Source of the DNA: Candidatus Eiseniibacteriota bacterium
GTDB lineage: Bacteria > Eisenbacteria > RBG-16-71-46 > CAIMUX01
NCBI GenBank assembly: GCA_903844735.1
Contig: CAIMUX010000001.1
Span: forward strand, 62,001-126,000
DNA: 64,000 nucleotides
Direction: 5' to 3'
Shown here: positions 1 through 64,000 of the stretch, in pieces
Numbering within the stretch: position 1 is the stretch's first letter
Layout of the letters: each line of letters starts with the position of its first letter
Position numbers and translations under genes: made by a program
Notes under the pieces: model-generated
Told to the model about the DNA's origin: nothing
Database searches by the model: none
The model's input: only the letters and a program-made list of their open reading frames with translations

Positions 1-1367
1 CAGGAGCGGCCCTCAGACGTCTCACGTTTTGGACCTCGCTCCGGCCGGGACCGGCGGCGTCCCAGATCGCCATCAAGCAGCTCGGCACCAACGGCGGCGG
101 CTTCTTCAACGCCAACTCCGCCCATCCGTTTGAGAACCCCACTCCGTTGAGCAACCTGCTTGAGATGCTGGCGATCCTCCTGATTCCGGCCGGCCTCTGC
201 TACACCTTCGGCCGCATGATCGGCGACACCCGCCAGGGATGGGCGATCCTCGCGGCGATGACGCTGATCCTGGCGGCCTTTCTGCTGGTCGGGATCCCGG
301 TCGAGAGCGCGTCCACGCCAACCCTCACGCAGGCGGGTCTGGACACGGTCGCGAGCCCGTTCCAGGCCGGCGGCAACATGGAAGGCAAGGAGACCCGCTG
401 CGGGATCGTCAACTCGGGGCTTTGGGCGGCAGCCACAACGGCCGCGTCGAGCGGGTCGGTCAACGCGATGCACGATTCGCTGACGCCCCTCGGCGGGCTG
501 GCGCCGATGGTCCTGATGCGACTGGGCGAGGTGGTCTTTGGCGGAGCGGGTTCTGGTCTCTACGGGATGCTCATCTTCGCTCTCGTCGCCGTCTTCGTGT
601 CGGGCCTGATGGTCGGACGGACCCCCGAATACCTCGGCAAGAAGATCGAGGCCTATGACATGAAGATGGCCTCCCTGGTGATCCTCATCTGCCCGATCCT
701 CGTTTTCGGCGGCACGGCGATCGCGGTCTCGTGCGCCCCGGGCCGCGGTGCGGTCTTCAATCCCGGCCCGCACGGGTTCAGCGAGATCCTCTATGCGCTC
801 TCCTCCGCCGGCAACAACAACGGGAGCGCCTTCGGCGGCTTGGGCGTCGGCGTCCCGCTCTACCACCTCCTGCTCGGCGTCGCGATGTTCGGCGCACGGT
901 ACTGGGTGATCGTTCCCACGCTCGCCCTGGCGGGATCGCTCGCCGCGAAAAAGAAAGTCCCGGCCACAGAGGGCACGCTCCCGACGCACGGTCCGACCTT
1001 CGTTCTGCTGCTGGTCGGGATCGTGCTGATCGTGGGGGCGCTCACCACCTTCTCCATCGCGAACGATGTCGCGAAGTACTTCGCGATCCTCCCGGCGGCC
1101 TTCGCGGGGGTCTACCCGGCCCTGGGCGGGCTCGACGTGATGAAGCTCACCAGCCCGCAAAGCGCCATCGTCTCGGCATTGGTCTTCAACGCGCTCATCA
1201 TCATGGCCCTGATCCCGATGGCGCTGGAAGGGGTCAAGTACCGGCCGATGAGCGCCTCGAGCCTGCTGAGGCGGCACCTGCTGCCGTACGGACTCGGCGG
1301 GCTCGTCGTGCCGTTTGTCGGGATCAAGCTGATCGACATGGCGCTCCACGCGGCCGGGTTCTACTAG
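1..1367 (+). CDS. kdpA: KdpA, potassium-translocating subunit (3' part, apparent frameshift near 50)
   Basis: Membrane subunit that binds and translocates K+ in the Kdp P-type ATPase. The N-terminal part lies outside the window. The protein is recognised by the filter-type loops [33 protein letters not shown] and [15 protein letters not shown], followed by hydrophobic helices to the C-terminus. From base 51 onward the gene reads in the frame of positions divisible by three. Bases 2-49 make KdpA-like sense ([15 protein letters not shown]) only one frame earlier, so one extra base sits around 47-50. This is either an assembly error or a real frameshift. An internal ATG at 147 lies within the family and is not a natural start. 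It is followed 8 nt later by kdpC. Confidence 0.93.
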
Positions 1368-1375
1368 GAGGAGCT

Positions 1376-2080
1376 GTGCGTAACGCACTCAACATCTCGG
1401 TCCGGTTGCTCGCGGTCTTCACGGTGATCACCGGACTCGCCTACCCCCTCGGGGTCACGCTCCTCTCCCGCGTGATCTTCCCCTTTCAGGCGGAGGGAAG
1501 CCTCGTCTACGAGGGACTTCCTGATGGTTCGCGCGGGGCCGAGGGCGCGGGAGCGCCCGAGAGAAGGCACGGAGACGAACCTGCAGGCGAAGGCGCCGGC
1601 GGACGCCCGGACCGCCGCGTGATCGGCTCCGCGCTGATCGGACAGTCGTTCACGGAGCCCCGGTACTTCTGGGGACGGCCCTCGGCGACCTCGCCCCCGT
1701 ACAACGCGTCCGCATCGACCGGATCGAACCTCGGTCCGTCGAATCCGGCGCTGGCGGACTCGATCCGGGCGCGCATCGAGAGGCTCCGCCGTCGGGACCC
1801 GCCAAGCGTGCGTCCCGTGCCGGTCGATCTGGTCACGGCCTCGGGGAGCGGACTCGACCCCCAGATCAGCCCCGCCGCGGCCTACTACCAAGTGCCAAGG
1901 GTTGCGCGGTCGCGTGGTCTGGACCCCGCAGCGGTGCGAAACCTGGTGGACCGGTGCCTGGAGCCCAGGCAGTTCGGACTCCTCGGGGAGCCGCGCGTGA
2001 ACGTGCTGAAACTGAACGTGGCCCTCGACGGGCTTGCGAAATCCCGCTGGGCTCCTCCCGTTTCGAGACACGGCGCCTAG
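1376..2080 (+). CDS. kdpC: KdpC, accessory subunit of the Kdp K+ ATPase
   Basis: Single-pass membrane subunit that assembles with KdpA and KdpB. I choose the GTG at 1376, preceded by AGGAGGAG, which gives 234 residues. One N-terminal membrane helix spans about residues 8-32. The family signatures follow: [56 protein letters not shown] and [11 protein letters not shown]. The protein is longer than the usual 190-200 residues because of a charged Gly/Glu/Arg-rich insertion at about residues 46-81, just before GSALIGQ. The gene directly follows kdpA. In the textbook order kdpB would lie between them, and it does not here. Confidence 0.95.
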
Positions 2081-2087
2081 AGGGAAG

Positions 2088-4781
2088 ATGAACGACGACC
2101 GACCCGATCCCGAGCGGCTGCTGGCCCGCATCCTGAAGGCGGAGGCGCCTCGAACCCAAGGGCGGCGGCGGGTGTTCCTCGGTGCCGCCGCGGGGGTCGG
2201 GAAGACCTACGCGATGATCGAGCAGGCGCGGCTGCGCCGGGGGCAGGGCATCGACGTGGCGGTCGGCTGGGTCGACACGCATGGCCGCCCCGAGACCGAA
2301 GCGCTTTTCGAAGGCCTCGAGATCCTGCCAGCTCGATCGTACGAGTACCGCGGAACGGTCCTGCAAGAGTTCGACCTTGACGCCGCGCTGGCCCGCAAGC
2401 CGCAGGTGCTCCTCCTCGACGAGCTGGCGCACAGCAACGCGCCAGGCGCGCGGCACGCGAAACGCCGGCAGGACGCGGAGGAGCTGCTTGGCGCGGGCAT
2501 CGACATCTACACGGCCGTCAACATCCAGCACCTGGAGAACCTGAACGACATCATCACGCAGACCACCGGCGTGGTGGTTCGCGAGACGGTCCCCGATCGG
2601 TTCCTCGATGACGCAGACGAGATCGAGCTGATCGACATCACGCCCGAAGATCTGCTGGAACGACTGAAGGAGGGGAAGGTCTACGTCCCCGCCCAGGCCG
2701 AACGCGCGATGCGCGGCTTCTTCACGCGCGGGAATCTTACGGCCCTGCGGGAGCTGGCCCTGCGGCGGGTCGCCGATCGAGTCGATGCCGAGCTGCGGAC
2801 CTACAAGGACGATCAGGCGATCGGCCAGGTCTGGCCTGTCAGCGAACGGCTCTTGGTCTGTGTGAGCGCGAGCCCGAGCGCGGCGCGGGTCGTCCGTGCC
2901 GCCGCGCGGATGGCCGCCGGTCTGCGCGCCGAGTGGATCGTCGCCTACGTCGAGCGTCCCGGAGACCCCCGCCAGTCCGAGGAGGACCGGGCCAGCATCT
3001 CCCATACGTTTCGCCTCGCCGAGCAACTCGGGGCGCAGACCGTCACGCTGACAGGACTCGACGTCAGCGAGGAGCTGCTCGCCCATGCGCGGGCGCAGAA
3101 CGTGACCAAGATCGTCGTCGGCAAACCGGCCCGGCCTTGGTGGCGCGATCGCCTCTTCGGCTCCGCGGTCGACACGCTGATCCGGGGAAGCGACGACATC
3201 GACGTCTACGTGATCCGCGGGGAGAAGGACGAGGGTCGTCCCCCGCTCCTGCCGCGCCTGCATCGGCAAAGCCCGGCCCGATCCTACCTGTGGGGAATCC
3301 TGGCGGTCGGGCTGGCGACTGGAATCTGCCGTCTCATGCACCACCACTTCGCGCCGGCCAACCTGATCATGGTGTATCTCCTCGAAGTCGCCTTCGTGGC
3401 GGCGGCGCTGGGACGCGGTCCGTCGCTGCTCGCATCACTGCTCAGCGTGGCGGCGTTTGACTTCTTCTTCGTGTCGCCCCATCTGACGTTCGCCGTCGCC
3501 GACAGCGAGTATTTCGTGACCTTCGGTGTCATGCTGATCGTGGCTCTGCTGATCAGCACGGCCGCCGTGCGCCTCCGGGACCAGGCCGAGACGCACCGGC
3601 AGCGCCAGGATCGGGCAGCGGCCCTCCACAAGATGATCCGTGAGTTCGCGCAGACGAGCACGATCGCCGAGGTGGTCACCAGCGTGGAACGGCACTGGGG
3701 GGAGGTCTTCGAGGGTGAGGTCTGGGTCCTGCTCCCGAACCCGGAGGGGCGCCTCGATCAGTCCGGAGGGATCACCTCCTCGTTCCCGCTCGACCCCAAG
3801 GAGCTGGTGGTCGCGCAGTGGGTTCACGAGCACGGACAGATGGCCGGGCTCGCCACGGCGACGTTGTCGGGCTCCAAAGCGATGAGCATCCCCCTGAAGA
3901 CGGCGCGCGGAGGGGTTGGCGTGATCTGTCTTTTCCCCGAGGGTGGGAGACAGTCCATCACCCCGGAGAAGCTCGACCTGCTCGGAGCCTCCGCGAACCA
4001 GACCGCCGTCGTCATCGAGCGCGCGCTTCTGGCGCAAGAGGCGCACGACAGCAAGATCCGCATCGAGGCGGAGCGGCTGCGCAACCTGCTCCTGAGTTCG
4101 GTCTCGCACGACCTGCGGACCCCGCTGGCCACCATCATTGGGGCGGCAAGCAGTCTCCTGGAGGCGGACGGACTGCTCATGATTGAGACCCGCGGCGAGC
4201 TGATCCAATCCATTCTCGATGAGGCCGAGCGCCTCAACCGCCTTCTTGGCAACCTCCTCAGCATGACCCGCCTCGAATCGGGCGGCGTCCACCTTCAGAA
4301 GGAGTGGCAGCCGCTCGAGGAGGTCGTCGGTGCCGCCCTCAATCACGTCGAGAAGGTCCTGCGCGGCCGCCCCGTGCTCGTCCGCGTTCCCGACGATCTG
4401 CCGCTCGTCCTGATCGACGGCGCGCTGATGGAGCAGGTTCTGGTGAACTTGCTCGAGAACGCGATCAAGTACACGGCGGAGGACACGGCGATCGAGGTCA
4501 CCGCACGGGCCGACGACGAGCAGGTGGTCGTCGACGTGGCCGACCGGGGACCGGGGCTTCCCGATGGAGACGAGGAGCGGATCTTCGAGAAGCATCATGG
4601 GGGACCCCAGGCCGGGGACCGGGGTGGCGTCGGCCTTGGCCTCTCCATTTGCCGTGGCATCGTCGAGGCGCACGGTGGGAAGATCCGGGCGATCAACCGC
4701 GATGGGGGCGGAGCGGTGTTTCGCTTCACGATCTCGGCGGGCATCCCACCGCCAAGTCTGGAGGCCATGGCAGGACCATGA
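2088..4781 (+). CDS. kdpD: KdpD, osmosensitive K+ channel sensor histidine kinase
   Basis: Membrane histidine kinase that controls kdp expression with KdpE. The ATG at 2088 follows an AGAGGGA ribosome-binding site and gives 897 residues, the normal length. Visible domains are an N-terminal KdpD domain with Walker A GAAAGVGKT (32-40), a Usp-like domain at about 245-370, the short DUF4118 membrane block at about 395-500, a GAF-like region, a HisKA motif SVSHDLRTP with phospho-acceptor His674, and an ATPase domain with NLLENAIKYT and GVGLGLSIC. It overlaps kdpE by four bases (ATGA), indicating translational coupling. Confidence 0.96.
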   Translation: MNDDRPDPERLLARILKAEAPRTQGRRRVFLGAAAGVGKTYAMIEQARLRRGQGIDVAVGWVDTHGRPETEALFEGLEILPARSYEYRGTVLQEFDLDAALARKPQVLLLDELAHSNAPGARHAKRRQDAEELLGAGIDIYTAVNIQHLENLNDIITQTTGVVVRETVPDRFLDDADEIELIDITPEDLLERLKEGKVYVPAQAERAMRGFFTRGNLTALRELALRRVADRVDAELRTYKDDQAIGQVWPVSERLLVCVSASPSAARVVRAAARMAAGLRAEWIVAYVERPGDPRQSEEDRASISHTFRLAEQLGAQTVTLTGLDVSEELLAHARAQNVTKIVVGKPARPWWRDRLFGSAVDTLIRGSDDIDVYVIRGEKDEGRPPLLPRLHRQSPARSYLWGILAVGLATGICRLMHHHFAPANLIMVYLLEVAFVAAALGRGPSLLASLLSVAAFDFFFVSPHLTFAVADSEYFVTFGVMLIVALLISTAAVRLRDQAETHRQRQDRAAALHKMIREFAQTSTIAEVVTSVERHWGEVFEGEVWVLLPNPEGRLDQSGGITSSFPLDPKELVVAQWVHEHGQMAGLATATLSGSKAMSIPLKTARGGVGVICLFPEGGRQSITPEKLDLLGASANQTAVVIERALLAQEAHDSKIRIEAERLRNLLLSSVSHDLRTPLATIIGAASSLLEADGLLMIETRGELIQSILDEAERLNRLLGNLLSMTRLESGGVHLQKEWQPLEEVVGAALNHVEKVLRGRPVLVRVPDDLPLVLIDGALMEQVLVNLLENAIKYTAEDTAIEVTARADDEQVVVDVADRGPGLPDGDEERIFEKHHGGPQAGDRGGVGLGLSICRGIVEAHGGKIRAINRDGGGAVFRFTISAGIPPPSLEAMAGP

Positions 4782-5482
4782 GCGACCCGGGAAAGATCGT
4801 GGTACTGGTGATCGAGGACGACGCGCAGATCCGCCGCTTCCTCCGCGCGAGCCTCGCGACCCAGGGATACCGGCTCTTGGAGGCGGTGACCGGCGAGGAG
4901 GGCATCCGTCTTGCCGCTTCCCAGCGGCCCGATCTGATCATCCTGGATCTGGGACTGCCCGACATGGACGGCCTGCGCGTGGCGCGCAGTGTCCGCAAGA
5001 TCGCGACGACCCCGATCGTCGTTCTCTCCGCCCGCGGCCAGGAGCGCGACAAGATCGACGCGCTCGACGCCGGGGCCGACGACTACGTGACAAAGCCGTT
5101 CGGCGTCGGCGAGCTGCTTGCACGGATGCGGGTCGCGCTGCGCCACGCCGCGCGGGAGGGGATGGATCCCAAGGACGAACCGGTCTTCGAGGTCGGCGAT
5201 CTCCACGTAGACCTCGTCCGACGGCACGTGCGCCTGGGCGGCGTGGAGATTCACCTTACCCCGATCGAGTACAAGATCCTCGCCGTGCTCGTCCGCCACG
5301 CGGGCCGGGTCATCACGCACCGGCAACTGCTCCAGGAGGTCTGGGGTCCTTCCTTCGCCAACCAGACGCACTACCTCCGTGTCTACATGCAGCAACTTCG
5401 AAAGAAGTTGGAAGAAACCCCGGCGCGCCCGCGCTACCTGCGGACCGAGCCGGGAGTCGGCTACCGCCTCGTCGACGAGTAG
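4778..5482 (+). CDS. kdpE: KdpE, OmpR-family response regulator
   Basis: Response regulator partner of KdpD, 234 residues. The receiver domain has the acidic pocket IEDDAQIRR, the phosphorylation site Asp57 in ILDLGLPDMDG, and the conserved Lys in DDYVTKPFG. The C-terminal winged helix ends in LRTEPGVGYRLVDE. The start ATG overlaps the kdpD stop. With kdpA, kdpC and kdpD it forms a single co-oriented operon. Just beyond its stop codon lies a partial copy of its own last 42 bases. Confidence 0.96.
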   Translation: MSDPGKIVVLVIEDDAQIRRFLRASLATQGYRLLEAVTGEEGIRLAASQRPDLIILDLGLPDMDGLRVARSVRKIATTPIVVLSARGQERDKIDALDAGADDYVTKPFGVGELLARMRVALRHAAREGMDPKDEPVFEVGDLHVDLVRRHVRLGGVEIHLTPIEYKILAVLVRHAGRVITHRQLLQEVWGPSFANQTHYLRVYMQQLRKKLEETPARPRYLRTEPGVGYRLVDE

Positions 5483-5544
5483 CGCGCCGCGGCGGCACAC
5501 CCTCCGGACCGAGCCGGGCTTGCGGCTGTCACCTCGTCGGCGAG
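5438..5544 (+). repeat. Imperfect tandem duplication of the kdpE 3' end
   Basis: Bases 5438-5479 (the last codons of kdpE) are matched by 5502-5544 with only a few differences. Both share a CGGACCGAGCCGGG core and a CTCGTCG-CGAG end. The second copy lies after the stop codon in another frame. Within it, GCGGCTG (5522-5528) and CAGCCGC (5549-5555) can pair, so the copy may also form a hairpin between the convergent kdpE and lipoprotein genes. Confidence 0.75.
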
Positions 5545-5576
5545 CCGCCAGCCGCCGTGACGCATCTCTCGCCCTT

Positions 5577-8500
5577 TCAGGGAGACGAGACCGACGGGGA
5601 TTCCCCCCAAGACGGGGCCGCGCCCGAGCACGGGTTTGGCGTGCAGGAAACTCCCCAGCCCATCCACGTGGACATCATCAGGCAAGCCGACTCCGTTGTC
5701 TGCACGCAGAAACCGAGCGAGGAGCAACAAGCACCGAGCACCGAGGCGCACGGATTCGGCGAGCACGTCGTTGCTTCCCCGAGCCAGTGTCCCGGAGACA
5801 GGCAGCCGTCGGCCTCCGTGACCGAGCATGACGCGCCGCTGATACAACAGGCTCCGGTCGGGGGCGCGCACGGGTCGGGAGAGCACGATGTTCCTCCACC
5901 CTGCCAGGTGCCTATACACTCCCACTCCATCTTCACCTCGCAGGTCTCCCACGCACAGCATGCGCCGACCGTCGCCGCGCACGGGCTCGGAGAGCAGGTT
6001 GTACCGGTGCCCATGAAGGTGCCCGGGAACATACACATGTCCTCGAACACCAACGTGCAGGATTCCGCGTCCATGCAGCAGGCACCCCCCAGGGCCGTGC
6101 ACGGCGTGGGCGTGCAGACGGTGCCCGCGCCCATCCACACACCCGGTGGGAGGCAGTCGGCTTCCTCGGTCACGTAGCAGTCATACGGCGTATAGCAGCA
6201 CGCTCCGGTAGGCTCGGGGCATGGATTCGGGGAGCAATCGGTTCCCGCGCCCATCCAGGCACTCGGCGCGACACACCGCGCCTCGGTCGCGACGGTACAC
6301 GTCGCATCGATTGCGCAGCAGGCTCCCCTCGGTTGGGCGCAGGGGTTCGGGCTGCACGACTCCAGCAGGGTCCAGACCGCGGGGCCCGCGCAGGCGGGTT
6401 CCTCGGTTACTGTGCAGGAACCGTCCGATGTGCAGCACGACCCCGACGGTCGCGGACACGGATTCGGGCCGCAGGTGCCGAACATGGTCCACGCGGATGT
6501 CGCCGAGCACGCCGCCAAGATGGTGAGAGTGCATCCTCCGTCCGGAGCGCAGCAGGAGCCGTTCGGCTGCGGGCACGGATTCGGGGCACACACTCCGAAC
6601 ATCGTCCAGGCCGCCGGTGCCAGGCATGCCGCCCGTGTGGTCGTCGTGCAGGCACCAGCCGGCGTGCAGCAGGCGCCGGTGGCCTCCAGGCACGGATTCG
6701 GCGAGCAGTCGTCGGTTGATCCGGTCCAGACGTTGGGAGACGCGCACCCCTCCGCCGCCGTCACGGTGCAGGATCCGGCGGGAGCACAACAGGCACCGTT
6801 CGGTTGCGGGCAGGGGTTCGGGCTGCACGTCCCCGATAGGGTCCAGACCGCCGGATCCATGCATTCGGTCTCTGTGGTCTGGGTACAGCGTCCGTCCGCT
6901 CGACAGCATGATCCCGGTGGTTGCGGACACGGATTGGGGCTGCACACCCCGGATAGCCGCCAAGTCTCCGGCGCCGCGCAGTCCGCCTGGATCGTCAGCG
7001 AACACACCCCCTCCGGCGTGCAGCAAGAGCCGTTGGGCCGTGGGCAGGGGTTCGGGCTGCACGATCCGAGCATCGTCCAGGTCGCAGGTGACACGCACGC
7101 CGCCTGCGTGGCGACAGAACAAGCGCCGGCCGGCGCGCAACACGATCCGGTCGGTGGCGGGCAGGGATTCGGGAGACACTCCCCGAACATTGTCCACACC
7201 GCCGGCGCGGCACACTCTGCGTGGGCCGCGATGGCACAGGCGCCGTCGGGTGCACAACAGGAACCGGTCGCCGCGGGGCAAGGGTTCGGCGCGCAATCGT
7301 CCACCGAACCGGTCCAGGCGCTCGGAGACACACATGCCGCCTCCACGGTCACCGTGCAGGTTCCGTTGAGCGCACAGCACGATCCGATCGGCTGCGGGCA
7401 CGGGTTTGGGCCGCACACCTCGAGCATGGTCCACGTCGATGGCGCCACACAGGCAGCCTGGGCCACCAGCGAGCAAGAACCGTCCGGCGCGCAGCAGGAG
7501 CCTGTCGGTTGCGAGCACGGATTCGGACTGCACGATCCGAACATCGTCCACGCCGCGGAGGGCGCGCACCCAGCCTCGCTGGTCGTCGCGCAGGAACCGT
7601 TCAGAGCACAGCACGATCCGGCGGGGTCAGAGCACGGGTTCGGCGAGCAGCCGGCGTCGGCGCCCCGCCAGACGCGCGGAGCCGCGCAGTTCGCCTGCGT
7701 CGTCACCGCACAGGACCCGTCGAGAGCGCAGCACGCGGCGGCGGGCTGCGGGCATGGGTTCGGAGCGCACACCCCGCATATTGTCCACGTCGCTGAGACC
7801 GCACATCCGGCCTGCTCCGTCACCGAGCAACTCCCGTCGACGGCGCAGCAGGAGCCCGTTGGACGGGGGCACGGATTGGGGCTGCACACGCCGAGCATCG
7901 TCCACGTCGCCGGTGTGAGGCACCCTCCCTGCGAGGTCAGGGTGCATGAACCGGAGGAAGCGCAGCAGGCCCCGGTCGCTTCGGGACACGGGTTCGGCGA
8001 GCAGCTGTGGACCGTCCCGCTCCAGGCGCTCGGCGACGTGCAGGTAACTTGTGTCGTCTGCGTGCAGATGCCGGCGGGGGAACAGCACGTTCCCGTAGGT
8101 TGCGCGCAGGGGTTCGGATCGCAAACGCCGGATCTCGTCCACATCGCCGGCGCCGCGCACCCCGTCTGGGACGTTAGGGTGCACGTGCCGGAGGGTGCGC
8201 AGCAGGATCCCGTTGGGGGCGGACACGGATTTGGACTGCACACGCCGAGTGTCGTCCATACCGCCGGGGCCTCGCACGCCGCTTCGGTCGTGACCGTGCA
8301 GGCGCCGTTCAGCGCGCAGCAAGCTCCGGTCGGCAGAGAGCACGGATTGGGAGAGCAGCCCGATCCGGCGCCGACCCAGGTATTCGGGGCTGCGCAGGCA
8401 ACCTCCGTCGTCACGGTGCAGGTTCCTCCCGCGGCACAGCACGCGCCGGTTGCGGCCTGAAGTCCGACGCCCATGCAAAGCACCGTCCCGTTTCCGGTCG

Positions 8501-8852
8501 TGATTTCGCAAGTCCTGGTGCCGGCTGCAGTGGGCAGGAAACGAACGGTGGCGCTGACAGCCTGCCCGGCACTGAGAGAGTACGGACCGCCGCCCGTGAG
8601 GAGAGAAAACTCGGGGCACGGGGAACTGATCGTGCCTCCAAAGGTCACGCCGCCCGCGTTGGTCAAGGTGAAGGTGCGTTCGACGGAATGCCCCACCTCG
8701 ACACTGCCAAAGTTCAGGCTGGCATCGTCGAGTTTCGGGGTCGGCGGTTGCGTTCCCTCGTCGTTGCCACAGCCCCTCAAGAAAAGCACGGTCACGATCA
8801 GAACCGTCAGCCGGGCCAGCCGGTTGGAGCGGGTTCCGAAACCGGTGTTCAT
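5577..8852 (-). CDS. Lipoprotein with an ASH/Hydin-like domain and 24 Cys-Cys repeats
   Basis: Predicted secreted lipoprotein of about 1,090 residues, function unknown. The ATG at 8852 has a GGGGGG ribosome-binding site. A GTG two codons upstream is also possible. A hydrophobic signal ends in LFLRGC, an atypical lipobox because of the Arg. Next comes a beta-sandwich-like region (about 42-133, SLNFGSVEVG...FTLTNAGG) resembling ASH/Hydin or choice-of-anchor domains. Then 24 repeats of about 39 residues follow, of the form TGxCCxxxGxCxxTxxxxC..W..xGxCxPNPCP, each with seven or so cysteines. The tail is short (PSWGESPSVSSP) and lacks a sorting module. A relative of the repeat occurs once in the beta-helix gene at 11914-13134. 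It probably forms a disulphide-rich surface stalk (inference). Confidence 0.85.
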   Translation of the reverse strand: MNTGFGTRSNRLARLTVLIVTVLFLRGCGNDEGTQPPTPKLDDASLNFGSVEVGHSVERTFTLTNAGGVTFGGTISSPCPEFSLLTGGGPYSLSAGQAVSATVRFLPTAAGTRTCEITTGNGTVLCMGVGLQAATGACCAAGGTCTVTTEVACAAPNTWVGAGSGCSPNPCSLPTGACCALNGACTVTTEAACEAPAVWTTLGVCSPNPCPPPTGSCCAPSGTCTLTSQTGCAAPAMWTRSGVCDPNPCAQPTGTCCSPAGICTQTTQVTCTSPSAWSGTVHSCSPNPCPEATGACCASSGSCTLTSQGGCLTPATWTMLGVCSPNPCPRPTGSCCAVDGSCSVTEQAGCAVSATWTICGVCAPNPCPQPAAACCALDGSCAVTTQANCAAPRVWRGADAGCSPNPCSDPAGSCCALNGSCATTSEAGCAPSAAWTMFGSCSPNPCSQPTGSCCAPDGSCSLVAQAACVAPSTWTMLEVCGPNPCPQPIGSCCALNGTCTVTVEAACVSPSAWTGSVDDCAPNPCPAATGSCCAPDGACAIAAHAECAAPAVWTMFGECLPNPCPPPTGSCCAPAGACSVATQAACVSPATWTMLGSCSPNPCPRPNGSCCTPEGVCSLTIQADCAAPETWRLSGVCSPNPCPQPPGSCCRADGRCTQTTETECMDPAVWTLSGTCSPNPCPQPNGACCAPAGSCTVTAAEGCASPNVWTGSTDDCSPNPCLEATGACCTPAGACTTTTRAACLAPAAWTMFGVCAPNPCPQPNGSCCAPDGGCTLTILAACSATSAWTMFGTCGPNPCPRPSGSCCTSDGSCTVTEEPACAGPAVWTLLESCSPNPCAQPRGACCAIDATCTVATEARCVAPSAWMGAGTDCSPNPCPEPTGACCYTPYDCYVTEEADCLPPGVWMGAGTVCTPTPCTALGGACCMDAESCTLVFEDMCMFPGTFMGTGTTCSPSPCAATVGACCAWETCEVKMEWECIGTWQGGGTSCSPDPCAPPTGACCISGASCSVTEADGCLSPGHWLGEATTCSPNPCASVLGACCSSLGFCVQTTESACLMMSTWMGWGVSCTPNPCSGAAPSWGESPSVSSP
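5620..8450 (-). repeat. 24 tandem coding repeats of about 118 bp
   Basis: These are direct repeats inside the lipoprotein gene, unit about 39-40 codons. I counted 24 units by the CC...PNPC landmarks. Most units carry W-T-M-x-G before the last Cys pair. Units 4, 10 and 15 carry a longer W-S/T-G form ending in a C-A/S-P-N-P-C motif and a Glu/Ala-Ala linker, which points to duplication of multi-unit blocks. The first unit and the last six are the most diverged. Confidence 0.9.
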
Positions 8853-9404
8853 GAGCACCCCCCATCATGAGAGCGATGGATCGGCGTCGACCCATCTGGA
8901 GAAATCAACTCCCAAGATGATCGGCGGGTCGGCGATCCAGCTTGATCGAGACCGTGCCCGCCGCAGTGGTCGCACCAAATCTCCAAACTCCACGCCGGAC
9001 GGAGGGTCCCGTGGCCGGAAAGATCGGCGACCGGACCATCGCGAAGTACCAGGATGTCATCGAGCTCGTCAGTGACGGCGGTCGCAGGAAGTGTCGGACG
9101 GGAGTGCGGGCAGTTTCCAGGATGTCGCGGTGTTGCGTCGATGGATGAACATGCTGATTCCCGTCGGGGGCGTGGTGCTGGCGGGCGCGGGTTGCACCCG
9201 CCACGCGGGCCTCGGTTCACGGACGGAGCGAGACCCCGAACCTGCGGCGGCGCGGACGCTGTAGGCCGGCGAGGTCACGGCGCTGTGGGGCGAAGATGTG
9301 CGCTGCGCGCGAACCGTGCGATCTCTGATCGACTCCCCGTGCACCCGGGAGAATGACGCGGAGATGATCGCCTCGTTGCGGCTCAAGGCCGCCAACGAGT
9401 GGCT
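8853..9404. other. Gene-poor spacer with one small interrupted frame
   Basis: No confident gene is seen. On the plus strand, ATG 9145 opens a 39-codon frame with a hydrophobic start and an early cysteine (VVLAGAGC), ended by TAG at 9262-9264. The same frame then stays open to a TAG at 9445-9447 and reads plausibly protein-like (ALWGEDVRCARTVRSL). It may be a small decayed lipoprotein gene, or chance. Its 3' end overlaps the DUF4143 fragment on the other strand. Confidence 0.3.
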
Positions 9405-9623
9405 GGGGATGGATTTCCAAATCCGCGATAGCCTCGGAGTATTGTAGGCGGGGGCATGCTTCGCGAAATCAAGCGCGTAAGCGTCGAGGACACTGCGCTG
9501 TACTCGGCGCATACCATCCAAGTCGCCACTGTCGCCGTAGACTTGTACAGCTTCCTGCAACCTACCGACAAAGTAGTATCTCCTCAACAGATCGAGCGGA
9601 AGCCGGGCACACTGCTCGATCAC
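9405..9623 (-). pseudogene. C-terminal fragment of a DUF4143 AAA+ ATPase
   Basis: The minus strand encodes a stretch highly typical of the C-terminal half of AAA+/DUF4143 ATPases: LLRRYYFVGRLQEAV, then a GDL-RRVQ-IL-AY-DFAKHAP pattern and RLSRIWKSIPS. There is no Walker motif, and the homology stops abruptly at about 9405. On its upstream side it runs in frame into the sequence shared with the second helix-turn-helix copy (FARYCVIE). I read it as a remnant truncated on both sides. Confidence 0.7.
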
Positions 9624-9691
9624 ACAGTAGCGTGCGAAGACTCGCCAAGCCCACGCGGCAGCGGGTCGATCCAGAGTGGTCCTGAGAATCC

Positions 9692-10205
9692 ATGCTGTCC
9701 GCGTGCTCTTCGGGGCACCTGCCCCTCACCCCTGCGTTGCCATTTTGTGATCTGAGGCTGAAGAGCCCGAAACCCCTTGATAGAGCTTATCCTACGGAAT
9801 TCCGCTCGATCGGCGACCACGTCCGAAAGCGCCGTCTGGACCTCGGACTTCTGCAGCGGGAGGTTGCGTTGCAGATCGGGGTCGACAAGACGACGGTCTT
9901 CAATTGGGAGGCCGGAACCGCCGCTCCGAACATCCGGGCGATCCCTGGAGTGGTCCGGTTTCTCGGGTACGACCCCCGTCAGAGCCCCGAGGCCACCGTG
10001 AGCGCCCGGTGAACCCCGTCTGGTGAGGCCCGCGATCGATCTGGGCCGACTCATCCGCAACCTCCGTCAGAGACAGGGGCTCAGCATGGACGCTCTGGCT
10101 GGACTGCTCGGCGCCGACCCGAGCACCGTCCAGCACTGGAAGCAGCGCGGGCACAAGCTGCTCAGCAGGGCACCGGCAGCACGTAGCGAGTCGACGGCTC
10201 GCTAG
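9692..10205 (+). pseudogene. XRE-type HTH element, copy A (frameshifted)
   Basis: The first module reads IGDHVRKRRLDLGLLQ...VGVDKTTVFNWEAG, a classical XRE-like helix-turn-helix, and ends at a stop at 10012. The second module (RNLRQRQGLSMDALAGLL) continues in another frame from about 10023 to a stop at 10205. Copies B and C read through this point, so copy A has a frameshift near 10000-10023 and has lost its third module. The repeat itself begins earlier, at about 9611, matching 10989 onward in copy B at roughly 90 percent identity by eye. ATG 9692 is shared with copy B, but the conserved leader PALPFC lies downstream of it. Confidence 0.75.
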
Positions 10206-10555
10206 CACCCGAGGATCTCGTCGAGCACACCGCGCAGCGCCCGTCGATCTGACTCCACGAGCCGTCCGAGCTTTCGGATGACGAGTCCTTGCTCAATGCT
10301 GGCAAGCAGCGGCTTGAGTACGGACGGTTTGAGAAGCCCGGCCTCCTCCCATTCGCAGATCGCCGCTTCCCCCACCCTCGGCTCGTTGCGGACCTGGCTG
10401 GTGACAGCGAGGATGATCAGGTCTTGCCGCTCGCGGTGATACCGGTCCGAGCTGACGACAACCGCGGGGCGTTTCTTCGCGGTGCTCTGGTCGGTGAACG
10501 GAAATGGGACGAGGACGACGTCCCCGAACTCACAGCTGGTCGTAAGCGGCGTCAT
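10202..10555 (-). CDS. mazF: MazF/PemK-type toxin
   Basis: Predicted endoribonuclease toxin of a type II toxin-antitoxin pair, 117 residues. Family features are the GDVVLVPFPFTD strand, KKRPAVVVSS, a DLIILAVTSQVR strand, a LLKPSVLKP segment and a C-terminal helix LGRL...LDEIL. The ATG at 10555 is the start at which the domain begins. Longer upstream frames run through the antitoxin. It overlaps the upstream antitoxin gene by about 26 bases. Its stop codon overlaps, on the opposite strand, the stop codon of HTH copy A. Confidence 0.85.
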   Translation of the reverse strand: MTPLTTSCEFGDVVLVPFPFTDQSTAKKRPAVVVSSDRYHRERQDLIILAVTSQVRNEPRVGEAAICEWEEAGLLKPSVLKPLLASIEQGLVIRKLGRLVESDRRALRGVLDEILGC

Positions 10556-10751
10556 CGGGGTTGTCCCAGACCTGGTGGAACGAAGCCTCGGACAGCCCGG
10601 TCGCGGCACCGGCGAGTTGCCGGTCACTCTCGCGTTGGCTCAGAAAGTCGATGAAGTCCTCGACCTCCGCCGCCTTCTCGGGCCGGAGGTGGCGGATCTT
10701 CTCCAGGAGCTTCTGCTCCAAGTTGTTTGGTACCAAGGAGTGCACCTCCAC
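10530..10751 (-). CDS. Antitoxin of the MazF-type pair
   Basis: Small protein upstream of the toxin. Its core, LEKIRHLRPEKAAEVEDFI, resembles short antitoxins with a helical DNA-binding N-terminus. Its C-terminal tail (SEASFHQVWDNPDDAAYDQL) is typical of MazE/DUF2281-like antitoxins that insert into the toxin groove. The start is uncertain: GTG 10751, GTG 10745 or TTG at about 10736, the last with GGAGG eight bases upstream. The frame is open to 10937, but that part shows no recognisable protein. Confidence 0.75.
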   Translation of the reverse strand: MEVHSLVPNNLEQKLLEKIRHLRPEKAAEVEDFIDFLSQRESDRQLAGAATGLSEASFHQVWDNPDDAAYDQL

Positions 10752-10890
10752 GGCGTTCGACGGATCGTCCGCCCAGTTCTCGTCCCACGGCAAGCCTACC
10801 TCCCCAGCGTACGGCGCCGGAATCCCGCAGTCAACGTTGGGACGACACGCTAGTGTGATGGTGATAGCGGGCACGTCGGGGCGCCGCCTC

Positions 10891-11042
10891 TTACAGACGC
10901 TCGTTCTTCCCGTCGAGCTTGAGATCGTGGTGCACAAGGCGGTCGAGGAGCGGGGTGACGACGACCATGTCGTCGAGAAGCTGGGCCCAGTGCTCGATCA
11001 CGCAGTAGCGTGCGAAGACTCGCCGAGCCCACGCAGCAGCGG
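10891..11042 (-). pseudogene. IstB-like C-terminal fragment
   Basis: The minus strand reads WARRVFARYCVIEHWAQLL, then DDMVVVTPLLDRLVHH and a short tail to a TAA at 10891. The W-x-x-L-x-DD...LLDRL-HH pattern resembles the end of IS21-family IstB ATPases, where the last helix carries a LLDRL-HH motif. The frame begins just after a TGA at about 11043, so no N-terminus is present. The assignment rests on a short motif and is tentative. Confidence 0.4.
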
Positions 11043-11069
11043 GTCAATCCAGGGTGGTCCTGAGAGTCC

Positions 11070-11765
11070 ATGCTGTCTGCATGCTCTTCGGGTCACCTGA
11101 CCCTCACCCCTGCGTTGCCCTTTTGCAATCTGAAGCTGAAAAGCCCGAAACCCTTTGATAGAGCGTATCCTACGGAACTCCGGTCGATCGGCGACCACGT
11201 CCGAAAGCGCCGCCTGGACCTTGGCCTCCTGCAACGCGAGGTTGCGTTGCAGATCGGGGTGGACGAGACGACCGTGTTCAATTGGGAAGCCGGAACGGCG
11301 ACCCCGAGCCTCCGAGCGCTGCCGGCGGTGATTCGATTCCTCGGTTACGACCCCCCGAGGATCCCTGACGCCGCCGATTGGGGTGGTCTGGTTCGCTACC
11401 TTCGTCAGAGACATGGACTCAGCATGGACGCCCTTGCGGAACTGCTCAGCGTCGACCCGACGACCGTTCGGGGCTGGGAGCAAGGTGAACACAAGCCCCA
11501 GCCTCGGCTCTACGCCCGTCTGGTGGAGGTCCTCGGTCTGCCAGCCGCCACCGCGGATGCCGGAGCGGCCTTCGGCGAACGCTTCCGGACTGCCCGGCTG
11601 CGCGTCGGAGTGACGGAGCGGGAATTGGCCAAGCGGATCGGCGTCGCGCAGCAGGTGGTCTTGGACTGGGAAACAGGCAAGAGAACTCCGACCCTTTCGG
11701 ATGGCGTACCCCACCAGAAGACAAGCTCCCGGGGAATCGGGTCCGGGACTGAATCGCCGGGGTGA
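11070..11765 (+). CDS. Triple XRE-type HTH protein, element copy B
   Basis: The longest reading runs from ATG 11070 and gives 231 residues with three successive helix-turn-helix modules: SIGDHVRKRRLDLGLL..VDETTVFNWEAG, then LVRYLRQRHGLSMDAL..DPTTVRGWEQG, then FGERFRTARLRVGVTEREL..QQVVLDWETG. The third is followed by an unrelated tail (HQKTSSRGIGSGTESPG), so the 3' end looks cut. DNA 10989-11101 matches copy A, and 11102 onward matches copies A and C. No ribosome-binding site supports the start. It could be a decayed regulator or part of a mobile element. Confidence 0.65.
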   Translation: MLSACSSGHLTLTPALPFCNLKLKSPKPFDRAYPTELRSIGDHVRKRRLDLGLLQREVALQIGVDETTVFNWEAGTATPSLRALPAVIRFLGYDPPRIPDAADWGGLVRYLRQRHGLSMDALAELLSVDPTTVRGWEQGEHKPQPRLYARLVEVLGLPAATADAGAAFGERFRTARLRVGVTERELAKRIGVAQQVVLDWETGKRTPTLSDGVPHQKTSSRGIGSGTESPG

Positions 11766-11913
11766 TGCAGGAGCAATCGCGATCGCGACCCCGATCCTGG
11801 CCTTGGCAGATCTGCCGCGCGGTCGATCCGGGCCATTCGGTCCGGGGAAGTGAATCTGAAGACCCGGGCCGGCTCACCACGGCAGATGGCCGTCGCGCCC
11901 CGCCGCCTCGACC

Positions 11914-13134
11914 TCACCGGCCCCCGTGCCTGAATCGCGCCTTGAGCCGACCCCACGAGGTGGTCTCGACGGGAGTGGGATGGCAAGGATTCGGCTCGCA
12001 CGCGGCTACGTCGCCCATGTAGCTGCCCTGTTCGTCCTCGCACTGTGATTGCTGCAGGAGGCGACAGGAACCGTCCGGGAAACAACAGGCGCCGGTCGGC
12101 GTCGGTCCGCCGCAGCCCTGCCCGAGCGCGCCGATCAACTGCCCGCAGGGGCTGTTCTCGGCCAGGCAGAGAGAGCTCGCATCGAGAGACCAGTCCCCCT
12201 CGGTGGTCCACCCGCAACCAACGGGCAAGCAGAAGCGCGGATCGATGTAGATGCAGCCGGCATCGTAGTTGACTGGGGCATGTGGTCTCACTCCCGTCGT
12301 ATCAATGTCGCTGCACGCCATATCGGCATCCCAACACCAAATCTCGTCTACGCCCGTCCAGGAGCAGTTGTCCCAAATGATGCAGCGTTCCAGAAAGAGG
12401 GGATTGATGGCGAGAATTCCGCCCCCGTCTTCACCGGCCCAGTTGGCGGATACCGTGCATCCGGCAAGCCGGTTAGGACCAGGACCGCCGAAACACACGC
12501 CGCCACCCTGCGCCCCTCCGTTTCCTGTAATGACGCAGTTCTCGATTTCGGCCTCGCCCATCATGAACCAAATCCCGCCGCCCCGCTCCGCCACGCAGCC
12601 GGAGATCACACAACCATCAACGACACCGGAGAAGACGATGAGAGCCAACCCTCCCCCATCGGCACCGGCTTGACATTCGAGAATCCGACAATCGACGATG
12701 GTCGGGTCGGAGAGGCCACAGAAGACTCCACCGCCTGACTGCATGTCGGTTCCGGGGCCTGCATAACCATGTTGGATTGTCAGCCCTTCGATTCGGGAGG
12801 CACGGGTCTCCCACTCATGCAGGTAGAATCCGCGATCCATCCTTTCGCAGTCGATGACCGTCTCATCAGGTCCTTCCCGTGACTTGACTATGAGATCCCG
12901 TCCACGAAACTCGATACCCCGATTACCATCTCCACGGTACGTACCAGGGCCAATCAGCACGGTGTCACCAGTCGCGCTGGCGTCGATCGCTGCCTGGATG
13001 GTGGAAAACTGCTCGGGCACCAACCGGGTGGCTGCCCAAGCCGACCCAGAAACACAAGCTAAGCCTATGGCTAGCCCACCAAACAGCAGGCGCCCGCGCC
13101 CGAACCCAGCCGCGCACTGAGACGAGGTCCTCAT
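11914..13134 (-). CDS. Secreted right-handed beta-helix protein with one GACC repeat
   Basis: Predicted exported protein of 406 residues. ATG 13134 follows GGGAG. The signal peptide ends near GSAWA-A. The body is a right-handed parallel beta-helix: it opens with FSTIQAAIDASATGDTVLI and GTYRGDG, followed by rungs such as RIEGLTIQHG, GGGVFCG, CVISGCVAERGGGI and CVITGNGGAQGGG. Near the C-terminus is a single unit TGACCFPDGSCR...CEPNPC, related to the 24-unit lipoprotein. It is followed by VETTSWGRLKARFR, a tail I associate with surface proteins of this kind (inference). No catalytic residues are evident. It is likely a surface or extracellular structural or carbohydrate-binding protein. Confidence 0.85.
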   Translation of the reverse strand: MRTSSQCAAGFGRGRLLFGGLAIGLACVSGSAWAATRLVPEQFSTIQAAIDASATGDTVLIGPGTYRGDGNRGIEFRGRDLIVKSREGPDETVIDCERMDRGFYLHEWETRASRIEGLTIQHGYAGPGTDMQSGGGVFCGLSDPTIVDCRILECQAGADGGGLALIVFSGVVDGCVISGCVAERGGGIWFMMGEAEIENCVITGNGGAQGGGVCFGGPGPNRLAGCTVSANWAGEDGGGILAINPLFLERCIIWDNCSWTGVDEIWCWDADMACSDIDTTGVRPHAPVNYDAGCIYIDPRFCLPVGCGWTTEGDWSLDASSLCLAENSPCGQLIGALGQGCGGPTPTGACCFPDGSCRLLQQSQCEDEQGSYMGDVAACEPNPCHPTPVETTSWGRLKARFRHGGR

Positions 13135-13191
13135 GATCGTACTCCCGCGGAGACGCGTTCGCGCCAGGCGGACGCGCCTCCGGACTGCACT

Positions 13192-15939
13192 TCACCTTAC
13201 GATTATAGCAGGCATGCTCGTGGTCCTCCCAGCCCGATCGGTGGCGACGAGCCAGTACCGGCCGCTGGCGACACCTGCACCTTTGCCGTCCCGGCCGTCC
13301 CACAGAATTCTCGTGATGCCGCCGGGGAGGTTTCGATCGACCCAGGACTTGACGCACCGACCGTCGACCCCGACAACCCGGAGGTCCACGGCGCCCGCTG
13401 CCGGGAGCTGAAGGTCCCAAGCCACCCAGGATCCGCTCGGGTTCGGACGACCGCGTGTGAGCGTGAGCTCGGGGACCAGAATTCTGCGATCCCCGACCCC
13501 GGTGAGGCTGCCATGCCAGTAGGAGGAGTCCTGGCTGGCTTCATGCCCCGCTCCCACGTCCCAGATTCGCAGAGTGATCGTCCAGAGGCCGTCGTGAGGA
13601 AGGTTGTAGGTCTGTCTGATCGACGGCGTGGAGTCCGGCCTCTCAGTGCAGAAGCGATCCTGAATGACGCGGACATCCGACAGTCCAGGCATCGACGCAA
13701 CGGCTCGAACTCGTCCGGAGTGTGTATCCCCGTCTTCGAAGCGGAGGGATAGTGTATCCGGGACCAGGCCACCGGAACTCGGCATGATCACAAGGTCGGT
13801 GATGACGGGCGCCTCTGTGTCGGCCCGGAGCGAGTCACCATGCGACGTCCCGCCGTTGCGTTTCCAGGAGTAGGCACCGGTGGTGGCGGGGAGGCCATTG
13901 TAGTCGATGCCGTCCCACAGGACCCGCCCTCGGTCACTGCTCCACCTGGAACCTGTCAGCCGCTTGACCCAGGACTGGTTGGCGTTGTAGATGTCGATAC
14001 GGTCTCCGAGCCCCACGGAGTCTCCCTCGCCGACCAGCATCGACATGTACGAATCCGGATGGTCGATGGGATCGTAGACGCCGTCCGGAGGATCGTCCGA
14101 GTCCCTCCAGCCGATGTGGGCGCGGGTGTAGTCGCACAAGACCCCGGAAAACGTGCTGTCCATGATGCATGGCACCTGTGGATCCACGCAGGCGATGTCG
14201 TTGCCGTTCACCTCGCCAAGGTATCCGCACAGCGATTCGCAGCTCGTTGCATAGTATTCGTCGGCGGCTCCGAAGATGTGACAGGCCTCGTGCATGGCTA
14301 CGGCACTGAGGTCGTCGGGCCAGTAGGTGTAGCCGCCGATGTAGGGCAGGGTCACGCGCGGCCCGTAGAAGCTCCCGAATCCGACCCACCCATCCGAAAA
14401 CCGGTGATCCGGGTCGCAGCTATCGTCGATCACGAAGGTGATGAACCACCAGTCGTAGGGTGTCTGGGGCCGGGCTCTCCGGGAGTTGCAGAGCTCGGCC
14501 ATCCTCGTCGTGTAGCTGCCCTCCGTGAAGCCGAGGTCCGTCAGGGCTTCGCTGACCCAGGTGGTGTCACCATGGGCTCGCTGGATCGGCTCCACCGTCG
14601 TGGCCAGCGGTGGCGGGGTCTCGGAGATCCAGAACGTCGCATACGGCTCTGGAGAGAGATTTGCGAGGCTCGTGAGCCCTTGTCCGACCTCGAAGACCGC
14701 CTTGTTCCGCTCCGCTGCCGTCCAGTCCTCGGGGTAGTTCGGGGCCGCGCAGGTGCCCGTCTGCTGGCTCTCCATCAGGAGCACCGAGACCCCGATGTCT
14801 CCCAGCATGTAGACCGACGTCTGTCGTTCCGGATCGGCCGGAACCCTGTCGTTCCGCTCCTCACCCACCTCGTAGTGGATGCAGCTGTCTCCTTGCGCGA
14901 ACCCGCCTCTACCGCTATCCGGTGGCTCTGCCGTCAAGAGCTCGTTCCAGACGCGGGCGGCGAAGCCCGGGTCGCCTGGCCCGAGGTCGTCGGCCTCCAG
15001 ATCGGACCGAGCAGAGATCGCCGCGTCGGTCACGAGATTGACCCGGTTGTCTTCGCTCAATGCGTCCCGCTGCGTCTGGCTCGCCCGACAGATCAGGCCG
15101 TCGGGCGTGAGACCGACGAGGATCCGGAGTCCGTACTCGGACCGAAGGGCCTGTGCCTCGACAGCGAAGGTGCTGTCGGCAGTCGTCGTCATCTCGACGA
15201 AGGTCAGATCCCCGGAAGAACTCGGAGCGTCCAACCCGCCGGCCTGCTCTACCTCATCCTCCGGGGGCGTCTCCTCGTTGTTGTCCCACCCCTCGCCCCC
15301 TTCCGCTTGGTCCCCGCCAACCGGGCATGGGAGCCCTCCGGCGGTCCCGAGCCCCAGCCGCCCATACCCCGCAATCGTGTCGACCTCAGCCGGGAATGCG
15401 TCGTCCACGAACACGCCATGCTGCAACGGATGTGGAATCAGCGAGACCGAAGTCGAGTCCTCGGCGTCCTGCTCCGAGTACGCATAGCCAGCGAACCAGT
15501 AGACTTCGGTGAGCAAGCCGGTCTGGGCGCCAGTGGTCCAAGACTGACTGGTACCGGTGCCGGCCGCCGGCCAGGTACCGTCCGATAGCTCGAAGTCAGC
15601 GCACGTACTGCGGGCGGCCATCATGAACTTCGTCGGGTCGTAGTCGATCCCGAACGAAAGCGCTTTCAGGCGCGGGCTACTCTCGGACGGGAAGGCCGCG
15701 AGGACATGGAACACGATCTTCTTCCCAGGATCCCAGGCAACGCTCGTGACGGCGGCCGAACAGGAGTCCAGCGCCGACATCCCGCAGTAGTTCTGGATGT
15801 CGCTGGTGAATACTAACGAAGGGTTCGCGTGGAGAATGAGGGTACCGCCTTCGTTCGGCCCAGCCGCGGCCGATGGTGGAAGCAGCCAGGGAACGATCAG
15901 GATCGCGGACGCAAGAAGCACAGCACGCAATCGGTTCAT
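13192..15939 (-). CDS. Secreted metzincin-motif protein with FlgD-like C-terminal module
   Basis: Predicted exported protein of 915 residues. The start at 15939 has GGAGGG upstream and a clear signal peptide. Residues about 27-200 form a domain opening with GGTLILHANPSLVFTSD and NYCGMSALDSCSAAVTSVAW, which is duplicated in the gene at 17755. The middle contains HEACHIFGAADEY with His550, Glu551, His554, Gly557 and Asp560, a HExxHxxGxxD zinc motif like that of snapalysin-type metzincins. Many cysteines suggest disulphides. The C-terminus (about 820-915) is a FlgD/T9SS-like module: RPNPSGSWVAWDL, DLRVVGVDGRCVKSW and GVASGRYWLVAT. It is probably a surface-delivered metallopeptidase. Peptidase activity is inferred from the motif only. 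Confidence 0.85.
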   Translation of the reverse strand: MNRLRAVLLASAILIVPWLLPPSAAAGPNEGGTLILHANPSLVFTSDIQNYCGMSALDSCSAAVTSVAWDPGKKIVFHVLAAFPSESSPRLKALSFGIDYDPTKFMMAARSTCADFELSDGTWPAAGTGTSQSWTTGAQTGLLTEVYWFAGYAYSEQDAEDSTSVSLIPHPLQHGVFVDDAFPAEVDTIAGYGRLGLGTAGGLPCPVGGDQAEGGEGWDNNEETPPEDEVEQAGGLDAPSSSGDLTFVEMTTTADSTFAVEAQALRSEYGLRILVGLTPDGLICRASQTQRDALSEDNRVNLVTDAAISARSDLEADDLGPGDPGFAARVWNELLTAEPPDSGRGGFAQGDSCIHYEVGEERNDRVPADPERQTSVYMLGDIGVSVLLMESQQTGTCAAPNYPEDWTAAERNKAVFEVGQGLTSLANLSPEPYATFWISETPPPLATTVEPIQRAHGDTTWVSEALTDLGFTEGSYTTRMAELCNSRRARPQTPYDWWFITFVIDDSCDPDHRFSDGWVGFGSFYGPRVTLPYIGGYTYWPDDLSAVAMHEACHIFGAADEYYATSCESLCGYLGEVNGNDIACVDPQVPCIMDSTFSGVLCDYTRAHIGWRDSDDPPDGVYDPIDHPDSYMSMLVGEGDSVGLGDRIDIYNANQSWVKRLTGSRWSSDRGRVLWDGIDYNGLPATTGAYSWKRNGGTSHGDSLRADTEAPVITDLVIMPSSGGLVPDTLSLRFEDGDTHSGRVRAVASMPGLSDVRVIQDRFCTERPDSTPSIRQTYNLPHDGLWTITLRIWDVGAGHEASQDSSYWHGSLTGVGDRRILVPELTLTRGRPNPSGSWVAWDLQLPAAGAVDLRVVGVDGRCVKSWVDRNLPGGITRILWDGRDGKGAGVASGRYWLVATDRAGRTTSMPAIIVR

Positions 15940-16273
15940 GGATCCCTCCGTGCCCCGGACGCGGCAGGTTGGTCAAGCGGGATGTCGGATCCGCCGCCAT
16001 GCTCGGCGGCCTGGCGCTACCCTCTCTGCGGGCGGGGCGGTCTCGGTGACACGTGACGCATACTCGACTCCGGAGTTCCTCTTGCCCCATGAGGAACGAA
16101 CCTGAATCAGCCTCACCTGCGATGAGCACGAATTCCGTGCTCCATGGCGGGACAATCATGCCGCAAATCCATAGGGGGGGGGTAAACGATTTGGTCTGAT
16201 AGAGGAAAGCAGCCGGACTTATGCAGGGCCTCGTGCGCCGAGAGTCGACCGCACAGACGGGTCGATCACGTCG
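15940..16273. other. Spacer upstream of the metzincin gene
   Basis: No gene or RNA is recognised. It holds the ribosome-binding site of the minus-strand gene that starts at 15939, and presumably that gene's promoter. A run of nine G occurs at about 16173. Confidence 0.4.
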
Positions 16274-16864
16274 TCAGCGGGACTCCCCGGCACGATCGAG
16301 CTGCTGGTACTGCACAGCCTCGGCGACATGCTCCATCAGGATGTGCTCGGACCCGGCAAGATCCGCGATCGTTCGGGCGACCCGCAGAACGCGATGCACC
16401 GCCCGGGCGCTCATCGACCGTGTTTCCATCGCCCGATGCGGCAGCGCCCGGGTCGCGTCGTCGACCCGGCAGATGTCCTCGATCTCCTTGACGGTCATCT
16501 GGGCATTCGAGTGGATGGCGCCGCTGACTCCTCGCTGATCGGCCGCGGCCGGCTGTGTCGCGAACCGTTGTTCCTGCAGGCGGCGGGCCGCCATAACCCG
16601 GTGACGGATCGACGCGGAGGACTCTGGTTCGGTCCCGTCGGTGCCGCTTTCGGATGCCAGTGCGGGAAGCGCAGACGCGTCTGGGATCGTCCGTCTGCGC
16701 CGAAGTCCCCTGGTCAACTCCCTCGCCGTCACGGTTGGCACCTCCACATGCATATCGATCCGGTCGAGCAAGGGTCCGCTCAGGCGATTGCGATAGGTGC
16801 GGATCTGGTGCGGCGTACAACGACACGGACGGCGCGGGTGGCCCAGGAATCCACACATGCACCC
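16274..16864 (-). pseudogene. comM: ComM/YifB C-terminal fragment 1
   Basis: C-terminal third of a Mg-chelatase-like ComM AAA+ ATPase (branch-migration helicase in natural transformation). Recognisable parts are CGFLGHPRRPCRCTP, YRNRLSGPLLDRIDMHVEVP, the NAQM region, LSARAVHRVLRVARTIADL and EHVAEAVQYQQLDR. Walker A, Walker B and the NPCPCG start of this block are missing. The reading frame switches to helix-turn-helix element DNA at about 16857, precisely where copy C begins. It is therefore a 5'-truncated remnant, and the C-terminus is intact. Confidence 0.85.
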
Positions 16865-17496
16865 CTGCGTTGCCATTTTGTGATCTGAAGCTGAAAAGCC
16901 CGACACCCCTTGATAGGGCGTATCCTACGGAGCTTCGCTCAATCGGCGATCACGTCCGAAAGCGCCGTCTGGACCTCGGACTCCTCCAGCGGGAGGTTGC
17001 GTTGCGGATCGGGGTCGACGAGGCCACCGTCTTCAACTGGGAGGCCGGATCCGCCTCCCCGAACCTCCGGGCACTGCCGGCAGTGATCGGATTCCTCGGA
17101 TATGACCCCCGCGAGACCCCTGAAGCGACCTATCTGGGTCAGGCGATCCGCCACCTCCGCCAGAGACAGGGACTCAGCATGGAAGCTCTTGCGGACATGC
17201 TTGGTGTCGATCCCAGCACCGTGCGAGCCTGGGAGCAGCGCGGACACGAGCCCCGGCCGCGGCTCCGCGCCCGGCTGGCGGAGGTCATTGGCCTGCCAGT
17301 CGTCGCCGCGAATGCAGGAGCGACCTTCGGGGAGCGCCTCCGGGCCGTACGGCTGCTCGCCGGGTTGACGCAGCGGGAACTGGCCGATCGGATCGGCGTC
17401 GGGCAGCAGGTGGTGTCGGGCTGGGAGTCCCGCCGAAACCAACCAGGCGGGATAGTGTGGGGACGAATCGGCGAGACCATTGGAATGGGCTCGTGA
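16858..17496 (+). CDS. Triple XRE-type HTH protein, element copy C
   Basis: The best preserved copy. After the conserved leader (CTPALPFCDLKLKSP, DRAYP) come three HTH modules: SIGDHVRKRRLDLGLL..VDEATVFNWEAG, AIRHLRQRQGLSMEAL..DPSTVRAWEQRG and FGERLRAVRLLAGLTQREL..QQVVSGWESRR. It ends about 25 residues later. The frame is open upstream to 16654, but only because it runs antisense through the comM remnant. No ATG or GTG lies between the element boundary (16857) and the first module, so the true start is unknown. It could be a DNA-binding protein of a mobile element. Confidence 0.6.
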   Translation, partial: CTPALPFCDLKLKSPTPLDRAYPTELRSIGDHVRKRRLDLGLLQREVALRIGVDEATVFNWEAGSASPNLRALPAVIGFLGYDPRETPEATYLGQAIRHLRQRQGLSMEALADMLGVDPSTVRAWEQRGHEPRPRLRARLAEVIGLPVVAANAGATFGERLRAVRLLAGLTQRELADRIGVGQQVVSGWESRRNQPGGIVWGRIGETIGMGS

Positions 17497-17754
17497 CAGA
17501 AGCGTGGTTCCGCCCTCTCCCAGAGAGCAGCCCCTGAGCGAGCGGTTTCCGCGCTCGGGTCCGCCGGTCCCCGCCGCCGCCATACTGCCTGTGGACTCGA
17601 GGCAGGCGGCTCACCGTAGTTACTGCCGCACACCCACGGCATGACCATCGGGAATCCTATTGACGGGAGGGTTCTTGAGGCGCACCGTCTCGCTCGCCGA
17701 TCGACAGGAGTTGCCTGTCTGCTACTTCACGTTCTGCTCCGGGGGGAAGGTGAC

Positions 17755-19194
17755 ATGCCGAATCCGTTTGGATCTCTGACCCGACGCCTGTCCCTTGGCC
17801 TCTTCCTTTTCGTGCCGGGGCTTGTCCTCGCTGGCCCAAATGGGGGTGGCACCCTCGTCATCCACGCGAACCCATCGCTGGTATTCACCAGCGACACGCA
17901 GAACTACTGCGGTATGTCGGCTCTGGACTCCTGCTCGGCCGCTGTCACGAGCGTCGCCTGGGATCCGGGGAACAAGATCGTGTTTCATGTCATCGCGGCG
18001 TTCCCGCCGGGGTCCCAGCCGCGCCTGAAAGCCCTTTCGTTCGGGATCGACTACGACCCGGCGAAATTCGGGCTGGCCGCCCGTGGGTCGTGCGCTGACT
18101 TCGAGCTTCCGGATGGTACCTGGCCGGCGTCCGGCACTGGCACCGCGCAGAGCTGGACTACGGCCACCCAGACTGGCTTGCTTACCGAATGCTATTGGTT
18201 CGCGGGCTATGCGTACTCAGAGCAGTATGTCGCGGACTCGACTTCCTTCGCGCTGATCCCTCATCCGGTTCAGCACGGCGTGTTCGTCGACGACGCGTTT
18301 CCCGCAGCGGTGGACACCATCGCCGCCTACGGGACATTGGGGTTCGGCATGAGCGGCTACTCCGCCTGTCCGGGCTCTCCCGGCGGGGATTCCGCTAACG
18401 GGGGGGGAACGCCGGATACCCCGGGAGGGAGCGACTCCGACGGGCATGGCCCCGATAGTCCTGACAACCCGCCAGATGTGGGGCCCCCGGGGCCCGGCGA
18501 TGTACCACCGACCGACCCGCGCTGTTCGTTTCCACTGACACTGTCCGTGTCCGAGGGCAAGTATCTGGTCATACTTGCGGGGGCCGATTCTGTCGCGTTC
18601 ACCAACACACAAGTGCAGTTCACCGTCGACGCTTCCGACACGCTCCGCATCAACGGCTACCCGGTGCTTCCGCCGCGCCCACAACCGGCCACGCGTATGG
18701 ATGAGCAGCAGTGCGAAAGGCTGGTGGGGAACGTTCCACTCGCTCAGCTGCTCGTCCAACAGGGAAGTTCATGGTGCGATGCAAACACCGCCTTCAACGG
18801 ACAGAGGAGCGCCCTCATAGCCAGGGCATCGGCTCGCTATCAGGCTCTTCTTGACAACGGTGTGGGCTCTGAGGCGGCGACCGCGGCGGCCCTCGCCGAA
18901 TTCCGCGGCAGCTCGTTGGTGTCGGAGGCAACGGCAACAAAGAGGCTCGGCCGCCCGGCAATCGCGGTCCGCTATACCGGATTCCCGTTCGGCCTCACCT
19001 CGGTGCTCACTCCAGGAGACCCGATTCTGAGATCGCCGTTTGACTCCTCATTACGCTGTGACCTTGTGCAAGACTGTACGATGTCTCTCCAGGATGACGG
19101 GGTCCCGGCCCTCGTGCTACTGCGAGGAGGATCACGCGTGATCAAGGTCGGTGCATCAGTCGTCGACAGGTTTCTCACCACGGGAGCATACTGA
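17755..19194 (+). CDS. Exported protein sharing the GGTL-HANPSLVFTSD domain
   Basis: Predicted exported protein of 479 residues, function unknown. ATG 17755 has GGGGGGAAGG upstream and a signal peptide (LGLFLFVPGLVLA). Residues about 24-205 are nearly the same as residues 27-200 of the minus-strand metzincin protein at 13192, including NYCGMSALDSCSAAVTSVAW and HGVFVDDAFPA. A Gly/Pro/Asp-rich linker follows (about 210-260, GGTPDTPGGSDSD), then a unique C-terminal half with cysteines at QCERL, WCDAN and CDLVQDC. No zinc motif and no sorting module are present. It sits one base upstream of the C25-like gene, so the two are co-transcribed. Confidence 0.8.
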   Translation: MPNPFGSLTRRLSLGLFLFVPGLVLAGPNGGGTLVIHANPSLVFTSDTQNYCGMSALDSCSAAVTSVAWDPGNKIVFHVIAAFPPGSQPRLKALSFGIDYDPAKFGLAARGSCADFELPDGTWPASGTGTAQSWTTATQTGLLTECYWFAGYAYSEQYVADSTSFALIPHPVQHGVFVDDAFPAAVDTIAAYGTLGFGMSGYSACPGSPGGDSANGGGTPDTPGGSDSDGHGPDSPDNPPDVGPPGPGDVPPTDPRCSFPLTLSVSEGKYLVILAGADSVAFTNTQVQFTVDASDTLRINGYPVLPPRPQPATRMDEQQCERLVGNVPLAQLLVQQGSSWCDANTAFNGQRSALIARASARYQALLDNGVGSEAATAAALAEFRGSSLVSEATATKRLGRPAIAVRYTGFPFGLTSVLTPGDPILRSPFDSSLRCDLVQDCTMSLQDDGVPALVLLRGGSRVIKVGASVVDRFLTTGAY

Positions 19195-19195
19195 A

Positions 19196-21757
19196 ATGCG
19201 AGCACGCCTCATACTCTGCATCCTTTCTTTGGCGCTTGCTCCGTGTCAGACGGCCACAGCCTCATGCACCACCTCCAACTCGAGACTCTTCGAGTACGAG
19301 CCAATGCCGTTCACGCGCCCCTCGTGCGCCAGCATAAATATCGACGCTACTACGTTCTACATCGCCGCGCAAAACCAGAGCCTGGAAGACTTCGAGCACG
19401 CCGTAGACCCAATTGCTACCGACAACCCTCTTTGCCGCCTCAGCACTCTACGAAGCCATGCATCTTGGCACAATCTTGTACTGATCAGCCACGGTGAAGA
19501 TGGTGGGATCTATACCGAACACTACATCTCGCCAGACTCGGTAAACGCAGCCATTGATCGGTACATCTCCGCGTATGCTCTCGCAGAACCCGGGGACATT
19601 GAGTGTGTCGGCGCAAACAATGACTACTTCTTGCTGCTGACGTCCACGGGGATTTCTAAGGTTCTTACACCGCAGCTCGACAGTAGTGCACTCATATTCG
19701 GTGCATATTGCTGGTCATTCCTGGGGTCATCGAGCTGGGTTGCGAGCCCACAGCCAGACCAAGGCAGGACATTCGTTGGCTTCTCCTGTGAAACAAATGC
19801 AGCTGGAGCGTGTCCAATTATGCACACGCTCTACTCCGGGATGGGATGTATTGGTTCTCCTCCGGCCGGTCCAGATTTCAGTGACGCATGGAAGAACGTA
19901 CCGGTTGTGGATTCCTGTCCCGCCGAGTATGTCGGCAATGAGGCGAACAGACTCAATTGTGCCAAAGGTTGCGCCCCTCTCGCAGACGCGCTCCTGACGA
20001 GGTCGGCGGGCGACAGCATTGAATGGGCTCTTCCCTCGGACAGAGGCACCGGATCGTTTGTCGTCCGGTCGTTCGAAACTGCGGACGATGTGGCCAACCC
20101 AGACACGGTCGCCCTGGTTTCGGCCGACGGAAGTGGCCGCTACAAGGTAAGGAGCGCCGGCCTGGGCGAGGTAGTAGATGTCGTGTATCGGAGTTCCGGC
20201 AGATCCCCGTCGTTCTCGGGTCTCTGCATGCGCCTTCCCGCGGTTCGTGCTAGCCTGTCGGCGGCTGCGGTAGCGGGAGTCGAAGGCAGCACCAGGAGCA
20301 ACGATCGCGCCACCGCGGCAAGAGCTGACAAGGTCCTTCCCCCGTGTCCTGCGTGTGCGGATTTCGTGATCTATGCGACGGATTCCACGATGGCCAACCA
20401 CACGGTGAACCACTTCAGATTGTACGACAACGCGCACGCCGAACAATACGTCGTGAAGGCGATCGTCGGCTCGGGTGATCCGATGGAGGCCCGAGCGACA
20501 TTGCAGGCCGCGCTGGGCGCCAACGTTGACTACAACGCGATGTGCGACGAGCCGTGCTACCATCACTTCTCGAACCCGCCCACCTTCGTGATTGTCGGCG
20601 ACGTAGAAATGGTCGAGCCGCTCGAGCACGAAGACGACGAGTTGGGGACCTGCGGAGACATCGACGCCGTGTGTTGGAGCTACTACGACGTTACTGATTT
20701 CAACGATGACTTGGTACCGGAATGCCCAGTTCAAGTAATCCCGGCGTCTTCGGTCGCAGAGCTGGACGGATACCTGGACATTGCGGAGGAGTGGAACGAC
20801 GGCGAGTTTGTTGAGGCAGGCCCAAAGGTACTGCTGATGGTGAGCGACGAGGATCCATACCTCCCCTACCCGAGGAGCGTGCCGGACCGAGAGGCGGGAC
20901 TGAGGGTCGGAGAACTACTTGGTGGTCACGGGTACCCGGCGTGGTTCCTGTTTGAACATGAAACGCCGCACTCCATGAGCGAGCGGTATGCCCGAGGCGT
21001 GGCCGCGATGAACGCGGGAACTCGGTACTTGTGGGTTCAGGGGCGGGGGACGCAGAAGGTCCTTTGGACGCAATTCCTGCGACAAGTGGGTGGCGGTGTT
21101 GTTGGGGATCTGACGCGCAAGCAACGAATAGTCGTGATAGGGCCAAACTGCAACACCGCGGACAATGGTGGGAACTGGGTGCCTGACTATGAGGGGTGGG
21201 CGAGAGATCTCATGTTCCACAATTCTCCTGAAGCCACCCGGGCGGCTGCCGTGCTCGGGCAGATAAACTCGGACTGGGACTTTCGTCATCGCCAGTTCGC
21301 AGAGGATCTCGCGGGCCGCTTCGCAACGAGTGGTGCGTCGACAACGATGTCGAACTTGCTGTGGGACGCGGTGCGAAATCTGGACCCTGAAGATCGTGAC
21401 TACGGACGAGGGTATGTGTGCTACGGCGGATATGTCATGAAGAAGGGGGGCGACTTGGCCGATGTGGCCGCCGGCAGTCCGGAGCCCACCGATGCGATGG
21501 TAAGGACCGTCCGGAATCCGAGCGTCGGAGAAGTGCGCCTGCGCTGGAGAATGCCCTCCGGCACGACGGTTCGACTCGAGCTCTTCGATGTGGCTGGACG
21601 GGTTGTGGCAGTCGTTCAGGGGGACGTGAGTGATGCCTCGACCCACGATACCGTATTGCGCGGTCGGGATGGTGGACCTTTGCCCGGCGGGATCTACTTC
21701 GTGCGTGCCAGCGGGGCCGGAATCACGAGGCAGTCGAAGGTGGTTGTTGTGAGATGA
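19196..21757 (+). CDS. Secreted clan CD/C25-like protein with altered active site and sorting module
   Basis: Predicted exported protein of 853 residues starting at 19196, one base after the previous stop. It has a signal peptide (ILSLALAPCQTATA). An N-terminal part has a His99-Gly (LISHGEDGG) and Cys172 (FGAYCWSF) arrangement reminiscent of caspase-fold peptidases. The second part follows the gingipain (C25) pattern: FVIVGDVEMV, a PVQVIPASSVAELDGYL block and GPKVLLMVSDED. The segment that should hold the GHG histidine reads QGRGTQKVLW, with Arg617. The catalytic-type cysteine is kept (GPNCNTADNGG, Cys652). The C-terminus is FlgD/T9SS-like (LELFDVAGRVV, LPGGIYFVRASG). Activity of the second domain is doubtful. 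Confidence 0.8.
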   Translation: MRARLILCILSLALAPCQTATASCTTSNSRLFEYEPMPFTRPSCASINIDATTFYIAAQNQSLEDFEHAVDPIATDNPLCRLSTLRSHASWHNLVLISHGEDGGIYTEHYISPDSVNAAIDRYISAYALAEPGDIECVGANNDYFLLLTSTGISKVLTPQLDSSALIFGAYCWSFLGSSSWVASPQPDQGRTFVGFSCETNAAGACPIMHTLYSGMGCIGSPPAGPDFSDAWKNVPVVDSCPAEYVGNEANRLNCAKGCAPLADALLTRSAGDSIEWALPSDRGTGSFVVRSFETADDVANPDTVALVSADGSGRYKVRSAGLGEVVDVVYRSSGRSPSFSGLCMRLPAVRASLSAAAVAGVEGSTRSNDRATAARADKVLPPCPACADFVIYATDSTMANHTVNHFRLYDNAHAEQYVVKAIVGSGDPMEARATLQAALGANVDYNAMCDEPCYHHFSNPPTFVIVGDVEMVEPLEHEDDELGTCGDIDAVCWSYYDVTDFNDDLVPECPVQVIPASSVAELDGYLDIAEEWNDGEFVEAGPKVLLMVSDEDPYLPYPRSVPDREAGLRVGELLGGHGYPAWFLFEHETPHSMSERYARGVAAMNAGTRYLWVQGRGTQKVLWTQFLRQVGGGVVGDLTRKQRIVVIGPNCNTADNGGNWVPDYEGWARDLMFHNSPEATRAAAVLGQINSDWDFRHRQFAEDLAGRFATSGASTTMSNLLWDAVRNLDPEDRDYGRGYVCYGGYVMKKGGDLADVAAGSPEPTDAMVRTVRNPSVGEVRLRWRMPSGTTVRLELFDVAGRVVAVVQGDVSDASTHDTVLRGRDGGPLPGGIYFVRASGAGITRQSKVVVVR

Positions 21758-22331
21758 AACGTTCCTGTCTGGTGGCACGGAGGCCTCTCTGTCCCGAAGA
21801 CACAGGATCGCTAGGTGTGGGATGCTTGTGGTCCGGTCCGTGAGTGCAAACTGGACTCGTTGGATCATCCCCGACGGGAGGCAAGGACGTGGCGGGTACC
21901 CGAACCGCCAGGATTCAGCCGATGAAGGCAATGGTCGGGCGTATTGATCCCGGGCAGGGCAGCGGCAGGTTGAGGAGGTTGTCGGCCATTCCGGCGGCGA
22001 CGCGCTCGCAAGGGTGCTGGAGGGCGCCGGTGTCCGTCCGTGAACGGGCTTGACACGATCCATTTGAAGTAATACAAACTAACCCGTCGTGGTGAACGCA
22101 CCAGCACTTGATAGAGTCACCAGACGGCGTCCCGTCCACGAGTCAGAAGGCGTTGTGGGTGTCGCTCCGGGAGCGGATCACGAAGTCTGTATCGTTCTCA
22201 ACGGCCAAGATGAACCCCGATGTGATACGAACCACCCTTCGCAGGCATTCCCGTTGGTCTCACGATTGTGGGCCGGTACTGACTGCGCGACATGCAACGC
22301 GATCCCCGCCACGGATGCACAGAGGTGTCCT
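21758..22331. other. Spacer without recognisable genes
   Basis: 574 bases between the C25-like gene and a comM remnant. No reading frame on either strand resembles a known protein. It may be further debris of the comM locus. Confidence 0.4.
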
Positions 22332-22925
22332 CTATCCGCGCCTCTCCAGAATCTGGTACTGCACCGCTTCGGCGACATGCTCCGACGCAATATCATCCAC
22401 CCCCGCCGGGTCGGCGATCGTCCGCGCCACCCGTATACATCGGTGGGCCACCCGTGCGCTGAGCGAAAACGACTCCACCGCCTTCTGTAGAAGAGCCGTC
22501 GAGTGAGGATTGAGCCGGCAGAACGCATCGAGCTCGGCCAGGCCCATGTCGGCGTTGGCCCGCACGCGGGGTCGATCTTCGAACCGCCGCTGTTGAATCG
22601 CACGTGCGACTTGTACACGCTCTCGGATCGATGGCGAATCGCATGCCGTCGAGAGATCGGGCAAGGATGTGCCTCGCACTTCGGATGTAACGTCCAGCAT
22701 CTGTGACTCTGCTCGCGTAGCGTTCCTGCGTGTCCCCCGCAACAACTCCCGCGCAGAGACTGCCGGCCCCTCGACATGCGTGTCGATCCGGTCCAGCAAC
22801 GGCCCGCTCGGCCGCGCACGATAGAGCCGCACTTACCGCGGGGTGCATTGGCACGGTTTCCGCGGATTCCCGAGGAACCCGCACGGGCATGGATTCATTG
22901 ACCCCACGAACATGAATCGCACCGG
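22332..22925 (-). pseudogene. comM: ComM/YifB fragment 2 with nonsense codon
   Basis: A second remnant of a ComM-type AAA+ ATPase, different in sequence from the one at 16274. It reads [18 protein letters not shown], then CQCTPR, then a TAA at 22833-22835. In the same frame it continues VRLYRARPSGPLLDRIDTHV, ..LSARVAHRCIRVARTIADPAG and EHVAEAVQYQILERRG. A normal protein has Gln (CAA) at the TAA position. Upstream of about 22925 the similarity fades, and the ATPase core is absent. Confidence 0.8.
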
Positions 22926-23190
22926 GCCTGTCACGCGCCAGCCTGTGCGTCCCGCTCCAAGGCGCGGCCCGCCCCGCCCGATGAGCCTGCAGCCCCAGCC
23001 GGGCTGGATCGCAAGGTGGACCTCGGTATCCCTGCGCGCGTCCTGCAGAATCTTCCCGCATCCCCACATCAAACTTTTTCGTATCCCCCGGCGTCTAACA
23101 AGTTGATCCGAGACACACCCGCCGCCACGGCCCCGCCAGGCGATCCGGGCAGGGACCACAGACACAAGAGCAGATCCAGCAAGGTAGGCG

Positions 23191-23742
23191 ATGCCGCAAA
23201 CGGTTGAGATGAGACGAGCTGCCGATCTCGATGCGCTGGTGCGGAAAGCACAGATCGGCGAGACGGCGGCCTTCGAAGCGCTCTATCGCCGCTTCGCCGC
23301 CCGCGTCCATACCCTTTGCTTACGCCTCTGTGCCGACGGTTGCCGCGCCGAGGAGTTGACCCAGGACATCTTTGTCCGGACCTGGCGGAAGATCGATACC
23401 TTCCGCTGGGAGAGCTCGTTTGAGACCTGGCTCTACCGTGTTGCGGTGAACCAGGCGCTCACCACCCTGCGATCCGATCGGCGGCGGGCGAGTTGGGAGC
23501 TTCTCACCGATGACCCGGGCGCGGTGGCCGGGCCTTCGCGGCAGCCTCACCCGGGAAGGGTCCTCGACCTCGAGAAAGCGATTGCGGCGTTACCTCCCGG
23601 GGCCCGCACCGTCTTTGTCCTCCACGATGTCGAGGGCTATCGGCACGGCGAGATAGCGAAGTTGATGGGGCTGGCCGAGGGCACCTGCAAGGCACAGTTG
23701 CACCGCGCCCGCCGGCTACTCAGGGAGACATTGACGCGATGA
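23191..23742 (+). CDS. ECF-family RNA polymerase sigma factor
   Basis: Extracytoplasmic-function sigma factor, 183 residues. Region 2 is [19 protein letters not shown], the [17 protein letters not shown] block and [18 protein letters not shown]. Region 4 is [44 protein letters not shown]. Its last bases overlap the anti-sigma gene (ATGA). It likely directs transcription of its own operon in response to envelope signals, as is usual for such triads. Confidence 0.93.
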
Positions 23743-24599
23743 ACCACACGGATGCCGCGGCCCACCTCGATGACTACTTCGACGGCACGCTGTCGCCCGA
23801 CCTCCATCGTGAGATTGAGGCCCACCTGGCCGGTTGCGCGCGTTGCCGCGATGAGTTGTCGTCCTTGGGTGCGTTGCTCGATACCGTCGCCGAGATGCGT
23901 GGGAAGCAGGTCGCGCCGTCGCGCGATCTCTGGCCGGAGATCGCCGCGCAGATTGCGTGTGGCCCACGGGACGAGTTCCGACGAGGCTGCGTCCCGGCCC
24001 CGCGCCGCTACCGTGGTCCCGCGACGGACGGCTGGAACCCTCTGCGGGGCGCCATCGGTGACCGTTGGGTACCGTGGCCGTGGCTGGCCGGGGCGGTAGG
24101 GCTAGCCGCCGCGGCGCTCCTGCTCGTTGCCGTGTTCGGGGGAAAGGACGGTCGTTTCCGGTCCGCGGGCAGCGCCGGTGTCGCCGGAGGTAAACCAAGC
24201 GCCCCGGTTTCGTCCGCGACCTCGTTTGCCGATGGCACCACCGGAATCATGACCCGCGAGTTGGCGATGCTCGATGCGCAAGTCGAGTCCTCTCGGCAGA
24301 GTGTGCGGCTGGCAGGCGGAGCCGGCACGACCGACAGCGCGACCGATACCGCGACCGAACCCGAGGGCGACAGCACGGTTGACAGAACGGTCGACATCAA
24401 GGCCGACACCACGGCCGTCACTCCGCCCTGGCGGCTCTTTGACCAGGGCCTGGCCGTCCTCGATCAGGCCATCATGGATTCCCGAGCCGCGCTGGAGCGC
24501 GACCCGAGCAACCCCCTCCTGCAGAAGTCATTGCTTGCCGCCTACCAGAAGCAACTCGAGTTGATCCGGTGGGCTAACCGCGTCGTCCGGCAAAGCTAA
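23739..24599 (+). CDS. Anti-sigma factor with zinc-finger (zf-HC2) domain
   Basis: Membrane-anchored anti-sigma factor, 286 residues, translationally coupled to the sigma gene. The N-terminus has the zf-HC2 pattern His29, Cys33, Cys36 in EAHLAGCARCRDEL, which would hold the sigma factor. One membrane helix (WLAGAVGLAAAALLLVAVF) lies at about 114-133. The outer part is Thr/Asp-rich and low in complexity, and ends with a helical segment (SLLAAYQKQLELIRWANRVV) of a type I associate with anti-sigma sensor domains. Confidence 0.9.
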   Translation: MNHTDAAAHLDDYFDGTLSPDLHREIEAHLAGCARCRDELSSLGALLDTVAEMRGKQVAPSRDLWPEIAAQIACGPRDEFRRGCVPAPRRYRGPATDGWNPLRGAIGDRWVPWPWLAGAVGLAAAALLLVAVFGGKDGRFRSAGSAGVAGGKPSAPVSSATSFADGTTGIMTRELAMLDAQVESSRQSVRLAGGAGTTDSATDTATEPEGDSTVDRTVDIKADTTAVTPPWRLFDQGLAVLDQAIMDSRAALERDPSNPLLQKSLLAAYQKQLELIRWANRVVRQS

Positions 24600-24629
24600 G
24601 GTCGGCGCAGAACCAAAGGGAGGATCCTC

Positions 24630-25592
24630 ATGCGGGCACGATGCACAAACTCCGACAACGGTCCGGCGGCCGTCATCGGCCAGGGACACACGCTTCTGCC
24701 GATCTTACAGACCCTCGGCATCTTGTTTTTGCTCGCGGCCGCGCCAGGTGCAGGCGCCACGTCGAACGACCGGAGTGTCAACGAGAGCCGCCCTGCGTCG
24801 CCGGAAGGGCGCGTCAGCGTCGAGATGATTTCCGGCACTCTGGACGTGAGCGGCTGGAACGAGGACAGAGTTGAGGTCACCGGTACCCTCGACCGCCGCT
24901 TCACGCTCACCGTGGAGACCGCCGGCGATCTCGTGACGGTGAAGGTGGAGTTGCCGAAGAAGAAGCATCTTCACCTCCACGACGCCGTGTGCGACCTGCG
25001 GGTGCGGATCCCCTCCCGCGGTTCCCTCACCACCCAGGCGGTGAGTGCGGAGGCGAAGGTCACCGGGATTTCCGGGGCGATCGAAGTGGAGTCGGTCAGC
25101 GGCGGCGTGACCATCTTCGGTGAATCGAAGTGGGTGCGCGCTCAGGTCGTAAGCGGCGATATCGGGATCACGGGGGCGGGCGGGCGCATCTCGGCTGAGG
25201 CGGTGAGCGGCAGTGTCACGGTTCAATCCCCGGGCGGGGAAATCGAAGGGACGACGGTCAGCGGCCGGGTCACCGTGCGCGGTGGACCGTTCGAGCGAGT
25301 GACGATGGAGGCCGTATCCGGGGTCATAGAGTTCGAGGGTTCGTTGACCCCCGATGCTGAGGTCGATATCAGCAATCACAGCGGCACGGTCGAATTCGCG
25401 CTGAAGGGGGCCGAGGCGGGTGAGTTCGATGTTTCCACCTTCTCCGGTGACATTCGCAGCGAGTTTGGCGGCAATTCACACCGCACCAGCAAATACGCTC
25501 TCGGCGAGGAGTACCACCAGACCGTAGGCAGTGGCGGGCCGCGCATCTCCATCGATGCATTTTCGGGGTCGGTGCGACTGCGGAAACTATAG
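24630..25592 (+). CDS. Exported DUF4097-like beta-repeat protein
   Basis: Third gene of the sigma operon, 320 residues, start after GGGAGGATC. It has a hydrophobic export signal (about 23-46) and then short beta-repeats centred on VSGxVxVxG: ISGTLDVSGW, ISGAIEVESVSGGVTIFG, VVSGDIGITGAGG, AVSGSVTVQSPGG, TVSGRVTVRGG and FSGDIRSEFGG. This is the pattern of DUF4097/adhesin-like beta-helix proteins often found beside sigma/anti-sigma pairs. It is probably an envelope protein controlled by the pair (inference from context). Confidence 0.85.
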   Translation: MRARCTNSDNGPAAVIGQGHTLLPILQTLGILFLLAAAPGAGATSNDRSVNESRPASPEGRVSVEMISGTLDVSGWNEDRVEVTGTLDRRFTLTVETAGDLVTVKVELPKKKHLHLHDAVCDLRVRIPSRGSLTTQAVSAEAKVTGISGAIEVESVSGGVTIFGESKWVRAQVVSGDIGITGAGGRISAEAVSGSVTVQSPGGEIEGTTVSGRVTVRGGPFERVTMEAVSGVIEFEGSLTPDAEVDISNHSGTVEFALKGAEAGEFDVSTFSGDIRSEFGGNSHRTSKYALGEEYHQTVGSGGPRISIDAFSGSVRLRKL

Positions 25593-25654
25593 ACTGTCAA
25601 CGAGTTGGGTGACATCAAATCGTTACAGAGAGGCAACTGCTCAGGCAGTCAGGA

Positions 25655-25735
25655 TTCAGAATTCAGGATTCAGGATTCAGAAGCCAGAAGCCCGAAGCCT
25701 GGAGTCTGAAGTCTGAAGCCGACCGTGTTCGTTCC
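25655..25735 (+). repeat. Intergenic GAAGYC-type repeat, locus 1
   Basis: Degenerate short tandem units: several AGGATTCAG copies run into GAAGCC and GAAGTC units, followed about 12 bases later by TTCGTTCCCT. It is related to the spacers at 31225, 48485, 55513 and 63165. Confidence 0.7.
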
Positions 25736-25874
25736 CTATTCCGAATCCGAGCAGATCAACGACATGGTTGCCCACCTGACACCAAACCGTCATAATTGAG
25801 ACCGACCTCGCCTCGATGGGTCCACTACCCGTCGGGCTGTGCACCCGACTCCTCGATCAGCCTGGAGGAAGCCC

Positions 25875-28190
25875 ATGGAGTCTCGGTATCGCGCTCTCGT
25901 TCCCACGATCCTGGCCTTGATCGCATTCGCGACGACCTCGGCGTTGGCGCTCAAGGCCCCCAACGCCGATCCGGCCCGACCTGGCCCTTACGTCTACCAA
26001 CTCCAAACGCGGATCCCGCAGCTCGATCCGGTGGCGGACGGTCTCATCGACTCGGCCACCGGGGCCTACGCCACGCTCGTCAACCAGAAGGCCGGACCCT
26101 ATGCGGGTTCGGCTGAGCAGGTGGCGCGGGCATACCTGGCCGACAAGTCCGGTCGTTTCGCGTTGGCTCGCGGCAGCAGCGATCTTGTCCTCGATGCCGT
26201 CCGGGTCGTGCCGGGCGGCAGCCACGTCCGTTTCGTGCAAACGATCGGCGGCGTGCCGATCTATAGGGCCGACATGGTGGTTTCGCTCGACGGCGGCGGC
26301 AAGTTCGTCACCGCGGTTGCCTCCAACTACGATGCCCGGGTCGAACGCGGCGGCCTCAACACCACGGCCGCCCTCACTTCGGCGCAGGCCCGCGAGATCG
26401 CCATCGGAGCGCTCCGGATTACCGGCACCCCGCTGTTCACGGGTGACCCCACCGAAGGGCTGTGGATTGTCCGCGACGAGGACATCGCCGGCTCCACGCC
26501 GCGGCTGGCATGGCGGATCACGGTTCCGGTGATGCAGCCGCTCGGCGACTGGGAGGTTTTCGTCGACGCTCACGACGGCCAGGTCCTTCGGCTCGTGGAC
26601 CAGGCGCTCTATGTCGACGGCAGCGGCAGCGCGTTCGACCCCGACCCGCTCACGACCGCCGCAGCGGTCTACAACACTCCCAGCGGATCGTATACCGACA
26701 ACAACGACGCGGTTCATGCAACGCTGACCGCCCAGACCTTCACCCGTCAGCTTCCGGAGCTCACGCTCATTTCCGGTCTTTATTATCTGCGCGGCCCGTG
26801 GGTCTACATCGATGAGTTCGAGTCACCGGCCAGTGCGCCGGCCACCTCCGCCACCCCCAACGGCTTCGTGTTCACGAGGAACCAGCAGGGCTTCGAGGAC
26901 ACCAACGTCTACCACCAGATAGACCAGAACCAGCGCTACATGCAGAGCCTCGGCTTCAGCACGATTCAACACGCTCCGATCCACATCGACACCCATGGGC
27001 TCAGCGGCGACGACAATAGCTACTACAGCCCGAGCACGAACAGGATCGCCTTCGGCGAGGGCGGGGTCGATGACGCTGAGGACGCCGACGTGATCCTCCA
27101 CGAGTACGGTCACGCCATCCAGAGCTCGAGCCGTCCGGGTTGGGGCGGCGGGCAGCAGGACGACATGGGCGAGGGCTTCGGCGACTACTGGGCCGGCAGT
27201 TATTCCGCCTCTGTCTCGGACTTCCGTGACACATGGGTCTTCAACTGGGACGGCCACAACCCGTATTGGTCCGGTCGTGTCCTCGACGGCACAGCCTCGT
27301 ACAACACGTGGGAGAGCGGCGACATCTACACAAACGGCACAAGCTGGGCGTCCTGCCTTTGGCTGATGCGTGCGGAGATGGGGCGCACCGCCCTCGACAC
27401 CGACGTGCTCAAGCACCACTTCTACCAGGGCACCACAGCGACCGCAGCTCAGGCCGCGGCGTTCCTGATGCAAGCTGACAAGGATCTCTACGCGGGACTG
27501 CACGGCGGCACGATCGAGACCTTCTTCGTGCTTCGTGGTTTCTTCGCCTCGACACTCTACGACGTGCCGGCGTTGACGCACACAGCTCTGCCGGACACGG
27601 TGGAAACCATCGGTCCGTTCCCGGTCACGGTCACGGTCACCTCTGTCAGCGCGGTCGTGGCCGGCAGCGTGAAGGTGAGATTCGGAACCGGCGGTGTGTA
27701 CAGCCAGGAGGTCGTGCTCGACCCGACGGGCAATCCGAACGAGTGGGGCGGCGAGATTCCGGTGCAGGCGGCCGACAGCGCCTTCGACTACTACATCATC
27801 GCCGACAACGTCGCCACCTGGCGTGGTGCCTCTCCGCGCGGGGCCGAGTACGCGCACAACACTGTCTATATCGACGCCGCGGTCGCGGACGTGGCCGTCG
27901 GTGACCATCGCCCGGCCCTGTCGCTCAGTCTCTTGGGTGCCAACCCGGTCCGCGGCAACGCCGCGCTGAACTTCAGTCTGTCGCAGACCGGCTCCGTGCG
28001 CCTGCAGCTCATCGATGTCTCCGGCCGCGCGGTCCGCGTACTGGTCGATGGATCGATGAGTGCCGGTCCGCACGCGGCGAGCTGGAACGGCCGAGACAAC
28101 GAGGGTCGCTCGCTCCCCAGCGGGCTGTACTTCGCGCGGCTGGACGCCGAGGGCAGGTCGGTCGTCCGCCGGGTGCTGATGGTCAGGTAG
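25875..28190 (+). CDS. Secreted M36/M4-like (fungalysin-type) zinc metallopeptidase
   Basis: Predicted exported zinc peptidase of 771 residues. ATG 25875 follows GGAGGAAG, with a signal peptide (1-24). A propeptide of FTP/PepSY type spans about 60-250 (VRFVQTIGGVPIYRADMVVSL, WEVFVDAHDGQVLRL). The catalytic part has HEYGH with His409, Glu410 and His413, and the third ligand Glu433 in GEGFGDYWAG. Downstream are a beta-sandwich-like region and a FlgD/T9SS-like C-terminal module (GANPVRGNAALNFSL, LQLIDVSGRAVRVL, LPSGLYFARLD). It stands alone between spacers and is likely delivered to the surface or medium. Confidence 0.92.
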   Translation: MESRYRALVPTILALIAFATTSALALKAPNADPARPGPYVYQLQTRIPQLDPVADGLIDSATGAYATLVNQKAGPYAGSAEQVARAYLADKSGRFALARGSSDLVLDAVRVVPGGSHVRFVQTIGGVPIYRADMVVSLDGGGKFVTAVASNYDARVERGGLNTTAALTSAQAREIAIGALRITGTPLFTGDPTEGLWIVRDEDIAGSTPRLAWRITVPVMQPLGDWEVFVDAHDGQVLRLVDQALYVDGSGSAFDPDPLTTAAAVYNTPSGSYTDNNDAVHATLTAQTFTRQLPELTLISGLYYLRGPWVYIDEFESPASAPATSATPNGFVFTRNQQGFEDTNVYHQIDQNQRYMQSLGFSTIQHAPIHIDTHGLSGDDNSYYSPSTNRIAFGEGGVDDAEDADVILHEYGHAIQSSSRPGWGGGQQDDMGEGFGDYWAGSYSASVSDFRDTWVFNWDGHNPYWSGRVLDGTASYNTWESGDIYTNGTSWASCLWLMRAEMGRTALDTDVLKHHFYQGTTATAAQAAAFLMQADKDLYAGLHGGTIETFFVLRGFFASTLYDVPALTHTALPDTVETIGPFPVTVTVTSVSAVVAGSVKVRFGTGGVYSQEVVLDPTGNPNEWGGEIPVQAADSAFDYYIIADNVATWRGASPRGAEYAHNTVYIDAAVADVAVGDHRPALSLSLLGANPVRGNAALNFSLSQTGSVRLQLIDVSGRAVRVLVDGSMSAGPHAASWNGRDNEGRSLPSGLYFARLDAEGRSVVRRVLMVR

Positions 28191-28638
28191 ACGCGATGCA
28201 GCAGATCGCGTCACGCGATCCGGTATTCCATGGGGGCGCTGCTCGCTTGAGGCGGGTGGCGCCCATGCTTGATCGCTCACCAACCGCATCGTCGACGATC
28301 TGGTCGCCTCCCCGGGCGTGCCGCCGATGGCGGTGGCGGGGGTCCTTCGGGTTCGTGGCGGGCTCCGCACCGTCGTGCGTAGGGAGCATTGCGGCGAGGA
28401 GGACGCCCCAGGAAGACCCGCTCGGGCGCGGGGGCCGCGCCAACCCGCCACCGTCCTCCGTTCGGCAATCGGCGACTCTGTGGGGAATCCGTTTGCAACC
28501 GGCGGATTCTTCGGAGAAGCTGTACCGCATCGGGTCGGGTGGCAATCGGTTAGCCTCGGTGGAAGACACACACGGAAGATGTCGACATCGTGTGGATAAC
28601 GTGGTCGGCTAGCGCGGGCCGCGCTGGGAGGATAGCCA
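28191..28638. other. Spacer upstream of the DNA methyltransferase
   Basis: 448 bases without a recognisable gene. Open frames exist on both strands, but none resembles a protein family and they lack ribosome-binding sites. The end (GGGAGG near 28626) is the ribosome-binding site of the next gene. Confidence 0.45.
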
Positions 28639-31200
28639 TTGGGACGAAGGGAGTCGCTCGAGCAAATCCGGCGCATCCTGCTGCTGGTGGCCGCACCGTC
28701 CTATCGGCCGTTACTGGTCTCTCCCCAGCTCGAGTTTTCCTTCTTCATCGCAGATGCCGAACCGGAGGCCCCGCAGGCCGATCTCCAGGTGCTCTCGACG
28801 CGACTGCACGAGTTGGTCCTCGAGCTGGTTCTTCTGATCCAGGCGGAGTCGTCCGGGCTCGTGGAGTCTCCTCTTGGCCGTCGTGGCCGGAGGCGGCTGG
28901 GCTTAGGCGCGGACCCGCGACTCCGCCTGCTCGGCGAGTGGGACAGCGCCGCGCCGCCGGTGGAGAGCCCCTGGATGCAGGGTCGCCCACATGCGAACCG
29001 CGAGGCGGCGTGGGCCGATGGGCTCGGGCGCGCCCGAGAGCTGGCTGATTCGTGCGGGCTTGGTTCGGCGCGAATTCGCGAGATCGTGCGCCGGCTGTTC
29101 CCGGTGGCGGCGCGCGCCTCCGCGGCGGACGATCTGCCCGGGATCATCGTGGGCCACGAGAGGCGCCACGGGTTGGCTCGTACGTCGTCCGGGCGGTTTG
29201 CCTTCCGGCTCGATCGGGATCGTGCCCGCGGTTCGGGCACCGTGCACACGCCGCCCGAACTGGCCGAAGAGCTGATGAAGGTGCTGTGGGAGGCGGGTGG
29301 ACTCGACCCGCAAGGAGACGCGCCCGAAGTGCTCGACCCGGCTTGCGGGAGCGGACAGTTTCTGCTTGCCGCTGCCCGGCGGCTGGCGGCCGGCCGACAG
29401 CCTGCCACAGGCCGTGAGGATGGCACGGAGGTTTTCGAAGCCCTCCGCCATCTGCACGGGGTGGACATCGACCCGCTCTCCGCGCGCATCACGGGATGGA
29501 ATCTGGCCTACTGGGCCGCGACCGAGCTTCGCGAGCGGGGCGCTTGTGGTGAGGGGGATGGCGACACCGCGGGACGTCTGCTTGACCGCGCATTCGGGGC
29601 CCCTTTTCCTCCGTTTCTCGGCCGGCAGGTGCAGGTGGGTAACTCGCTCCAGGTGGAACCGAGCAGCTTTTCGCCCGGCTTCCTCTGGGACAGGCGCTTC
29701 CCGGAGATCTTCGAACGGTCCCGGCCCGGCTTTGACCTCGTCACCGGCAACCCGCCCTGGGTCAGCTTCGGCCTGCGCGACCGCGGCGGCGCGCCCGACG
29801 AGGAGCGTCGTTACTATGGGCGGCTCTTCCCCGCGGGGACGCAGTACAAACTCAGCCTTTACCCGATCTTCATGGAGTTGGCTCTGCGACTCTGCCGGGC
29901 CGGTGGGGTGCACGGCTTCCTGGTGCCCGACTCGGTGCTGGCCGGGCACCACTTCTCGCGCATTCGCCGATTGCTGTTTACCGACGCCGATCCGGTGGAT
30001 CTGACTCTTATCGAGGGGGCACTGTGGCCCGGTGTGCATGTCGGCCATACGCTCCTGTACGCGGTGCGGAAGAAGCGACCCGGAACTTCGGGGCCGGTGC
30101 AGGTGCGTAACCGCATCCTTCGGGCGACGCCGGGGCGGTTCACCGTGGCGCCGGACACGTGCGAACTGCAGGTGCCGGTCGCGGCCTATGGCGCGTCCGG
30201 GAGCGGCATGCTGCGGATCTACCGCGACCAGGGAGAGGTGGAGTTCCTCTCACGGATGCAGGCCGCGCCGCTTCGGCTCAAGGATGTCGCGTGGACCTAC
30301 TCGGGCCTCATCGCGCGGTACGGTCAGAAGACGGTACAGGCCCCGGTGCCGCGCGCGGAGTTTCGGATCTCCCGGGGCGCCGCGCACGACGCTTATGTCG
30401 ATTCCGACGCGTCGTCCCACTGGCGGCCCGCGCTCCAGGGGGGAGGCGAGGTCGTCCCCTTCGCGATCCGCCGGCGCGGGGGGCTTCTCTATTGGCCCGG
30501 CGTTCGAGAGAATATTTCCGTGGTGTACAAGAGCGGCTTCGACCTCGCGCGCTATGAGGGGACCAAGGTCCTCCTCCGGCAGACCGGCGACTGCCTCGTG
30601 GCCGCGGTTGACCGCGACCGGCTGCTCTGTCTGAACAATGTGCACCTGGTTGGAAGTCGCACGCAGCACGCCATTCCCCCTGCGATTCTGGCGGCTATCC
30701 TGTTGAGCGGACCGGTCCAGCGCGCTTACCGTATCTCTTCTCTAGAGGTCTCGCGGCCGCTAGCGCAGGTTGACCTCAAGATCGTGGGGGAATTGCCGTA
30801 CCCGAGCGATGCCGCGGGACTTCCGGTCGGCGCGGGTCCACTTCCTTCGCGATCGTCACCTGCCGGGCGCCGGCTTCTGCGCCGGATCGAGCGCGGCCTG
30901 GCCGAGCCGCACTCGGGAGATCTCGTGGCGCTGGTCGAAGCTGCTTGCGCGGCCGGGCCGGCGCCACTGGAACCGGGAGGCATTCCGGGTCACGGCGTCC
31001 TCACGTTGCTCATCCTGAAGCTTGCCGATGCCATGGAGCGCGAAGCCGCGGTCGCTCCCGACCCCGACCAGCCTCCGCCCCGCCGGGGCCGGCGCCGGGC
31101 CGATGCCGCGTCTCCGGGGACGTCCCGGCTCCAACCGTTGCTCGACGAAGTCGCCTCCTCTCTTTTTCAGATACGAGATGGCGCAACCGCCAGGGTCTGA
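28639..31200 (+). CDS. N6-adenine DNA methyltransferase, type IIG/Eco57I-like
   Basis: DNA methyltransferase of 853 residues. The TTG start at 28639 is chosen because GGGAGG lies nine bases upstream. Motif I is DPACGSGQFL (from Asp233), motif II-like is GVDIDPLSARI, and motif IV is TGNPPWVSFG with Asn371-Pro-Pro-Trp, the adenine-N6 type. The C-terminal region resembles target-recognition domains of Eco57I/TaqI-like enzymes (NISVVYKSGF, TQHAIPPAILAAILLSG). No nuclease motif was recognised in the N-terminal 200 residues, and no restriction gene is adjacent. It may be a solitary modification enzyme or part of a phage-defence system lacking partners here. Confidence 0.85.
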   Translation: MGRRESLEQIRRILLLVAAPSYRPLLVSPQLEFSFFIADAEPEAPQADLQVLSTRLHELVLELVLLIQAESSGLVESPLGRRGRRRLGLGADPRLRLLGEWDSAAPPVESPWMQGRPHANREAAWADGLGRARELADSCGLGSARIREIVRRLFPVAARASAADDLPGIIVGHERRHGLARTSSGRFAFRLDRDRARGSGTVHTPPELAEELMKVLWEAGGLDPQGDAPEVLDPACGSGQFLLAAARRLAAGRQPATGREDGTEVFEALRHLHGVDIDPLSARITGWNLAYWAATELRERGACGEGDGDTAGRLLDRAFGAPFPPFLGRQVQVGNSLQVEPSSFSPGFLWDRRFPEIFERSRPGFDLVTGNPPWVSFGLRDRGGAPDEERRYYGRLFPAGTQYKLSLYPIFMELALRLCRAGGVHGFLVPDSVLAGHHFSRIRRLLFTDADPVDLTLIEGALWPGVHVGHTLLYAVRKKRPGTSGPVQVRNRILRATPGRFTVAPDTCELQVPVAAYGASGSGMLRIYRDQGEVEFLSRMQAAPLRLKDVAWTYSGLIARYGQKTVQAPVPRAEFRISRGAAHDAYVDSDASSHWRPALQGGGEVVPFAIRRRGGLLYWPGVRENISVVYKSGFDLARYEGTKVLLRQTGDCLVAAVDRDRLLCLNNVHLVGSRTQHAIPPAILAAILLSGPVQRAYRISSLEVSRPLAQVDLKIVGELPYPSDAAGLPVGAGPLPSRSSPAGRRLLRRIERGLAEPHSGDLVALVEAACAAGPAPLEPGGIPGHGVLTLLILKLADAMEREAAVAPDPDQPPPRRGRRRADAASPGTSRLQPLLDEVASSLFQIRDGATARV

Positions 31201-31224
31201 CGGATAATCCGTGGTAACCGCTCG

Positions 31225-31300
31225 GGTAGCCAGACGACTGGCTTGAGGCTTCGGGGTTGGGCTCGGGCTTCAGGTTTCTGGCTTCGGGCCGGAGGGCGTC
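31225..31300 (-). repeat. Intergenic GAAGYC-type repeat, locus 2 (reverse orientation)
   Basis: GGCTTC/GGCTTG units on the plus strand are the reverse complement of the units at 25655, next to a GGTAGCCAGA stretch also present at the 63165 locus. Confidence 0.6.
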
Positions 31301-31344
31301 GAACAGTCGATTCTGCCTGAGTCGTAACGAAAGGAGATTGCTCC

Positions 31345-31980
31345 ATGATCCGCAATGCTGTTGCTTTCCTTCGGATGCGGAGTGCCATCGTCGCGATCGC
31401 GATGGCGATCTCCCTTTTCCTGTGCTTGGTTTCCGGCGCCGCCCGCGCCGCCTCAGTCTTCGAGATCGACGCTGCGCACAGCTCCATCGGATTCAGCATC
31501 CGGCACCTCTTCACGATGGTGCCGGGTCGATTCGACAAGTTCTCCGCCAACATCGCCTACGACGAAGTCGCCCCCGAGAAGTCCACGGTCGACTTCACCA
31601 TCGACGCGGCGAGCGTCAATACCGACAACGTCAAGCGTGATGGGCACCTGCGCACCCCTGACTTTTTCAATGTAGAGAAGTTCCCGACGCTGACGTTCAA
31701 GAGCACCAAGGTCGAGAAGACCGACCAGAAGAGTGTCTACAAGGTCACCGGTGACCTCACCATGCTGGGTGTGACGAAACCGGTCACGGTGCAGGTCGAG
31801 GTTGTGGGCATCGGCCCCGACGGCTTCGGTAATATCAAGGGTGGCTTCCAGGCCATCGGCTCGCTCAATCGCAAGGATTTCGGCATGATCTGGAACAAGG
31901 CTCTGGACACCGGCAACACGCTCCTCGGCGATGAGGTGAAGTTCCAGGTCTCCATCGAGGCGGTGAAGAAGGTTTCCTAG
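31345..31980 (+). CDS. YceI-family periplasmic lipid-binding protein
   Basis: Exported protein of 211 residues, start after AAGGAG. It has a signal peptide to about residue 36 (VSGAARAA). The YceI lipocalin-like fold is recognisable from VFEIDAAHSSIGFSIRHL, GRFDKFSANIAYDE, DGHLRTPDFFNVEKFPTLTF, GDLTMLGVTKPVTV and the C-terminal LLGDEVKFQVSIEA. Family members bind isoprenoid-type lipids in the periplasm. No operon partners are seen. Confidence 0.95.
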   Translation: MIRNAVAFLRMRSAIVAIAMAISLFLCLVSGAARAASVFEIDAAHSSIGFSIRHLFTMVPGRFDKFSANIAYDEVAPEKSTVDFTIDAASVNTDNVKRDGHLRTPDFFNVEKFPTLTFKSTKVEKTDQKSVYKVTGDLTMLGVTKPVTVQVEVVGIGPDGFGNIKGGFQAIGSLNRKDFGMIWNKALDTGNTLLGDEVKFQVSIEAVKKVS

Positions 31981-32144
31981 TCCGGGCCAGGGGCTCGCCT
32001 GAGGCGCAAAGGGGTCCCGGTCCGGCGCCGCAAGTTCCGTCGCGTGACGAGGACCGATCTGATCCCTACACCCCCTGGTCCCCGCCGGGGCCGGGGGGTA
32101 GAATTTCGCAAGCGCGTTCGGCGACCAGGCAGGAGGGCACCACC

Positions 32145-34175
32145 GTGGGAAAAAGGGCGACGGAGACGACGGCAAGTGGCCACCAGGCCCTCAGCCCCGA
32201 GGACCGGCAGCGGATGGACCGGGATCTCTACGTCAAGCTTCTTCTGGTCCGACTCTTCGACGAGCGTGTATCGACGCTGCACCGCCAGAGCAAGGTGGTG
32301 GGAGGCGTGTATTCAGGCGTGGGCCAGGAAGCGGTGGTGGTGGGCGCCTGCCAGCCGCTCCGTGCCGGTGACCTGGTCTTTCCGCTCCACCGCGACATGG
32401 GGGTCTTCCTTACTCGCGGCATCGACCCCGGGATCCTTCTGGCTCAGATCCTCGGACGCCGGGATGGCCTGTCCGGCGGCCGTGACTCGTTTCTCCACAC
32501 CGGTGACCTCGCCAAGGGGGTGATCGGCGCCACCAGTATGCTCGGTGCCACGCTACCGGTCGCCACCGGATGTGCCCTGGGGTTTCGCACTCTCGGGCAG
32601 GATCGGGTGGCGATGGCCTTCTTCGGAGAAGGCTCGACCAGTCGGGGCGACTTCCACGAGGCGCTGAACTTCGCCGGCATTCACAAGCTTCCGGTGGTTT
32701 TCATCTGCGAGAACAACCAGTACGCCTTCACCACGCCGATCCGCATGCAGATGCCGGTAGAGACCGTGGCGGAGCGGGCCGATGCCTACGCCATGCGCCG
32801 AGCGCGGACCAACGGCAACGACCTTTTCCGCGTCATGGAGGTGGTGGAGGCGGCTGTCCATCGGGCGCGGCGCGGCGAGGGGGCGACCCTCATCGACTGC
32901 GTCACCTACCGGATCCACGGGCACAGCGAGCACGACCCGGCCCGGTACCGCGAGGCGGAGGAGGTTGCGGAGTGGGGAGCCCGCGATCCGATCGAGCTCT
33001 ATGAGCTCTATCTGGAGAAGCGCGGTTACGACATGGCCAAGCTGGGTGCTGAGGTTCGTCTTGAGGTCAAGGCGATCGTCGATCGAGCAGTGGAGTTCGC
33101 GGAGGCGAGCCCGTATCCCGAAACAGAGACGGCGTCGAGCGCCATTTTCCTCGAGTCGAAGGGCGTGCCGACGCCGAACCCGGAAGCGGAGGTGATTGAG
33201 GTCACCTACCTCGCGGCGATCAACAAGACGCTGGCCTGGGAGATGGACCACGACGCGCGGGTCATCTGCATGGGCGAGGACATCGGCATCGGCGGCGGGG
33301 CCTTTGGCGTCACGGAAGGGCTGCTCGACCTGTTCGGCAGCGAACGGGTCATCGACACGCCCATCTCCGAGTCGCTCATCACCGGCGGCAGCGTCGGCGC
33401 CTCGCTTGTCGGACTCCTTCCGGTGGCCGAGATGCAGTTCGCCGACTTCATCTCCTGCGGCTTCGACCAGGTAGTGAATTCGGCGTCGACCATGGCGTAT
33501 CGCCACGCGGGGAGGTTCGGCGCGCCGATCGTCGTGCGCTGTCCCTCGGGGGCGCGCATTCGCGGCGGCCTCTTCCATTCGCAAAACATCGAGGCATTCT
33601 TCCTGGCCACGCCGGGCATCAAGATCGTGGCTCCGTCCAACGCCGCCGACGCCAGCGGTCTGTTGCGCTCGGCCATCCACGATCCCAACCCGGTGATCTT
33701 CCTCGAGTACAAGTACCTCTACCGGAGGGAAAAGGCAAAGCTCCCCGGCGGGGTGGCCGAGCCGGTGCCGATCGGCCGGGCCGCGGTGCGGCGCGAGGGA
33801 CGCCAGCTCTCGATCATCACCTACGGGCCGACGACGCCGCTCTGCCTGGAGGCCGCGGGTCGGCTGGAGAAGGACGGCTTCGATCCCGAGGTCATCGACC
33901 TGCGGACGGTGAAGCCGCTCGATATGGACGCGATCTTGGCCTCGGTGGCGAAAACCGGGAGGATCATGATCGTGCATGAGGACCGCTACTTTTCAGGGCT
34001 GGGGGCGGAGATCGCGGCGCGCATCGCCGATACGGCGTTCACCTGGCTCGACGCTCCGGTCCGGCGGGTCTGCACCGAAGATACGCACTATGCGTATAGC
34101 CCGCCGCTGGAGGACGCGATCTTGCCGTCGGTGGACGGGATTGCGCGGGTGGCGCGGGAGTTGATCGAGTTCTAA
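32145..34175 (+). CDS. Fused 2-oxoacid dehydrogenase E1 alpha-beta (branched-chain/pyruvate type)
   Basis: Thiamine-diphosphate enzyme of 676 residues that decarboxylates a 2-oxoacid for an E2 lipoyl protein. GTG 32145 has CAGGAGGG upstream. The alpha half (about 20-330) carries the TPP motif GEGSTSRGDFHEALNFAG..ENNQYAF and RIHGHSEHDPARYR. The beta half (about 345-676) carries MGEDIGIGGGAFGVTEGL, FADFISCGFDQ and IVVRCPSGA. Branched-chain 2-oxoisovalerate dehydrogenase is more likely than pyruvate, since fused E1s of this type are usually BCDH-like, but the substrate cannot be decided here. No E2 or E3 gene is in the window. Confidence 0.9.
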   Translation: MGKRATETTASGHQALSPEDRQRMDRDLYVKLLLVRLFDERVSTLHRQSKVVGGVYSGVGQEAVVVGACQPLRAGDLVFPLHRDMGVFLTRGIDPGILLAQILGRRDGLSGGRDSFLHTGDLAKGVIGATSMLGATLPVATGCALGFRTLGQDRVAMAFFGEGSTSRGDFHEALNFAGIHKLPVVFICENNQYAFTTPIRMQMPVETVAERADAYAMRRARTNGNDLFRVMEVVEAAVHRARRGEGATLIDCVTYRIHGHSEHDPARYREAEEVAEWGARDPIELYELYLEKRGYDMAKLGAEVRLEVKAIVDRAVEFAEASPYPETETASSAIFLESKGVPTPNPEAEVIEVTYLAAINKTLAWEMDHDARVICMGEDIGIGGGAFGVTEGLLDLFGSERVIDTPISESLITGGSVGASLVGLLPVAEMQFADFISCGFDQVVNSASTMAYRHAGRFGAPIVVRCPSGARIRGGLFHSQNIEAFFLATPGIKIVAPSNAADASGLLRSAIHDPNPVIFLEYKYLYRREKAKLPGGVAEPVPIGRAAVRREGRQLSIITYGPTTPLCLEAAGRLEKDGFDPEVIDLRTVKPLDMDAILASVAKTGRIMIVHEDRYFSGLGAEIAARIADTAFTWLDAPVRRVCTEDTHYAYSPPLEDAILPSVDGIARVARELIEF

Positions 34176-34279
34176 CGCCGAGGATCAGTCTTCATGATCG
34201 ACAACCCGAATGCGACGACCCTCTCTCTCACCCGGATCGGGATCGAACCTGACTCCGGTGCGCTGCCCGTGGTCGTGCC

Positions 34280-35695
34280 ATGAGCGAGCAAAGACCCGAC
34301 ACCCACCACAAAGCCCTCCGGATCAACCTCGACGCCCGCCGCTACGGCACCTTCGCCGAGATCGGCGCCGGCCAGGAAGTGGCGCGTTGGTTCTTTCAGG
34401 TCGGCGGCGCGTCGGGCACCGTAGCCAAGACGATCTCGGCGTACGACATGGCGGTCAGCGATGCCGTCTACGGAGCGAGCGGCCGTTACGTCAGCCGCCA
34501 GCGCCTCCAATCGATGCTCGACCGCGAGTACACCCTGTTGCTGGAACGTCTCGACACGCCGCGCGGGGCGGAGACGGCCTTCTTCGCGTTTGCGGACACC
34601 GTGGCCGCCCGCAGCTATTCGCACGCGGAGGACGGGCGCGGCTGGTTGGGAGTCCGCTGGCAGACCTCGCCACACAGCGAGGCGGCGCAAATCATCGTCC
34701 ACGCCCGCATGTGGGACCGGGACAACGCGCACCAGCAGGAAGCGCTGGGCATTCTGGGCGTGAATCTCATCTACGGAGCGTTCTACCTGCATGCACAGCC
34801 CGAGGAACTCATCGGCGCGCTCATGGACGATCTGACCCGCGACCGCATGGAAATCGATCTGATCCGGTTCTCCGGACCCGCTTTCGCCAGGGTGGACAAT
34901 CGTTTGATGAGCCTGCAACTCGTGCAGCAACGCCTGACCAACGCGGCCGTGTTCACCGCCGCGGGAGAGGCCGTGGAACCAGCGGAACTGATCCACCGGA
35001 AGCCGGTGTTGATCGAGCGCGGCAGTTTCCGTCCGGTAACCAATGTCACCTACGACATGCTCACGCGCTCACTCGTCCAGATGCGGTCCGAGTCGGATCC
35101 ACCGGGTCCGGAGCCGGTGGTGCTGATGGAGATGACCCTCCGCCACCTGGAAGCCACGGGGCCGGCCATCGACCATACCGACTTCCTGGCCCGGGTCGAC
35201 ACGCTCAGCGTGCTCGGGCTCACCGTGATGATCTCCAACTACTCGCGCTTCTACAACGTCGCCGGCTATCTGCGTCGCTACACTCGCGATCGCGTCGGCA
35301 TGGTGCTGGGGGTGCCCACGCTCGCGCGGCTATTCGAGGAAAGATTCTACCCGGACCTCGACGGTGGCCTGCTGGAGGCCATGGGCCTGCTGTTCAAGGG
35401 ACCGGTCGTGCTCTATGTCTACCCCTGGAAGAACAACCGCACCGGCGAGATGGTCACAGTCGACAACTTCCGAGTCCCCTCCCACTTGCAGCACCTCTAC
35501 GCCTACCTTCGCGCCCGAGGTCACATCACATCGATCCGAGACACGGAGGTCGTCGACCAGCCGATCCTTCCCCGCGGCGTGCTGGCTCTCATACAGGCGG
35601 GCGACCCGGCGTGGGAGACCGTCGTACCGGCCCGGGTCGTTGAGGAGATCAAGGCCCGGAGGCTATTCGGATTTCGAGAAAGTGGGCCGCGGTGA
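34280..35695 (+). CDS. Conserved bacterial protein of unknown function
   Basis: 471 residues, soluble, no signal peptide, start ATG 34280 with weak ribosome-binding site. It belongs to a widespread family whose hallmark is the opening ALRINLDARRYGTFAEIGAGQEVARWFF, in pieces NLDARRYGTFAEIGAGQ and VGGASGTVAKTISAYDM, then LGILGVNLIYGAFYL and ERGSFRPVTNVTYDML. Database entries for such proteins sometimes name them nicotinate-nucleotide adenylyltransferase or TonB receptor, neither of which the sequence supports. It lies between the E1 gene and an exported protein in the same direction. Role unknown. Confidence 0.8.
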   Translation: MSEQRPDTHHKALRINLDARRYGTFAEIGAGQEVARWFFQVGGASGTVAKTISAYDMAVSDAVYGASGRYVSRQRLQSMLDREYTLLLERLDTPRGAETAFFAFADTVAARSYSHAEDGRGWLGVRWQTSPHSEAAQIIVHARMWDRDNAHQQEALGILGVNLIYGAFYLHAQPEELIGALMDDLTRDRMEIDLIRFSGPAFARVDNRLMSLQLVQQRLTNAAVFTAAGEAVEPAELIHRKPVLIERGSFRPVTNVTYDMLTRSLVQMRSESDPPGPEPVVLMEMTLRHLEATGPAIDHTDFLARVDTLSVLGLTVMISNYSRFYNVAGYLRRYTRDRVGMVLGVPTLARLFEERFYPDLDGGLLEAMGLLFKGPVVLYVYPWKNNRTGEMVTVDNFRVPSHLQHLYAYLRARGHITSIRDTEVVDQPILPRGVLALIQAGDPAWETVVPARVVEEIKARRLFGFRESGPR

Positions 35696-35744
35696 CCCGC
35701 CGGCCGAAATGGAAAGTGGAACCATCCATCTGGGAGGTACTGTC

Positions 35745-36686
35745 ATGCCTAAGAGCATCGTCGCCGGGATCCTCGCCGGACTATTCGCCCTTTTGCTCTC
35801 GATGAGCGCTGCCGCCGAGGTGATCAACGTGGAGTTCAAGTTCACGCCGTTTGTAGGTGATCCCGCGAAGGAGGACAAGGTCACGACGGTGGCGGGAACG
35901 GCGCGCGTGTTCCTCAACGGCGCTCTGTTCGCCGAGCAAGACGTGAGTGCGGATGAGGTGCCGGTCCTGTTTGACGAGCGCGAGATCGCGCCCTCGGTGT
36001 GGGTGCCGGCGTCGTCGTGCGGCCCGGCGTTGCGCAAGGGGAAGAACACGATCCGCATCGAGTTTGATCCCTCGGACGCGGAGGCGGCGTACCGGGCGCA
36101 GCTTCGCTGGGCTGAGGTGATGAGCGAGAGCACGGAGGAGAGCGAAGATGGCCGGTCCTCCGCCACGAACCAGAGCGGCGAGGGGGTGGAGGAGAAGGAG
36201 GCGAAAGGACACATCGTCTTTGAACACGCCTTCCAGGCCGACTTCGCCACCGACCTACCGTGGCATCACTATCCGGCCGTCACGTCTCTGAGCGACGCCG
36301 ACAAGAAGACTTTGGGAGCGATAGTCGCCCGGCGCGTCGAGGCCTTTCAGCCTGACTTTTCGAAACTGTACGCCCTGATGGAGGGGAGGGAGGGAATCGA
36401 TCTGGCGGGCGTGAAGGCGTCCAAATGCATCGACAAGGCGTATGAGGTCGGCGCGCGCATGGAGGCGCCGCCTGCCGCGGAGATCGAGTTCATGACGTCG
36501 GGAAGCCCCGAGGTCGTCATCCGCGCGAAGAAGGGGATGCTCTTCTTCCTCTCCGACATGTCGGTCTTCGAGAAGATCACGGACGAAGATGTGCAGATGT
36601 GTGTCGGGATGTCGCTTTCGGTGGTCTACCCGCCGCGCCTCGTGGCGGTTCGCTCGGCTGCCGGCGCGTGGGAGATAGCGTACTAG
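35745..36686 (+). CDS. Exported protein of unknown function
   Basis: 313 residues, ATG 35745 after GGGAGGTAC. The signal peptide ends at SAAAE. The N-terminal part is beta-rich (VINVEFKFTPFVGD, TVAGTARVFLNGALFAEQDV). A charged linker (about 125-155, Glu/Ser-rich) follows, then an alpha/beta part (HIVFEHAF, KKTLGAIVARRVEAFQPDF, EVGARMEAPPAAEIEF). No family is recognised. It precedes the amylase gene by four bases and is likely co-transcribed with it. Confidence 0.75.
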   Translation: MPKSIVAGILAGLFALLLSMSAAAEVINVEFKFTPFVGDPAKEDKVTTVAGTARVFLNGALFAEQDVSADEVPVLFDEREIAPSVWVPASSCGPALRKGKNTIRIEFDPSDAEAAYRAQLRWAEVMSESTEESEDGRSSATNQSGEGVEEKEAKGHIVFEHAFQADFATDLPWHHYPAVTSLSDADKKTLGAIVARRVEAFQPDFSKLYALMEGREGIDLAGVKASKCIDKAYEVGARMEAPPAAEIEFMTSGSPEVVIRAKKGMLFFLSDMSVFEKITDEDVQMCVGMSLSVVYPPRLVAVRSAAGAWEIAY

Positions 36687-36689
36687 CAT

Positions 36690-38168
36690 ATGTCCGCGAT
36701 CAACGGCGTGATGATGCAGCTCTTCCACTGGTACAGCCCGGATGACGGGTCCCACTGGCGCGAGGTGCGCGCCCGCGCCCGCGAGCTGGCCGCGGCGGGC
36801 GTCACCGGCGTCTGGCTTCCGCCGGCCTACAAAGGGATCGGGGGAACGCGCGATGTCGGGTACGGCGTGTACGACATGTACGACTTGGGCGAGTTCGACC
36901 AAAAAGGAACGATCCGGACTAAGTACGGCACCCGTGCTGAGTATCTGGAGGCCGTGCGGGAGCTGCACTCCTCGGGGATCCATGTCTATGCCGATACGGT
37001 TCTCAATCATCGGATCGGCGGCGACGAAGCGGAGAGCCTGCGTGCGACACCGTTTTCCCAGGACGACCGACTGCGGCCGAAGGGTCCGCTCACCGAGATC
37101 AGCGCGTATACCCGATTCGGCTTTCCCGGGCGTGGCGGCCGGTACTCGACCTTCGACTGGTGCGGGCATGACTTCGACGCGGTCGACTTCGACGCGCGGC
37201 GTCCGGATGATCGGGGCACCGTCTACCTGATCGAGGGGAAGCAGTTCGACGGCCAGGTCGCTCTCGAAAAGGGGAACTTTTCCTTCCTGATGGGCTGTGA
37301 TCTCGATTTTCAGAGCGAGGAGGTCCGACGCGAAGTCACCGCCTGGGGCAAGTGGTACCTCGATACCACCGGTGTGGACGGTTTCCGGCTCGACGCGGTG
37401 AAACATATCGCCAGTTGGTTCTTTCCCGAGTGGCTGGATGCCATGGAGCGGCATGCCGGCAAGGACCTGTTTGTCGTGGCGGAGTACTGGTCGCCCGACG
37501 TCCGGGACCTGCATTCCTACCTGGACCGCCTGGGCGGTCGCATCTCTGCGTTTTGCGTGCCGCTGCACTACCGCTTCCATGCGGCAAGCCGCGCGGGGGG
37601 GTACTATGACATGCGTCGTCTCCTGGACGGAACGCTCATGCGGGAGCGGCCCGACGCGGTGGTGACGTTTGTCGATAATCACGACTCGCAGCCGCTGCAG
37701 GCGCTGGAGTCGCCGGTCGAGCCCTGGTTCAAGCCCCTCGCCTACGCGATCATCCTGCTGCGTCAGGAAGGCTATCCGTGCATCTTCGCGCCGGACTACT
37801 ACGGCGCCACCTACGAGGACGTCGGGCGCGACGGAAACCGCTACGGCATTGACATGCCGTCGCACCGTTGGCTTCTCGACAAGTTCCTCCACGCACGGCG
37901 CTACTACGCGTACGGAACGCAGATCGACTACCTGGATGATGCGGACCGGATCGGCTGGACGCGGCTCGGCGATGCGGAGCACCCGCGGGCGATGGCGGTG
38001 CTGGTCAGCGATGGACCGGCCGGCTCGAAGTGGATGAACGTGGCGCGCCCGAACGCGGACTTCACCGACTTGACCGAGCATGTGCGCGAAGCGGTCCGCA
38101 CGAATGGCGACGGCTGGGGCGAGTTCCGGTGCCAAGGGGGATCGGTCTCGGTCTGGATTCAGCGATAG
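36690..38168 (+). CDS. Cytoplasmic alpha-amylase, GH13 family
   Basis: Starch or glycogen alpha-1,4-hydrolase, 492 residues, no signal peptide, so intracellular. The (beta/alpha)8 barrel has all four conserved regions: DTVLNHR, GFRLDAVKHI with nucleophile Asp235, VAEYW with acid/base Glu265, and VDNHDSQ with Asp332. Opening NGVMMQLFHWYSPDDG and the insert between strands three and four match the AmyS-type GH13_5 group. It starts just after the exported protein gene and is followed by the membrane protease gene. Confidence 0.95.
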   Translation: MSAINGVMMQLFHWYSPDDGSHWREVRARARELAAAGVTGVWLPPAYKGIGGTRDVGYGVYDMYDLGEFDQKGTIRTKYGTRAEYLEAVRELHSSGIHVYADTVLNHRIGGDEAESLRATPFSQDDRLRPKGPLTEISAYTRFGFPGRGGRYSTFDWCGHDFDAVDFDARRPDDRGTVYLIEGKQFDGQVALEKGNFSFLMGCDLDFQSEEVRREVTAWGKWYLDTTGVDGFRLDAVKHIASWFFPEWLDAMERHAGKDLFVVAEYWSPDVRDLHSYLDRLGGRISAFCVPLHYRFHAASRAGGYYDMRRLLDGTLMRERPDAVVTFVDNHDSQPLQALESPVEPWFKPLAYAIILLRQEGYPCIFAPDYYGATYEDVGRDGNRYGIDMPSHRWLLDKFLHARRYYAYGTQIDYLDDADRIGWTRLGDAEHPRAMAVLVSDGPAGSKWMNVARPNADFTDLTEHVREAVRTNGDGWGEFRCQGGSVSVWIQR

Positions 38169-38217
38169 CCTTCCGCAAAGAGATGCCGGTTCCGTGCCCA
38201 TGAAGAAGGAGATGACG

Positions 38218-41200
38218 ATGTCGAAACGACCGATGTTTTGGATCTTTCTCGTACTTCTCGCCGGTCTCAGTTTGTTCTTCGCGGTCGCCAACTTCTCCAA
38301 GGTCATGCAGATCGTCTCCTTGGATTTGAAGATGGATCGTCGTGCCGCTCTGAGTGCCGCGCGGAGCCTGGCGGAGCAGAACCACTGGGGTCCCTTCGGC
38401 GCCTACAAGCAGGCGGCGTCCTTCTCCGTGGATGACACCGTCAAGACCTTCGTCGAGCTTGAGGGTGGGGGCAAAGACGCCTTCGGGAGCATGCTGAATC
38501 GCGGTCTTTATGCCGCCTACGCATGGCGCGTCCGCCACTTCCGCGAGGGTGAGGCTAACGAGACGACCGTTCTGTTCACACCCGAGGGCAAGCCCTATGG
38601 CTTCGTCGAGAAACTGCGGGAAGACGCTCCCGGCCCGAGCCTGAGCGAGACGGAAGCGAGAACCCTGGCCGAGGGCCAGGCGGGCCGAGTCTGGCAGGCG
38701 GATCTTTCCCAATTCCTGTCCGCCGAGACCTCCAAGGAGGTCAAACCGTCCGGCAGAACGGACTACACCTTCGTCTATGAGCGCCCGAGCGAGCGCCAGG
38801 GCGAAGGTCGCTATCGCCTGCGCTTGGTCGTGGCGGGCGACCGGCTCATCGAGTTAACCCATTTTCTGAAGGTGCCGGAGGCGTTCGCGCGTCGCTACGA
38901 AGGGATGCGCTCGGCCAATAACGCCATCGCTCTCGGCGCCATGGCCCTGGCCGTCGTGCTGTACCTGATCGGGGGCGGCGGCATCGGACTGTTCAAACTC
39001 CTGCGCCAACGCTGGGTCATCTGGCGAACTCCCGTGATCCTGGCCGTGATCATCGCCTTCGTGGAGGCACTGGGTGCGATCAATTCCTGGCCTATCGACT
39101 GGATGCACTACGATACGGCGCTGTCGGGCAATACCTTCATGCTCAACCGCGTCCTCCAGGTTCTGCTGATGTTCTTCGTCGAGGTCTTCATCCTCTCCGT
39201 GAGCCTGATCGCAGCCGAGAGTCTCACGCGTCGTGCCTTTCCCGCCCACCCACAGTTCTGGCGGATCTGGTCGAGGGATGCGGCGGGGACGGTCCAGGTG
39301 CTTGGCCGGACTATCGGCGGATACCTCTACGCGTGCATCGAGCTGGCCTACATTGTGGGGTTCTACCTCATCGCCATCCGTTTCTTTCACTGGTGGACGC
39401 CGGCCGAATCCTTGGTCGATCCGGACATCCTGGCGCACTACCTGCCTTGGCTTTCGGCCGTGGCCCCTTCCCTGCACGCGGGTGTTTGGGAGGAAGCGCT
39501 CTTCCGCGCCATACCGATCGCCGGGGCTGCCCTCATAGGGAGCCGCTGGGGCCATCGCCGGTGGTGGATCGGCGGGGCCCTGGTTCTGCAAGCGGTCATT
39601 TTCGGAGCCGGACACGCGAGCTACCCCTCCGAACCGGCCTACTCGCGGCTGGTGGAGCTGATCCTTCCCGCCTTTGCCTGGGGAATCATCTACCTCTGCT
39701 TTGGACTTCTTCCCGTCATCATCATGCACTACGTTTTCGACTTGGCCCTCTTCGCGATTCCCTTGTTCACCTCGACATCCGCGGGAGCGTGGGTAGATCA
39801 GGTGATGATCGTGCTTTGTGGGCTGTTGCCTTTGGGTATTGTGCTCGTGGCCCGAGTGCGGGCGGGGGCCTGGGGCCCGCTGGGAGAATCGCTGTTCAAC
39901 CGCGCCTGGGTGCCACCGGTGCCGAAGGTGGTAGCGGCCCCCGCATCGTCGTCGTCGGTGTCGGCGTCGGCGTCGGCATCGGCGTCGGTGGCAATGTCTG
40001 CGGCAACGTCTGCGGCAACGTCTGCGGCAACGTCGTCGGCGACGTCTGCGGCGGTGCTTCAGGCGATCTCCGTTTCCACGACTCCCACGCGGGTCTCGTG
40101 GCCTCGGGTGCGGTGGGTGCTGCCCCTGGGGATCGCCGGACTCGTGGTGTGTGGGCTCGTCGGACTTCACGCCGACTCCCCGGGGCTTGGCATCGGTCGC
40201 GGGGAGGCGCGCGCGCGAGGCGTGCGGGCTCTTTCCGAGGCTGGATTCCAGCGGTCGGATCCATGGAAGACGCTCACCACGGTCGAGGCCAGGATCGATG
40301 CCAAGAATCAGTTTGTCTGGCGCACCGCCGGGCGCGACGTCTATCGATCGCTGCTCGGGACTTATGTGATGCCGGCCTCTTGGGCCGTCAGGGAAGCCTC
40401 GTATACCGGTGATGTCGCCGAGCGAGCGGAGGAGTGGGAGGCCTGGCTGGCCGGCGATGGGTCCCTCCTCCGGGTTCGGCACCAACTGCCGCAAGCCCGA
40501 CCCGGATCGACCCTGGACGAGGGTTCCGCGCGCACAATCGCCGGTCAGGCGATCCGAGAGCGTTTCCACCTGGAACCGTCCGCTCTCAAGGAGATCTCGG
40601 CGGTCTCCGCCAAGCTCCCTGCGCGGCGCGACTGGACCTTCACTTTCGCGGACACCGCCGGCCACACACTCAAGCAGGGTGAGCTGCGGCTCGCGGTCGA
40701 GATAGCGGGGGACCAAGTCGTGGATGCCCGCCGCTTCGTGTTCATTCCCGAGGAGTGGGAGAGAAGCTTTCAGAGCGAGGATGGCCTGCTCAGGGCCTTT
40801 GGTGTCGTTCACGGGGGGCTGCTGGCCCTGGTGCTCCTCGCCGCCGGGGTTGTCGCCATCGTCCTTTGGAGCCGGGGGATCTTCTCGTTGCGGGCGGGAG
40901 GTTGGACCTTCGCCGTGCTGGCCGTCGTTTTCTTCGTTGGAGTCGCGAATGGCTGGCCGGCGATGGAGGCCCGTTTTTCGACTGCCCAACCGCTGCGGCT
41001 ACAACAGGCCGTGGGTCTTCTATCCGGCGGGCTGGTGCAGCTCATCCTGGCTGCGCTTTTCGGACTCCTCGGCGGACTGGGGGCAAGCTACCTGCGCGCG
41101 GATGCCCCGTCCCGCCCCAAAGCGCCGCGGGCGCTGGGTGTCGCGCTTGGGCTGATCGCTGCGGGCGTGATCCGCTTGCTCTGGCTCTGGTCGCGAACGA

Positions 41201-41682
41201 GCAAGCCCGCCGGCCTGGATTTCTCTGGGGCGGACATGACCATTCCCGTCCTCAGAGACGCCATCTCGCCCATCGCCGCTGTGCTGATACGAAGCGTCAT
41301 TCTGCTGGTGCTGGTCCGGGCCGCGGACTGGTACAGCAAGGGTTGGACTGAGCGGCGGGCCACGACGGCGCTGCTGCTGTTTCTCTTCGGGGCCACGGCC
41401 GGACACCTTGGGAGCGGGGGCACGACCGCCATTTGGCTCGGGCAGGCGGTGGTTTCAGGGCTGGTCTTTGTCGCTGCCTATACTCTGGCTCTCCGCCACG
41501 ATATCTCGCTGGCGCCGGTGGCCATCGGCACGATGGTGGCGCTGGGCCAGATCCGCGCGGCGATCTGGGGGGCCTACCCTGGTGCCACGGTCGGCGCGCT
41601 GATCGGCCTGGTGGCGGTGATCGTGGTCACCGTGCTGTCGGTCAGGATGCTGCGGGGGCAGGCGCCTATCTCGAATCCATGA
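38218..41682 (+). CDS. Very long CPBP-family intramembrane protease
   Basis: Multi-pass membrane protein, about 1,154 residues. I choose ATG 38218 because AAGGAG lies seven bases upstream. ATGs at 38200 and 38212 are possible. The CPBP (Abi) core is VWEEALFRAIPI with Glu425, Glu426 and Arg430, followed by FGAGHASYPS and IIMHYVFDLALFAI. Two related exposed domains precede and follow it, each with a RTLAEGQAGR / ARTIAGQAIRERF type element and a hydrophobic anchor. A Ser/Ala-rich repeat (about 575-615) joins the halves. C-terminal helices complete the protein (IRAAIWGAYPGATVGALIG). CPBP proteins usually have 200-300 residues, so this is a large duplicated architecture. Substrate unknown. Confidence 0.82.
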   Translation: MSKRPMFWIFLVLLAGLSLFFAVANFSKVMQIVSLDLKMDRRAALSAARSLAEQNHWGPFGAYKQAASFSVDDTVKTFVELEGGGKDAFGSMLNRGLYAAYAWRVRHFREGEANETTVLFTPEGKPYGFVEKLREDAPGPSLSETEARTLAEGQAGRVWQADLSQFLSAETSKEVKPSGRTDYTFVYERPSERQGEGRYRLRLVVAGDRLIELTHFLKVPEAFARRYEGMRSANNAIALGAMALAVVLYLIGGGGIGLFKLLRQRWVIWRTPVILAVIIAFVEALGAINSWPIDWMHYDTALSGNTFMLNRVLQVLLMFFVEVFILSVSLIAAESLTRRAFPAHPQFWRIWSRDAAGTVQVLGRTIGGYLYACIELAYIVGFYLIAIRFFHWWTPAESLVDPDILAHYLPWLSAVAPSLHAGVWEEALFRAIPIAGAALIGSRWGHRRWWIGGALVLQAVIFGAGHASYPSEPAYSRLVELILPAFAWGIIYLCFGLLPVIIMHYVFDLALFAIPLFTSTSAGAWVDQVMIVLCGLLPLGIVLVARVRAGAWGPLGESLFNRAWVPPVPKVVAAPASSSSVSASASASASVAMSAATSAATSAATSSATSAAVLQAISVSTTPTRVSWPRVRWVLPLGIAGLVVCGLVGLHADSPGLGIGRGEARARGVRALSEAGFQRSDPWKTLTTVEARIDAKNQFVWRTAGRDVYRSLLGTYVMPASWAVREASYTGDVAERAEEWEAWLAGDGSLLRVRHQLPQARPGSTLDEGSARTIAGQAIRERFHLEPSALKEISAVSAKLPARRDWTFTFADTAGHTLKQGELRLAVEIAGDQVVDARRFVFIPEEWERSFQSEDGLLRAFGVVHGGLLALVLLAAGVVAIVLWSRGIFSLRAGGWTFAVLAVVFFVGVANGWPAMEARFSTAQPLRLQQAVGLLSGGLVQLILAALFGLLGGLGASYLRADAPSRPKAPRALGVALGLIAAGVIRLLWLWSRTSKPAGLDFSGADMTIPVLRDAISPIAAVLIRSVILLVLVRAADWYSKGWTERRATTALLLFLFGATAGHLGSGGTTAIWLGQAVVSGLVFVAAYTLALRHDISLAPVAIGTMVALGQIRAAIWGAYPGATVGALIGLVAVIVVTVLSVRMLRGQAPISNP
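39939..40063 (+). repeat. Trinucleotide-rich Ser/Ala coding repeat
   Basis: In-frame GTCGGC/TCGGCG and GCAACGTCTGCG repeats code for SSSSVSASASASASV and three SAAT units. It lies in the linker of the CPBP protein and is prone to slippage in multiples of three, which would keep the frame. Confidence 0.85.
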
Positions 41683-41919
41683 TTCTTCCCGGGAAGAGAA
41701 CACTTCCGGTGACCGAATCAGGGGCGAGGAAGGCAAACGGATGGTCGGCCGTGAAGGACGGACCCACGCTAAGGGCCGAGCCGTGTCCGGCCGACACCGT
41801 AAAGGATGGAAGATGGTGGGTCTCGCCGGCGCGCGACTCCCGCCGACCAGGGCCGGCCCGGCTGCCTGAGGAAGTCCGGCTGCCCCGATGGGGTGGTGAG
41901 CCGGCCGAGAAAGGATTCC

Positions 41920-42822
41920 ATGAGCTACTCGACGGAAGTGCTGGATCTGATCGGCAACACGCCTCTGATCAAACTGACGCGGTTCACCGACATGACCGTC
42001 TACGCGAAGGCCGAGTTCCTCAATCCCGGTGGGAGCATCAAGGATCGCGTCGCCAAGCACATCATCTTCGAGGCCGAAAGAAGCGGAGCACTGGCCCCCG
42101 GCGTGCCCATTGTTGAGGCCACCTCCGGCAACACGGGAATCGGCATCGCCCTGGTCGGCGCGCAACGGGGCCATCCGGTCAAGATCGTCATGCCCGAGAA
42201 CATGAGCGAGGAACGCAAAAAGATCATCCTGGCACTGGGGGCCGAACTGATTCTCACCCCGGCCGAGAAGGGCGTGGACGAGGCGATCCGCGTGGCCAAT
42301 GAGATCACCGCGCAGGTGAACGGTTGGCGATTCAACCAGTTCGACAACCCGCTCAACCCGGAAACGCACTACCTTTTCACCGGCCGCGAGATCTGGGAGA
42401 GCCTGGAGGGCAGGGTTCATGCCTTCGTCGCCGGAGTGGGCAGCGGCGGCACCCTGGGCGGGGTCGGTCGGTTCCTCAAGGAGCGCGATCCGTCCGTGCG
42501 CATCATCGCGGTCGAACCAAAGCAAACCGCGGCCCTGCTCCGCCAGGAACCCGGACTCCATGCGATTCAAGGGATCGGCGACGGGTTCGTGCCGAGCTGT
42601 CTCGACACGCAGTTGATTGATGATCTGCTGACGGTCAGCGACGAGGACGCCATTGCCACCACCCGGCAGCTCGCCCGCGCGCAGGGGCTCCTGGTGGGCA
42701 CATCCTCCGGGGCCAATGTCTGGGCGGCGACCTTCATTGCCCGTGCCCTGGGGCCGACCCACAACGTGGTCACCGTGCTTCCCGATCGCGCTGAGCGCTA
42801 CTTCAGCACAGCCTTGATCTAG
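41920..42822 (+). CDS. cysK: Cysteine synthase-like PLP enzyme
   Basis: PLP-dependent O-acetylserine sulfhydrylase or cystathionine beta-synthase type enzyme, 300 residues. ATG 41920 follows AAAGGA. Lys in GGSIKDRVA binds PLP. TSGNTGIGIAL is the substrate loop, GVGSGGTLGG the phosphate loop, and GTSSGANVWAA the C-terminal motif. Absence of a CBS domain and the short length favour cysteine synthase. The 237-base leader (41683-41919) shows no riboswitch that I can recognise, but an 18-codon frame from 41813 is present. Confidence 0.85.
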   Translation: MSYSTEVLDLIGNTPLIKLTRFTDMTVYAKAEFLNPGGSIKDRVAKHIIFEAERSGALAPGVPIVEATSGNTGIGIALVGAQRGHPVKIVMPENMSEERKKIILALGAELILTPAEKGVDEAIRVANEITAQVNGWRFNQFDNPLNPETHYLFTGREIWESLEGRVHAFVAGVGSGGTLGGVGRFLKERDPSVRIIAVEPKQTAALLRQEPGLHAIQGIGDGFVPSCLDTQLIDDLLTVSDEDAIATTRQLARAQGLLVGTSSGANVWAATFIARALGPTHNVVTVLPDRAERYFSTALI

Positions 42823-43099
42823 CTCGCCGTTCCGCCCCGCGCCCCGGCTATCGCATCTCGATCTGCCGATCAACGTGCACCGGGCCGGTCGGTGTGGCCG
42901 GGGAAGGCGCACTTCGCGTTACCCAGCCAACGGGGACCGGCATTTCGGCCTTGACACCGTCTCCTATAGCGCCGAGGATCCCGGCAGGCTCCAGGGGTTG
43001 ACCGTTCGCCTGCCCGGCAGGGTGGCTTGCCACAACGATACGGATGTTATCTCCTGGCGACCGCCTCCCTGCTCGGCATCGCTGTATGGGAGGTGTCTC

Positions 43100-46000
43100 A
43101 TGTTCCGTATTTCCCGCCTGCGTTGCCCCGGCCTTGGGTTGTTCCTTCTCCTGCTGATCGCGTTGTTTCCTTTCGGAGCGAGAGCCGAGGGCTTTCGATT
43201 GCTGGAGTCAAGCGAGTTCGCGATCGAAGTGGAGTGCACGCTGCCACCCATGAAGATGGACACCGTGTCGGTGGGAGGCTCCGTCTACACGAAGGTGGAC
43301 ATCGCCGACTCCGGAACCGGCGGTGGCGAGGGGGCGCCGCGCCTCCCGGTTCTTCGACGCCTGCTGGAGGTTCCGTTTGGCGCCGTATGGAGCGTCTTCG
43401 TGGAAGCCCCGGAGTTCCGGGAAGTCCCGCTGACCGCGCCCGTTCTTCCACTACAGCCGGTTCAGTACGGTAACGACCCTGTGCCGCCGTTCGTTCTGAA
43501 TGCCCAGGCCTATTCCAAGGCCGGGTTTTCGGCGACGCCGCTGGCTCAGTTGCGGGAACTCGGCACGATGCGCCAGCACCGGCTGGCGCTGCTGCAGGTC
43601 GACGCGGTGCAGTACGATCCGGCGCGACGGGTTCTGCGGGTTCTGGAGCGGGCCCGGATCCGAATCGTGTTTCAGGGCACAGCGGCACCGATGCCTGCGG
43701 CCGAACAGGAGCGACTTCGTTCTCCGCTTTTCGATTCGGTCGTGCAGCGGCTGGTTCTGAATGCGCCGCCGGCGCGCTACTTCCCCGGGCCTCCGGTCGG
43801 CTTGCTGGTGGTCTCCGCGGCTGAGTTCGCTGACGATCCTGTCCTGGCCGCGTTCCTGGCCTCCAAGGCCCGCCGCGGACTGCAGGTCACCCACGTTTCG
43901 ACGGCCGAGATCGGCAGCACTACCACCGCGATCAGGGACTACATCCGGAATGCGTTCTGGAATTGGGCCGTGCCGCCGACCTTCGTGCTTCTGGTCGGAG
44001 ACACCCCGGCGATCCCCCATTGGAGCGGGATCGGCGACCCGTTCTTCCCCCCGACCGATCTCTACTACGGAGTCATGTGGCAAGAGGACGCCTACGCCGA
44101 GTACTTTCCGGATCTGGCCGTCGGCCGGCTCTCCGTGGACGATGCCACCCAATTGCACAACATCTTGGGCAAGATCCGGTCCTACGAAGAGGTCGGCTGG
44201 GTTGGGAACGACACATGGGAGCGGTCCGCCGCCTTCATGGCCGGCCTGGATCACGCCGGGGACCACGAGGGCGAGCTCAACGCAGTCATCAATGCGTTCT
44301 TGGATCCGCGTGGGTACAATCCGGACAGGCTCTACTGCTACACCAACCACGCGACGTCGAAGCAGGTAGCGGATGCGTTCAACGAGGGGCGAGCGCTGGG
44401 AACCTACAGTGGGCACGGGACCGAGGTAATGTGGTCGGATGGACCTGTGTTCCGTCAGAGCGATGTCAGGAGCCTGACCAACGAGGTCTATCCCTTGATC
44501 CAGTCGTACTCGTGCATGACCGGCGACTACACGATGCCGGAGTGTTTCGGAGAGACCTGGATCCGAGGTCCGCACGGGGCGGTGGGGTTCTTCGGCTCGA
44601 GCGTGGAATCGGCGACTCTGGCGGATGTCATTCTCTCGTGGCATTTCTACGAGGCCGCCTACAACGCCCAGGCGGAGGGGTACCCCAGCAACCAGACTTG
44701 GATGGGTGGAATGGTCGTCTATGCGAAGCTGACGTACGCCCAGCACATGGGATACGAGTGGTCGCGGGGATACTTGGAGCAGTACAATCTCCTGGGAGAT
44801 CCTTCCGTCGATATGTGGACCGGCGTCCCCGCGGTGATCCAGGTAGAAGCCCCCCAGCTCCTGGTCGAAGGTCCGACAGGGCTCGAGATCAGCACGGCGG
44901 GTTCGCCGAATCTCATGGTCACCGCCCGAAAGCAGGACGGGCAGGGCGATTTCTTCGTCGTCGCGTGGACCGATTCCACCGGCCACGCCGACCTGTCCTT
45001 TCCCGGCCCGATCGGACCAGGGACGTTGGCCCTGTCCGTCACCGGTCACGATCGGGCTCCGTGGTACCGGGAGGTACCGGTCATCCCGCCCGGCAAACCC
45101 ACCCTCGTCGCGGACACCCTGCGCGTGCTTGACCTCGCGGGAGACGCGGACGGCCAGTGTGATGCCGGAGAGACCTTCGGACTGACCCTGGACCTGAAAA
45201 ACATCGGCTTCGAGGTGGCCGTAGGGGCGTGGGGATTCCTGCTGTCGTCCACGCCTCCAGGCCTGGAAATCATCACCGGCCTGCGTTCGTATGGAGATAT
45301 CGCTCCCGGAGATACGCGGACCAACGACCAGCCGTTCGAGGTCCGCCTGCCCAGCAACGTCCCCGATCAGCAAGAAATGCTCGTGAACCTGAGCGTGGAA
45401 TCCGACAACCCGCGGCTCTGGAATCTCCACTACCACCTCACCGCGCGGGCGCCGACGCTTCAGGTCTGCGGTGATCTGGTTGACGACAGTCCGCCCCGGG
45501 GCGACGGGGACGGCGTGGCGGACCCGGGCGAGACCCTCTACCTCTCGTTCTGGATTGAGAACACCGGTCACGCGGCTGCGGGAGACCTGGCCGGCGGTCT
45601 GGCGTGTCAGGATCCGAACGCGGAGATCCTCGATGCGGACGGTCGGTGCCTCGGTGTCGAGGTTGGGCAGCGCGCGCTGCTGGGATCGTATAAGGTGAAG
45701 ATACTCGACGCCTGTCCGAGTTCCTCGCGGCTGGCCCTGCAATCCGTGATCAGCACCCCCGATGGGGAGCTAACCACGCTTTCCTACGACTTGGTGGTGG
45801 GGCCGTGGTTCGATGACGCCGAGGTCGATCGCGGATGGCAACTGAGCGCACCGGGAGATGACGCCACCAACGGGTTCTGGGAACGCCTGGATCCTATTCT
45901 CACCCTTTCCCTTGCTTGGCACGGAGAGTTCGTCCAACCGGGCGAGGACCATACGCCTGGCCTCCTGAATCGTCGCTGTTTCTTTACACGCAACCCCATC

Positions 46001-46678
46001 GGTCAGATGTATCCGCCGGGCGACGCGGATGTGGACGGTGGAAGGACCACCCTGCTGAGCCCCATCTTCGATCTTAGCGATGCCACGTCAGCCGTCGTCG
46101 GATACTGGCGCTGGTACACCAACAACCTGGGCCCAAACCCGGGTCAGGACTGGTGGGACGTGGAGGTGACCTCCGACGGGGAAACCTGGGTTTCCCTGGA
46201 GCACACAACCGAAAGCGCCAATGCGTGGACGTTCTTCAGCTTCAACGTCGATGCCTATGTGCCTCTGACGGACAAGATCCAGTTCCGATTCGTGGCCCGC
46301 GACGATTCCTTCGACTCCTTGGTCGAGGCCGCGGTCGACGACATCACGCTGGCGGTGACCCGGAGCCTTCCCACCGGTGTTCCGGGCGAGGGAGCGGTGA
46401 GCTGCGCCGGGTTCGTCGGTGTGTACCCCAATCCGCTCGGGCTGGCCGGGCGGATCGTCCTCCGTCAGGGTACGCGGGCTCGCCTGCAAATCTCGCTGTT
46501 CGACGTCGCGGGACGCCTCGTGCGGCGCCTGGTGGACGCCGAGGCGGATCCGGGGCTGCATACCCTGCAGTTTGACGGAGAGGATGGAGCCGGAAGACGC
46601 CTGGCTTCGGGAGTCTATTTCCTGAAGCTGGAGACACCGGGGGTCAGGCAGTACCGGCAGGTAACGGTCCTTCGATGA
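43100..46678 (+). CDS. Secreted gingipain-like C25 cysteine peptidase
   Basis: Exported peptidase of 1,192 residues, start at 43100 after GGGAGG, signal peptide ending near RAE. The C25 domain (about 225-575) opens with PVGLLVVSAAEFADD. It contains TFVLLVGDTPAIPHW, DLYYGVMW and PDLAVGRLSVDDATQL. The catalytic His439 lies in YSGHGTEVMW and Cys472 in SYSCMTGDY. Then come several beta domains, including two DxDG-type CARDB-like repeats (LAGDADGQCDAGETF, DGDGVADPGETLYL) and a MAM/jelly-roll-like region (WWDVEVTSDGETWVSL). The C-terminus is a FlgD/T9SS-like module (VYPNPLGLAGRIVL, LFDVAGRLVRRLVD, LASGVYFLKLE). Likely secreted and surface-anchored. Confidence 0.93.
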   Translation: MFRISRLRCPGLGLFLLLLIALFPFGARAEGFRLLESSEFAIEVECTLPPMKMDTVSVGGSVYTKVDIADSGTGGGEGAPRLPVLRRLLEVPFGAVWSVFVEAPEFREVPLTAPVLPLQPVQYGNDPVPPFVLNAQAYSKAGFSATPLAQLRELGTMRQHRLALLQVDAVQYDPARRVLRVLERARIRIVFQGTAAPMPAAEQERLRSPLFDSVVQRLVLNAPPARYFPGPPVGLLVVSAAEFADDPVLAAFLASKARRGLQVTHVSTAEIGSTTTAIRDYIRNAFWNWAVPPTFVLLVGDTPAIPHWSGIGDPFFPPTDLYYGVMWQEDAYAEYFPDLAVGRLSVDDATQLHNILGKIRSYEEVGWVGNDTWERSAAFMAGLDHAGDHEGELNAVINAFLDPRGYNPDRLYCYTNHATSKQVADAFNEGRALGTYSGHGTEVMWSDGPVFRQSDVRSLTNEVYPLIQSYSCMTGDYTMPECFGETWIRGPHGAVGFFGSSVESATLADVILSWHFYEAAYNAQAEGYPSNQTWMGGMVVYAKLTYAQHMGYEWSRGYLEQYNLLGDPSVDMWTGVPAVIQVEAPQLLVEGPTGLEISTAGSPNLMVTARKQDGQGDFFVVAWTDSTGHADLSFPGPIGPGTLALSVTGHDRAPWYREVPVIPPGKPTLVADTLRVLDLAGDADGQCDAGETFGLTLDLKNIGFEVAVGAWGFLLSSTPPGLEIITGLRSYGDIAPGDTRTNDQPFEVRLPSNVPDQQEMLVNLSVESDNPRLWNLHYHLTARAPTLQVCGDLVDDSPPRGDGDGVADPGETLYLSFWIENTGHAAAGDLAGGLACQDPNAEILDADGRCLGVEVGQRALLGSYKVKILDACPSSSRLALQSVISTPDGELTTLSYDLVVGPWFDDAEVDRGWQLSAPGDDATNGFWERLDPILTLSLAWHGEFVQPGEDHTPGLLNRRCFFTRNPIGQMYPPGDADVDGGRTTLLSPIFDLSDATSAVVGYWRWYTNNLGPNPGQDWWDVEVTSDGETWVSLEHTTESANAWTFFSFNVDAYVPLTDKIQFRFVARDDSFDSLVEAAVDDITLAVTRSLPTGVPGEGAVSCAGFVGVYPNPLGLAGRIVLRQGTRARLQISLFDVAGRLVRRLVDAEADPGLHTLQFDGEDGAGRRLASGVYFLKLETPGVRQYRQVTVLR

Positions 46679-46802
46679 CTTTCGGTCTCCTGTCGAGGTC
46701 CGGTCCCGTCCCTGATTCAGGGCACACGTGGGAATCACCTGCTGCCGCTGAAGACTACATCGGACCGGGGCGAGGCGCTAGCGGTCGCCACGTGCCCGCT
46801 CG

Positions 46803-47609
46803 TCAAGCCCGACGGACGATCGCGCGAACCTTGTCGCCCACGGGGAAGACCCCGTAGAACGCATCGACCACCGGGTGGAGCGAGTAGGTCCGCCACGAGA
46901 TGAGCCGAAAGCCGCCCCGCGCGAGAAGCGCCTCAAACGAGTCCCGGGCATACTCGTGGCAGTGGCCCGGGACGTACTCCACGGGATAGCGCCGCCGATG
47001 CAGGCCGGTGCGCCGCAGCCACCGTTTCCAGGCCGGGCCGAGGCCGTCGATGTTGGGGAACTCCAGCACCGCATGGCCACCTTCCAGGAGGAGCCCGTGC
47101 AGGCGTGCTGCCGCTTTCCGAGGGTCGGGCAGATGTTCGAGCACATGGCGGAGGATGACGATGTCGTGCCTGCCTCCCAGGTCACACGAGAGGAAATCCC
47201 CGGCGACAATCTCGATCCCGAGCTCCGCCTGCGTCCACGCAGCGAGCGAGGAAGACAGCTCGAGCCCCTGTACCTCGTACCCGGCCTCGTGGGCCAGATA
47301 GAGCAGCCGCCCGTTCCCGCAGCCGAGATCGAGGAGACGCGCGGGTGGTGGCAGAAGCTGCCGCACGGCCTGAAAGGTGAGGGTGGCGCCGCGGTTTCCC
47401 GGATGCGCGTTGTCGCCGGGAGAGATCCGGGTGTCCGCGTACTTCTCCTGATTCAGCCCGCCCGCGAGATCGTAGTTGACGAGGCGGCAATCGACGCAGC
47501 GGTAGAACAGGTACTGGTCCTCGTTCCCTTGGGTGTAGAAGAGGCGCAGGCGAAGGCTTCCGCAGAGGCGACAGGGGAAGACCGGTCCAGAGTCAGTTGA
47601 ACGCGGCAT
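46803..47609 (-). CDS. Class I SAM methyltransferase with N-terminal zinc ribbon
   Basis: Methyltransferase of 268 residues. The N-terminus carries two cysteine pairs (CRLCGS, CVDCRL), a ribbon common in Methyltransf_23/13-type enzymes of sugar and polyketide pathways. The SAM motif is LLDLGCGNGRLLYLAHEAG, followed by VQGLELSSSLA and a post-I motif region DIVILRHVLEHLPDP. The C-terminal part (YVPGHCHEYARDSFEALLARGGFRL) is typical of the same family. The substrate cannot be deduced. Its 3' end faces the C25 gene, and another methyltransferase gene lies just upstream. Confidence 0.88.
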   Translation of the reverse strand: MPRSTDSGPVFPCRLCGSLRLRLFYTQGNEDQYLFYRCVDCRLVNYDLAGGLNQEKYADTRISPGDNAHPGNRGATLTFQAVRQLLPPPARLLDLGCGNGRLLYLAHEAGYEVQGLELSSSLAAWTQAELGIEIVAGDFLSCDLGGRHDIVILRHVLEHLPDPRKAAARLHGLLLEGGHAVLEFPNIDGLGPAWKRWLRRTGLHRRRYPVEYVPGHCHEYARDSFEALLARGGFRLISWRTYSLHPVVDAFYGVFPVGDKVRAIVRRA

Positions 47610-47616
47610 GGCGACG

Positions 47617-48411
47617 CTATCCTACTTCACGACTCGGGTGCGTGTTTGGACGCTCTCGCGATCCAAGGAGCGGCACCGTGTTGACTCGACGAGCGCGCGC
47701 GACCATCGCGTAGCCCCGGAAGATGTGCTCCTCCGTCACGGACAGCCCCAGGGACCGGAGAATCGCCGCTCCGGTCGGCTGTGGGTGCACGTGCCAGGCG
47801 GCCAGCCAGGCAAGTGCGGCGGTGCGGGCCGGTCCGGGCCACGCCTCGAATCCGCCGAAATCTACCACGTGAATCGTTCCTTCGGACGCCAACGCCGCGA
47901 GAGCCCCGCGAATCGCCGCCTCCCGGTCGGGCATCATCGACAGTGCATACGAGAACACGATCGCGTCAAACGGCTCGGTTCGGGCGAACGGTTCGCGCGG
48001 GTCGCTCTTTCCTGCGGCTCGGCATGCGAAGGCGATGCGTCCGGAGAGCCGGGCGGGCAGTTTCGCCGTCGCCGTCCGCAGCATTTCGGTAGAAACATCG
48101 ATGCCGCAGAGCGTGGTTCCAGGAAGGCGGGGGGCGAGCATGCGAAGGTTACGACCCGTGCCGCAGCCGACTTCGAGGATCGCTCCACCTGCAGGCACCG
48201 CAATCCCGCGCAGCAGCCGGTCGCGGCCGGGCAGGAAGAGCGGCCGGGTCGCGTCGTAGACGTGTCGCTGCCACCGGTAGAGGCTGTCCATGCGGGCGGC
48301 TTGGACAAACGGTTCCGCCTCCCCGGGAGGGGTGTCGAGTGACCCGGTCTTGACGCGGCCGGTCACGGCGGACCCCGGCGAATCGCGGGCGGATCTTTGC
48401 TCTTGTCCCAC
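47617..48411 (-). CDS. SAM methyltransferase, BtaB-like
   Basis: 264 residues. GTG 48411 with AAGGAGG nine bases upstream sets the start. The opening MDSLYRWQRHVYDATRPLF and LPGRDRLLRGI, then ILEVGCGTGRNLRML and a SYALSMMPD motif, resemble BtaB, the N-methyltransferase that completes betaine-lipid headgroups. The partner BtaA, which makes the homoserine ether, is not in the window, so this assignment stays open. It may be any small-molecule N-methyltransferase. It ends eight bases before the next minus-strand methyltransferase and is likely co-transcribed. Confidence 0.8.
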   Translation of the reverse strand: MGQEQRSARDSPGSAVTGRVKTGSLDTPPGEAEPFVQAARMDSLYRWQRHVYDATRPLFLPGRDRLLRGIAVPAGGAILEVGCGTGRNLRMLAPRLPGTTLCGIDVSTEMLRTATAKLPARLSGRIAFACRAAGKSDPREPFARTEPFDAIVFSYALSMMPDREAAIRGALAALASEGTIHVVDFGGFEAWPGPARTAALAWLAAWHVHPQPTGAAILRSLGLSVTEEHIFRGYAMVARARRVNTVPLLGSRERPNTHPSREVG

Positions 48412-48484
48412 GTGCCCCGACCTCCTTCAGAGCGAGTGAGGGCAGTCTGATCTGTGGATTCATGCGGCGTCAAGCTGTGTGCGG

Positions 48485-48620
48485 GACCTGAGATTTGGAG
48501 CAGGCTTCGGGCTTGAATTCCTCGCCTCCAGAGACGGCTCTACGCCCTCCGGCCCGAAGTCCGAAGCCCGAGCGACGAAGTCTGAAGCCCGGCTTCTGAA
48601 GTCAGTCGGTTTCGTTCCCT
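48485..48620 (+). repeat. Intergenic GAAGYC-type repeat, locus 3
   Basis: Repeated CGAAGTC / GAAGCCC units (48540-48600), ending, as at locus 1, in a TTCGTTCCCT stretch (about 48611). It lies between divergent methyltransferase and M16 genes. Confidence 0.7.
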
Positions 48621-48757
48621 GCCCGACTCTCAGAACCACTTTTCCAACCATTGGCCCCCGCTCCGCTTCGTGCTACCGTCCCCCGATGGCGGTCGGGTGC
48701 GCGGCGGCTGCGGGCGAGTTTCCCGCGCCCAACATCCGAAGACCAACGGAGGACACG

Positions 48758-50272
48758 ATGAAACGGACGACCCGAGCAGTCGGCTTCTGGCCGGCGGCGC
48801 TCCTTCTCCCCTTATTGGCCTTGCTGGCGCCCCCGCCCTGCATGGCGGCGGGCTTCGCCGATCTCGAGACACAGGTGAAGCAGTTCACTCTGCCCAACGG
48901 GCTCACCGTGTTGGTTCTCGAGCGGCACGACGCTCCTGTCTTCTCCTTCGCGACCTACGTGGACGCGGGCGGCGTCAATGAGGTGGCGGGGATCACCGGC
49001 GTGGCCCACATGTTCGAGCACATGGCCTTCAAGGGGACGCGTACCGTCGGCACCACCGACGTCGTGGCCGAGACGAAGGCGCTCGACGCTGTGGACGCCG
49101 CCTTTGATGCTCTCTTCGCCGAGCGCGAAAAGGGGGAGGAGGCTGACTCCACCCTTCTCACGACTCTGGCGGCCGTTTTCAAGCAGGCGCAGGATGACGC
49201 CCGAAAGCTTGTCGTGAGCAATGACTTCACCAAGATCGTGGAAGAGAACGGCGTGGTCGACCTGAACGCCGGCACGATGATGGATGGCACCATGTATTAC
49301 TACAGCCTTCCGAGCAATCGCCTCGAGCTGTGGGCGCGCTTGGAGGGGGATCGCCTGACCCAACCGGTGCTGCGCGAGTTCTACACCGAGCGCGACGTGG
49401 TGCAGGAGGAGCGCCGCTCCCAGGAATCGAGTCCGATGGGCCGGGTCTTCAGCACATGGTGGATCGCGAGCTTCCTTGCTCACCCCTACGGCAACGGTCT
49501 CATCGGCCACGTTTCGGACCTCAAGGCGATCACCCGCCATGACGCCGAAACCTTCTTTCGCGAGCACTACATGGCCAAGAACGTCACTCTCGCCATCGTC
49601 GGTGACGTCAAGGTCTCCGAGGTGCAGCGCGTCGTCACGAAGTACTTCTCGGGAATGAGCGACGCTCCCAAGCCGGGACCGGTGCGCACGCAGGAGCCGC
49701 GCCACGAGGCGGAGATCCGCGTCACCGTGGAAGAAGACGCCCAGCCGATGGTTCTCCTCGGCTACCAGATCCCCGGGATCTCGTCGAAAGACTGGTCGGC
49801 ATGGGAATGCCTCACCATCGTCGCGGGGCAGGGGCGCTCGAGCCGCCTCTACGAGCGGTTGGTGAAACTGGACAAGACGGCGGTGCAGGCCGGCTCGGGG
49901 AGCGGTTTCCCCGGCGACAAGTATCCGAACATGTTCCTCGCGCAGGCGATCGTCGCACGCGGGGCAAGCACCGACACGGTAGAGACCGCCATGCGCCAGG
50001 AGCTGGACCGGCTGGCCAAGGACGGGCCTACCGCAGCGGAACTGCAGAAGGCCAAGAGGTTGACCCGTGCCTCCTTCATCCGCGGGTTGCGGGCCAACTC
50101 CGGGCTGGCCCTTCAGCTCGCTACCAGCCAGGGCAAACAGGGAGACTGGCGCAAACTCTTCCGTTACCTCGACGGGATCGACAAGGTCACCGCGGACGAT
50201 GTCCGCCGTGTGGCCGCCGAGGCCTTCCGCGAGGGGAACCGAAGCGTCGGCGTGCTCCGCAAGCCCGCCTAG
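48758..50272 (+). CDS. M16-family zinc peptidase (catalytic subunit)
   Basis: Exported M16B peptidase of 504 residues, start ATG 48758 after GGAGGAC, signal peptide to about MAAG. The inverted zinc motif is HMFEH (His84, Glu87, His88) in GVAHMFEHMAFKG, and the third ligand Glu lies in the VEENGVVDLNAGTMMDGT region. C-terminal half RLTRASFIRGLRANSGLALQLA is family-typical. It forms a pair with the next gene, the usual heterodimeric arrangement. Located in the periplasm or surface. Confidence 0.94.
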   Translation: MKRTTRAVGFWPAALLLPLLALLAPPPCMAAGFADLETQVKQFTLPNGLTVLVLERHDAPVFSFATYVDAGGVNEVAGITGVAHMFEHMAFKGTRTVGTTDVVAETKALDAVDAAFDALFAEREKGEEADSTLLTTLAAVFKQAQDDARKLVVSNDFTKIVEENGVVDLNAGTMMDGTMYYYSLPSNRLELWARLEGDRLTQPVLREFYTERDVVQEERRSQESSPMGRVFSTWWIASFLAHPYGNGLIGHVSDLKAITRHDAETFFREHYMAKNVTLAIVGDVKVSEVQRVVTKYFSGMSDAPKPGPVRTQEPRHEAEIRVTVEEDAQPMVLLGYQIPGISSKDWSAWECLTIVAGQGRSSRLYERLVKLDKTAVQAGSGSGFPGDKYPNMFLAQAIVARGASTDTVETAMRQELDRLAKDGPTAAELQKAKRLTRASFIRGLRANSGLALQLATSQGKQGDWRKLFRYLDGIDKVTADDVRRVAAEAFREGNRSVGVLRKPA

Positions 50273-50311
50273 GAGCTCTCACACATGACGCGGGTTAGAA
50301 GGAGGAGATCG

Positions 50312-52498
50312 ATGCGAATCACGAGAACAGTCGCGCGGGCGGCCGTTGCGCTCGCAGCCCTCATGATCCTGGTTTCGGCGGCGGGACGTGCCCTGGCCGG
50401 GGACGATCCGTGGACGGATCCCCGCAAGCTGGTCTATCCGCCGCTGGGCGAGATCCAGGTGCCGAAGCCGGATCGCGTTGTCCTGCCCAATGGCCTGGTG
50501 GTCTATTTTCTCGAGAACCACGACTTCCCGCTGTGCGACGCGCGGGCCTTACTCCGCGCCGGCTCCATCTATGAGCCGATGGAGAAGGTCGGGCTGGCCT
50601 CGATCACCGGTGAAGTGATGCGCTCCGGCGGCTCCGTAGCCATGCCGGGTGATTCGCTCGACCGGCGGCTCGAAGGACTGGGGGCCAGCGTCGAGATCCG
50701 AATCGGTGACACCGACGGCTCGGCCGGCGTCTCCACCCTGAGCGAGAACTTCGACGAAGGGCTGCGCATTCTCGCCGACCTACTCCGCCACCCCGCTTTT
50801 CCCGCGGAGAAGATCGACCTGGCGAAGAACAAAGAGAAGACCAACATTTCCTCGCGCAACGACGAGATGTTGGACATTCTTTTCCGCGAGTTTCCCCGCC
50901 TGGTCTATGGCCGGGAGCACCCGTACGCTCGCACCACCGAGTACGCCACTGTCGACGCCATCACCCGCGATGACTTGGTCGCCTTCCACGATGCCTATCT
51001 CCACCCCGATCGCATGATCCTGACGGTGTACGGAGATTTTCAGCGGGCCAAGGTGGAGAAAGTCCTGCGCGCGGCATTCGGCGATTGGCCTCGCTCCACG
51101 GTGCCGCTGCCGCCCGATCCCCAGGTCTCTGACCGGACTTCGGCCGGGTTCTATTTCGCCAACAAGTCGGACGCCACCAACACCGGTGTCGTCATCGGGC
51201 AGGTCGGGATGCGCATGGATCACCCCGACTACCCGGCGATGGCGCTGCTCAACGAGATCCTGGGCGGCGGCTTTTCCAGCAGGCTCTTCAACGAGATCCG
51301 CACGAAGCGTGGTCTCGCCTATGCCACCGGTTCGATGACGGGCGCGGACTACCATCACCCCGGGGCCATGTTCTTCTACGCCATGACCCAGGCCGACTCC
51401 ACCGGGCGCACCACCGGCTACATGCGTGAGGAGATTCAGAAAGTCCTTGCGGAGCCGGTCACATCCGAGGAGATCACACGCGCGCGCGACGCCATCCTGA
51501 ACTCCCTCGTCTTCGCGCTGTCCTCCAAGGGCGCGGTGTTGAATCGGCTCGCCCAGTATGAGTTCTACGGCTACCCGCCCGACTTCTTGCAGCGCTACCA
51601 GGAGGCGATCCGCAATCTGACTCCGGCCGATCTGCTGGTGGCGGCCAAGCGGAACATCCGGCCTTCGGATTTCGTGACCATGGTGGTGGGCAATGGCGAG
51701 AAGGTGCTCCCTGCGGTAGCCCCTCTCGGCGAGCCGAAGACGGTCGACATCAGCATCCCCGAGCCGGCGGCGCCGACGGGAGAGGCGCTTCCTCCGGCCA
51801 CCGAGGCCGACTGGGCGAAGGGGCAGGAACTGTTAGCCGCGGCCCGTAAGGCGACCTTCCCGGGGAACCCGGCCGACCTCAAGGATTTGACCTTGAGCGA
51901 GTCCGGGACGCTGAAGATGCAGGGCCAGGAAATGTCCTTGTCCGCGAAGACCGTGCGCGTCCTGGCTACCGGCTGCACCTGGACGGAGCAGAAGCTCCCC
52001 TTCGGGTTGATGGCGAGCGCCGTGTGCGGAGAGTCGGGCTGGGCGAACGTCCCCGGTCAGGGCGTCCAGGACCTCTCGCCGGGACAGCTTCAAGACAAAA
52101 AGCAGGAGGACATGCGGGATCTGCTGCTCATCCTGCTCGATCCTAAGGTGCTGAAGGCCCGGGTCATCCCGGGTGGATTGTCCCTCGCGGGTGCTGGGGA
52201 GAAGAAGGTTCCGGCGGTGGCGGTGGAGAGCGACATCATCAGGGAGTGGCGGATCCTTTTCGACCCTGAGAGCGGCCGGATCGCGGCGATCCGGTACCGC
52301 GGTGCTCCTCCGATGGGAGGTCCGCCCACGACCCTCACCGATACGTTCGGGGACTACCGGGCGCTCGGCAACGCTCTCTCCTGGCCACACGAACACGGGA
52401 CCCTGATAGGCACAGAGCCGTTTCTCACCATGAAGATCACCGAAATCACGCTGAATACCGCGCCGCCGGCGACGCTTTTCGAGAAACCGAAGCCCTGA
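50312..52498 (+). CDS. M16-family protein, non-catalytic subunit
   Basis: Exported protein of 728 residues. ATG 50312 has AGAAGGAGG upstream; the earlier ATG at 50285 lacks one. The M16 fold is clear (VVLPNGLVVYFLENHDFP, ALLRAGSIYEP, LNEILGGGFSSRLFNEIRTKRGLAY), but the HxxEH position reads ITGEVMRSGG, so zinc binding is lost. C-terminal residues about 480-728 form an extra domain (LTLSESGTLKMQGQEMSL). It lies 39 bases after the active partner, so it is probably the beta subunit of the M16 heterodimer. Confidence 0.92.
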   Translation: MRITRTVARAAVALAALMILVSAAGRALAGDDPWTDPRKLVYPPLGEIQVPKPDRVVLPNGLVVYFLENHDFPLCDARALLRAGSIYEPMEKVGLASITGEVMRSGGSVAMPGDSLDRRLEGLGASVEIRIGDTDGSAGVSTLSENFDEGLRILADLLRHPAFPAEKIDLAKNKEKTNISSRNDEMLDILFREFPRLVYGREHPYARTTEYATVDAITRDDLVAFHDAYLHPDRMILTVYGDFQRAKVEKVLRAAFGDWPRSTVPLPPDPQVSDRTSAGFYFANKSDATNTGVVIGQVGMRMDHPDYPAMALLNEILGGGFSSRLFNEIRTKRGLAYATGSMTGADYHHPGAMFFYAMTQADSTGRTTGYMREEIQKVLAEPVTSEEITRARDAILNSLVFALSSKGAVLNRLAQYEFYGYPPDFLQRYQEAIRNLTPADLLVAAKRNIRPSDFVTMVVGNGEKVLPAVAPLGEPKTVDISIPEPAAPTGEALPPATEADWAKGQELLAAARKATFPGNPADLKDLTLSESGTLKMQGQEMSLSAKTVRVLATGCTWTEQKLPFGLMASAVCGESGWANVPGQGVQDLSPGQLQDKKQEDMRDLLLILLDPKVLKARVIPGGLSLAGAGEKKVPAVAVESDIIREWRILFDPESGRIAAIRYRGAPPMGGPPTTLTDTFGDYRALGNALSWPHEHGTLIGTEPFLTMKITEITLNTAPPATLFEKPKP

Positions 52499-52587
52499 CC
52501 CGGTAGGGGGAGAATCGTTTCAACTGAGTCAGATTTGTCGACAGGGGTCGCCCCGGGCGGTACCGAAGGAGAGGCAGGAGGAGACTG

Positions 52588-54423
52588 ATGGACGCACGCG
52601 ATGCCGAGAGGGGGGCCCCGGGCCCGCCGCACCGCCCGCCGCGGGACGCGGGCGGTCCCAAGGGGTCGCCTGACTTTGCCGAGCCGCCTGACTCCGCCGC
52701 GACGGCCGACCCCGCCAAGCAGCCCGACTCCGCCGAGTCGATCGATCCCGCCGCGCCGACCGACTTCATCCGCACCATCGTGGCCGCGGATCTGCGCGAG
52801 GGAAAGAACGGCGGCCGCGTACACACGCGATTTCCGCCGGAGCCCAACGGCTATCTTCACATCGGACACGCCAAGGCGTTCAGCCTGAATTTCGGCGTGG
52901 CCGAGGAGTTCGGCGGGCAGTGCAACCTCCGTTTCGACGACACCAATCCTGTGAAAGAGGACGTCGAGTACGTCGAGTCGATCCAGGCAGACATCCGCTG
53001 GCTCGGGTACGACTGGGGCGATCGGCTCTTCCATGCGTCCGACTACTACGAACAGCTCTACGCGTGGGCACAAACGTTGATTGGTCAAAGCAAGGCGTAT
53101 GTCTGCGACTTGAGTCCAGATGACGTGCGTAGCTACCGCGGCACGCTCACCGAACCGGGGAAGAACAGTCCGTTCCGGGATCGTTCCGTGGAGGAAAACC
53201 TCGATCTGTTCCGCCGGATGCGCTCCGGTGAGTTCGACGAGGGGGCGAGCACGCTACGGGCCAAGATCGACATGAGTTCGCCCAACATGAACCTGCGTGA
53301 CCCTATCATGTATCGGATCATCAAAGCGTCTCACCACCGGACCGGGGACACGTGGTGCATCTACCCCAGCTACGACTGGGCGCACGGCCAGTCGGACGCT
53401 CTCGAGGGGATCACCCACTCGCTCTGCTCGCAGGAGTACGAGATCCATCGCCCGCTCTATGACTGGTTCCTCGATCAGCTTGCCCTGCCGCAACGGCCGC
53501 GCCAGATCGAGTTCGCGCGGCTGAACCTCTCCTACACCGTAATGAGCAAGCGACTGCTGCTGCAGTTGGTGAAGGACGGCCTGGTCACCGGCTGGGACGA
53601 CCCCCGAATGCCGACCCTGTGCGGGATGCGGCGACGCGGCTACACCCCGGAGGCGATCCGCGCCTTCATGGGAAAGATCGGCATGGCCAAGCGCGACAGC
53701 ACCGTCGACTTGGCTCTGCTCGAGCATTGCGTGCGTGAAGATCTGAACAAGCGGGCACCCCGGGTGATGGGGGTGCTGCGGCCGCTGAAGCTCGTCCTCG
53801 ACAACTACCCCGAGGGACAGGTCGATGAGATGGAGTTGGTGAACAATCCGGAGGATCCGTCGGCGGGAACGCGGCAGGTGCCGTTCTCGCGGGTACTGTA
53901 CATCGAGCGGGACGACTTCCGCGAGGAACCGCCCAAGGGGTACTTCCGGCTCTATCCCGGTAATGAGGTGCGCCTGCGCGGGGCGTTTATCGTGCGGTGT
54001 ACGGGCGTGGTGAAGGACGCGACCGGGGAGGTAGCGGAGGTGCACTGCACCTATGACCCGGCCACCCGCGGCGGCAACGCGCCCGACGGACGGAAGGTGA
54101 AGAGCACGATTCATTGGGTTTCGATGGCCCACGCGGTGGAGGCGGAAGTTCGGCTTTACGAGACGCTCTTTTCGGTGCCGAATCCCGGGGACGACGAGGC
54201 TACGGGCGGGGACTGGAAGTCGGTGTTGAACCCGAACTCGCTCGCGGTGGTCACCGACTGCAAGCTCGAGCCTTCGCTGCGCGACGTGCAGCCGGGTTGG
54301 TATTGTCAGTTTGAGCGGTTGGCGTACTTTTCGGTCGATTCGGACTCGGCGCCGGGGCGGCTGGTGTTCAACAGGACGGTTACGCTGCGGGATAGTTGGG
54401 CCAGGGCGGAGAAGAAGGGGTAG
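52588..54423 (+). CDS. glnS: Glutaminyl-tRNA synthetase
   Basis: Class I synthetase of 611 residues that charges tRNA-Gln directly. Signatures: [16 protein letters not shown] (HIGH), [42 protein letters not shown] (KMSKS-type) and the C-terminal beta-barrel part (RYLGNE-like [32 protein letters not shown]). ATG 52588 follows AGGAGGAG. The first 57 residues are a low-complexity Pro/Asp/Ser/Ala extension ([15 protein letters not shown]) before [11 protein letters not shown], where ordinary GlnRS begins. Confidence 0.96.
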
Positions 54424-54604
54424 CCTGTCCGTACCCGGTCACGGTCAAGCCGATCACCGCCAGAGGACGGGCACCGTGGCCACCAGACGTGCGGGGTCTC
54501 GGGGATCCATACGGGACTGCCATTCGCTGCTCTCCGCCGAGAGGATCTTCAGGTGGAGTTCGGTGTCCTCTTCCATCTGTCAAGTTGCGGTCAGGGTCGG
54601 TCTT

Positions 54605-54937
54605 TCAGTCCAGCCAGTCCCCAAAGTAGGCCCGGTGCGCCTCGCACCGGCAACGCTCGTCCCCCGGTTGTACACAGGCGCGAATGATCGCCAGCCGTCT
54701 CTCTCCCTCTTCCTTCGGTATCGGGTCAGAGTCGTGCACAACGTCCGGACCGGCAAACATCTCACGGCACAAGCGGATGGTGTATACTTGGCAAGCCGCA
54801 CACCAGTAATAGTCATCCGTGCACTCATCCCCCATGATCCGGGCCGAGATGCCGGCCACACGGTCGTCATCTCCCAGGGGGTGCCGGCATCGACTGCAAT
54901 GCCTGCCGGACTCCGGGGTCAAGTTGCCCACCTCCAT
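54605..54937 (-). CDS. Small zinc-ribbon-like protein
   Basis: 110 residues starting at ATG 54937, two bases after the stop of the upstream membrane protein gene. It has cysteine pairs CSRC (Cys14, Cys17) and CAAC about 30 residues later, plus further Cys in RCRCEAHRAY, so it is a probable zinc-binding protein. No family is recognised. It is likely co-transcribed with 54940-55494. Confidence 0.65.
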   Translation of the reverse strand: MEVGNLTPESGRHCSRCRHPLGDDDRVAGISARIMGDECTDDYYWCAACQVYTIRLCREMFAGPDVVHDSDPIPKEEGERRLAIIRACVQPGDERCRCEAHRAYFGDWLD

Positions 54938-54939
54938 CT

Positions 54940-55494
54940 CTATCTGCCTGAGCCGGTTCCACGCCACTGCAGAAGGAAGAACACAAGGCTGACGATAAAG
55001 GCCCCCGCCGACAGGACCAGGCCGACAATGAAGAGCGCTATCTTGTGGAGATGCGGCCTCATGAAAACCATCCAGTGCTCGGAATCCCGGGGCTGTGCCG
55101 GTCCCAGCCCGTCGATGATCAGAAGATATCGACCGGGCCTGGGAAGATCGAACCTCATGAGCTCCATGCGGGCGGTGGAGACAAGAGTGGTTTGCGCGTG
55201 GAACCAGGTTGGCCTGCCCTCGATGCGCACGCCATCTGTCGCCTTCAGCTCGTAAGTCAGGTGGGCGTACCTCCGGGAGAAGCGGGGCCCTTCCATGCAC
55301 AGGATCACACCTCCGGCCTCGCGGAACTCCACCTCCTGGCTCTGTATCATCGGCGCGCGGAGCAGTTTCGCTCTTCGTATCGTGGCGAGCAGACCCGTGA
55401 CCGTGACCACCATCGCCGCCAGAGAGATGGCCGTCGCAGGCGCCAAGACCCAAGACCAGCTCCTGAATCGAACCGAGGAACCTGGCCGTTCCAT
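54940..55494 (-). CDS. Two-helix membrane protein of unknown function
   Basis: 184 residues, start after GGAGAGGAGAGG. One membrane helix near residues 15-36 (VLAPATAISLAAMVVTVTGLL) and one near 150-175 (IALFIVGLVLSAGAFIVSLVFF) flank an exposed domain of about 110 residues (FSRRYAHLTYELKATDGVRI, RYLLIIDGLGP). No family is recognised. The short C-terminal tail after the second helix suggests both ends in the cytoplasm (inference). Confidence 0.75.
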   Translation of the reverse strand: MERPGSSVRFRSWSWVLAPATAISLAAMVVTVTGLLATIRRAKLLRAPMIQSQEVEFREAGGVILCMEGPRFSRRYAHLTYELKATDGVRIEGRPTWFHAQTTLVSTARMELMRFDLPRPGRYLLIIDGLGPAQPRDSEHWMVFMRPHLHKIALFIVGLVLSAGAFIVSLVFFLLQWRGTGSGR

Positions 55495-55512
55495 GGTGTC
55501 CTCTCCTCTCCT

Positions 55513-55545
55513 TCCCTTTCGAAGCTCGAAGCCGGAAGCCTACTC
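55513..55545 (+). repeat. Intergenic GAAGYC-type repeat, locus 4 (short)
   Basis: GAAGCTCGAAGCCGGAAGCC-like units followed by CCGATTCTCAGATCC. It resembles the end of locus 3 (CCGACTCTCAGAACC). Confidence 0.5.
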
Positions 55546-55669
55546 CGATTCTCAGATCCTGGGAAAGATTACGACCGGACTTCGCACGCCCGGCCGGTGT
55601 GCTCGGCGAGGCCGGCCATGGCGGTCGGCTTCGAGGACGACCGATTCTTGGGGCGGGTCGTGCCCCGCC

Positions 55670-56215
55670 TCATGGCGGAGTCCCCGGGCCGGCGGCTCGA
55701 ATGGAGAACCACGCCATGCAATCGAACGGCACCTTGTCCCGAGCCCGGACGCCTTCCTGCCGCAGGGATTCGAAGAAGGGCAACCTCCCGGCGGGCAGCA
55801 CCAGCACCTTCTCCACCGAGGTCAATTCGAGCGTCGGGCCGAATTGCCGAAAGAGCGGATATAGCTCTTCATAGATCTTGGCATCATTGGCCAGCGTGCG
55901 CACGAAGCCGTTCACATTTCCGGTTCGGGAAACACCCCTCGATACGTCCCACTGTCGCGATCGTTTGGCCGCCAAGGCCAGCCTGACCGCCAACGTGGCG
56001 TCGGGCTTTCCGTCCGGATACAACCGGCCCCAAGACAGTGTGGGAAAACGCGTGTTGTCGGCATCGGACTCCAGCAGCCGGCCCATCACCTTCGCCATCA
56101 GGGGGACTTGCTCGGCCAGGGGCAGCGTGCAGTCCGCTTGGTGGTGGATCACTCCTCGATTTAGCTCGGTTCTCCCTACTGTGTTAAGGGGGGGCAAGGG
56201 CTCGGACGGGGACAT
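55670..56215 (-). CDS. Hypothetical protein
   Basis: 181 residues, soluble. The reading uses ATG 56215, which lacks a clear ribosome-binding site. Internal Met codons (about 38-45) may be the true start. Recognisable features are only general: acidic N-terminal half with FPTLSWGRLYPDGKPDATL, RTGNVNGFVRTLANDAKIYEELYP and a basic C-terminus. No family is recognised. Codon bias looks like that of the neighbours, so it is probably a real gene. Confidence 0.5.
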   Translation of the reverse strand: MSPSEPLPPLNTVGRTELNRGVIHHQADCTLPLAEQVPLMAKVMGRLLESDADNTRFPTLSWGRLYPDGKPDATLAVRLALAAKRSRQWDVSRGVSRTGNVNGFVRTLANDAKIYEELYPLFRQFGPTLELTSVEKVLVLPAGRLPFFESLRQEGVRARDKVPFDCMAWFSIRAAGPGTPP

Positions 56216-56473
56216 CGATGAGGGTGTCTTGACTTCCGGCTTGGCCGCGAACGATCACCATGCGCTTCGTTGTGCGTTCAGAGCCCGCCTGGCCTGCTGG
56301 AGTGATCTGCCGCCGGACCGCCGTCCGAAGGCTCGGCGTGAGCGGGGCTACCGCTCGGACGCGTGTCGCGCGCGGGCTTGGCGGCAGCGGAGCAGGCAGG
56401 GGTGCGACCAGCTCACCGGCCCCCTTTTCGCGGACTAGCCCATCGGCGATAATGACGGCGAGGGAGGAGAGCG

Positions 56474-56857
56474 ATGTTGGACCGGGGTGCGAATGATCCA
56501 GGTCTTCTGAGCTGTCCGAAATGCCGGGCCGTGACGGAGGGCGATTCCAGCTTCTGTCCCCGTTGCGGGACCTCGCTTCGTCTCGGCACCGAGACCATCC
56601 CGTCCGCCAGCGAGACCGACACCGTGAGTTCGAAGGCCGTCCGGTCCGGGGCCGTGTTCGCCGGCAAGTTCCACATCCTCGACGTCCTCGGTCGGGGCGG
56701 CATGGGAATCGTCTACCGTGCCGAGGATGTGACGCTGAAACGCCGGATCGCCCTCAAGCTCCTCGACCGGGCATACGCCGAGCGCGATCCCGTCATGCCG
56801 TCTCTTCACATCTACCCCGTTATGGTCGTGCCTTCCAGGCGGAAAACGGCACCCTGA
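56474..56857 (+). pseudogene. Ser/Thr protein kinase stub with zinc ribbon
   Basis: N-terminus of a bacterial Hanks-type kinase. A zinc ribbon (CPKCRAVTEGDSSFCPRCG) is followed by the first kinase strands FHILDVLGRGGMGIVYRAED and the ATP-binding Lys region RRIALKLL. After about residue 105 the similarity ends and the frame runs to a stop at 56857 within unrelated DNA. HRD and DFG motifs are missing, so it cannot be active. The break coincides with the 3' end of the minus-strand lipoprotein fragment. Confidence 0.8.
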
Positions 56858-57030
56858 ACGGCAGACTCACCGGGAATTGACAGAACCCGGCCGCTGAAGC
56901 TCGCCGCCACTTTGTACTCGGGCATGAGAACCTTGACCGTGTCATCGTTACAGCTCGTTGCGGCGATCGCCGCCAGGATAACGAACATCAGAAAGGAGAC
57001 GGGACTTCTGATCCGGGGTGACGCACTCAT
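56812..57030 (-). pseudogene. Lipoprotein fragment with carboxypeptidase-regulatory-like start
   Basis: ATG 57030 follows AGGAGG. A signal peptide with lipobox IAATSC gives a lipoprotein. The mature start SGRVLSIPGESAVQGAVFRL and LEGTTITG looks like the first strands of a carboxypeptidase-regulatory-like beta-sandwich, and then the frame ends at 56812. The domain normally runs on for 60 more residues, so the gene is probably cut at its 3' end at the same join as the kinase stub. Confidence 0.65.
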
Positions 57031-57239
57031 GGCAGACAAACCTCCTGTCTTTCATAGCCGCCCTTTGATTCCTGCAGGGACAATTCCTCCCCTGCCCGGG
57101 GACTACCCCCTCTCCCCTTGAACAAGACCGAACATTGATTGCGCCAATCGCCTGTGGGAGCAAGCACATTTTCGGATGAGGCTTGCTTTTGCCGGATAGA
57201 CTCCCGCGGTTCGCAAAGGCGCAGGTCGATATTGCAACG

Positions 57240-57408
57240 AGTTAGAGGCCCGAGGCGGTAGCCGACGCCCCGGACCGTCTCGACGTAGTGACTGGCGGTC
57301 CCGAGCTTCTCGCGCAGGCGTTTGGCGTGGGTGTCGACCGTGCGGGTCGTAATGTCCGCCTCGATGCCCCACGTCCTTCTCGTCCTCGATGACCAGGATT
57401 GATGCCAT
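57240..57408 (-). pseudogene. OmpR-family response regulator with large internal deletion
   Basis: From ATG 57408 the first 13 codons read MASILVIEDEKDV, the usual beginning of a receiver domain. They are joined directly, with a frame change at about 57368, to the end of a winged-helix domain (ITTRTVDTHAKRLREKLG, YVETVRGVGYRLG). About 180 residues in between are absent. The remnant lies 14 bases upstream of the gltX stop. Confidence 0.75.
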
Positions 57409-57421
57409 CTGATGGCTGGTG

Positions 57422-58867
57422 CTATACCAGCATCTCCAACGCTCTTTGGATCCTGCGCAAACAAGCCTCGCGACCCAAGACCTCCATCAACTCGAACAGT
57501 CCGGGTCCGCCCCCAACCCCCGTCGTGGCGAGGCGCAGAGGATGTACAAGATCACCCAGCTTCCCTCCGCGCCCCTCCGCATAGGCGCGCGCCGCCGGCT
57601 CCAGCGTTGCGTGGTCAAACGCGGGAAGCGACTCCAACACCGCCACGAAATCCCGCAGCCACCCCGCACTGTCCGGCTTCCAGCGCTTCCTCACCGTCGC
57701 CTCCTCGTAGGAGGTCGGGTCCTCAAAGAACCAACCGGCCTTCTCCGGAATCTCGTGGACGAAGGCGACGCGCTCGCGCATCAGGTCGATCACGCAGGCG
57801 AGAAAGATGTCGTCGTGGTCGCCCCAGCCTCGTGCGGCGAGCAACGGGCGCAGCGTCGCGAGAAGCCGTTCACCGGGCATGGCCTTCAGGTACTGCTCGT
57901 TGAACCAGTGGAGCTTCTCCTGGTTGAACACCGCGCCGGACTTGCCCACGCGCTGTAGGGAGAACTCCTGCGTCAGTTCTTCCACCGTGAGGAGCTCCCG
58001 CTCGTGCCCCGGATTCCAGCCGAGAAAGGCGATGAAGTTGACCAGCGCTTCCGGGAAGTAGCCGTGGTCGCGGTAGTCTTCGACGGCGACATTCCCCTGT
58101 CGCTTGCTCAGCTTGCTCCGGTCGGGATTCAAGATGAGCGGGAGATGCGCGAAGTGCGGCAGCGGGTAGCCCAGGAACCGGTGGAGCAGGAGGTGTTTCG
58201 GCGCGCTCGACAGCCACTCCTCACCGCGCAGAACATGGGTGATTCGCATCTGATGGTCGTCCACCACCACCGCCAGGTGATAGGTAGGGAACCCGTCGGA
58301 CTTCAGTAGAACCTGGTCGTCTGCGAGATCACTCTGGAACTCGACGCGACCACGCACTAAGTCGTCGAGGATGAGGGTCTCGCCGGCGGGGACCTTGAGC
58401 CGCACAGTGTGCGGTACACCCGCGGCCAGTCGCGCCTGGACGTCCCCTGAGGCGAGGTGCATGCAGGTGCGGTCATACTTCTCATCGCGTCCCTCTGCCT
58501 GGGCCGCCTTGCGCATGGCGTCGAGACGTTCGGAAGTGCAGAAGCAGTGGTATGCGTTCCCCTGAGCGAGAAGCGTGTCGGCCGCGGCACGGTACAGAGG
58601 CAGCCGCTCTGACTGGCGGTAGGGTCCGTACGGGCCGCCCTTGTCCGGACCCTCGTCCCACTCCAGTCCGCACCAACGCAGCACTGCCATCAGCGCCTTC
58701 TCGGCGCCTTCCAGGTGACGGTTGCGGTCGGTGTCCTCGATGCGGAGGACCCAGGTTCCGCCCAGGCGACGGGCGAGGAGGTAGTCGTAGAGGGCTGTGC
58801 GCAGGTTTCCGACATGGAGGTACCCCGTGGGGCTGGGCGCGAAGCGGACGCGGACGGTGTCGTTCAT
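57422..58867 (-). CDS. gltX: Glutamyl-tRNA synthetase
   Basis: Class I synthetase of 481 residues. HIGH-type motif PSPTGYLHVGNLRTALYDYL, TDRNRHLEGAEKALMAVL, RGEEWLSSAPKHLLLHRFLG and KMSKS-type LSKRQGNVAVEDY are present, with the C-terminal anticodon-binding helical domain (WFNEQYLKAMPGERLLATL). ATG 58867 follows GGAG. It charges tRNA-Glu; with glnS also present, tRNA-Gln need not be made by the amidotransferase route. Confidence 0.96.
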   Translation of the reverse strand: MNDTVRVRFAPSPTGYLHVGNLRTALYDYLLARRLGGTWVLRIEDTDRNRHLEGAEKALMAVLRWCGLEWDEGPDKGGPYGPYRQSERLPLYRAAADTLLAQGNAYHCFCTSERLDAMRKAAQAEGRDEKYDRTCMHLASGDVQARLAAGVPHTVRLKVPAGETLILDDLVRGRVEFQSDLADDQVLLKSDGFPTYHLAVVVDDHQMRITHVLRGEEWLSSAPKHLLLHRFLGYPLPHFAHLPLILNPDRSKLSKRQGNVAVEDYRDHGYFPEALVNFIAFLGWNPGHERELLTVEELTQEFSLQRVGKSGAVFNQEKLHWFNEQYLKAMPGERLLATLRPLLAARGWGDHDDIFLACVIDLMRERVAFVHEIPEKAGWFFEDPTSYEEATVRKRWKPDSAGWLRDFVAVLESLPAFDHATLEPAARAYAEGRGGKLGDLVHPLRLATTGVGGGPGLFELMEVLGREACLRRIQRALEMLV

Positions 58868-59120
58868 GGCAGCTCCGGGTCGATCGGTTCAGATGGTATG
58901 CTGTGGCTCCGGAGGCGACCGAGGTCGACCATCGGGGCCGGGACTGACGCTGTGAGCCGCAAGAGTACCTTGGCCGCAACCGGCACGGGGAGTCAGAAGT
59001 TGCCGTCCGCGATGTTTCCATGGATGGTGATCGCATCTCGGGAGGATCGGTGGCGGCTGCGCCGGCAGTGCCATCGCGGCAGAAGCACGGATGGAAGGCC
59101 CCTTGACCATGGAGGCGACA

Positions 59121-59876
59121 ATGACCGAATGGTTCGACCAGGATGATTTCTGGGCCGAGTTCGCGCCGGTTCTCTTCGGACCGCAAAAGTGGGAGCGAGT
59201 GCCCGAGGGCACGAATCAGATCCTGGAGAGGCTCGGCGTTTCTCCGGGAGCGAGCATTTTGGATCTTTGCTGCGGCCCCGGGCGCTATGCGCTTGAGTTC
59301 GCACGGCGCGGGTTCCAGGTTACCGGTGTCGATCGCACCGCCGCCTATCTCGACGAGGCGCGCCGGCGCGCCGACGCCGAGAGGCTTGAGGTCGAGCTGG
59401 TCCGCGAGGACATGCGCACCTTCGTCCGACCCGGGGGCTTCGCTGCCGCAGTGAATCTCTTCACCTCATTCGGCTACTTCGAGGACCCCGCTGACGATCT
59501 CCGCGTGGCCCGGAATCTCCACGAGTCGCTGCGTCCGGGCGGCAAGCTGCTCATGGAGCTTCTGGGGCGGGAGATTCTCGCCGCGCAGTTCCGCCCGCGC
59601 GACTGGAGCTGGATCGACCGCGAGCGTGGGATCCGCATTCTGGAAGAGAGGAAGCTGCGACCGGGATGGGACTGGATCGAGTCGACCTGGACGCTGCTGG
59701 GCGGTCCCGAGCCGGTGACCGGCACGATGTCCCTTCGGCTGTTCGCGGGTTCCGAACTGGCGGCTCTGCTGCGCCGGGCGGGGTTTGGCTTGGTGGAGCT
59801 TTTCGGCTCGCTGGAAGGGACGCCGTACGATCACACGGCCAAGCGGTTGGTGGTCGTGGGGACGAAGGATGCGTGA
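59121..59876 (+). CDS. Class I SAM-dependent methyltransferase
   Basis: 251 residues. ATG 59121 with GGAGG five bases upstream is chosen over ATGs at 59091 and 59109. SAM motifs: ILDLCCGPGRYALEFARRG, VTGVDRTAAYLDEAR, VREDMRTFV and FTSFGYFEDPADD. The C-terminal beta-strand GTMSLRLFAGSELAALLRRAGF is typical. Substrate unknown. It stands alone between gltX and the ABC fragments. Confidence 0.85.
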   Translation: MTEWFDQDDFWAEFAPVLFGPQKWERVPEGTNQILERLGVSPGASILDLCCGPGRYALEFARRGFQVTGVDRTAAYLDEARRRADAERLEVELVREDMRTFVRPGGFAAAVNLFTSFGYFEDPADDLRVARNLHESLRPGGKLLMELLGREILAAQFRPRDWSWIDRERGIRILEERKLRPGWDWIESTWTLLGGPEPVTGTMSLRLFAGSELAALLRRAGFGLVELFGSLEGTPYDHTAKRLVVVGTKDA

Positions 59877-60109
59877 CCTCCGAATACCCGCATCACCGCT
59901 GGCCTAGAGGATAGGATCCGAGACCTCAGGGAAGCACTGGTTTCATCTCTCCGCAGCGAGAGCCCAATAGAGTGTTCGAGTATGGCTGATCTTTCGTTAC
60001 ATCCATGGAGGATGACCCAGGACTCCGGTCGCCGGCCCGGCCGGAACGGATGTGCCTCGTTGATCATGGACCGAGAGAGCTTTCGGACGGACAGAAAGGT
60101 GGAACCCCG

Positions 60110-60997
60110 ATGGAGCTGCGGACTCGGAACTTGACCAAGACCTATCCGAACGGCGTGCGGGCCCTGCACAACCTGTCTCTGACCGTCGGGACGGGGATGC
60201 TCGGCCTGCTCGGACCGAACGGCGCCGGGAAGTCAAGCCTCATGCGGACGATAGCGACCCTGCAGGATGCTGACGAGGGAGAGATGTTTCTCGATGATCT
60301 CGATCTGCTCAAGGAGAAGGACGCCGTCCGTCGTATTCTGGGTTAGCTGCCCCAGGAATTCGGGGTCTATCCGCGCATGTCCGCTGAACTCCTGCTCGAC
60401 CACCTCGCCGGAATGAAGGGTATCAGTGCCCGGGGTGAACGCCGGAAGATCGTTCAGAGCCTCCTCCATCAGACCAACCTCTGGGACGTGCGCAAGCGGA
60501 ACCTCGGAACCTTCTCCGGAGGCATGAAGCAGCGCTTCGGCATTGCTCAGGCGTTGCCGGCCGATCCCAAGCTGATCATCGTCGACGAGCCGACGGCGGG
60601 ACTGGATCCGGCCGAGCGCAACCGGTTCCTGAACCTGTTGGGCTCCATCGGCACCAGCAAGATCGTGATCCTCTCGACGCACATCGTAGAGGACGTGAGC
60701 GAGCTCTGCTCGCGGATGGCGATCATCAACCGCGGGGAGGTTCTCGTCGAGTCAGCGCCTCAGCAGGCCATTGACGAGCTGGCGGGGCGCATGTGGAAGA
60801 AGACGCTGGCGCCGGCCGAGGGAGTCGACCGCTACGCCGGCCTTCATCACATTGTTTCCACTCATCTCGTCGGCGGTCTCACCCAGATCCGCGTGTTCGC
60901 ACAGAGAAACCCGGCCGACGGTTTCCTCCCGACGGAATCCACGATCGGAGACGTGTACTTCCTCACGCTGAACGCGGCTTCCGCGGTTGCGGCCTGA
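60110..60997 (+). pseudogene. ABC transporter ATPase with in-frame TAG
   Basis: ATP-binding subunit of an ABC-2 exporter. Walker A is GPNGAGKSS, followed by a TAG at 60344-60346 in the sequence RRILG-stop-LPQEFGVYP. Related proteins have Tyr (TAC/TAT) there. The frame then stays open to 60997 with signature TFSGGMKQRFGIAQAL, Walker B LIIVDEPTAGLDP, and STHIVEDVSELCSRMAI. Without readthrough only the Walker A part is made. Start ATG 60110 lies downstream of AAAGGTGG. Confidence 0.85.
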
Positions 60998-61015
60998 GAA
61001 GGAAAGGATCCAGCC

Positions 61016-61435
61016 ATGCTCAGGCACTTTGTCGTCTTCGAGGTCCGCTACCGCCTGCGGCAGACCTCGACCTGGGTCTACTTCGGCGTCTACTTCGCGC
61101 TGACCCTCCTGCTGGCGTCCGTCCCGCACTTCGGCGGCGGCGGCGGGAAGGTCATGACCAATTCCCCGTACGCGCTGGCCAGGATCTACGTCCTCATGAC
61201 GTCGATCGGCACTCTTATCCTCTCCGCCCTGTTCGGCACAACGGTGCTTCGAGACTATCAGGAGCACATGGACCAGATCATCTTCACCAAGCCGATTCGG
61301 CAGTCCGACTATCTCGGGGGGCGACTCCTCGGAACGGTCCTGGTGGCATGCCTGGTGAAGCTGATCGACCGGAATCCGTCGGACAACATCACGGAGGTGA
61401 CAGCTCGGGAGGGAAAGGCTCTGGCCGGGTTGTGA
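61016..61435 (+). pseudogene. ABC-2 permease, truncated after the first helices
   Basis: 139 residues, 18 bases after the ATPase. The N-terminus (LRHFVVFEVRYRLRQTSTWVYFGVYFALTLLLAS, read in parts) and the FTKPIRQSDYLGGRLLGTVLV block match the large ABC-2 permeases that pair with such ATPases. Those have about 1,000 residues. Here the protein stops after a short unrelated tail (KLIDRNPSDNITEVT). It is likely cut by a deletion. Confidence 0.8.
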
Positions 61436-61447
61436 TCAGCAATCGGC

Positions 61448-62992
61448 CTAAGCCGCCGCCGGCCGCTTGTCCCCGGAACAAGGGGTGCCCTCGAAGGGGG
61501 CCACTCGAACGATCGTGTCCGCTGACCCGGCGATCTGCTCGATCCGCCACCAGACTTCCGTTACGCGCCGCAAGAACCGCAGATCGTGACTGACCAGAAG
61601 CAGTGCGCACGGACAGTCCGCCAACGCCTCTTCCAGACACTCGATCGATGGGAGGTCCATGTGGTTCGTCGGTTCATCCATCGCGATCAGGTGGGGTGAA
61701 CGGACCACCGCTTGCGCCAGTAGAAGCTTGCGGGTCTCTCCCGGGCTCGGTTCCACGCTCTCCAGCAATCGATCGGGCCGTGAACCGAGGCGGGAGACGA
61801 CGGTGAAGAGGCGCCCCCGATCCGCTTCCGAGGCTCCGCGCGCCTCGTCCAGGATCTCCCGGGAGGTCTGGAGCGGGACCTCCTGGGGAATCCAGCAGAC
61901 TCGCTCGGTGGGGAGACTCTGCCGGGCCATCAGGTGCCTCACCAGCGTGCTCTTGCCGCTGCCGTTCGGACCGGTGACGGCGACCCTGTCGGTCGGCCGG
62001 ATCGACAACTCCGGGTGGCGGAGCCGGCGTCCTTCACCGAGAGGGAGTGACCCCGGCCCCAGGTGGATCAACGTATCACGGTGCGAACGTTCTCCGGGAA
62101 TCCAGATCCCCGATCGATATGCTTTTCGGACCCGTGCCGCATCCAGCGCCTCTTGCGCGTGCCGAAGGCGCCCCTGCATTTGGCCGGCGATCTTGCCGGC
62201 GTGGCCGTCCGCGCCGGCGAGTCGGGCTTGATCGATTTTCGATCGCCCATCATGGTCACGGAGGTCAAGATCCCGTTTCGAGCGTTTGCGGTCGGCCTGG
62301 GATGCCTCTCTCTGCCGTTGGGCGGCGCTTCGCTGCAATCGAGCTACCTGCTCCTTGGCCAACTCTCGCTGTCGCTGCGCCCGCACTCCATCCAGCTTCT
62401 CGAGTTCCGCCGCCTGCGTGTAGTTTCCCTGTCGAAGCCGCACCGACGGTGGCTCCAGGAAGAGGCACCGGCTACAGAGAGCATCCAGAAGCTCCCGGTC
62501 GTGACTGACCAGAAGGCCGATGCCGCGGTACGCTTCGAGGGCGCCCTGTAGTAGCGCCCGCGCCTGGGCATCGATGTGATTGGTCGGTTCATCCAGCAGG
62601 AGAATGGCCGGCGCCTGCCAAAGAGCCACGCCGATCTGCACCCTCTTGCGCTCGCCATGACTCAACGTTTCCCAACGTGCGCCCCCGTCCGGGTCGATCT
62701 GAAGCCGTCCCCGCAGCGCGCAGACTTCGCCATCCGTGTCATCGAGAAACTCGCCGAACAGCTCCGGCGGATCATCCGTCCGTTGGGGGCAGTAGAGAGC
62801 CCGGCCGGAACCTCGCACCTGCCCTTGTGTGGGAGACAACTGCCCGCACGCCAAGAGGAGCAGGGTCGTCTTGCCGGCGCCATTGGGGCCTACGACTCCC
62901 GTCCACCCAGGGGGGCACTGCAGGGTGACGTCTTCCAGGAGGGTCTGGCTGCTCTGCTCGTGGCGGAAGGTCACATTCTGGAACTGCAGCAT
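61448..62992 (-). CDS. ABC-F family ATPase
   Basis: Soluble ABC-F protein of 514 residues with two nucleotide-binding domains and no membrane part. ABC-F proteins act on ribosomes, in some cases giving antibiotic protection. ATG 62992 follows GAGGAGA. First domain: GPNGAGKTT, LSHGERKRVQIGVALW and LLLDEPTNHIDAQAR. The linker between domains (about 210-330) is Arg/Gln-rich and helical, as in ABC-F. Second domain: GPNGSGKST, PSPGETRKLLLAQAVV and AMDEPTNHMD. The subfamily cannot be decided. Confidence 0.9.
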   Translation of the reverse strand: MLQFQNVTFRHEQSSQTLLEDVTLQCPPGWTGVVGPNGAGKTTLLLLACGQLSPTQGQVRGSGRALYCPQRTDDPPELFGEFLDDTDGEVCALRGRLQIDPDGGARWETLSHGERKRVQIGVALWQAPAILLLDEPTNHIDAQARALLQGALEAYRGIGLLVSHDRELLDALCSRCLFLEPPSVRLRQGNYTQAAELEKLDGVRAQRQRELAKEQVARLQRSAAQRQREASQADRKRSKRDLDLRDHDGRSKIDQARLAGADGHAGKIAGQMQGRLRHAQEALDAARVRKAYRSGIWIPGERSHRDTLIHLGPGSLPLGEGRRLRHPELSIRPTDRVAVTGPNGSGKSTLVRHLMARQSLPTERVCWIPQEVPLQTSREILDEARGASEADRGRLFTVVSRLGSRPDRLLESVEPSPGETRKLLLAQAVVRSPHLIAMDEPTNHMDLPSIECLEEALADCPCALLLVSHDLRFLRRVTEVWWRIEQIAGSADTIVRVAPFEGTPCSGDKRPAAA

Positions 62993-63164
62993 GCGTCTCC
63001 TCGCCTGGCTGCTTTCTGCATCAGGTCTTTGCGGCCTTGTGTCACGCTCGCGCGATGGCGCGACGACGGCCCGCTGAGGGTACGTCTCGAGTGGCCGGTG
63101 CCGGTAATCCTTTTCCGGGCTCCTCACGATGGAGTGCCGTAGATCACGTTACGGCAATCGGTCT

Positions 63165-63205
63165 CCTCCTGACTCCTGAATTCTGGCTTCTGGCTACCTG
63201 AGTAG
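63165..63205 (-). repeat. Intergenic GAAGYC-type repeat, locus 5 (reverse orientation)
   Basis: Plus strand reads CTCCTGAATTCTGGCTTCTGGCTACCTGAGTAG-like units, shown here in words: reverse-complement copies of GAATTC-AG and GAAGCC units, plus a GGTAGCCAGAAG match to locus 2. It lies just upstream of the group II intron fragment. Confidence 0.55.
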
Positions 63206-63241
63206 TCACGAATCCAGAGATATTCGTTCGAGGCGCAGCGT

Positions 63242-63396
63242 GTGTGCCAGGCATGGCACGGGTCGAGCGGGGTGAAAGTCCCCGTGTCAGGTAATCGTGT
63301 GGCGATCGCACTCCCTGTGTGGTAACCTACGACGCGGGGCTACCGAGCCTGGTGAGGGTAGGAACGGACCACTGAGTCCGCCGAATCGCCGTATAC
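63242..63396 (+). ncRNA. 5' fragment of a group II intron
   Basis: Begins GTGTGCC, the consensus type of intron 5' ends, and contains GCGGGGTGAAAGTCCCCG, the conserved early hairpin of domain I, plus GGTAACC and GGGTAGGAACGG stretches of the following domain I helices. No reverse transcriptase frame and no domain V follow. The element stops about 155 bases later, just where a DUF6883-like coding frame begins. It is a truncated, non-mobile remnant. Confidence 0.65.
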
Positions 63397-63591
63397 GTGA
63401 TTCGTACTGCCATCGATCCCGCGAAGTCGACCGGCTGTCTCCTGTCGTCTGCCCATCCTATCGGCCGGTTCAAAGCTGCCTACTTCGCCGGGCTCGGGTT
63501 CTTGGTCGAGGATCGCGGCTCTTGGAGGCGGTCCTATGAGTCCCCATCCGGTGTGACCTACCGGGGACCGGATGGAGCGTACGTACATTGA
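63397..63591 (+). CDS. Short DUF6883-like protein
   Basis: 64 residues from GTG 63397. IDPAKSTGCLLSSAHPIGRFKAAYFAGLGF matches, in parts, the start of DUF6883 proteins (KL..YLLS..HPVGRFKAAFF..LG). Family members have about 110 residues, so this one is short or truncated. The tail (YRGPDGAYVH) is unusual. It starts at the end of the group II intron remnant, without an obvious ribosome-binding site. Confidence 0.5.
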   Translation: MIRTAIDPAKSTGCLLSSAHPIGRFKAAYFAGLGFLVEDRGSWRRSYESPSGVTYRGPDGAYVH

Positions 63592-63609
63592 TCCGGAAAG
63601 CGTCGGAAC

Positions 63610-64000
63610 ATGCCCATTGATGGCCGCACGAGGGCGCTGCCGCGCCAAAGCAGGATATCGGGCGCGGTGCTCAGGGCCCCTCTGTGGTGGATCCCTGTCC
63701 TGTTCACCCTTTGCTGGGCGATCTATGCGGTCCTACGCAGGCCCGTGGGCGACTACGCCGTCGAGACCGATTTCTTCGGGGACTACGTGCCGTGGTCCCG
63801 CGAGTGGATGGTCGGCCATCCGTCCGCCATGAACGGCTTCAAGGGACCGGTGTACTACCTGCTTGTTGGGCTATGCGGCCGACTTGTGACCGCGATCATG
63901 CCGGTAGGATACCCACCACCACCGGGAGTCGAGTTCGCCATCGGCAAGGCGCTTTCGGTGATCTCCGCCGGCCTGGTTCTGGTCATGGTGGGGAAGATCG
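63610..64000 (+). CDS. Membrane protein, probable GT-C glycosyltransferase (5' part)
   Basis: Open to the end of the window; at least 130 residues from ATG 63610. A first membrane helix (PLWWIPVLFTLCWAIYAVL) is followed by a loop VETDFFGDYVPWSREWMVGHP and NGFKGPVYYLLVG. The acidic-aromatic loop after helix 1 and the GP-YYLL start of helix 2 are typical of ArnT/PMT-like glycosyltransferases. A third helix (LSVISAGLVLVMVGK) begins at the edge. The rest of the gene is outside the window. Confidence 0.6.
   Translation, partial: MPIDGRTRALPRQSRISGAVLRAPLWWIPVLFTLCWAIYAVLRRPVGDYAVETDFFGDYVPWSREWMVGHPSAMNGFKGPVYYLLVGLCGRLVTAIMPVGYPPPPGVEFAIGKALSVISAGLVLVMVGKI

Follow-up and report, generated by a model that had tools for sequence, protein, structure and literature searches.

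Of the known systems, the Cys-rich stalk of TraA from Myxococcus xanthus is the one that the array reported here would most resemble in its working. The Cys-rich repeats of TraA have been proposed to form a rigid stalk for the presentation of a domain (PMC3325183); some of them are individually dispensable, and the distal ones are essential (PMC6372800). Bacterial fibrillar adhesins likewise have long stalks of repeats from which a domain would project (PMC9210967). We analyzed a window of 64,000 nucleotides from a genome of Candidatus Eisenbacteria (assembly GCA_903844735.1, contig CAIMUX010000001.1, positions 62,001 to 126,000), in which a gene on the reverse strand encodes a protein that is nearly all Cys-rich array. 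In TraA (TIGR04201 plus MYXO-CTERM), as in the Eisenbacteria arrays, Cys-rich tandem repeats adjoin the anchoring or sorting end. However, the TraA repeats are about 20 aa long and differ in sequence, and the window protein has a lipobox instead of MYXO-CTERM. TIGR04201 had no match at E ≤ 1, either to the whole protein or to any of 111 three-unit segments of the arrays, and the likeness would therefore be one of function and not of membership. In contrast to the fibrillar adhesins, no adhesive domain was recognized in the window protein.

The window protein runs from a signal peptide with the lipobox FLRGC through a domain of ~90 aa and 24 tandem units to 17 further residues and the stop codon (Table 1). 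The units are contiguous over positions 8447-5628, and their number agrees with the 24 Cys-Cys repeats of the preliminary description, whose figure of about 165 Cys was an overcount: there are 149 in the whole protein and 145 within the array, with a seventh Cys in unit 6 (Cys content, 13 to 15%). Each unit holds six Cys with the spacing CC-x5-C-x7-C-x11/12-C-x4-C. Nine units are 40 aa long, 13 are 39 aa, one is 37 aa, and the last is 36 aa if measured up to its final Cys. The units vary in the loops from Cys 3 to Cys 5, while the Cys stay fixed. Because the mean nucleotide identity between units is just 57%, Tandem Repeats Finder detected only 1.9 copies, at 73%. Outside the Cys codons, the units differ by 0.40 at first, 0.33 at second, and 0.58 at third codon positions, and this third-position excess shows that the amino acids of the array are under selection. 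The protein contains no CxxCH motif, the hallmark by which a multihaem cytochrome would be recognized, and a single CxxC; the domain HMM search found no obvious effector domain besides the array.

Table 1. Positions, in window coordinates, of the repeat gene, its parts, and one neighbouring gene
Feature	Position (strand)	Remarks
Repeat lipoprotein CDS	5577..8852 (-)	1091 aa counted from ATG; the ORF 5577-8858 opens at GTG 8858
Signal peptide with lipobox FLRGC	8763..8852 (-)	Cys predicted to be lipid-modified: residue 30 when numbered from GTG
ASH/HYDIN-type Ig-like domain (choice-of-anchor D like), aa 34-120	8499..8759 (-)	Sub-threshold HMM and predicted fold
Units 1-19	6207..8447 (-)	Two interspersed types; long type at 1, 4, 7, 10, 15, and 19
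Units 20-24	5628..6206 (-)	C-terminal end of array; divergent, long-type or irregular
C-terminal tail SGAAPSWGESPSVSSP-stop	5577..5627 (-)	No enzyme head; SWG where the phylum tag would start, remainder not matching
Secreted beta-helix neighbour	11914..13134 (-)	One six-Cys unit; 8 aa later the C-terminal tag TTSWGRLKARFR(HGGR)

Several other genes of the window were annotated in passing. Convergent with the repeat gene, positions 1-5482 (+) hold what appear by eye to be kdpA/kdpC fragment-like genes, kdpD, and kdpE (potassium transport and a two-component regulator). A MazF/PemK-type toxin look-alike with a small upstream partner, also seen by eye only, occupies 10202-10937 (-), and near-duplicate helix-turn-helix-like ORFs, again by eye, flank this pair at 9692-10012 (+) and 11070-11765 (+), perhaps through a segmental duplication. 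The product of the gene at 13192-15939 (-) is secreted and has a FlgD-like domain at its C-terminus (PF13860, E = 5e-8); an HExxH motif, AMHEACHIFGAADEYY, was noted in it by eye, and it is possibly a metalloprotease.

In the window lipobox, LRGC follows a hydrophobic stretch; Leu at -3, Gly at -1, and the Cys are present, and the Arg at -2 is atypical. Homologues have LPGC, LAGC, or VVGC, and the array-bearing lipoproteins of the genome begin alike (xGCGxDxxPT). The window Cys lies at the same place as the LLPGC of the paralogue L051. The lipid anchor of the preliminary description is likely, and the protein is probably a lipid-anchored lipoprotein. The domain that follows scores below the curated cut-offs of the ASH-related HMMs, with 41.1 of 45 bits for NF012200 (E = 2e-10), 21.3 of 25.5 bits for PF22544 (E = 3e-4), and 16.1 of 27 bits for PF15780. 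Its predicted model reached a pLDDT of about 97 (56-70 for the attached unit in that alignment), and Foldseek matched it in the PDB to HYDIN (2e6j) and the SPD-2 domain of CEP192 (9fh8), with E = 2e-6 and prob 1.00, and to ciliary central-pair proteins, all with E of about 1e-6. The ASH/PapD-like fold, suggested beforehand as an ASH/Hydin-like domain, is thus confirmed by the predicted structure. The domain shares this fold with choice-of-anchor D and ASH domains (HYDIN, CEP192 SPD-2), but differs from them in its sub-cut-off scores and in that only one copy is present, at the foot of a Cys array.

Two types of unit make up the array. In addition to the long-type units that Table 1 lists among the first 19, units 20, 21, 23, and 24 are of the long type, and all others in units 1-19 are short. 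The short-type units form one clade in the unit tree (UFBoot 97), and the types also differ outside the segment that defines their length (permutation P below 0.001). The distinct type previously placed at positions 4, 10, and 15 is therefore real but incompletely listed, those positions being a subset of the long type. The accompanying proposal that blocks of five or six units had been duplicated was not borne out: uncorrected P values were 0.68 for lag 5 and 0.052 for lag 6 in an analysis of 15 lags across units 1-19, and the unit trees lent the proposal no support. The best lag was 3 (P = 0.027), which is not significant after correction because 15 lags were tested. Short units at matched triplet positions were no more similar than unmatched ones (P = 0.39), and any three-unit rhythm in the array is at most weak. 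For 13 of the 24 units, the nearest nucleotide neighbour lies in another array of the genome, and the window array is therefore old; unlike in the window, units are nearly identical within the arrays of L051, L053, and L057.

The six-Cys module is uncatalogued, with no Pfam, NCBIfam, or PDB match. Hits to Pfam were weak and scattered, no family matching more than 4 of 111 three-unit segments, and no NCBIfam model recognized the module. Against the PDB, phmmer found no match at E ≤ 1, the best profile match (E = 0.063) was an unrelated 22-residue stretch, and Foldseek returned nothing at E ≤ 10 for a three-unit model; matches of the module model in the viral fold library appeared only at E > 6. 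Our literature search found no paper on Eisenbacteria with Cys-rich or tandem repeats. Structure prediction of two to three units had been proposed as a check, and AlphaFold, supplied with an alignment of a three-unit segment with 110 others, produced a confident small-beta model with short beta strands in each unit (pLDDT 93.2; pTM 0.65, the relative orientation of units not being fixed). Of 848 distinct, well-covered units, 798 keep all six Cys, and the individual Cys columns are 91-99% conserved; the final Cys seems to be missing from 40 units because of a gap where the alignment ends. An attempt to deduce disulphide pairing from paired Cys loss was uninformative because the Cys are nearly never lost.

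The module is also widespread. The source genome contains about 182 units in 47 ORFs, according to a scan of the fetched array regions whose counts are approximate. Within the phylum, all 11 genomes examined from the window's order have the module; elsewhere in the class, 5 of 36 genomes have it, each with one or two matches. Relatives outside the genome were located with a composite query, which biases the loci found toward the composite; this search reached Phycisphaerae and other Planctomycetota, together with a few records from Acidobacteria, Zixibacteria, and Myxococcota/Deltaproteobacteria and one labelled Proteobacteria. Many of the Phycisphaerae carriers end, by eye, in dockerin-like sequences.

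Many exported proteins of the phylum that are otherwise unrelated, including L170-L199 and the beta-helix neighbour in the window, end in a tag with the consensus PTxxx(S/T)WGx(I/V)Kxx(Y/F)R-stop. Most of them start with a signal peptide (by eye), and the lipobox flagged in the beta-helix neighbour lies within an ordinary signal peptide. When the phylum was searched with the tail alignment, all 47 Eisenbacteria genomes had matches at E ≤ 1, with 29 in the source genome, 10-74 in most others, and 1-5 in ten genomes, eight of which are from one family. Of 64 distinct tags in the fetched loci, 59 run right up to the stop and the others finish at most 6 aa short of it; the search expression did not impose this position. 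The best tag match in 20 module-carrying genomes of other phyla had only E = 0.097, and no NCBIfam model matched the tags tried. The other two reading frames of the window gene were read by eye for a frameshifted tag, and no convincing match was seen. The tag is a candidate sorting signal.

Arrays tend to adjoin the presumed anchors, as seen in placement classes assigned by eye and with regular expressions. Eleven lipoprotein ORFs have an array whose start lies 10-13 aa downstream of the lipobox Cys. An ASH domain intervenes in the window protein (108 aa) and in L051 (111 aa), and another domain does so in L068 (126 aa). At the opposite end, the last recognized unit stops 8-9 aa before the tag in five of nine tag-bearing ORFs, and in at least two others (L053 and L060) an irregular further unit fills the gap between array and tag. 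In five ORFs, 67-68 aa separate the array from the end part of a FlgD-like domain, so that the domain itself follows directly on the array. An array-adjoining lipobox and the C-terminal tag were never seen together in one array-bearing ORF of the genome. Arrays also occur mid-protein in other carriers, notably in Phycisphaerae.

What lies beyond the array varies. L052 carries an FGE-sulfatase-like head (PF03781, E = 1e-42). L051, with 14 units, and its sister-genus orthologue G001:C17 (L236; 2168 aa), with 37, share with the window protein the order of lipobox, ASH domain, and six-Cys array, but continue into a C-terminal metzincin-like head with HExxHxxxxxH, in which HExIGHNxDxxH and MSYC were recognized by eye; a Pfam search of the head matched no peptidase family. 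This domain is absent from the window protein, whose ORF stops 17 aa past the last Cys of unit 24. In L051, short and long units form two separate runs. The ASH domains are 50% identical between L051 and G001:C17, 54% between L051 and the window protein, and 41% between G001:C17 and the window protein. By these values the more divergent copy is that of the window, whose protein has the look of a diverged paralogue that lacks the head; no headless orthologue of it was found in the related genomes searched.

Based on these observations, we propose that the window gene probably encodes a surface lipoprotein with a disulphide-braced stalk, here without its enzyme head. The main argument is the regular placement of arrays beside anchors with varied heads, FGE-sulfatase-like or metzincin-like, beyond them, from which a disulphide-rich rod, as the preliminary description had it, appears to be the best reading. 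Its description as an unusual surface structure must be qualified, given that about 47 ORFs of the genome carry the module and that there are close relatives with 14 or 37 units and an enzyme-like head. In the proposed arrangement, the lipobox Cys would anchor the protein, the ASH-type beta-sandwich would sit beside the anchor, and 24 independently folding six-Cys modules with short Pro-rich linkers would extend away from the membrane, possibly as a rigid structure. Each module would presumably be braced by three disulphides made by a VKOR-DsbA-type oxidase. Two ORFs of the genome, 690 and 697 aa long, combine VKOR (PF07884) with Thioredoxin_4 (PF13462); we took the identity of these ORFs from their positions and lengths. 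Oxidative folding is therefore plausible. In the closest relatives, the same stalk bears the metzincin-like domain at its far end. The window copy may have lost this head or never had it, and its bare stalk could be a spacer, a matrix or adhesive element, or decaying.

Alternatively, the array itself could be the working part, a binding surface of an adhesin, ligand-binding, or recognition kind comparable with LDL-receptor modules. The variable loops between fixed Cys, the two interspersed unit types, and the lack of another obvious effector domain would suit such a role. We nevertheless regard it as unlikely, since arrays adjoin anchors in many proteins whose heads differ widely, and since a range from 14 to 37 units between orthologues, found on comparing repeat number in related genomes as had been suggested, fits a spacer better. 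It is less probable again that the gene is merely the decaying remnant of a stalked metzincin-like lipoprotein after 3' loss. The head is present in L051 and in the sister-genus orthologue, the divergent tail retains a non-matching SWG remnant, the lipobox is atypical, and a headless orthologue was not found, all of which such decay would explain; yet 1091 codons remain open, all 24 units retain six Cys, and the third-position excess persists. A metallothionein-like surface metal store or redox buffer would account for the Cys content, but is very improbable in view of the fixed long-range Cys spacing, the single CxxC, the few His, the confident predicted beta fold, and an export pathway in a genome that encodes a disulphide oxidase.

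Repeat number or type pattern might also be a product of assembly collapse or expansion, and Cys arrays with long exact repeats do fragment the assembly of the source genome. A contig end is no more than 300 bp away from 15 of the 40 array places listed, whereas 1.6% would be expected to lie so close, and stretches of 116-128 bp recur exactly at several contig ends that fall within Cys arrays (e.g. L054/L057, L063/L064, and L067/L074). Some ORFs are therefore halves of one gene, which is why the genome-wide ORF and unit counts are approximate. For the window array, however, this explanation is rejected as next to impossible: the array is internal to a contig of 143,520 bp, and the longest exact repeat within it measures 22 bp, compared with 90-129 bp in other arrays of the genome.

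If the stalk reading is right, an unrecognized modular domain would join the few known bacterial disulphide-rich stalks, and the 14- and 37-unit orthologues with the same ends would provide a natural test of the effect of stalk length. We also suggest, more tentatively and with the odds slightly against it, that module and tag together constitute an unrecognized surface-display system of Ca. Eisenbacteria, in which a lipobox or the tag would provide the anchor and stalks of variable length would separate it from the working domain. If so, the tag would be a new handle on the sorting of exported proteins in a whole uncultured phylum.
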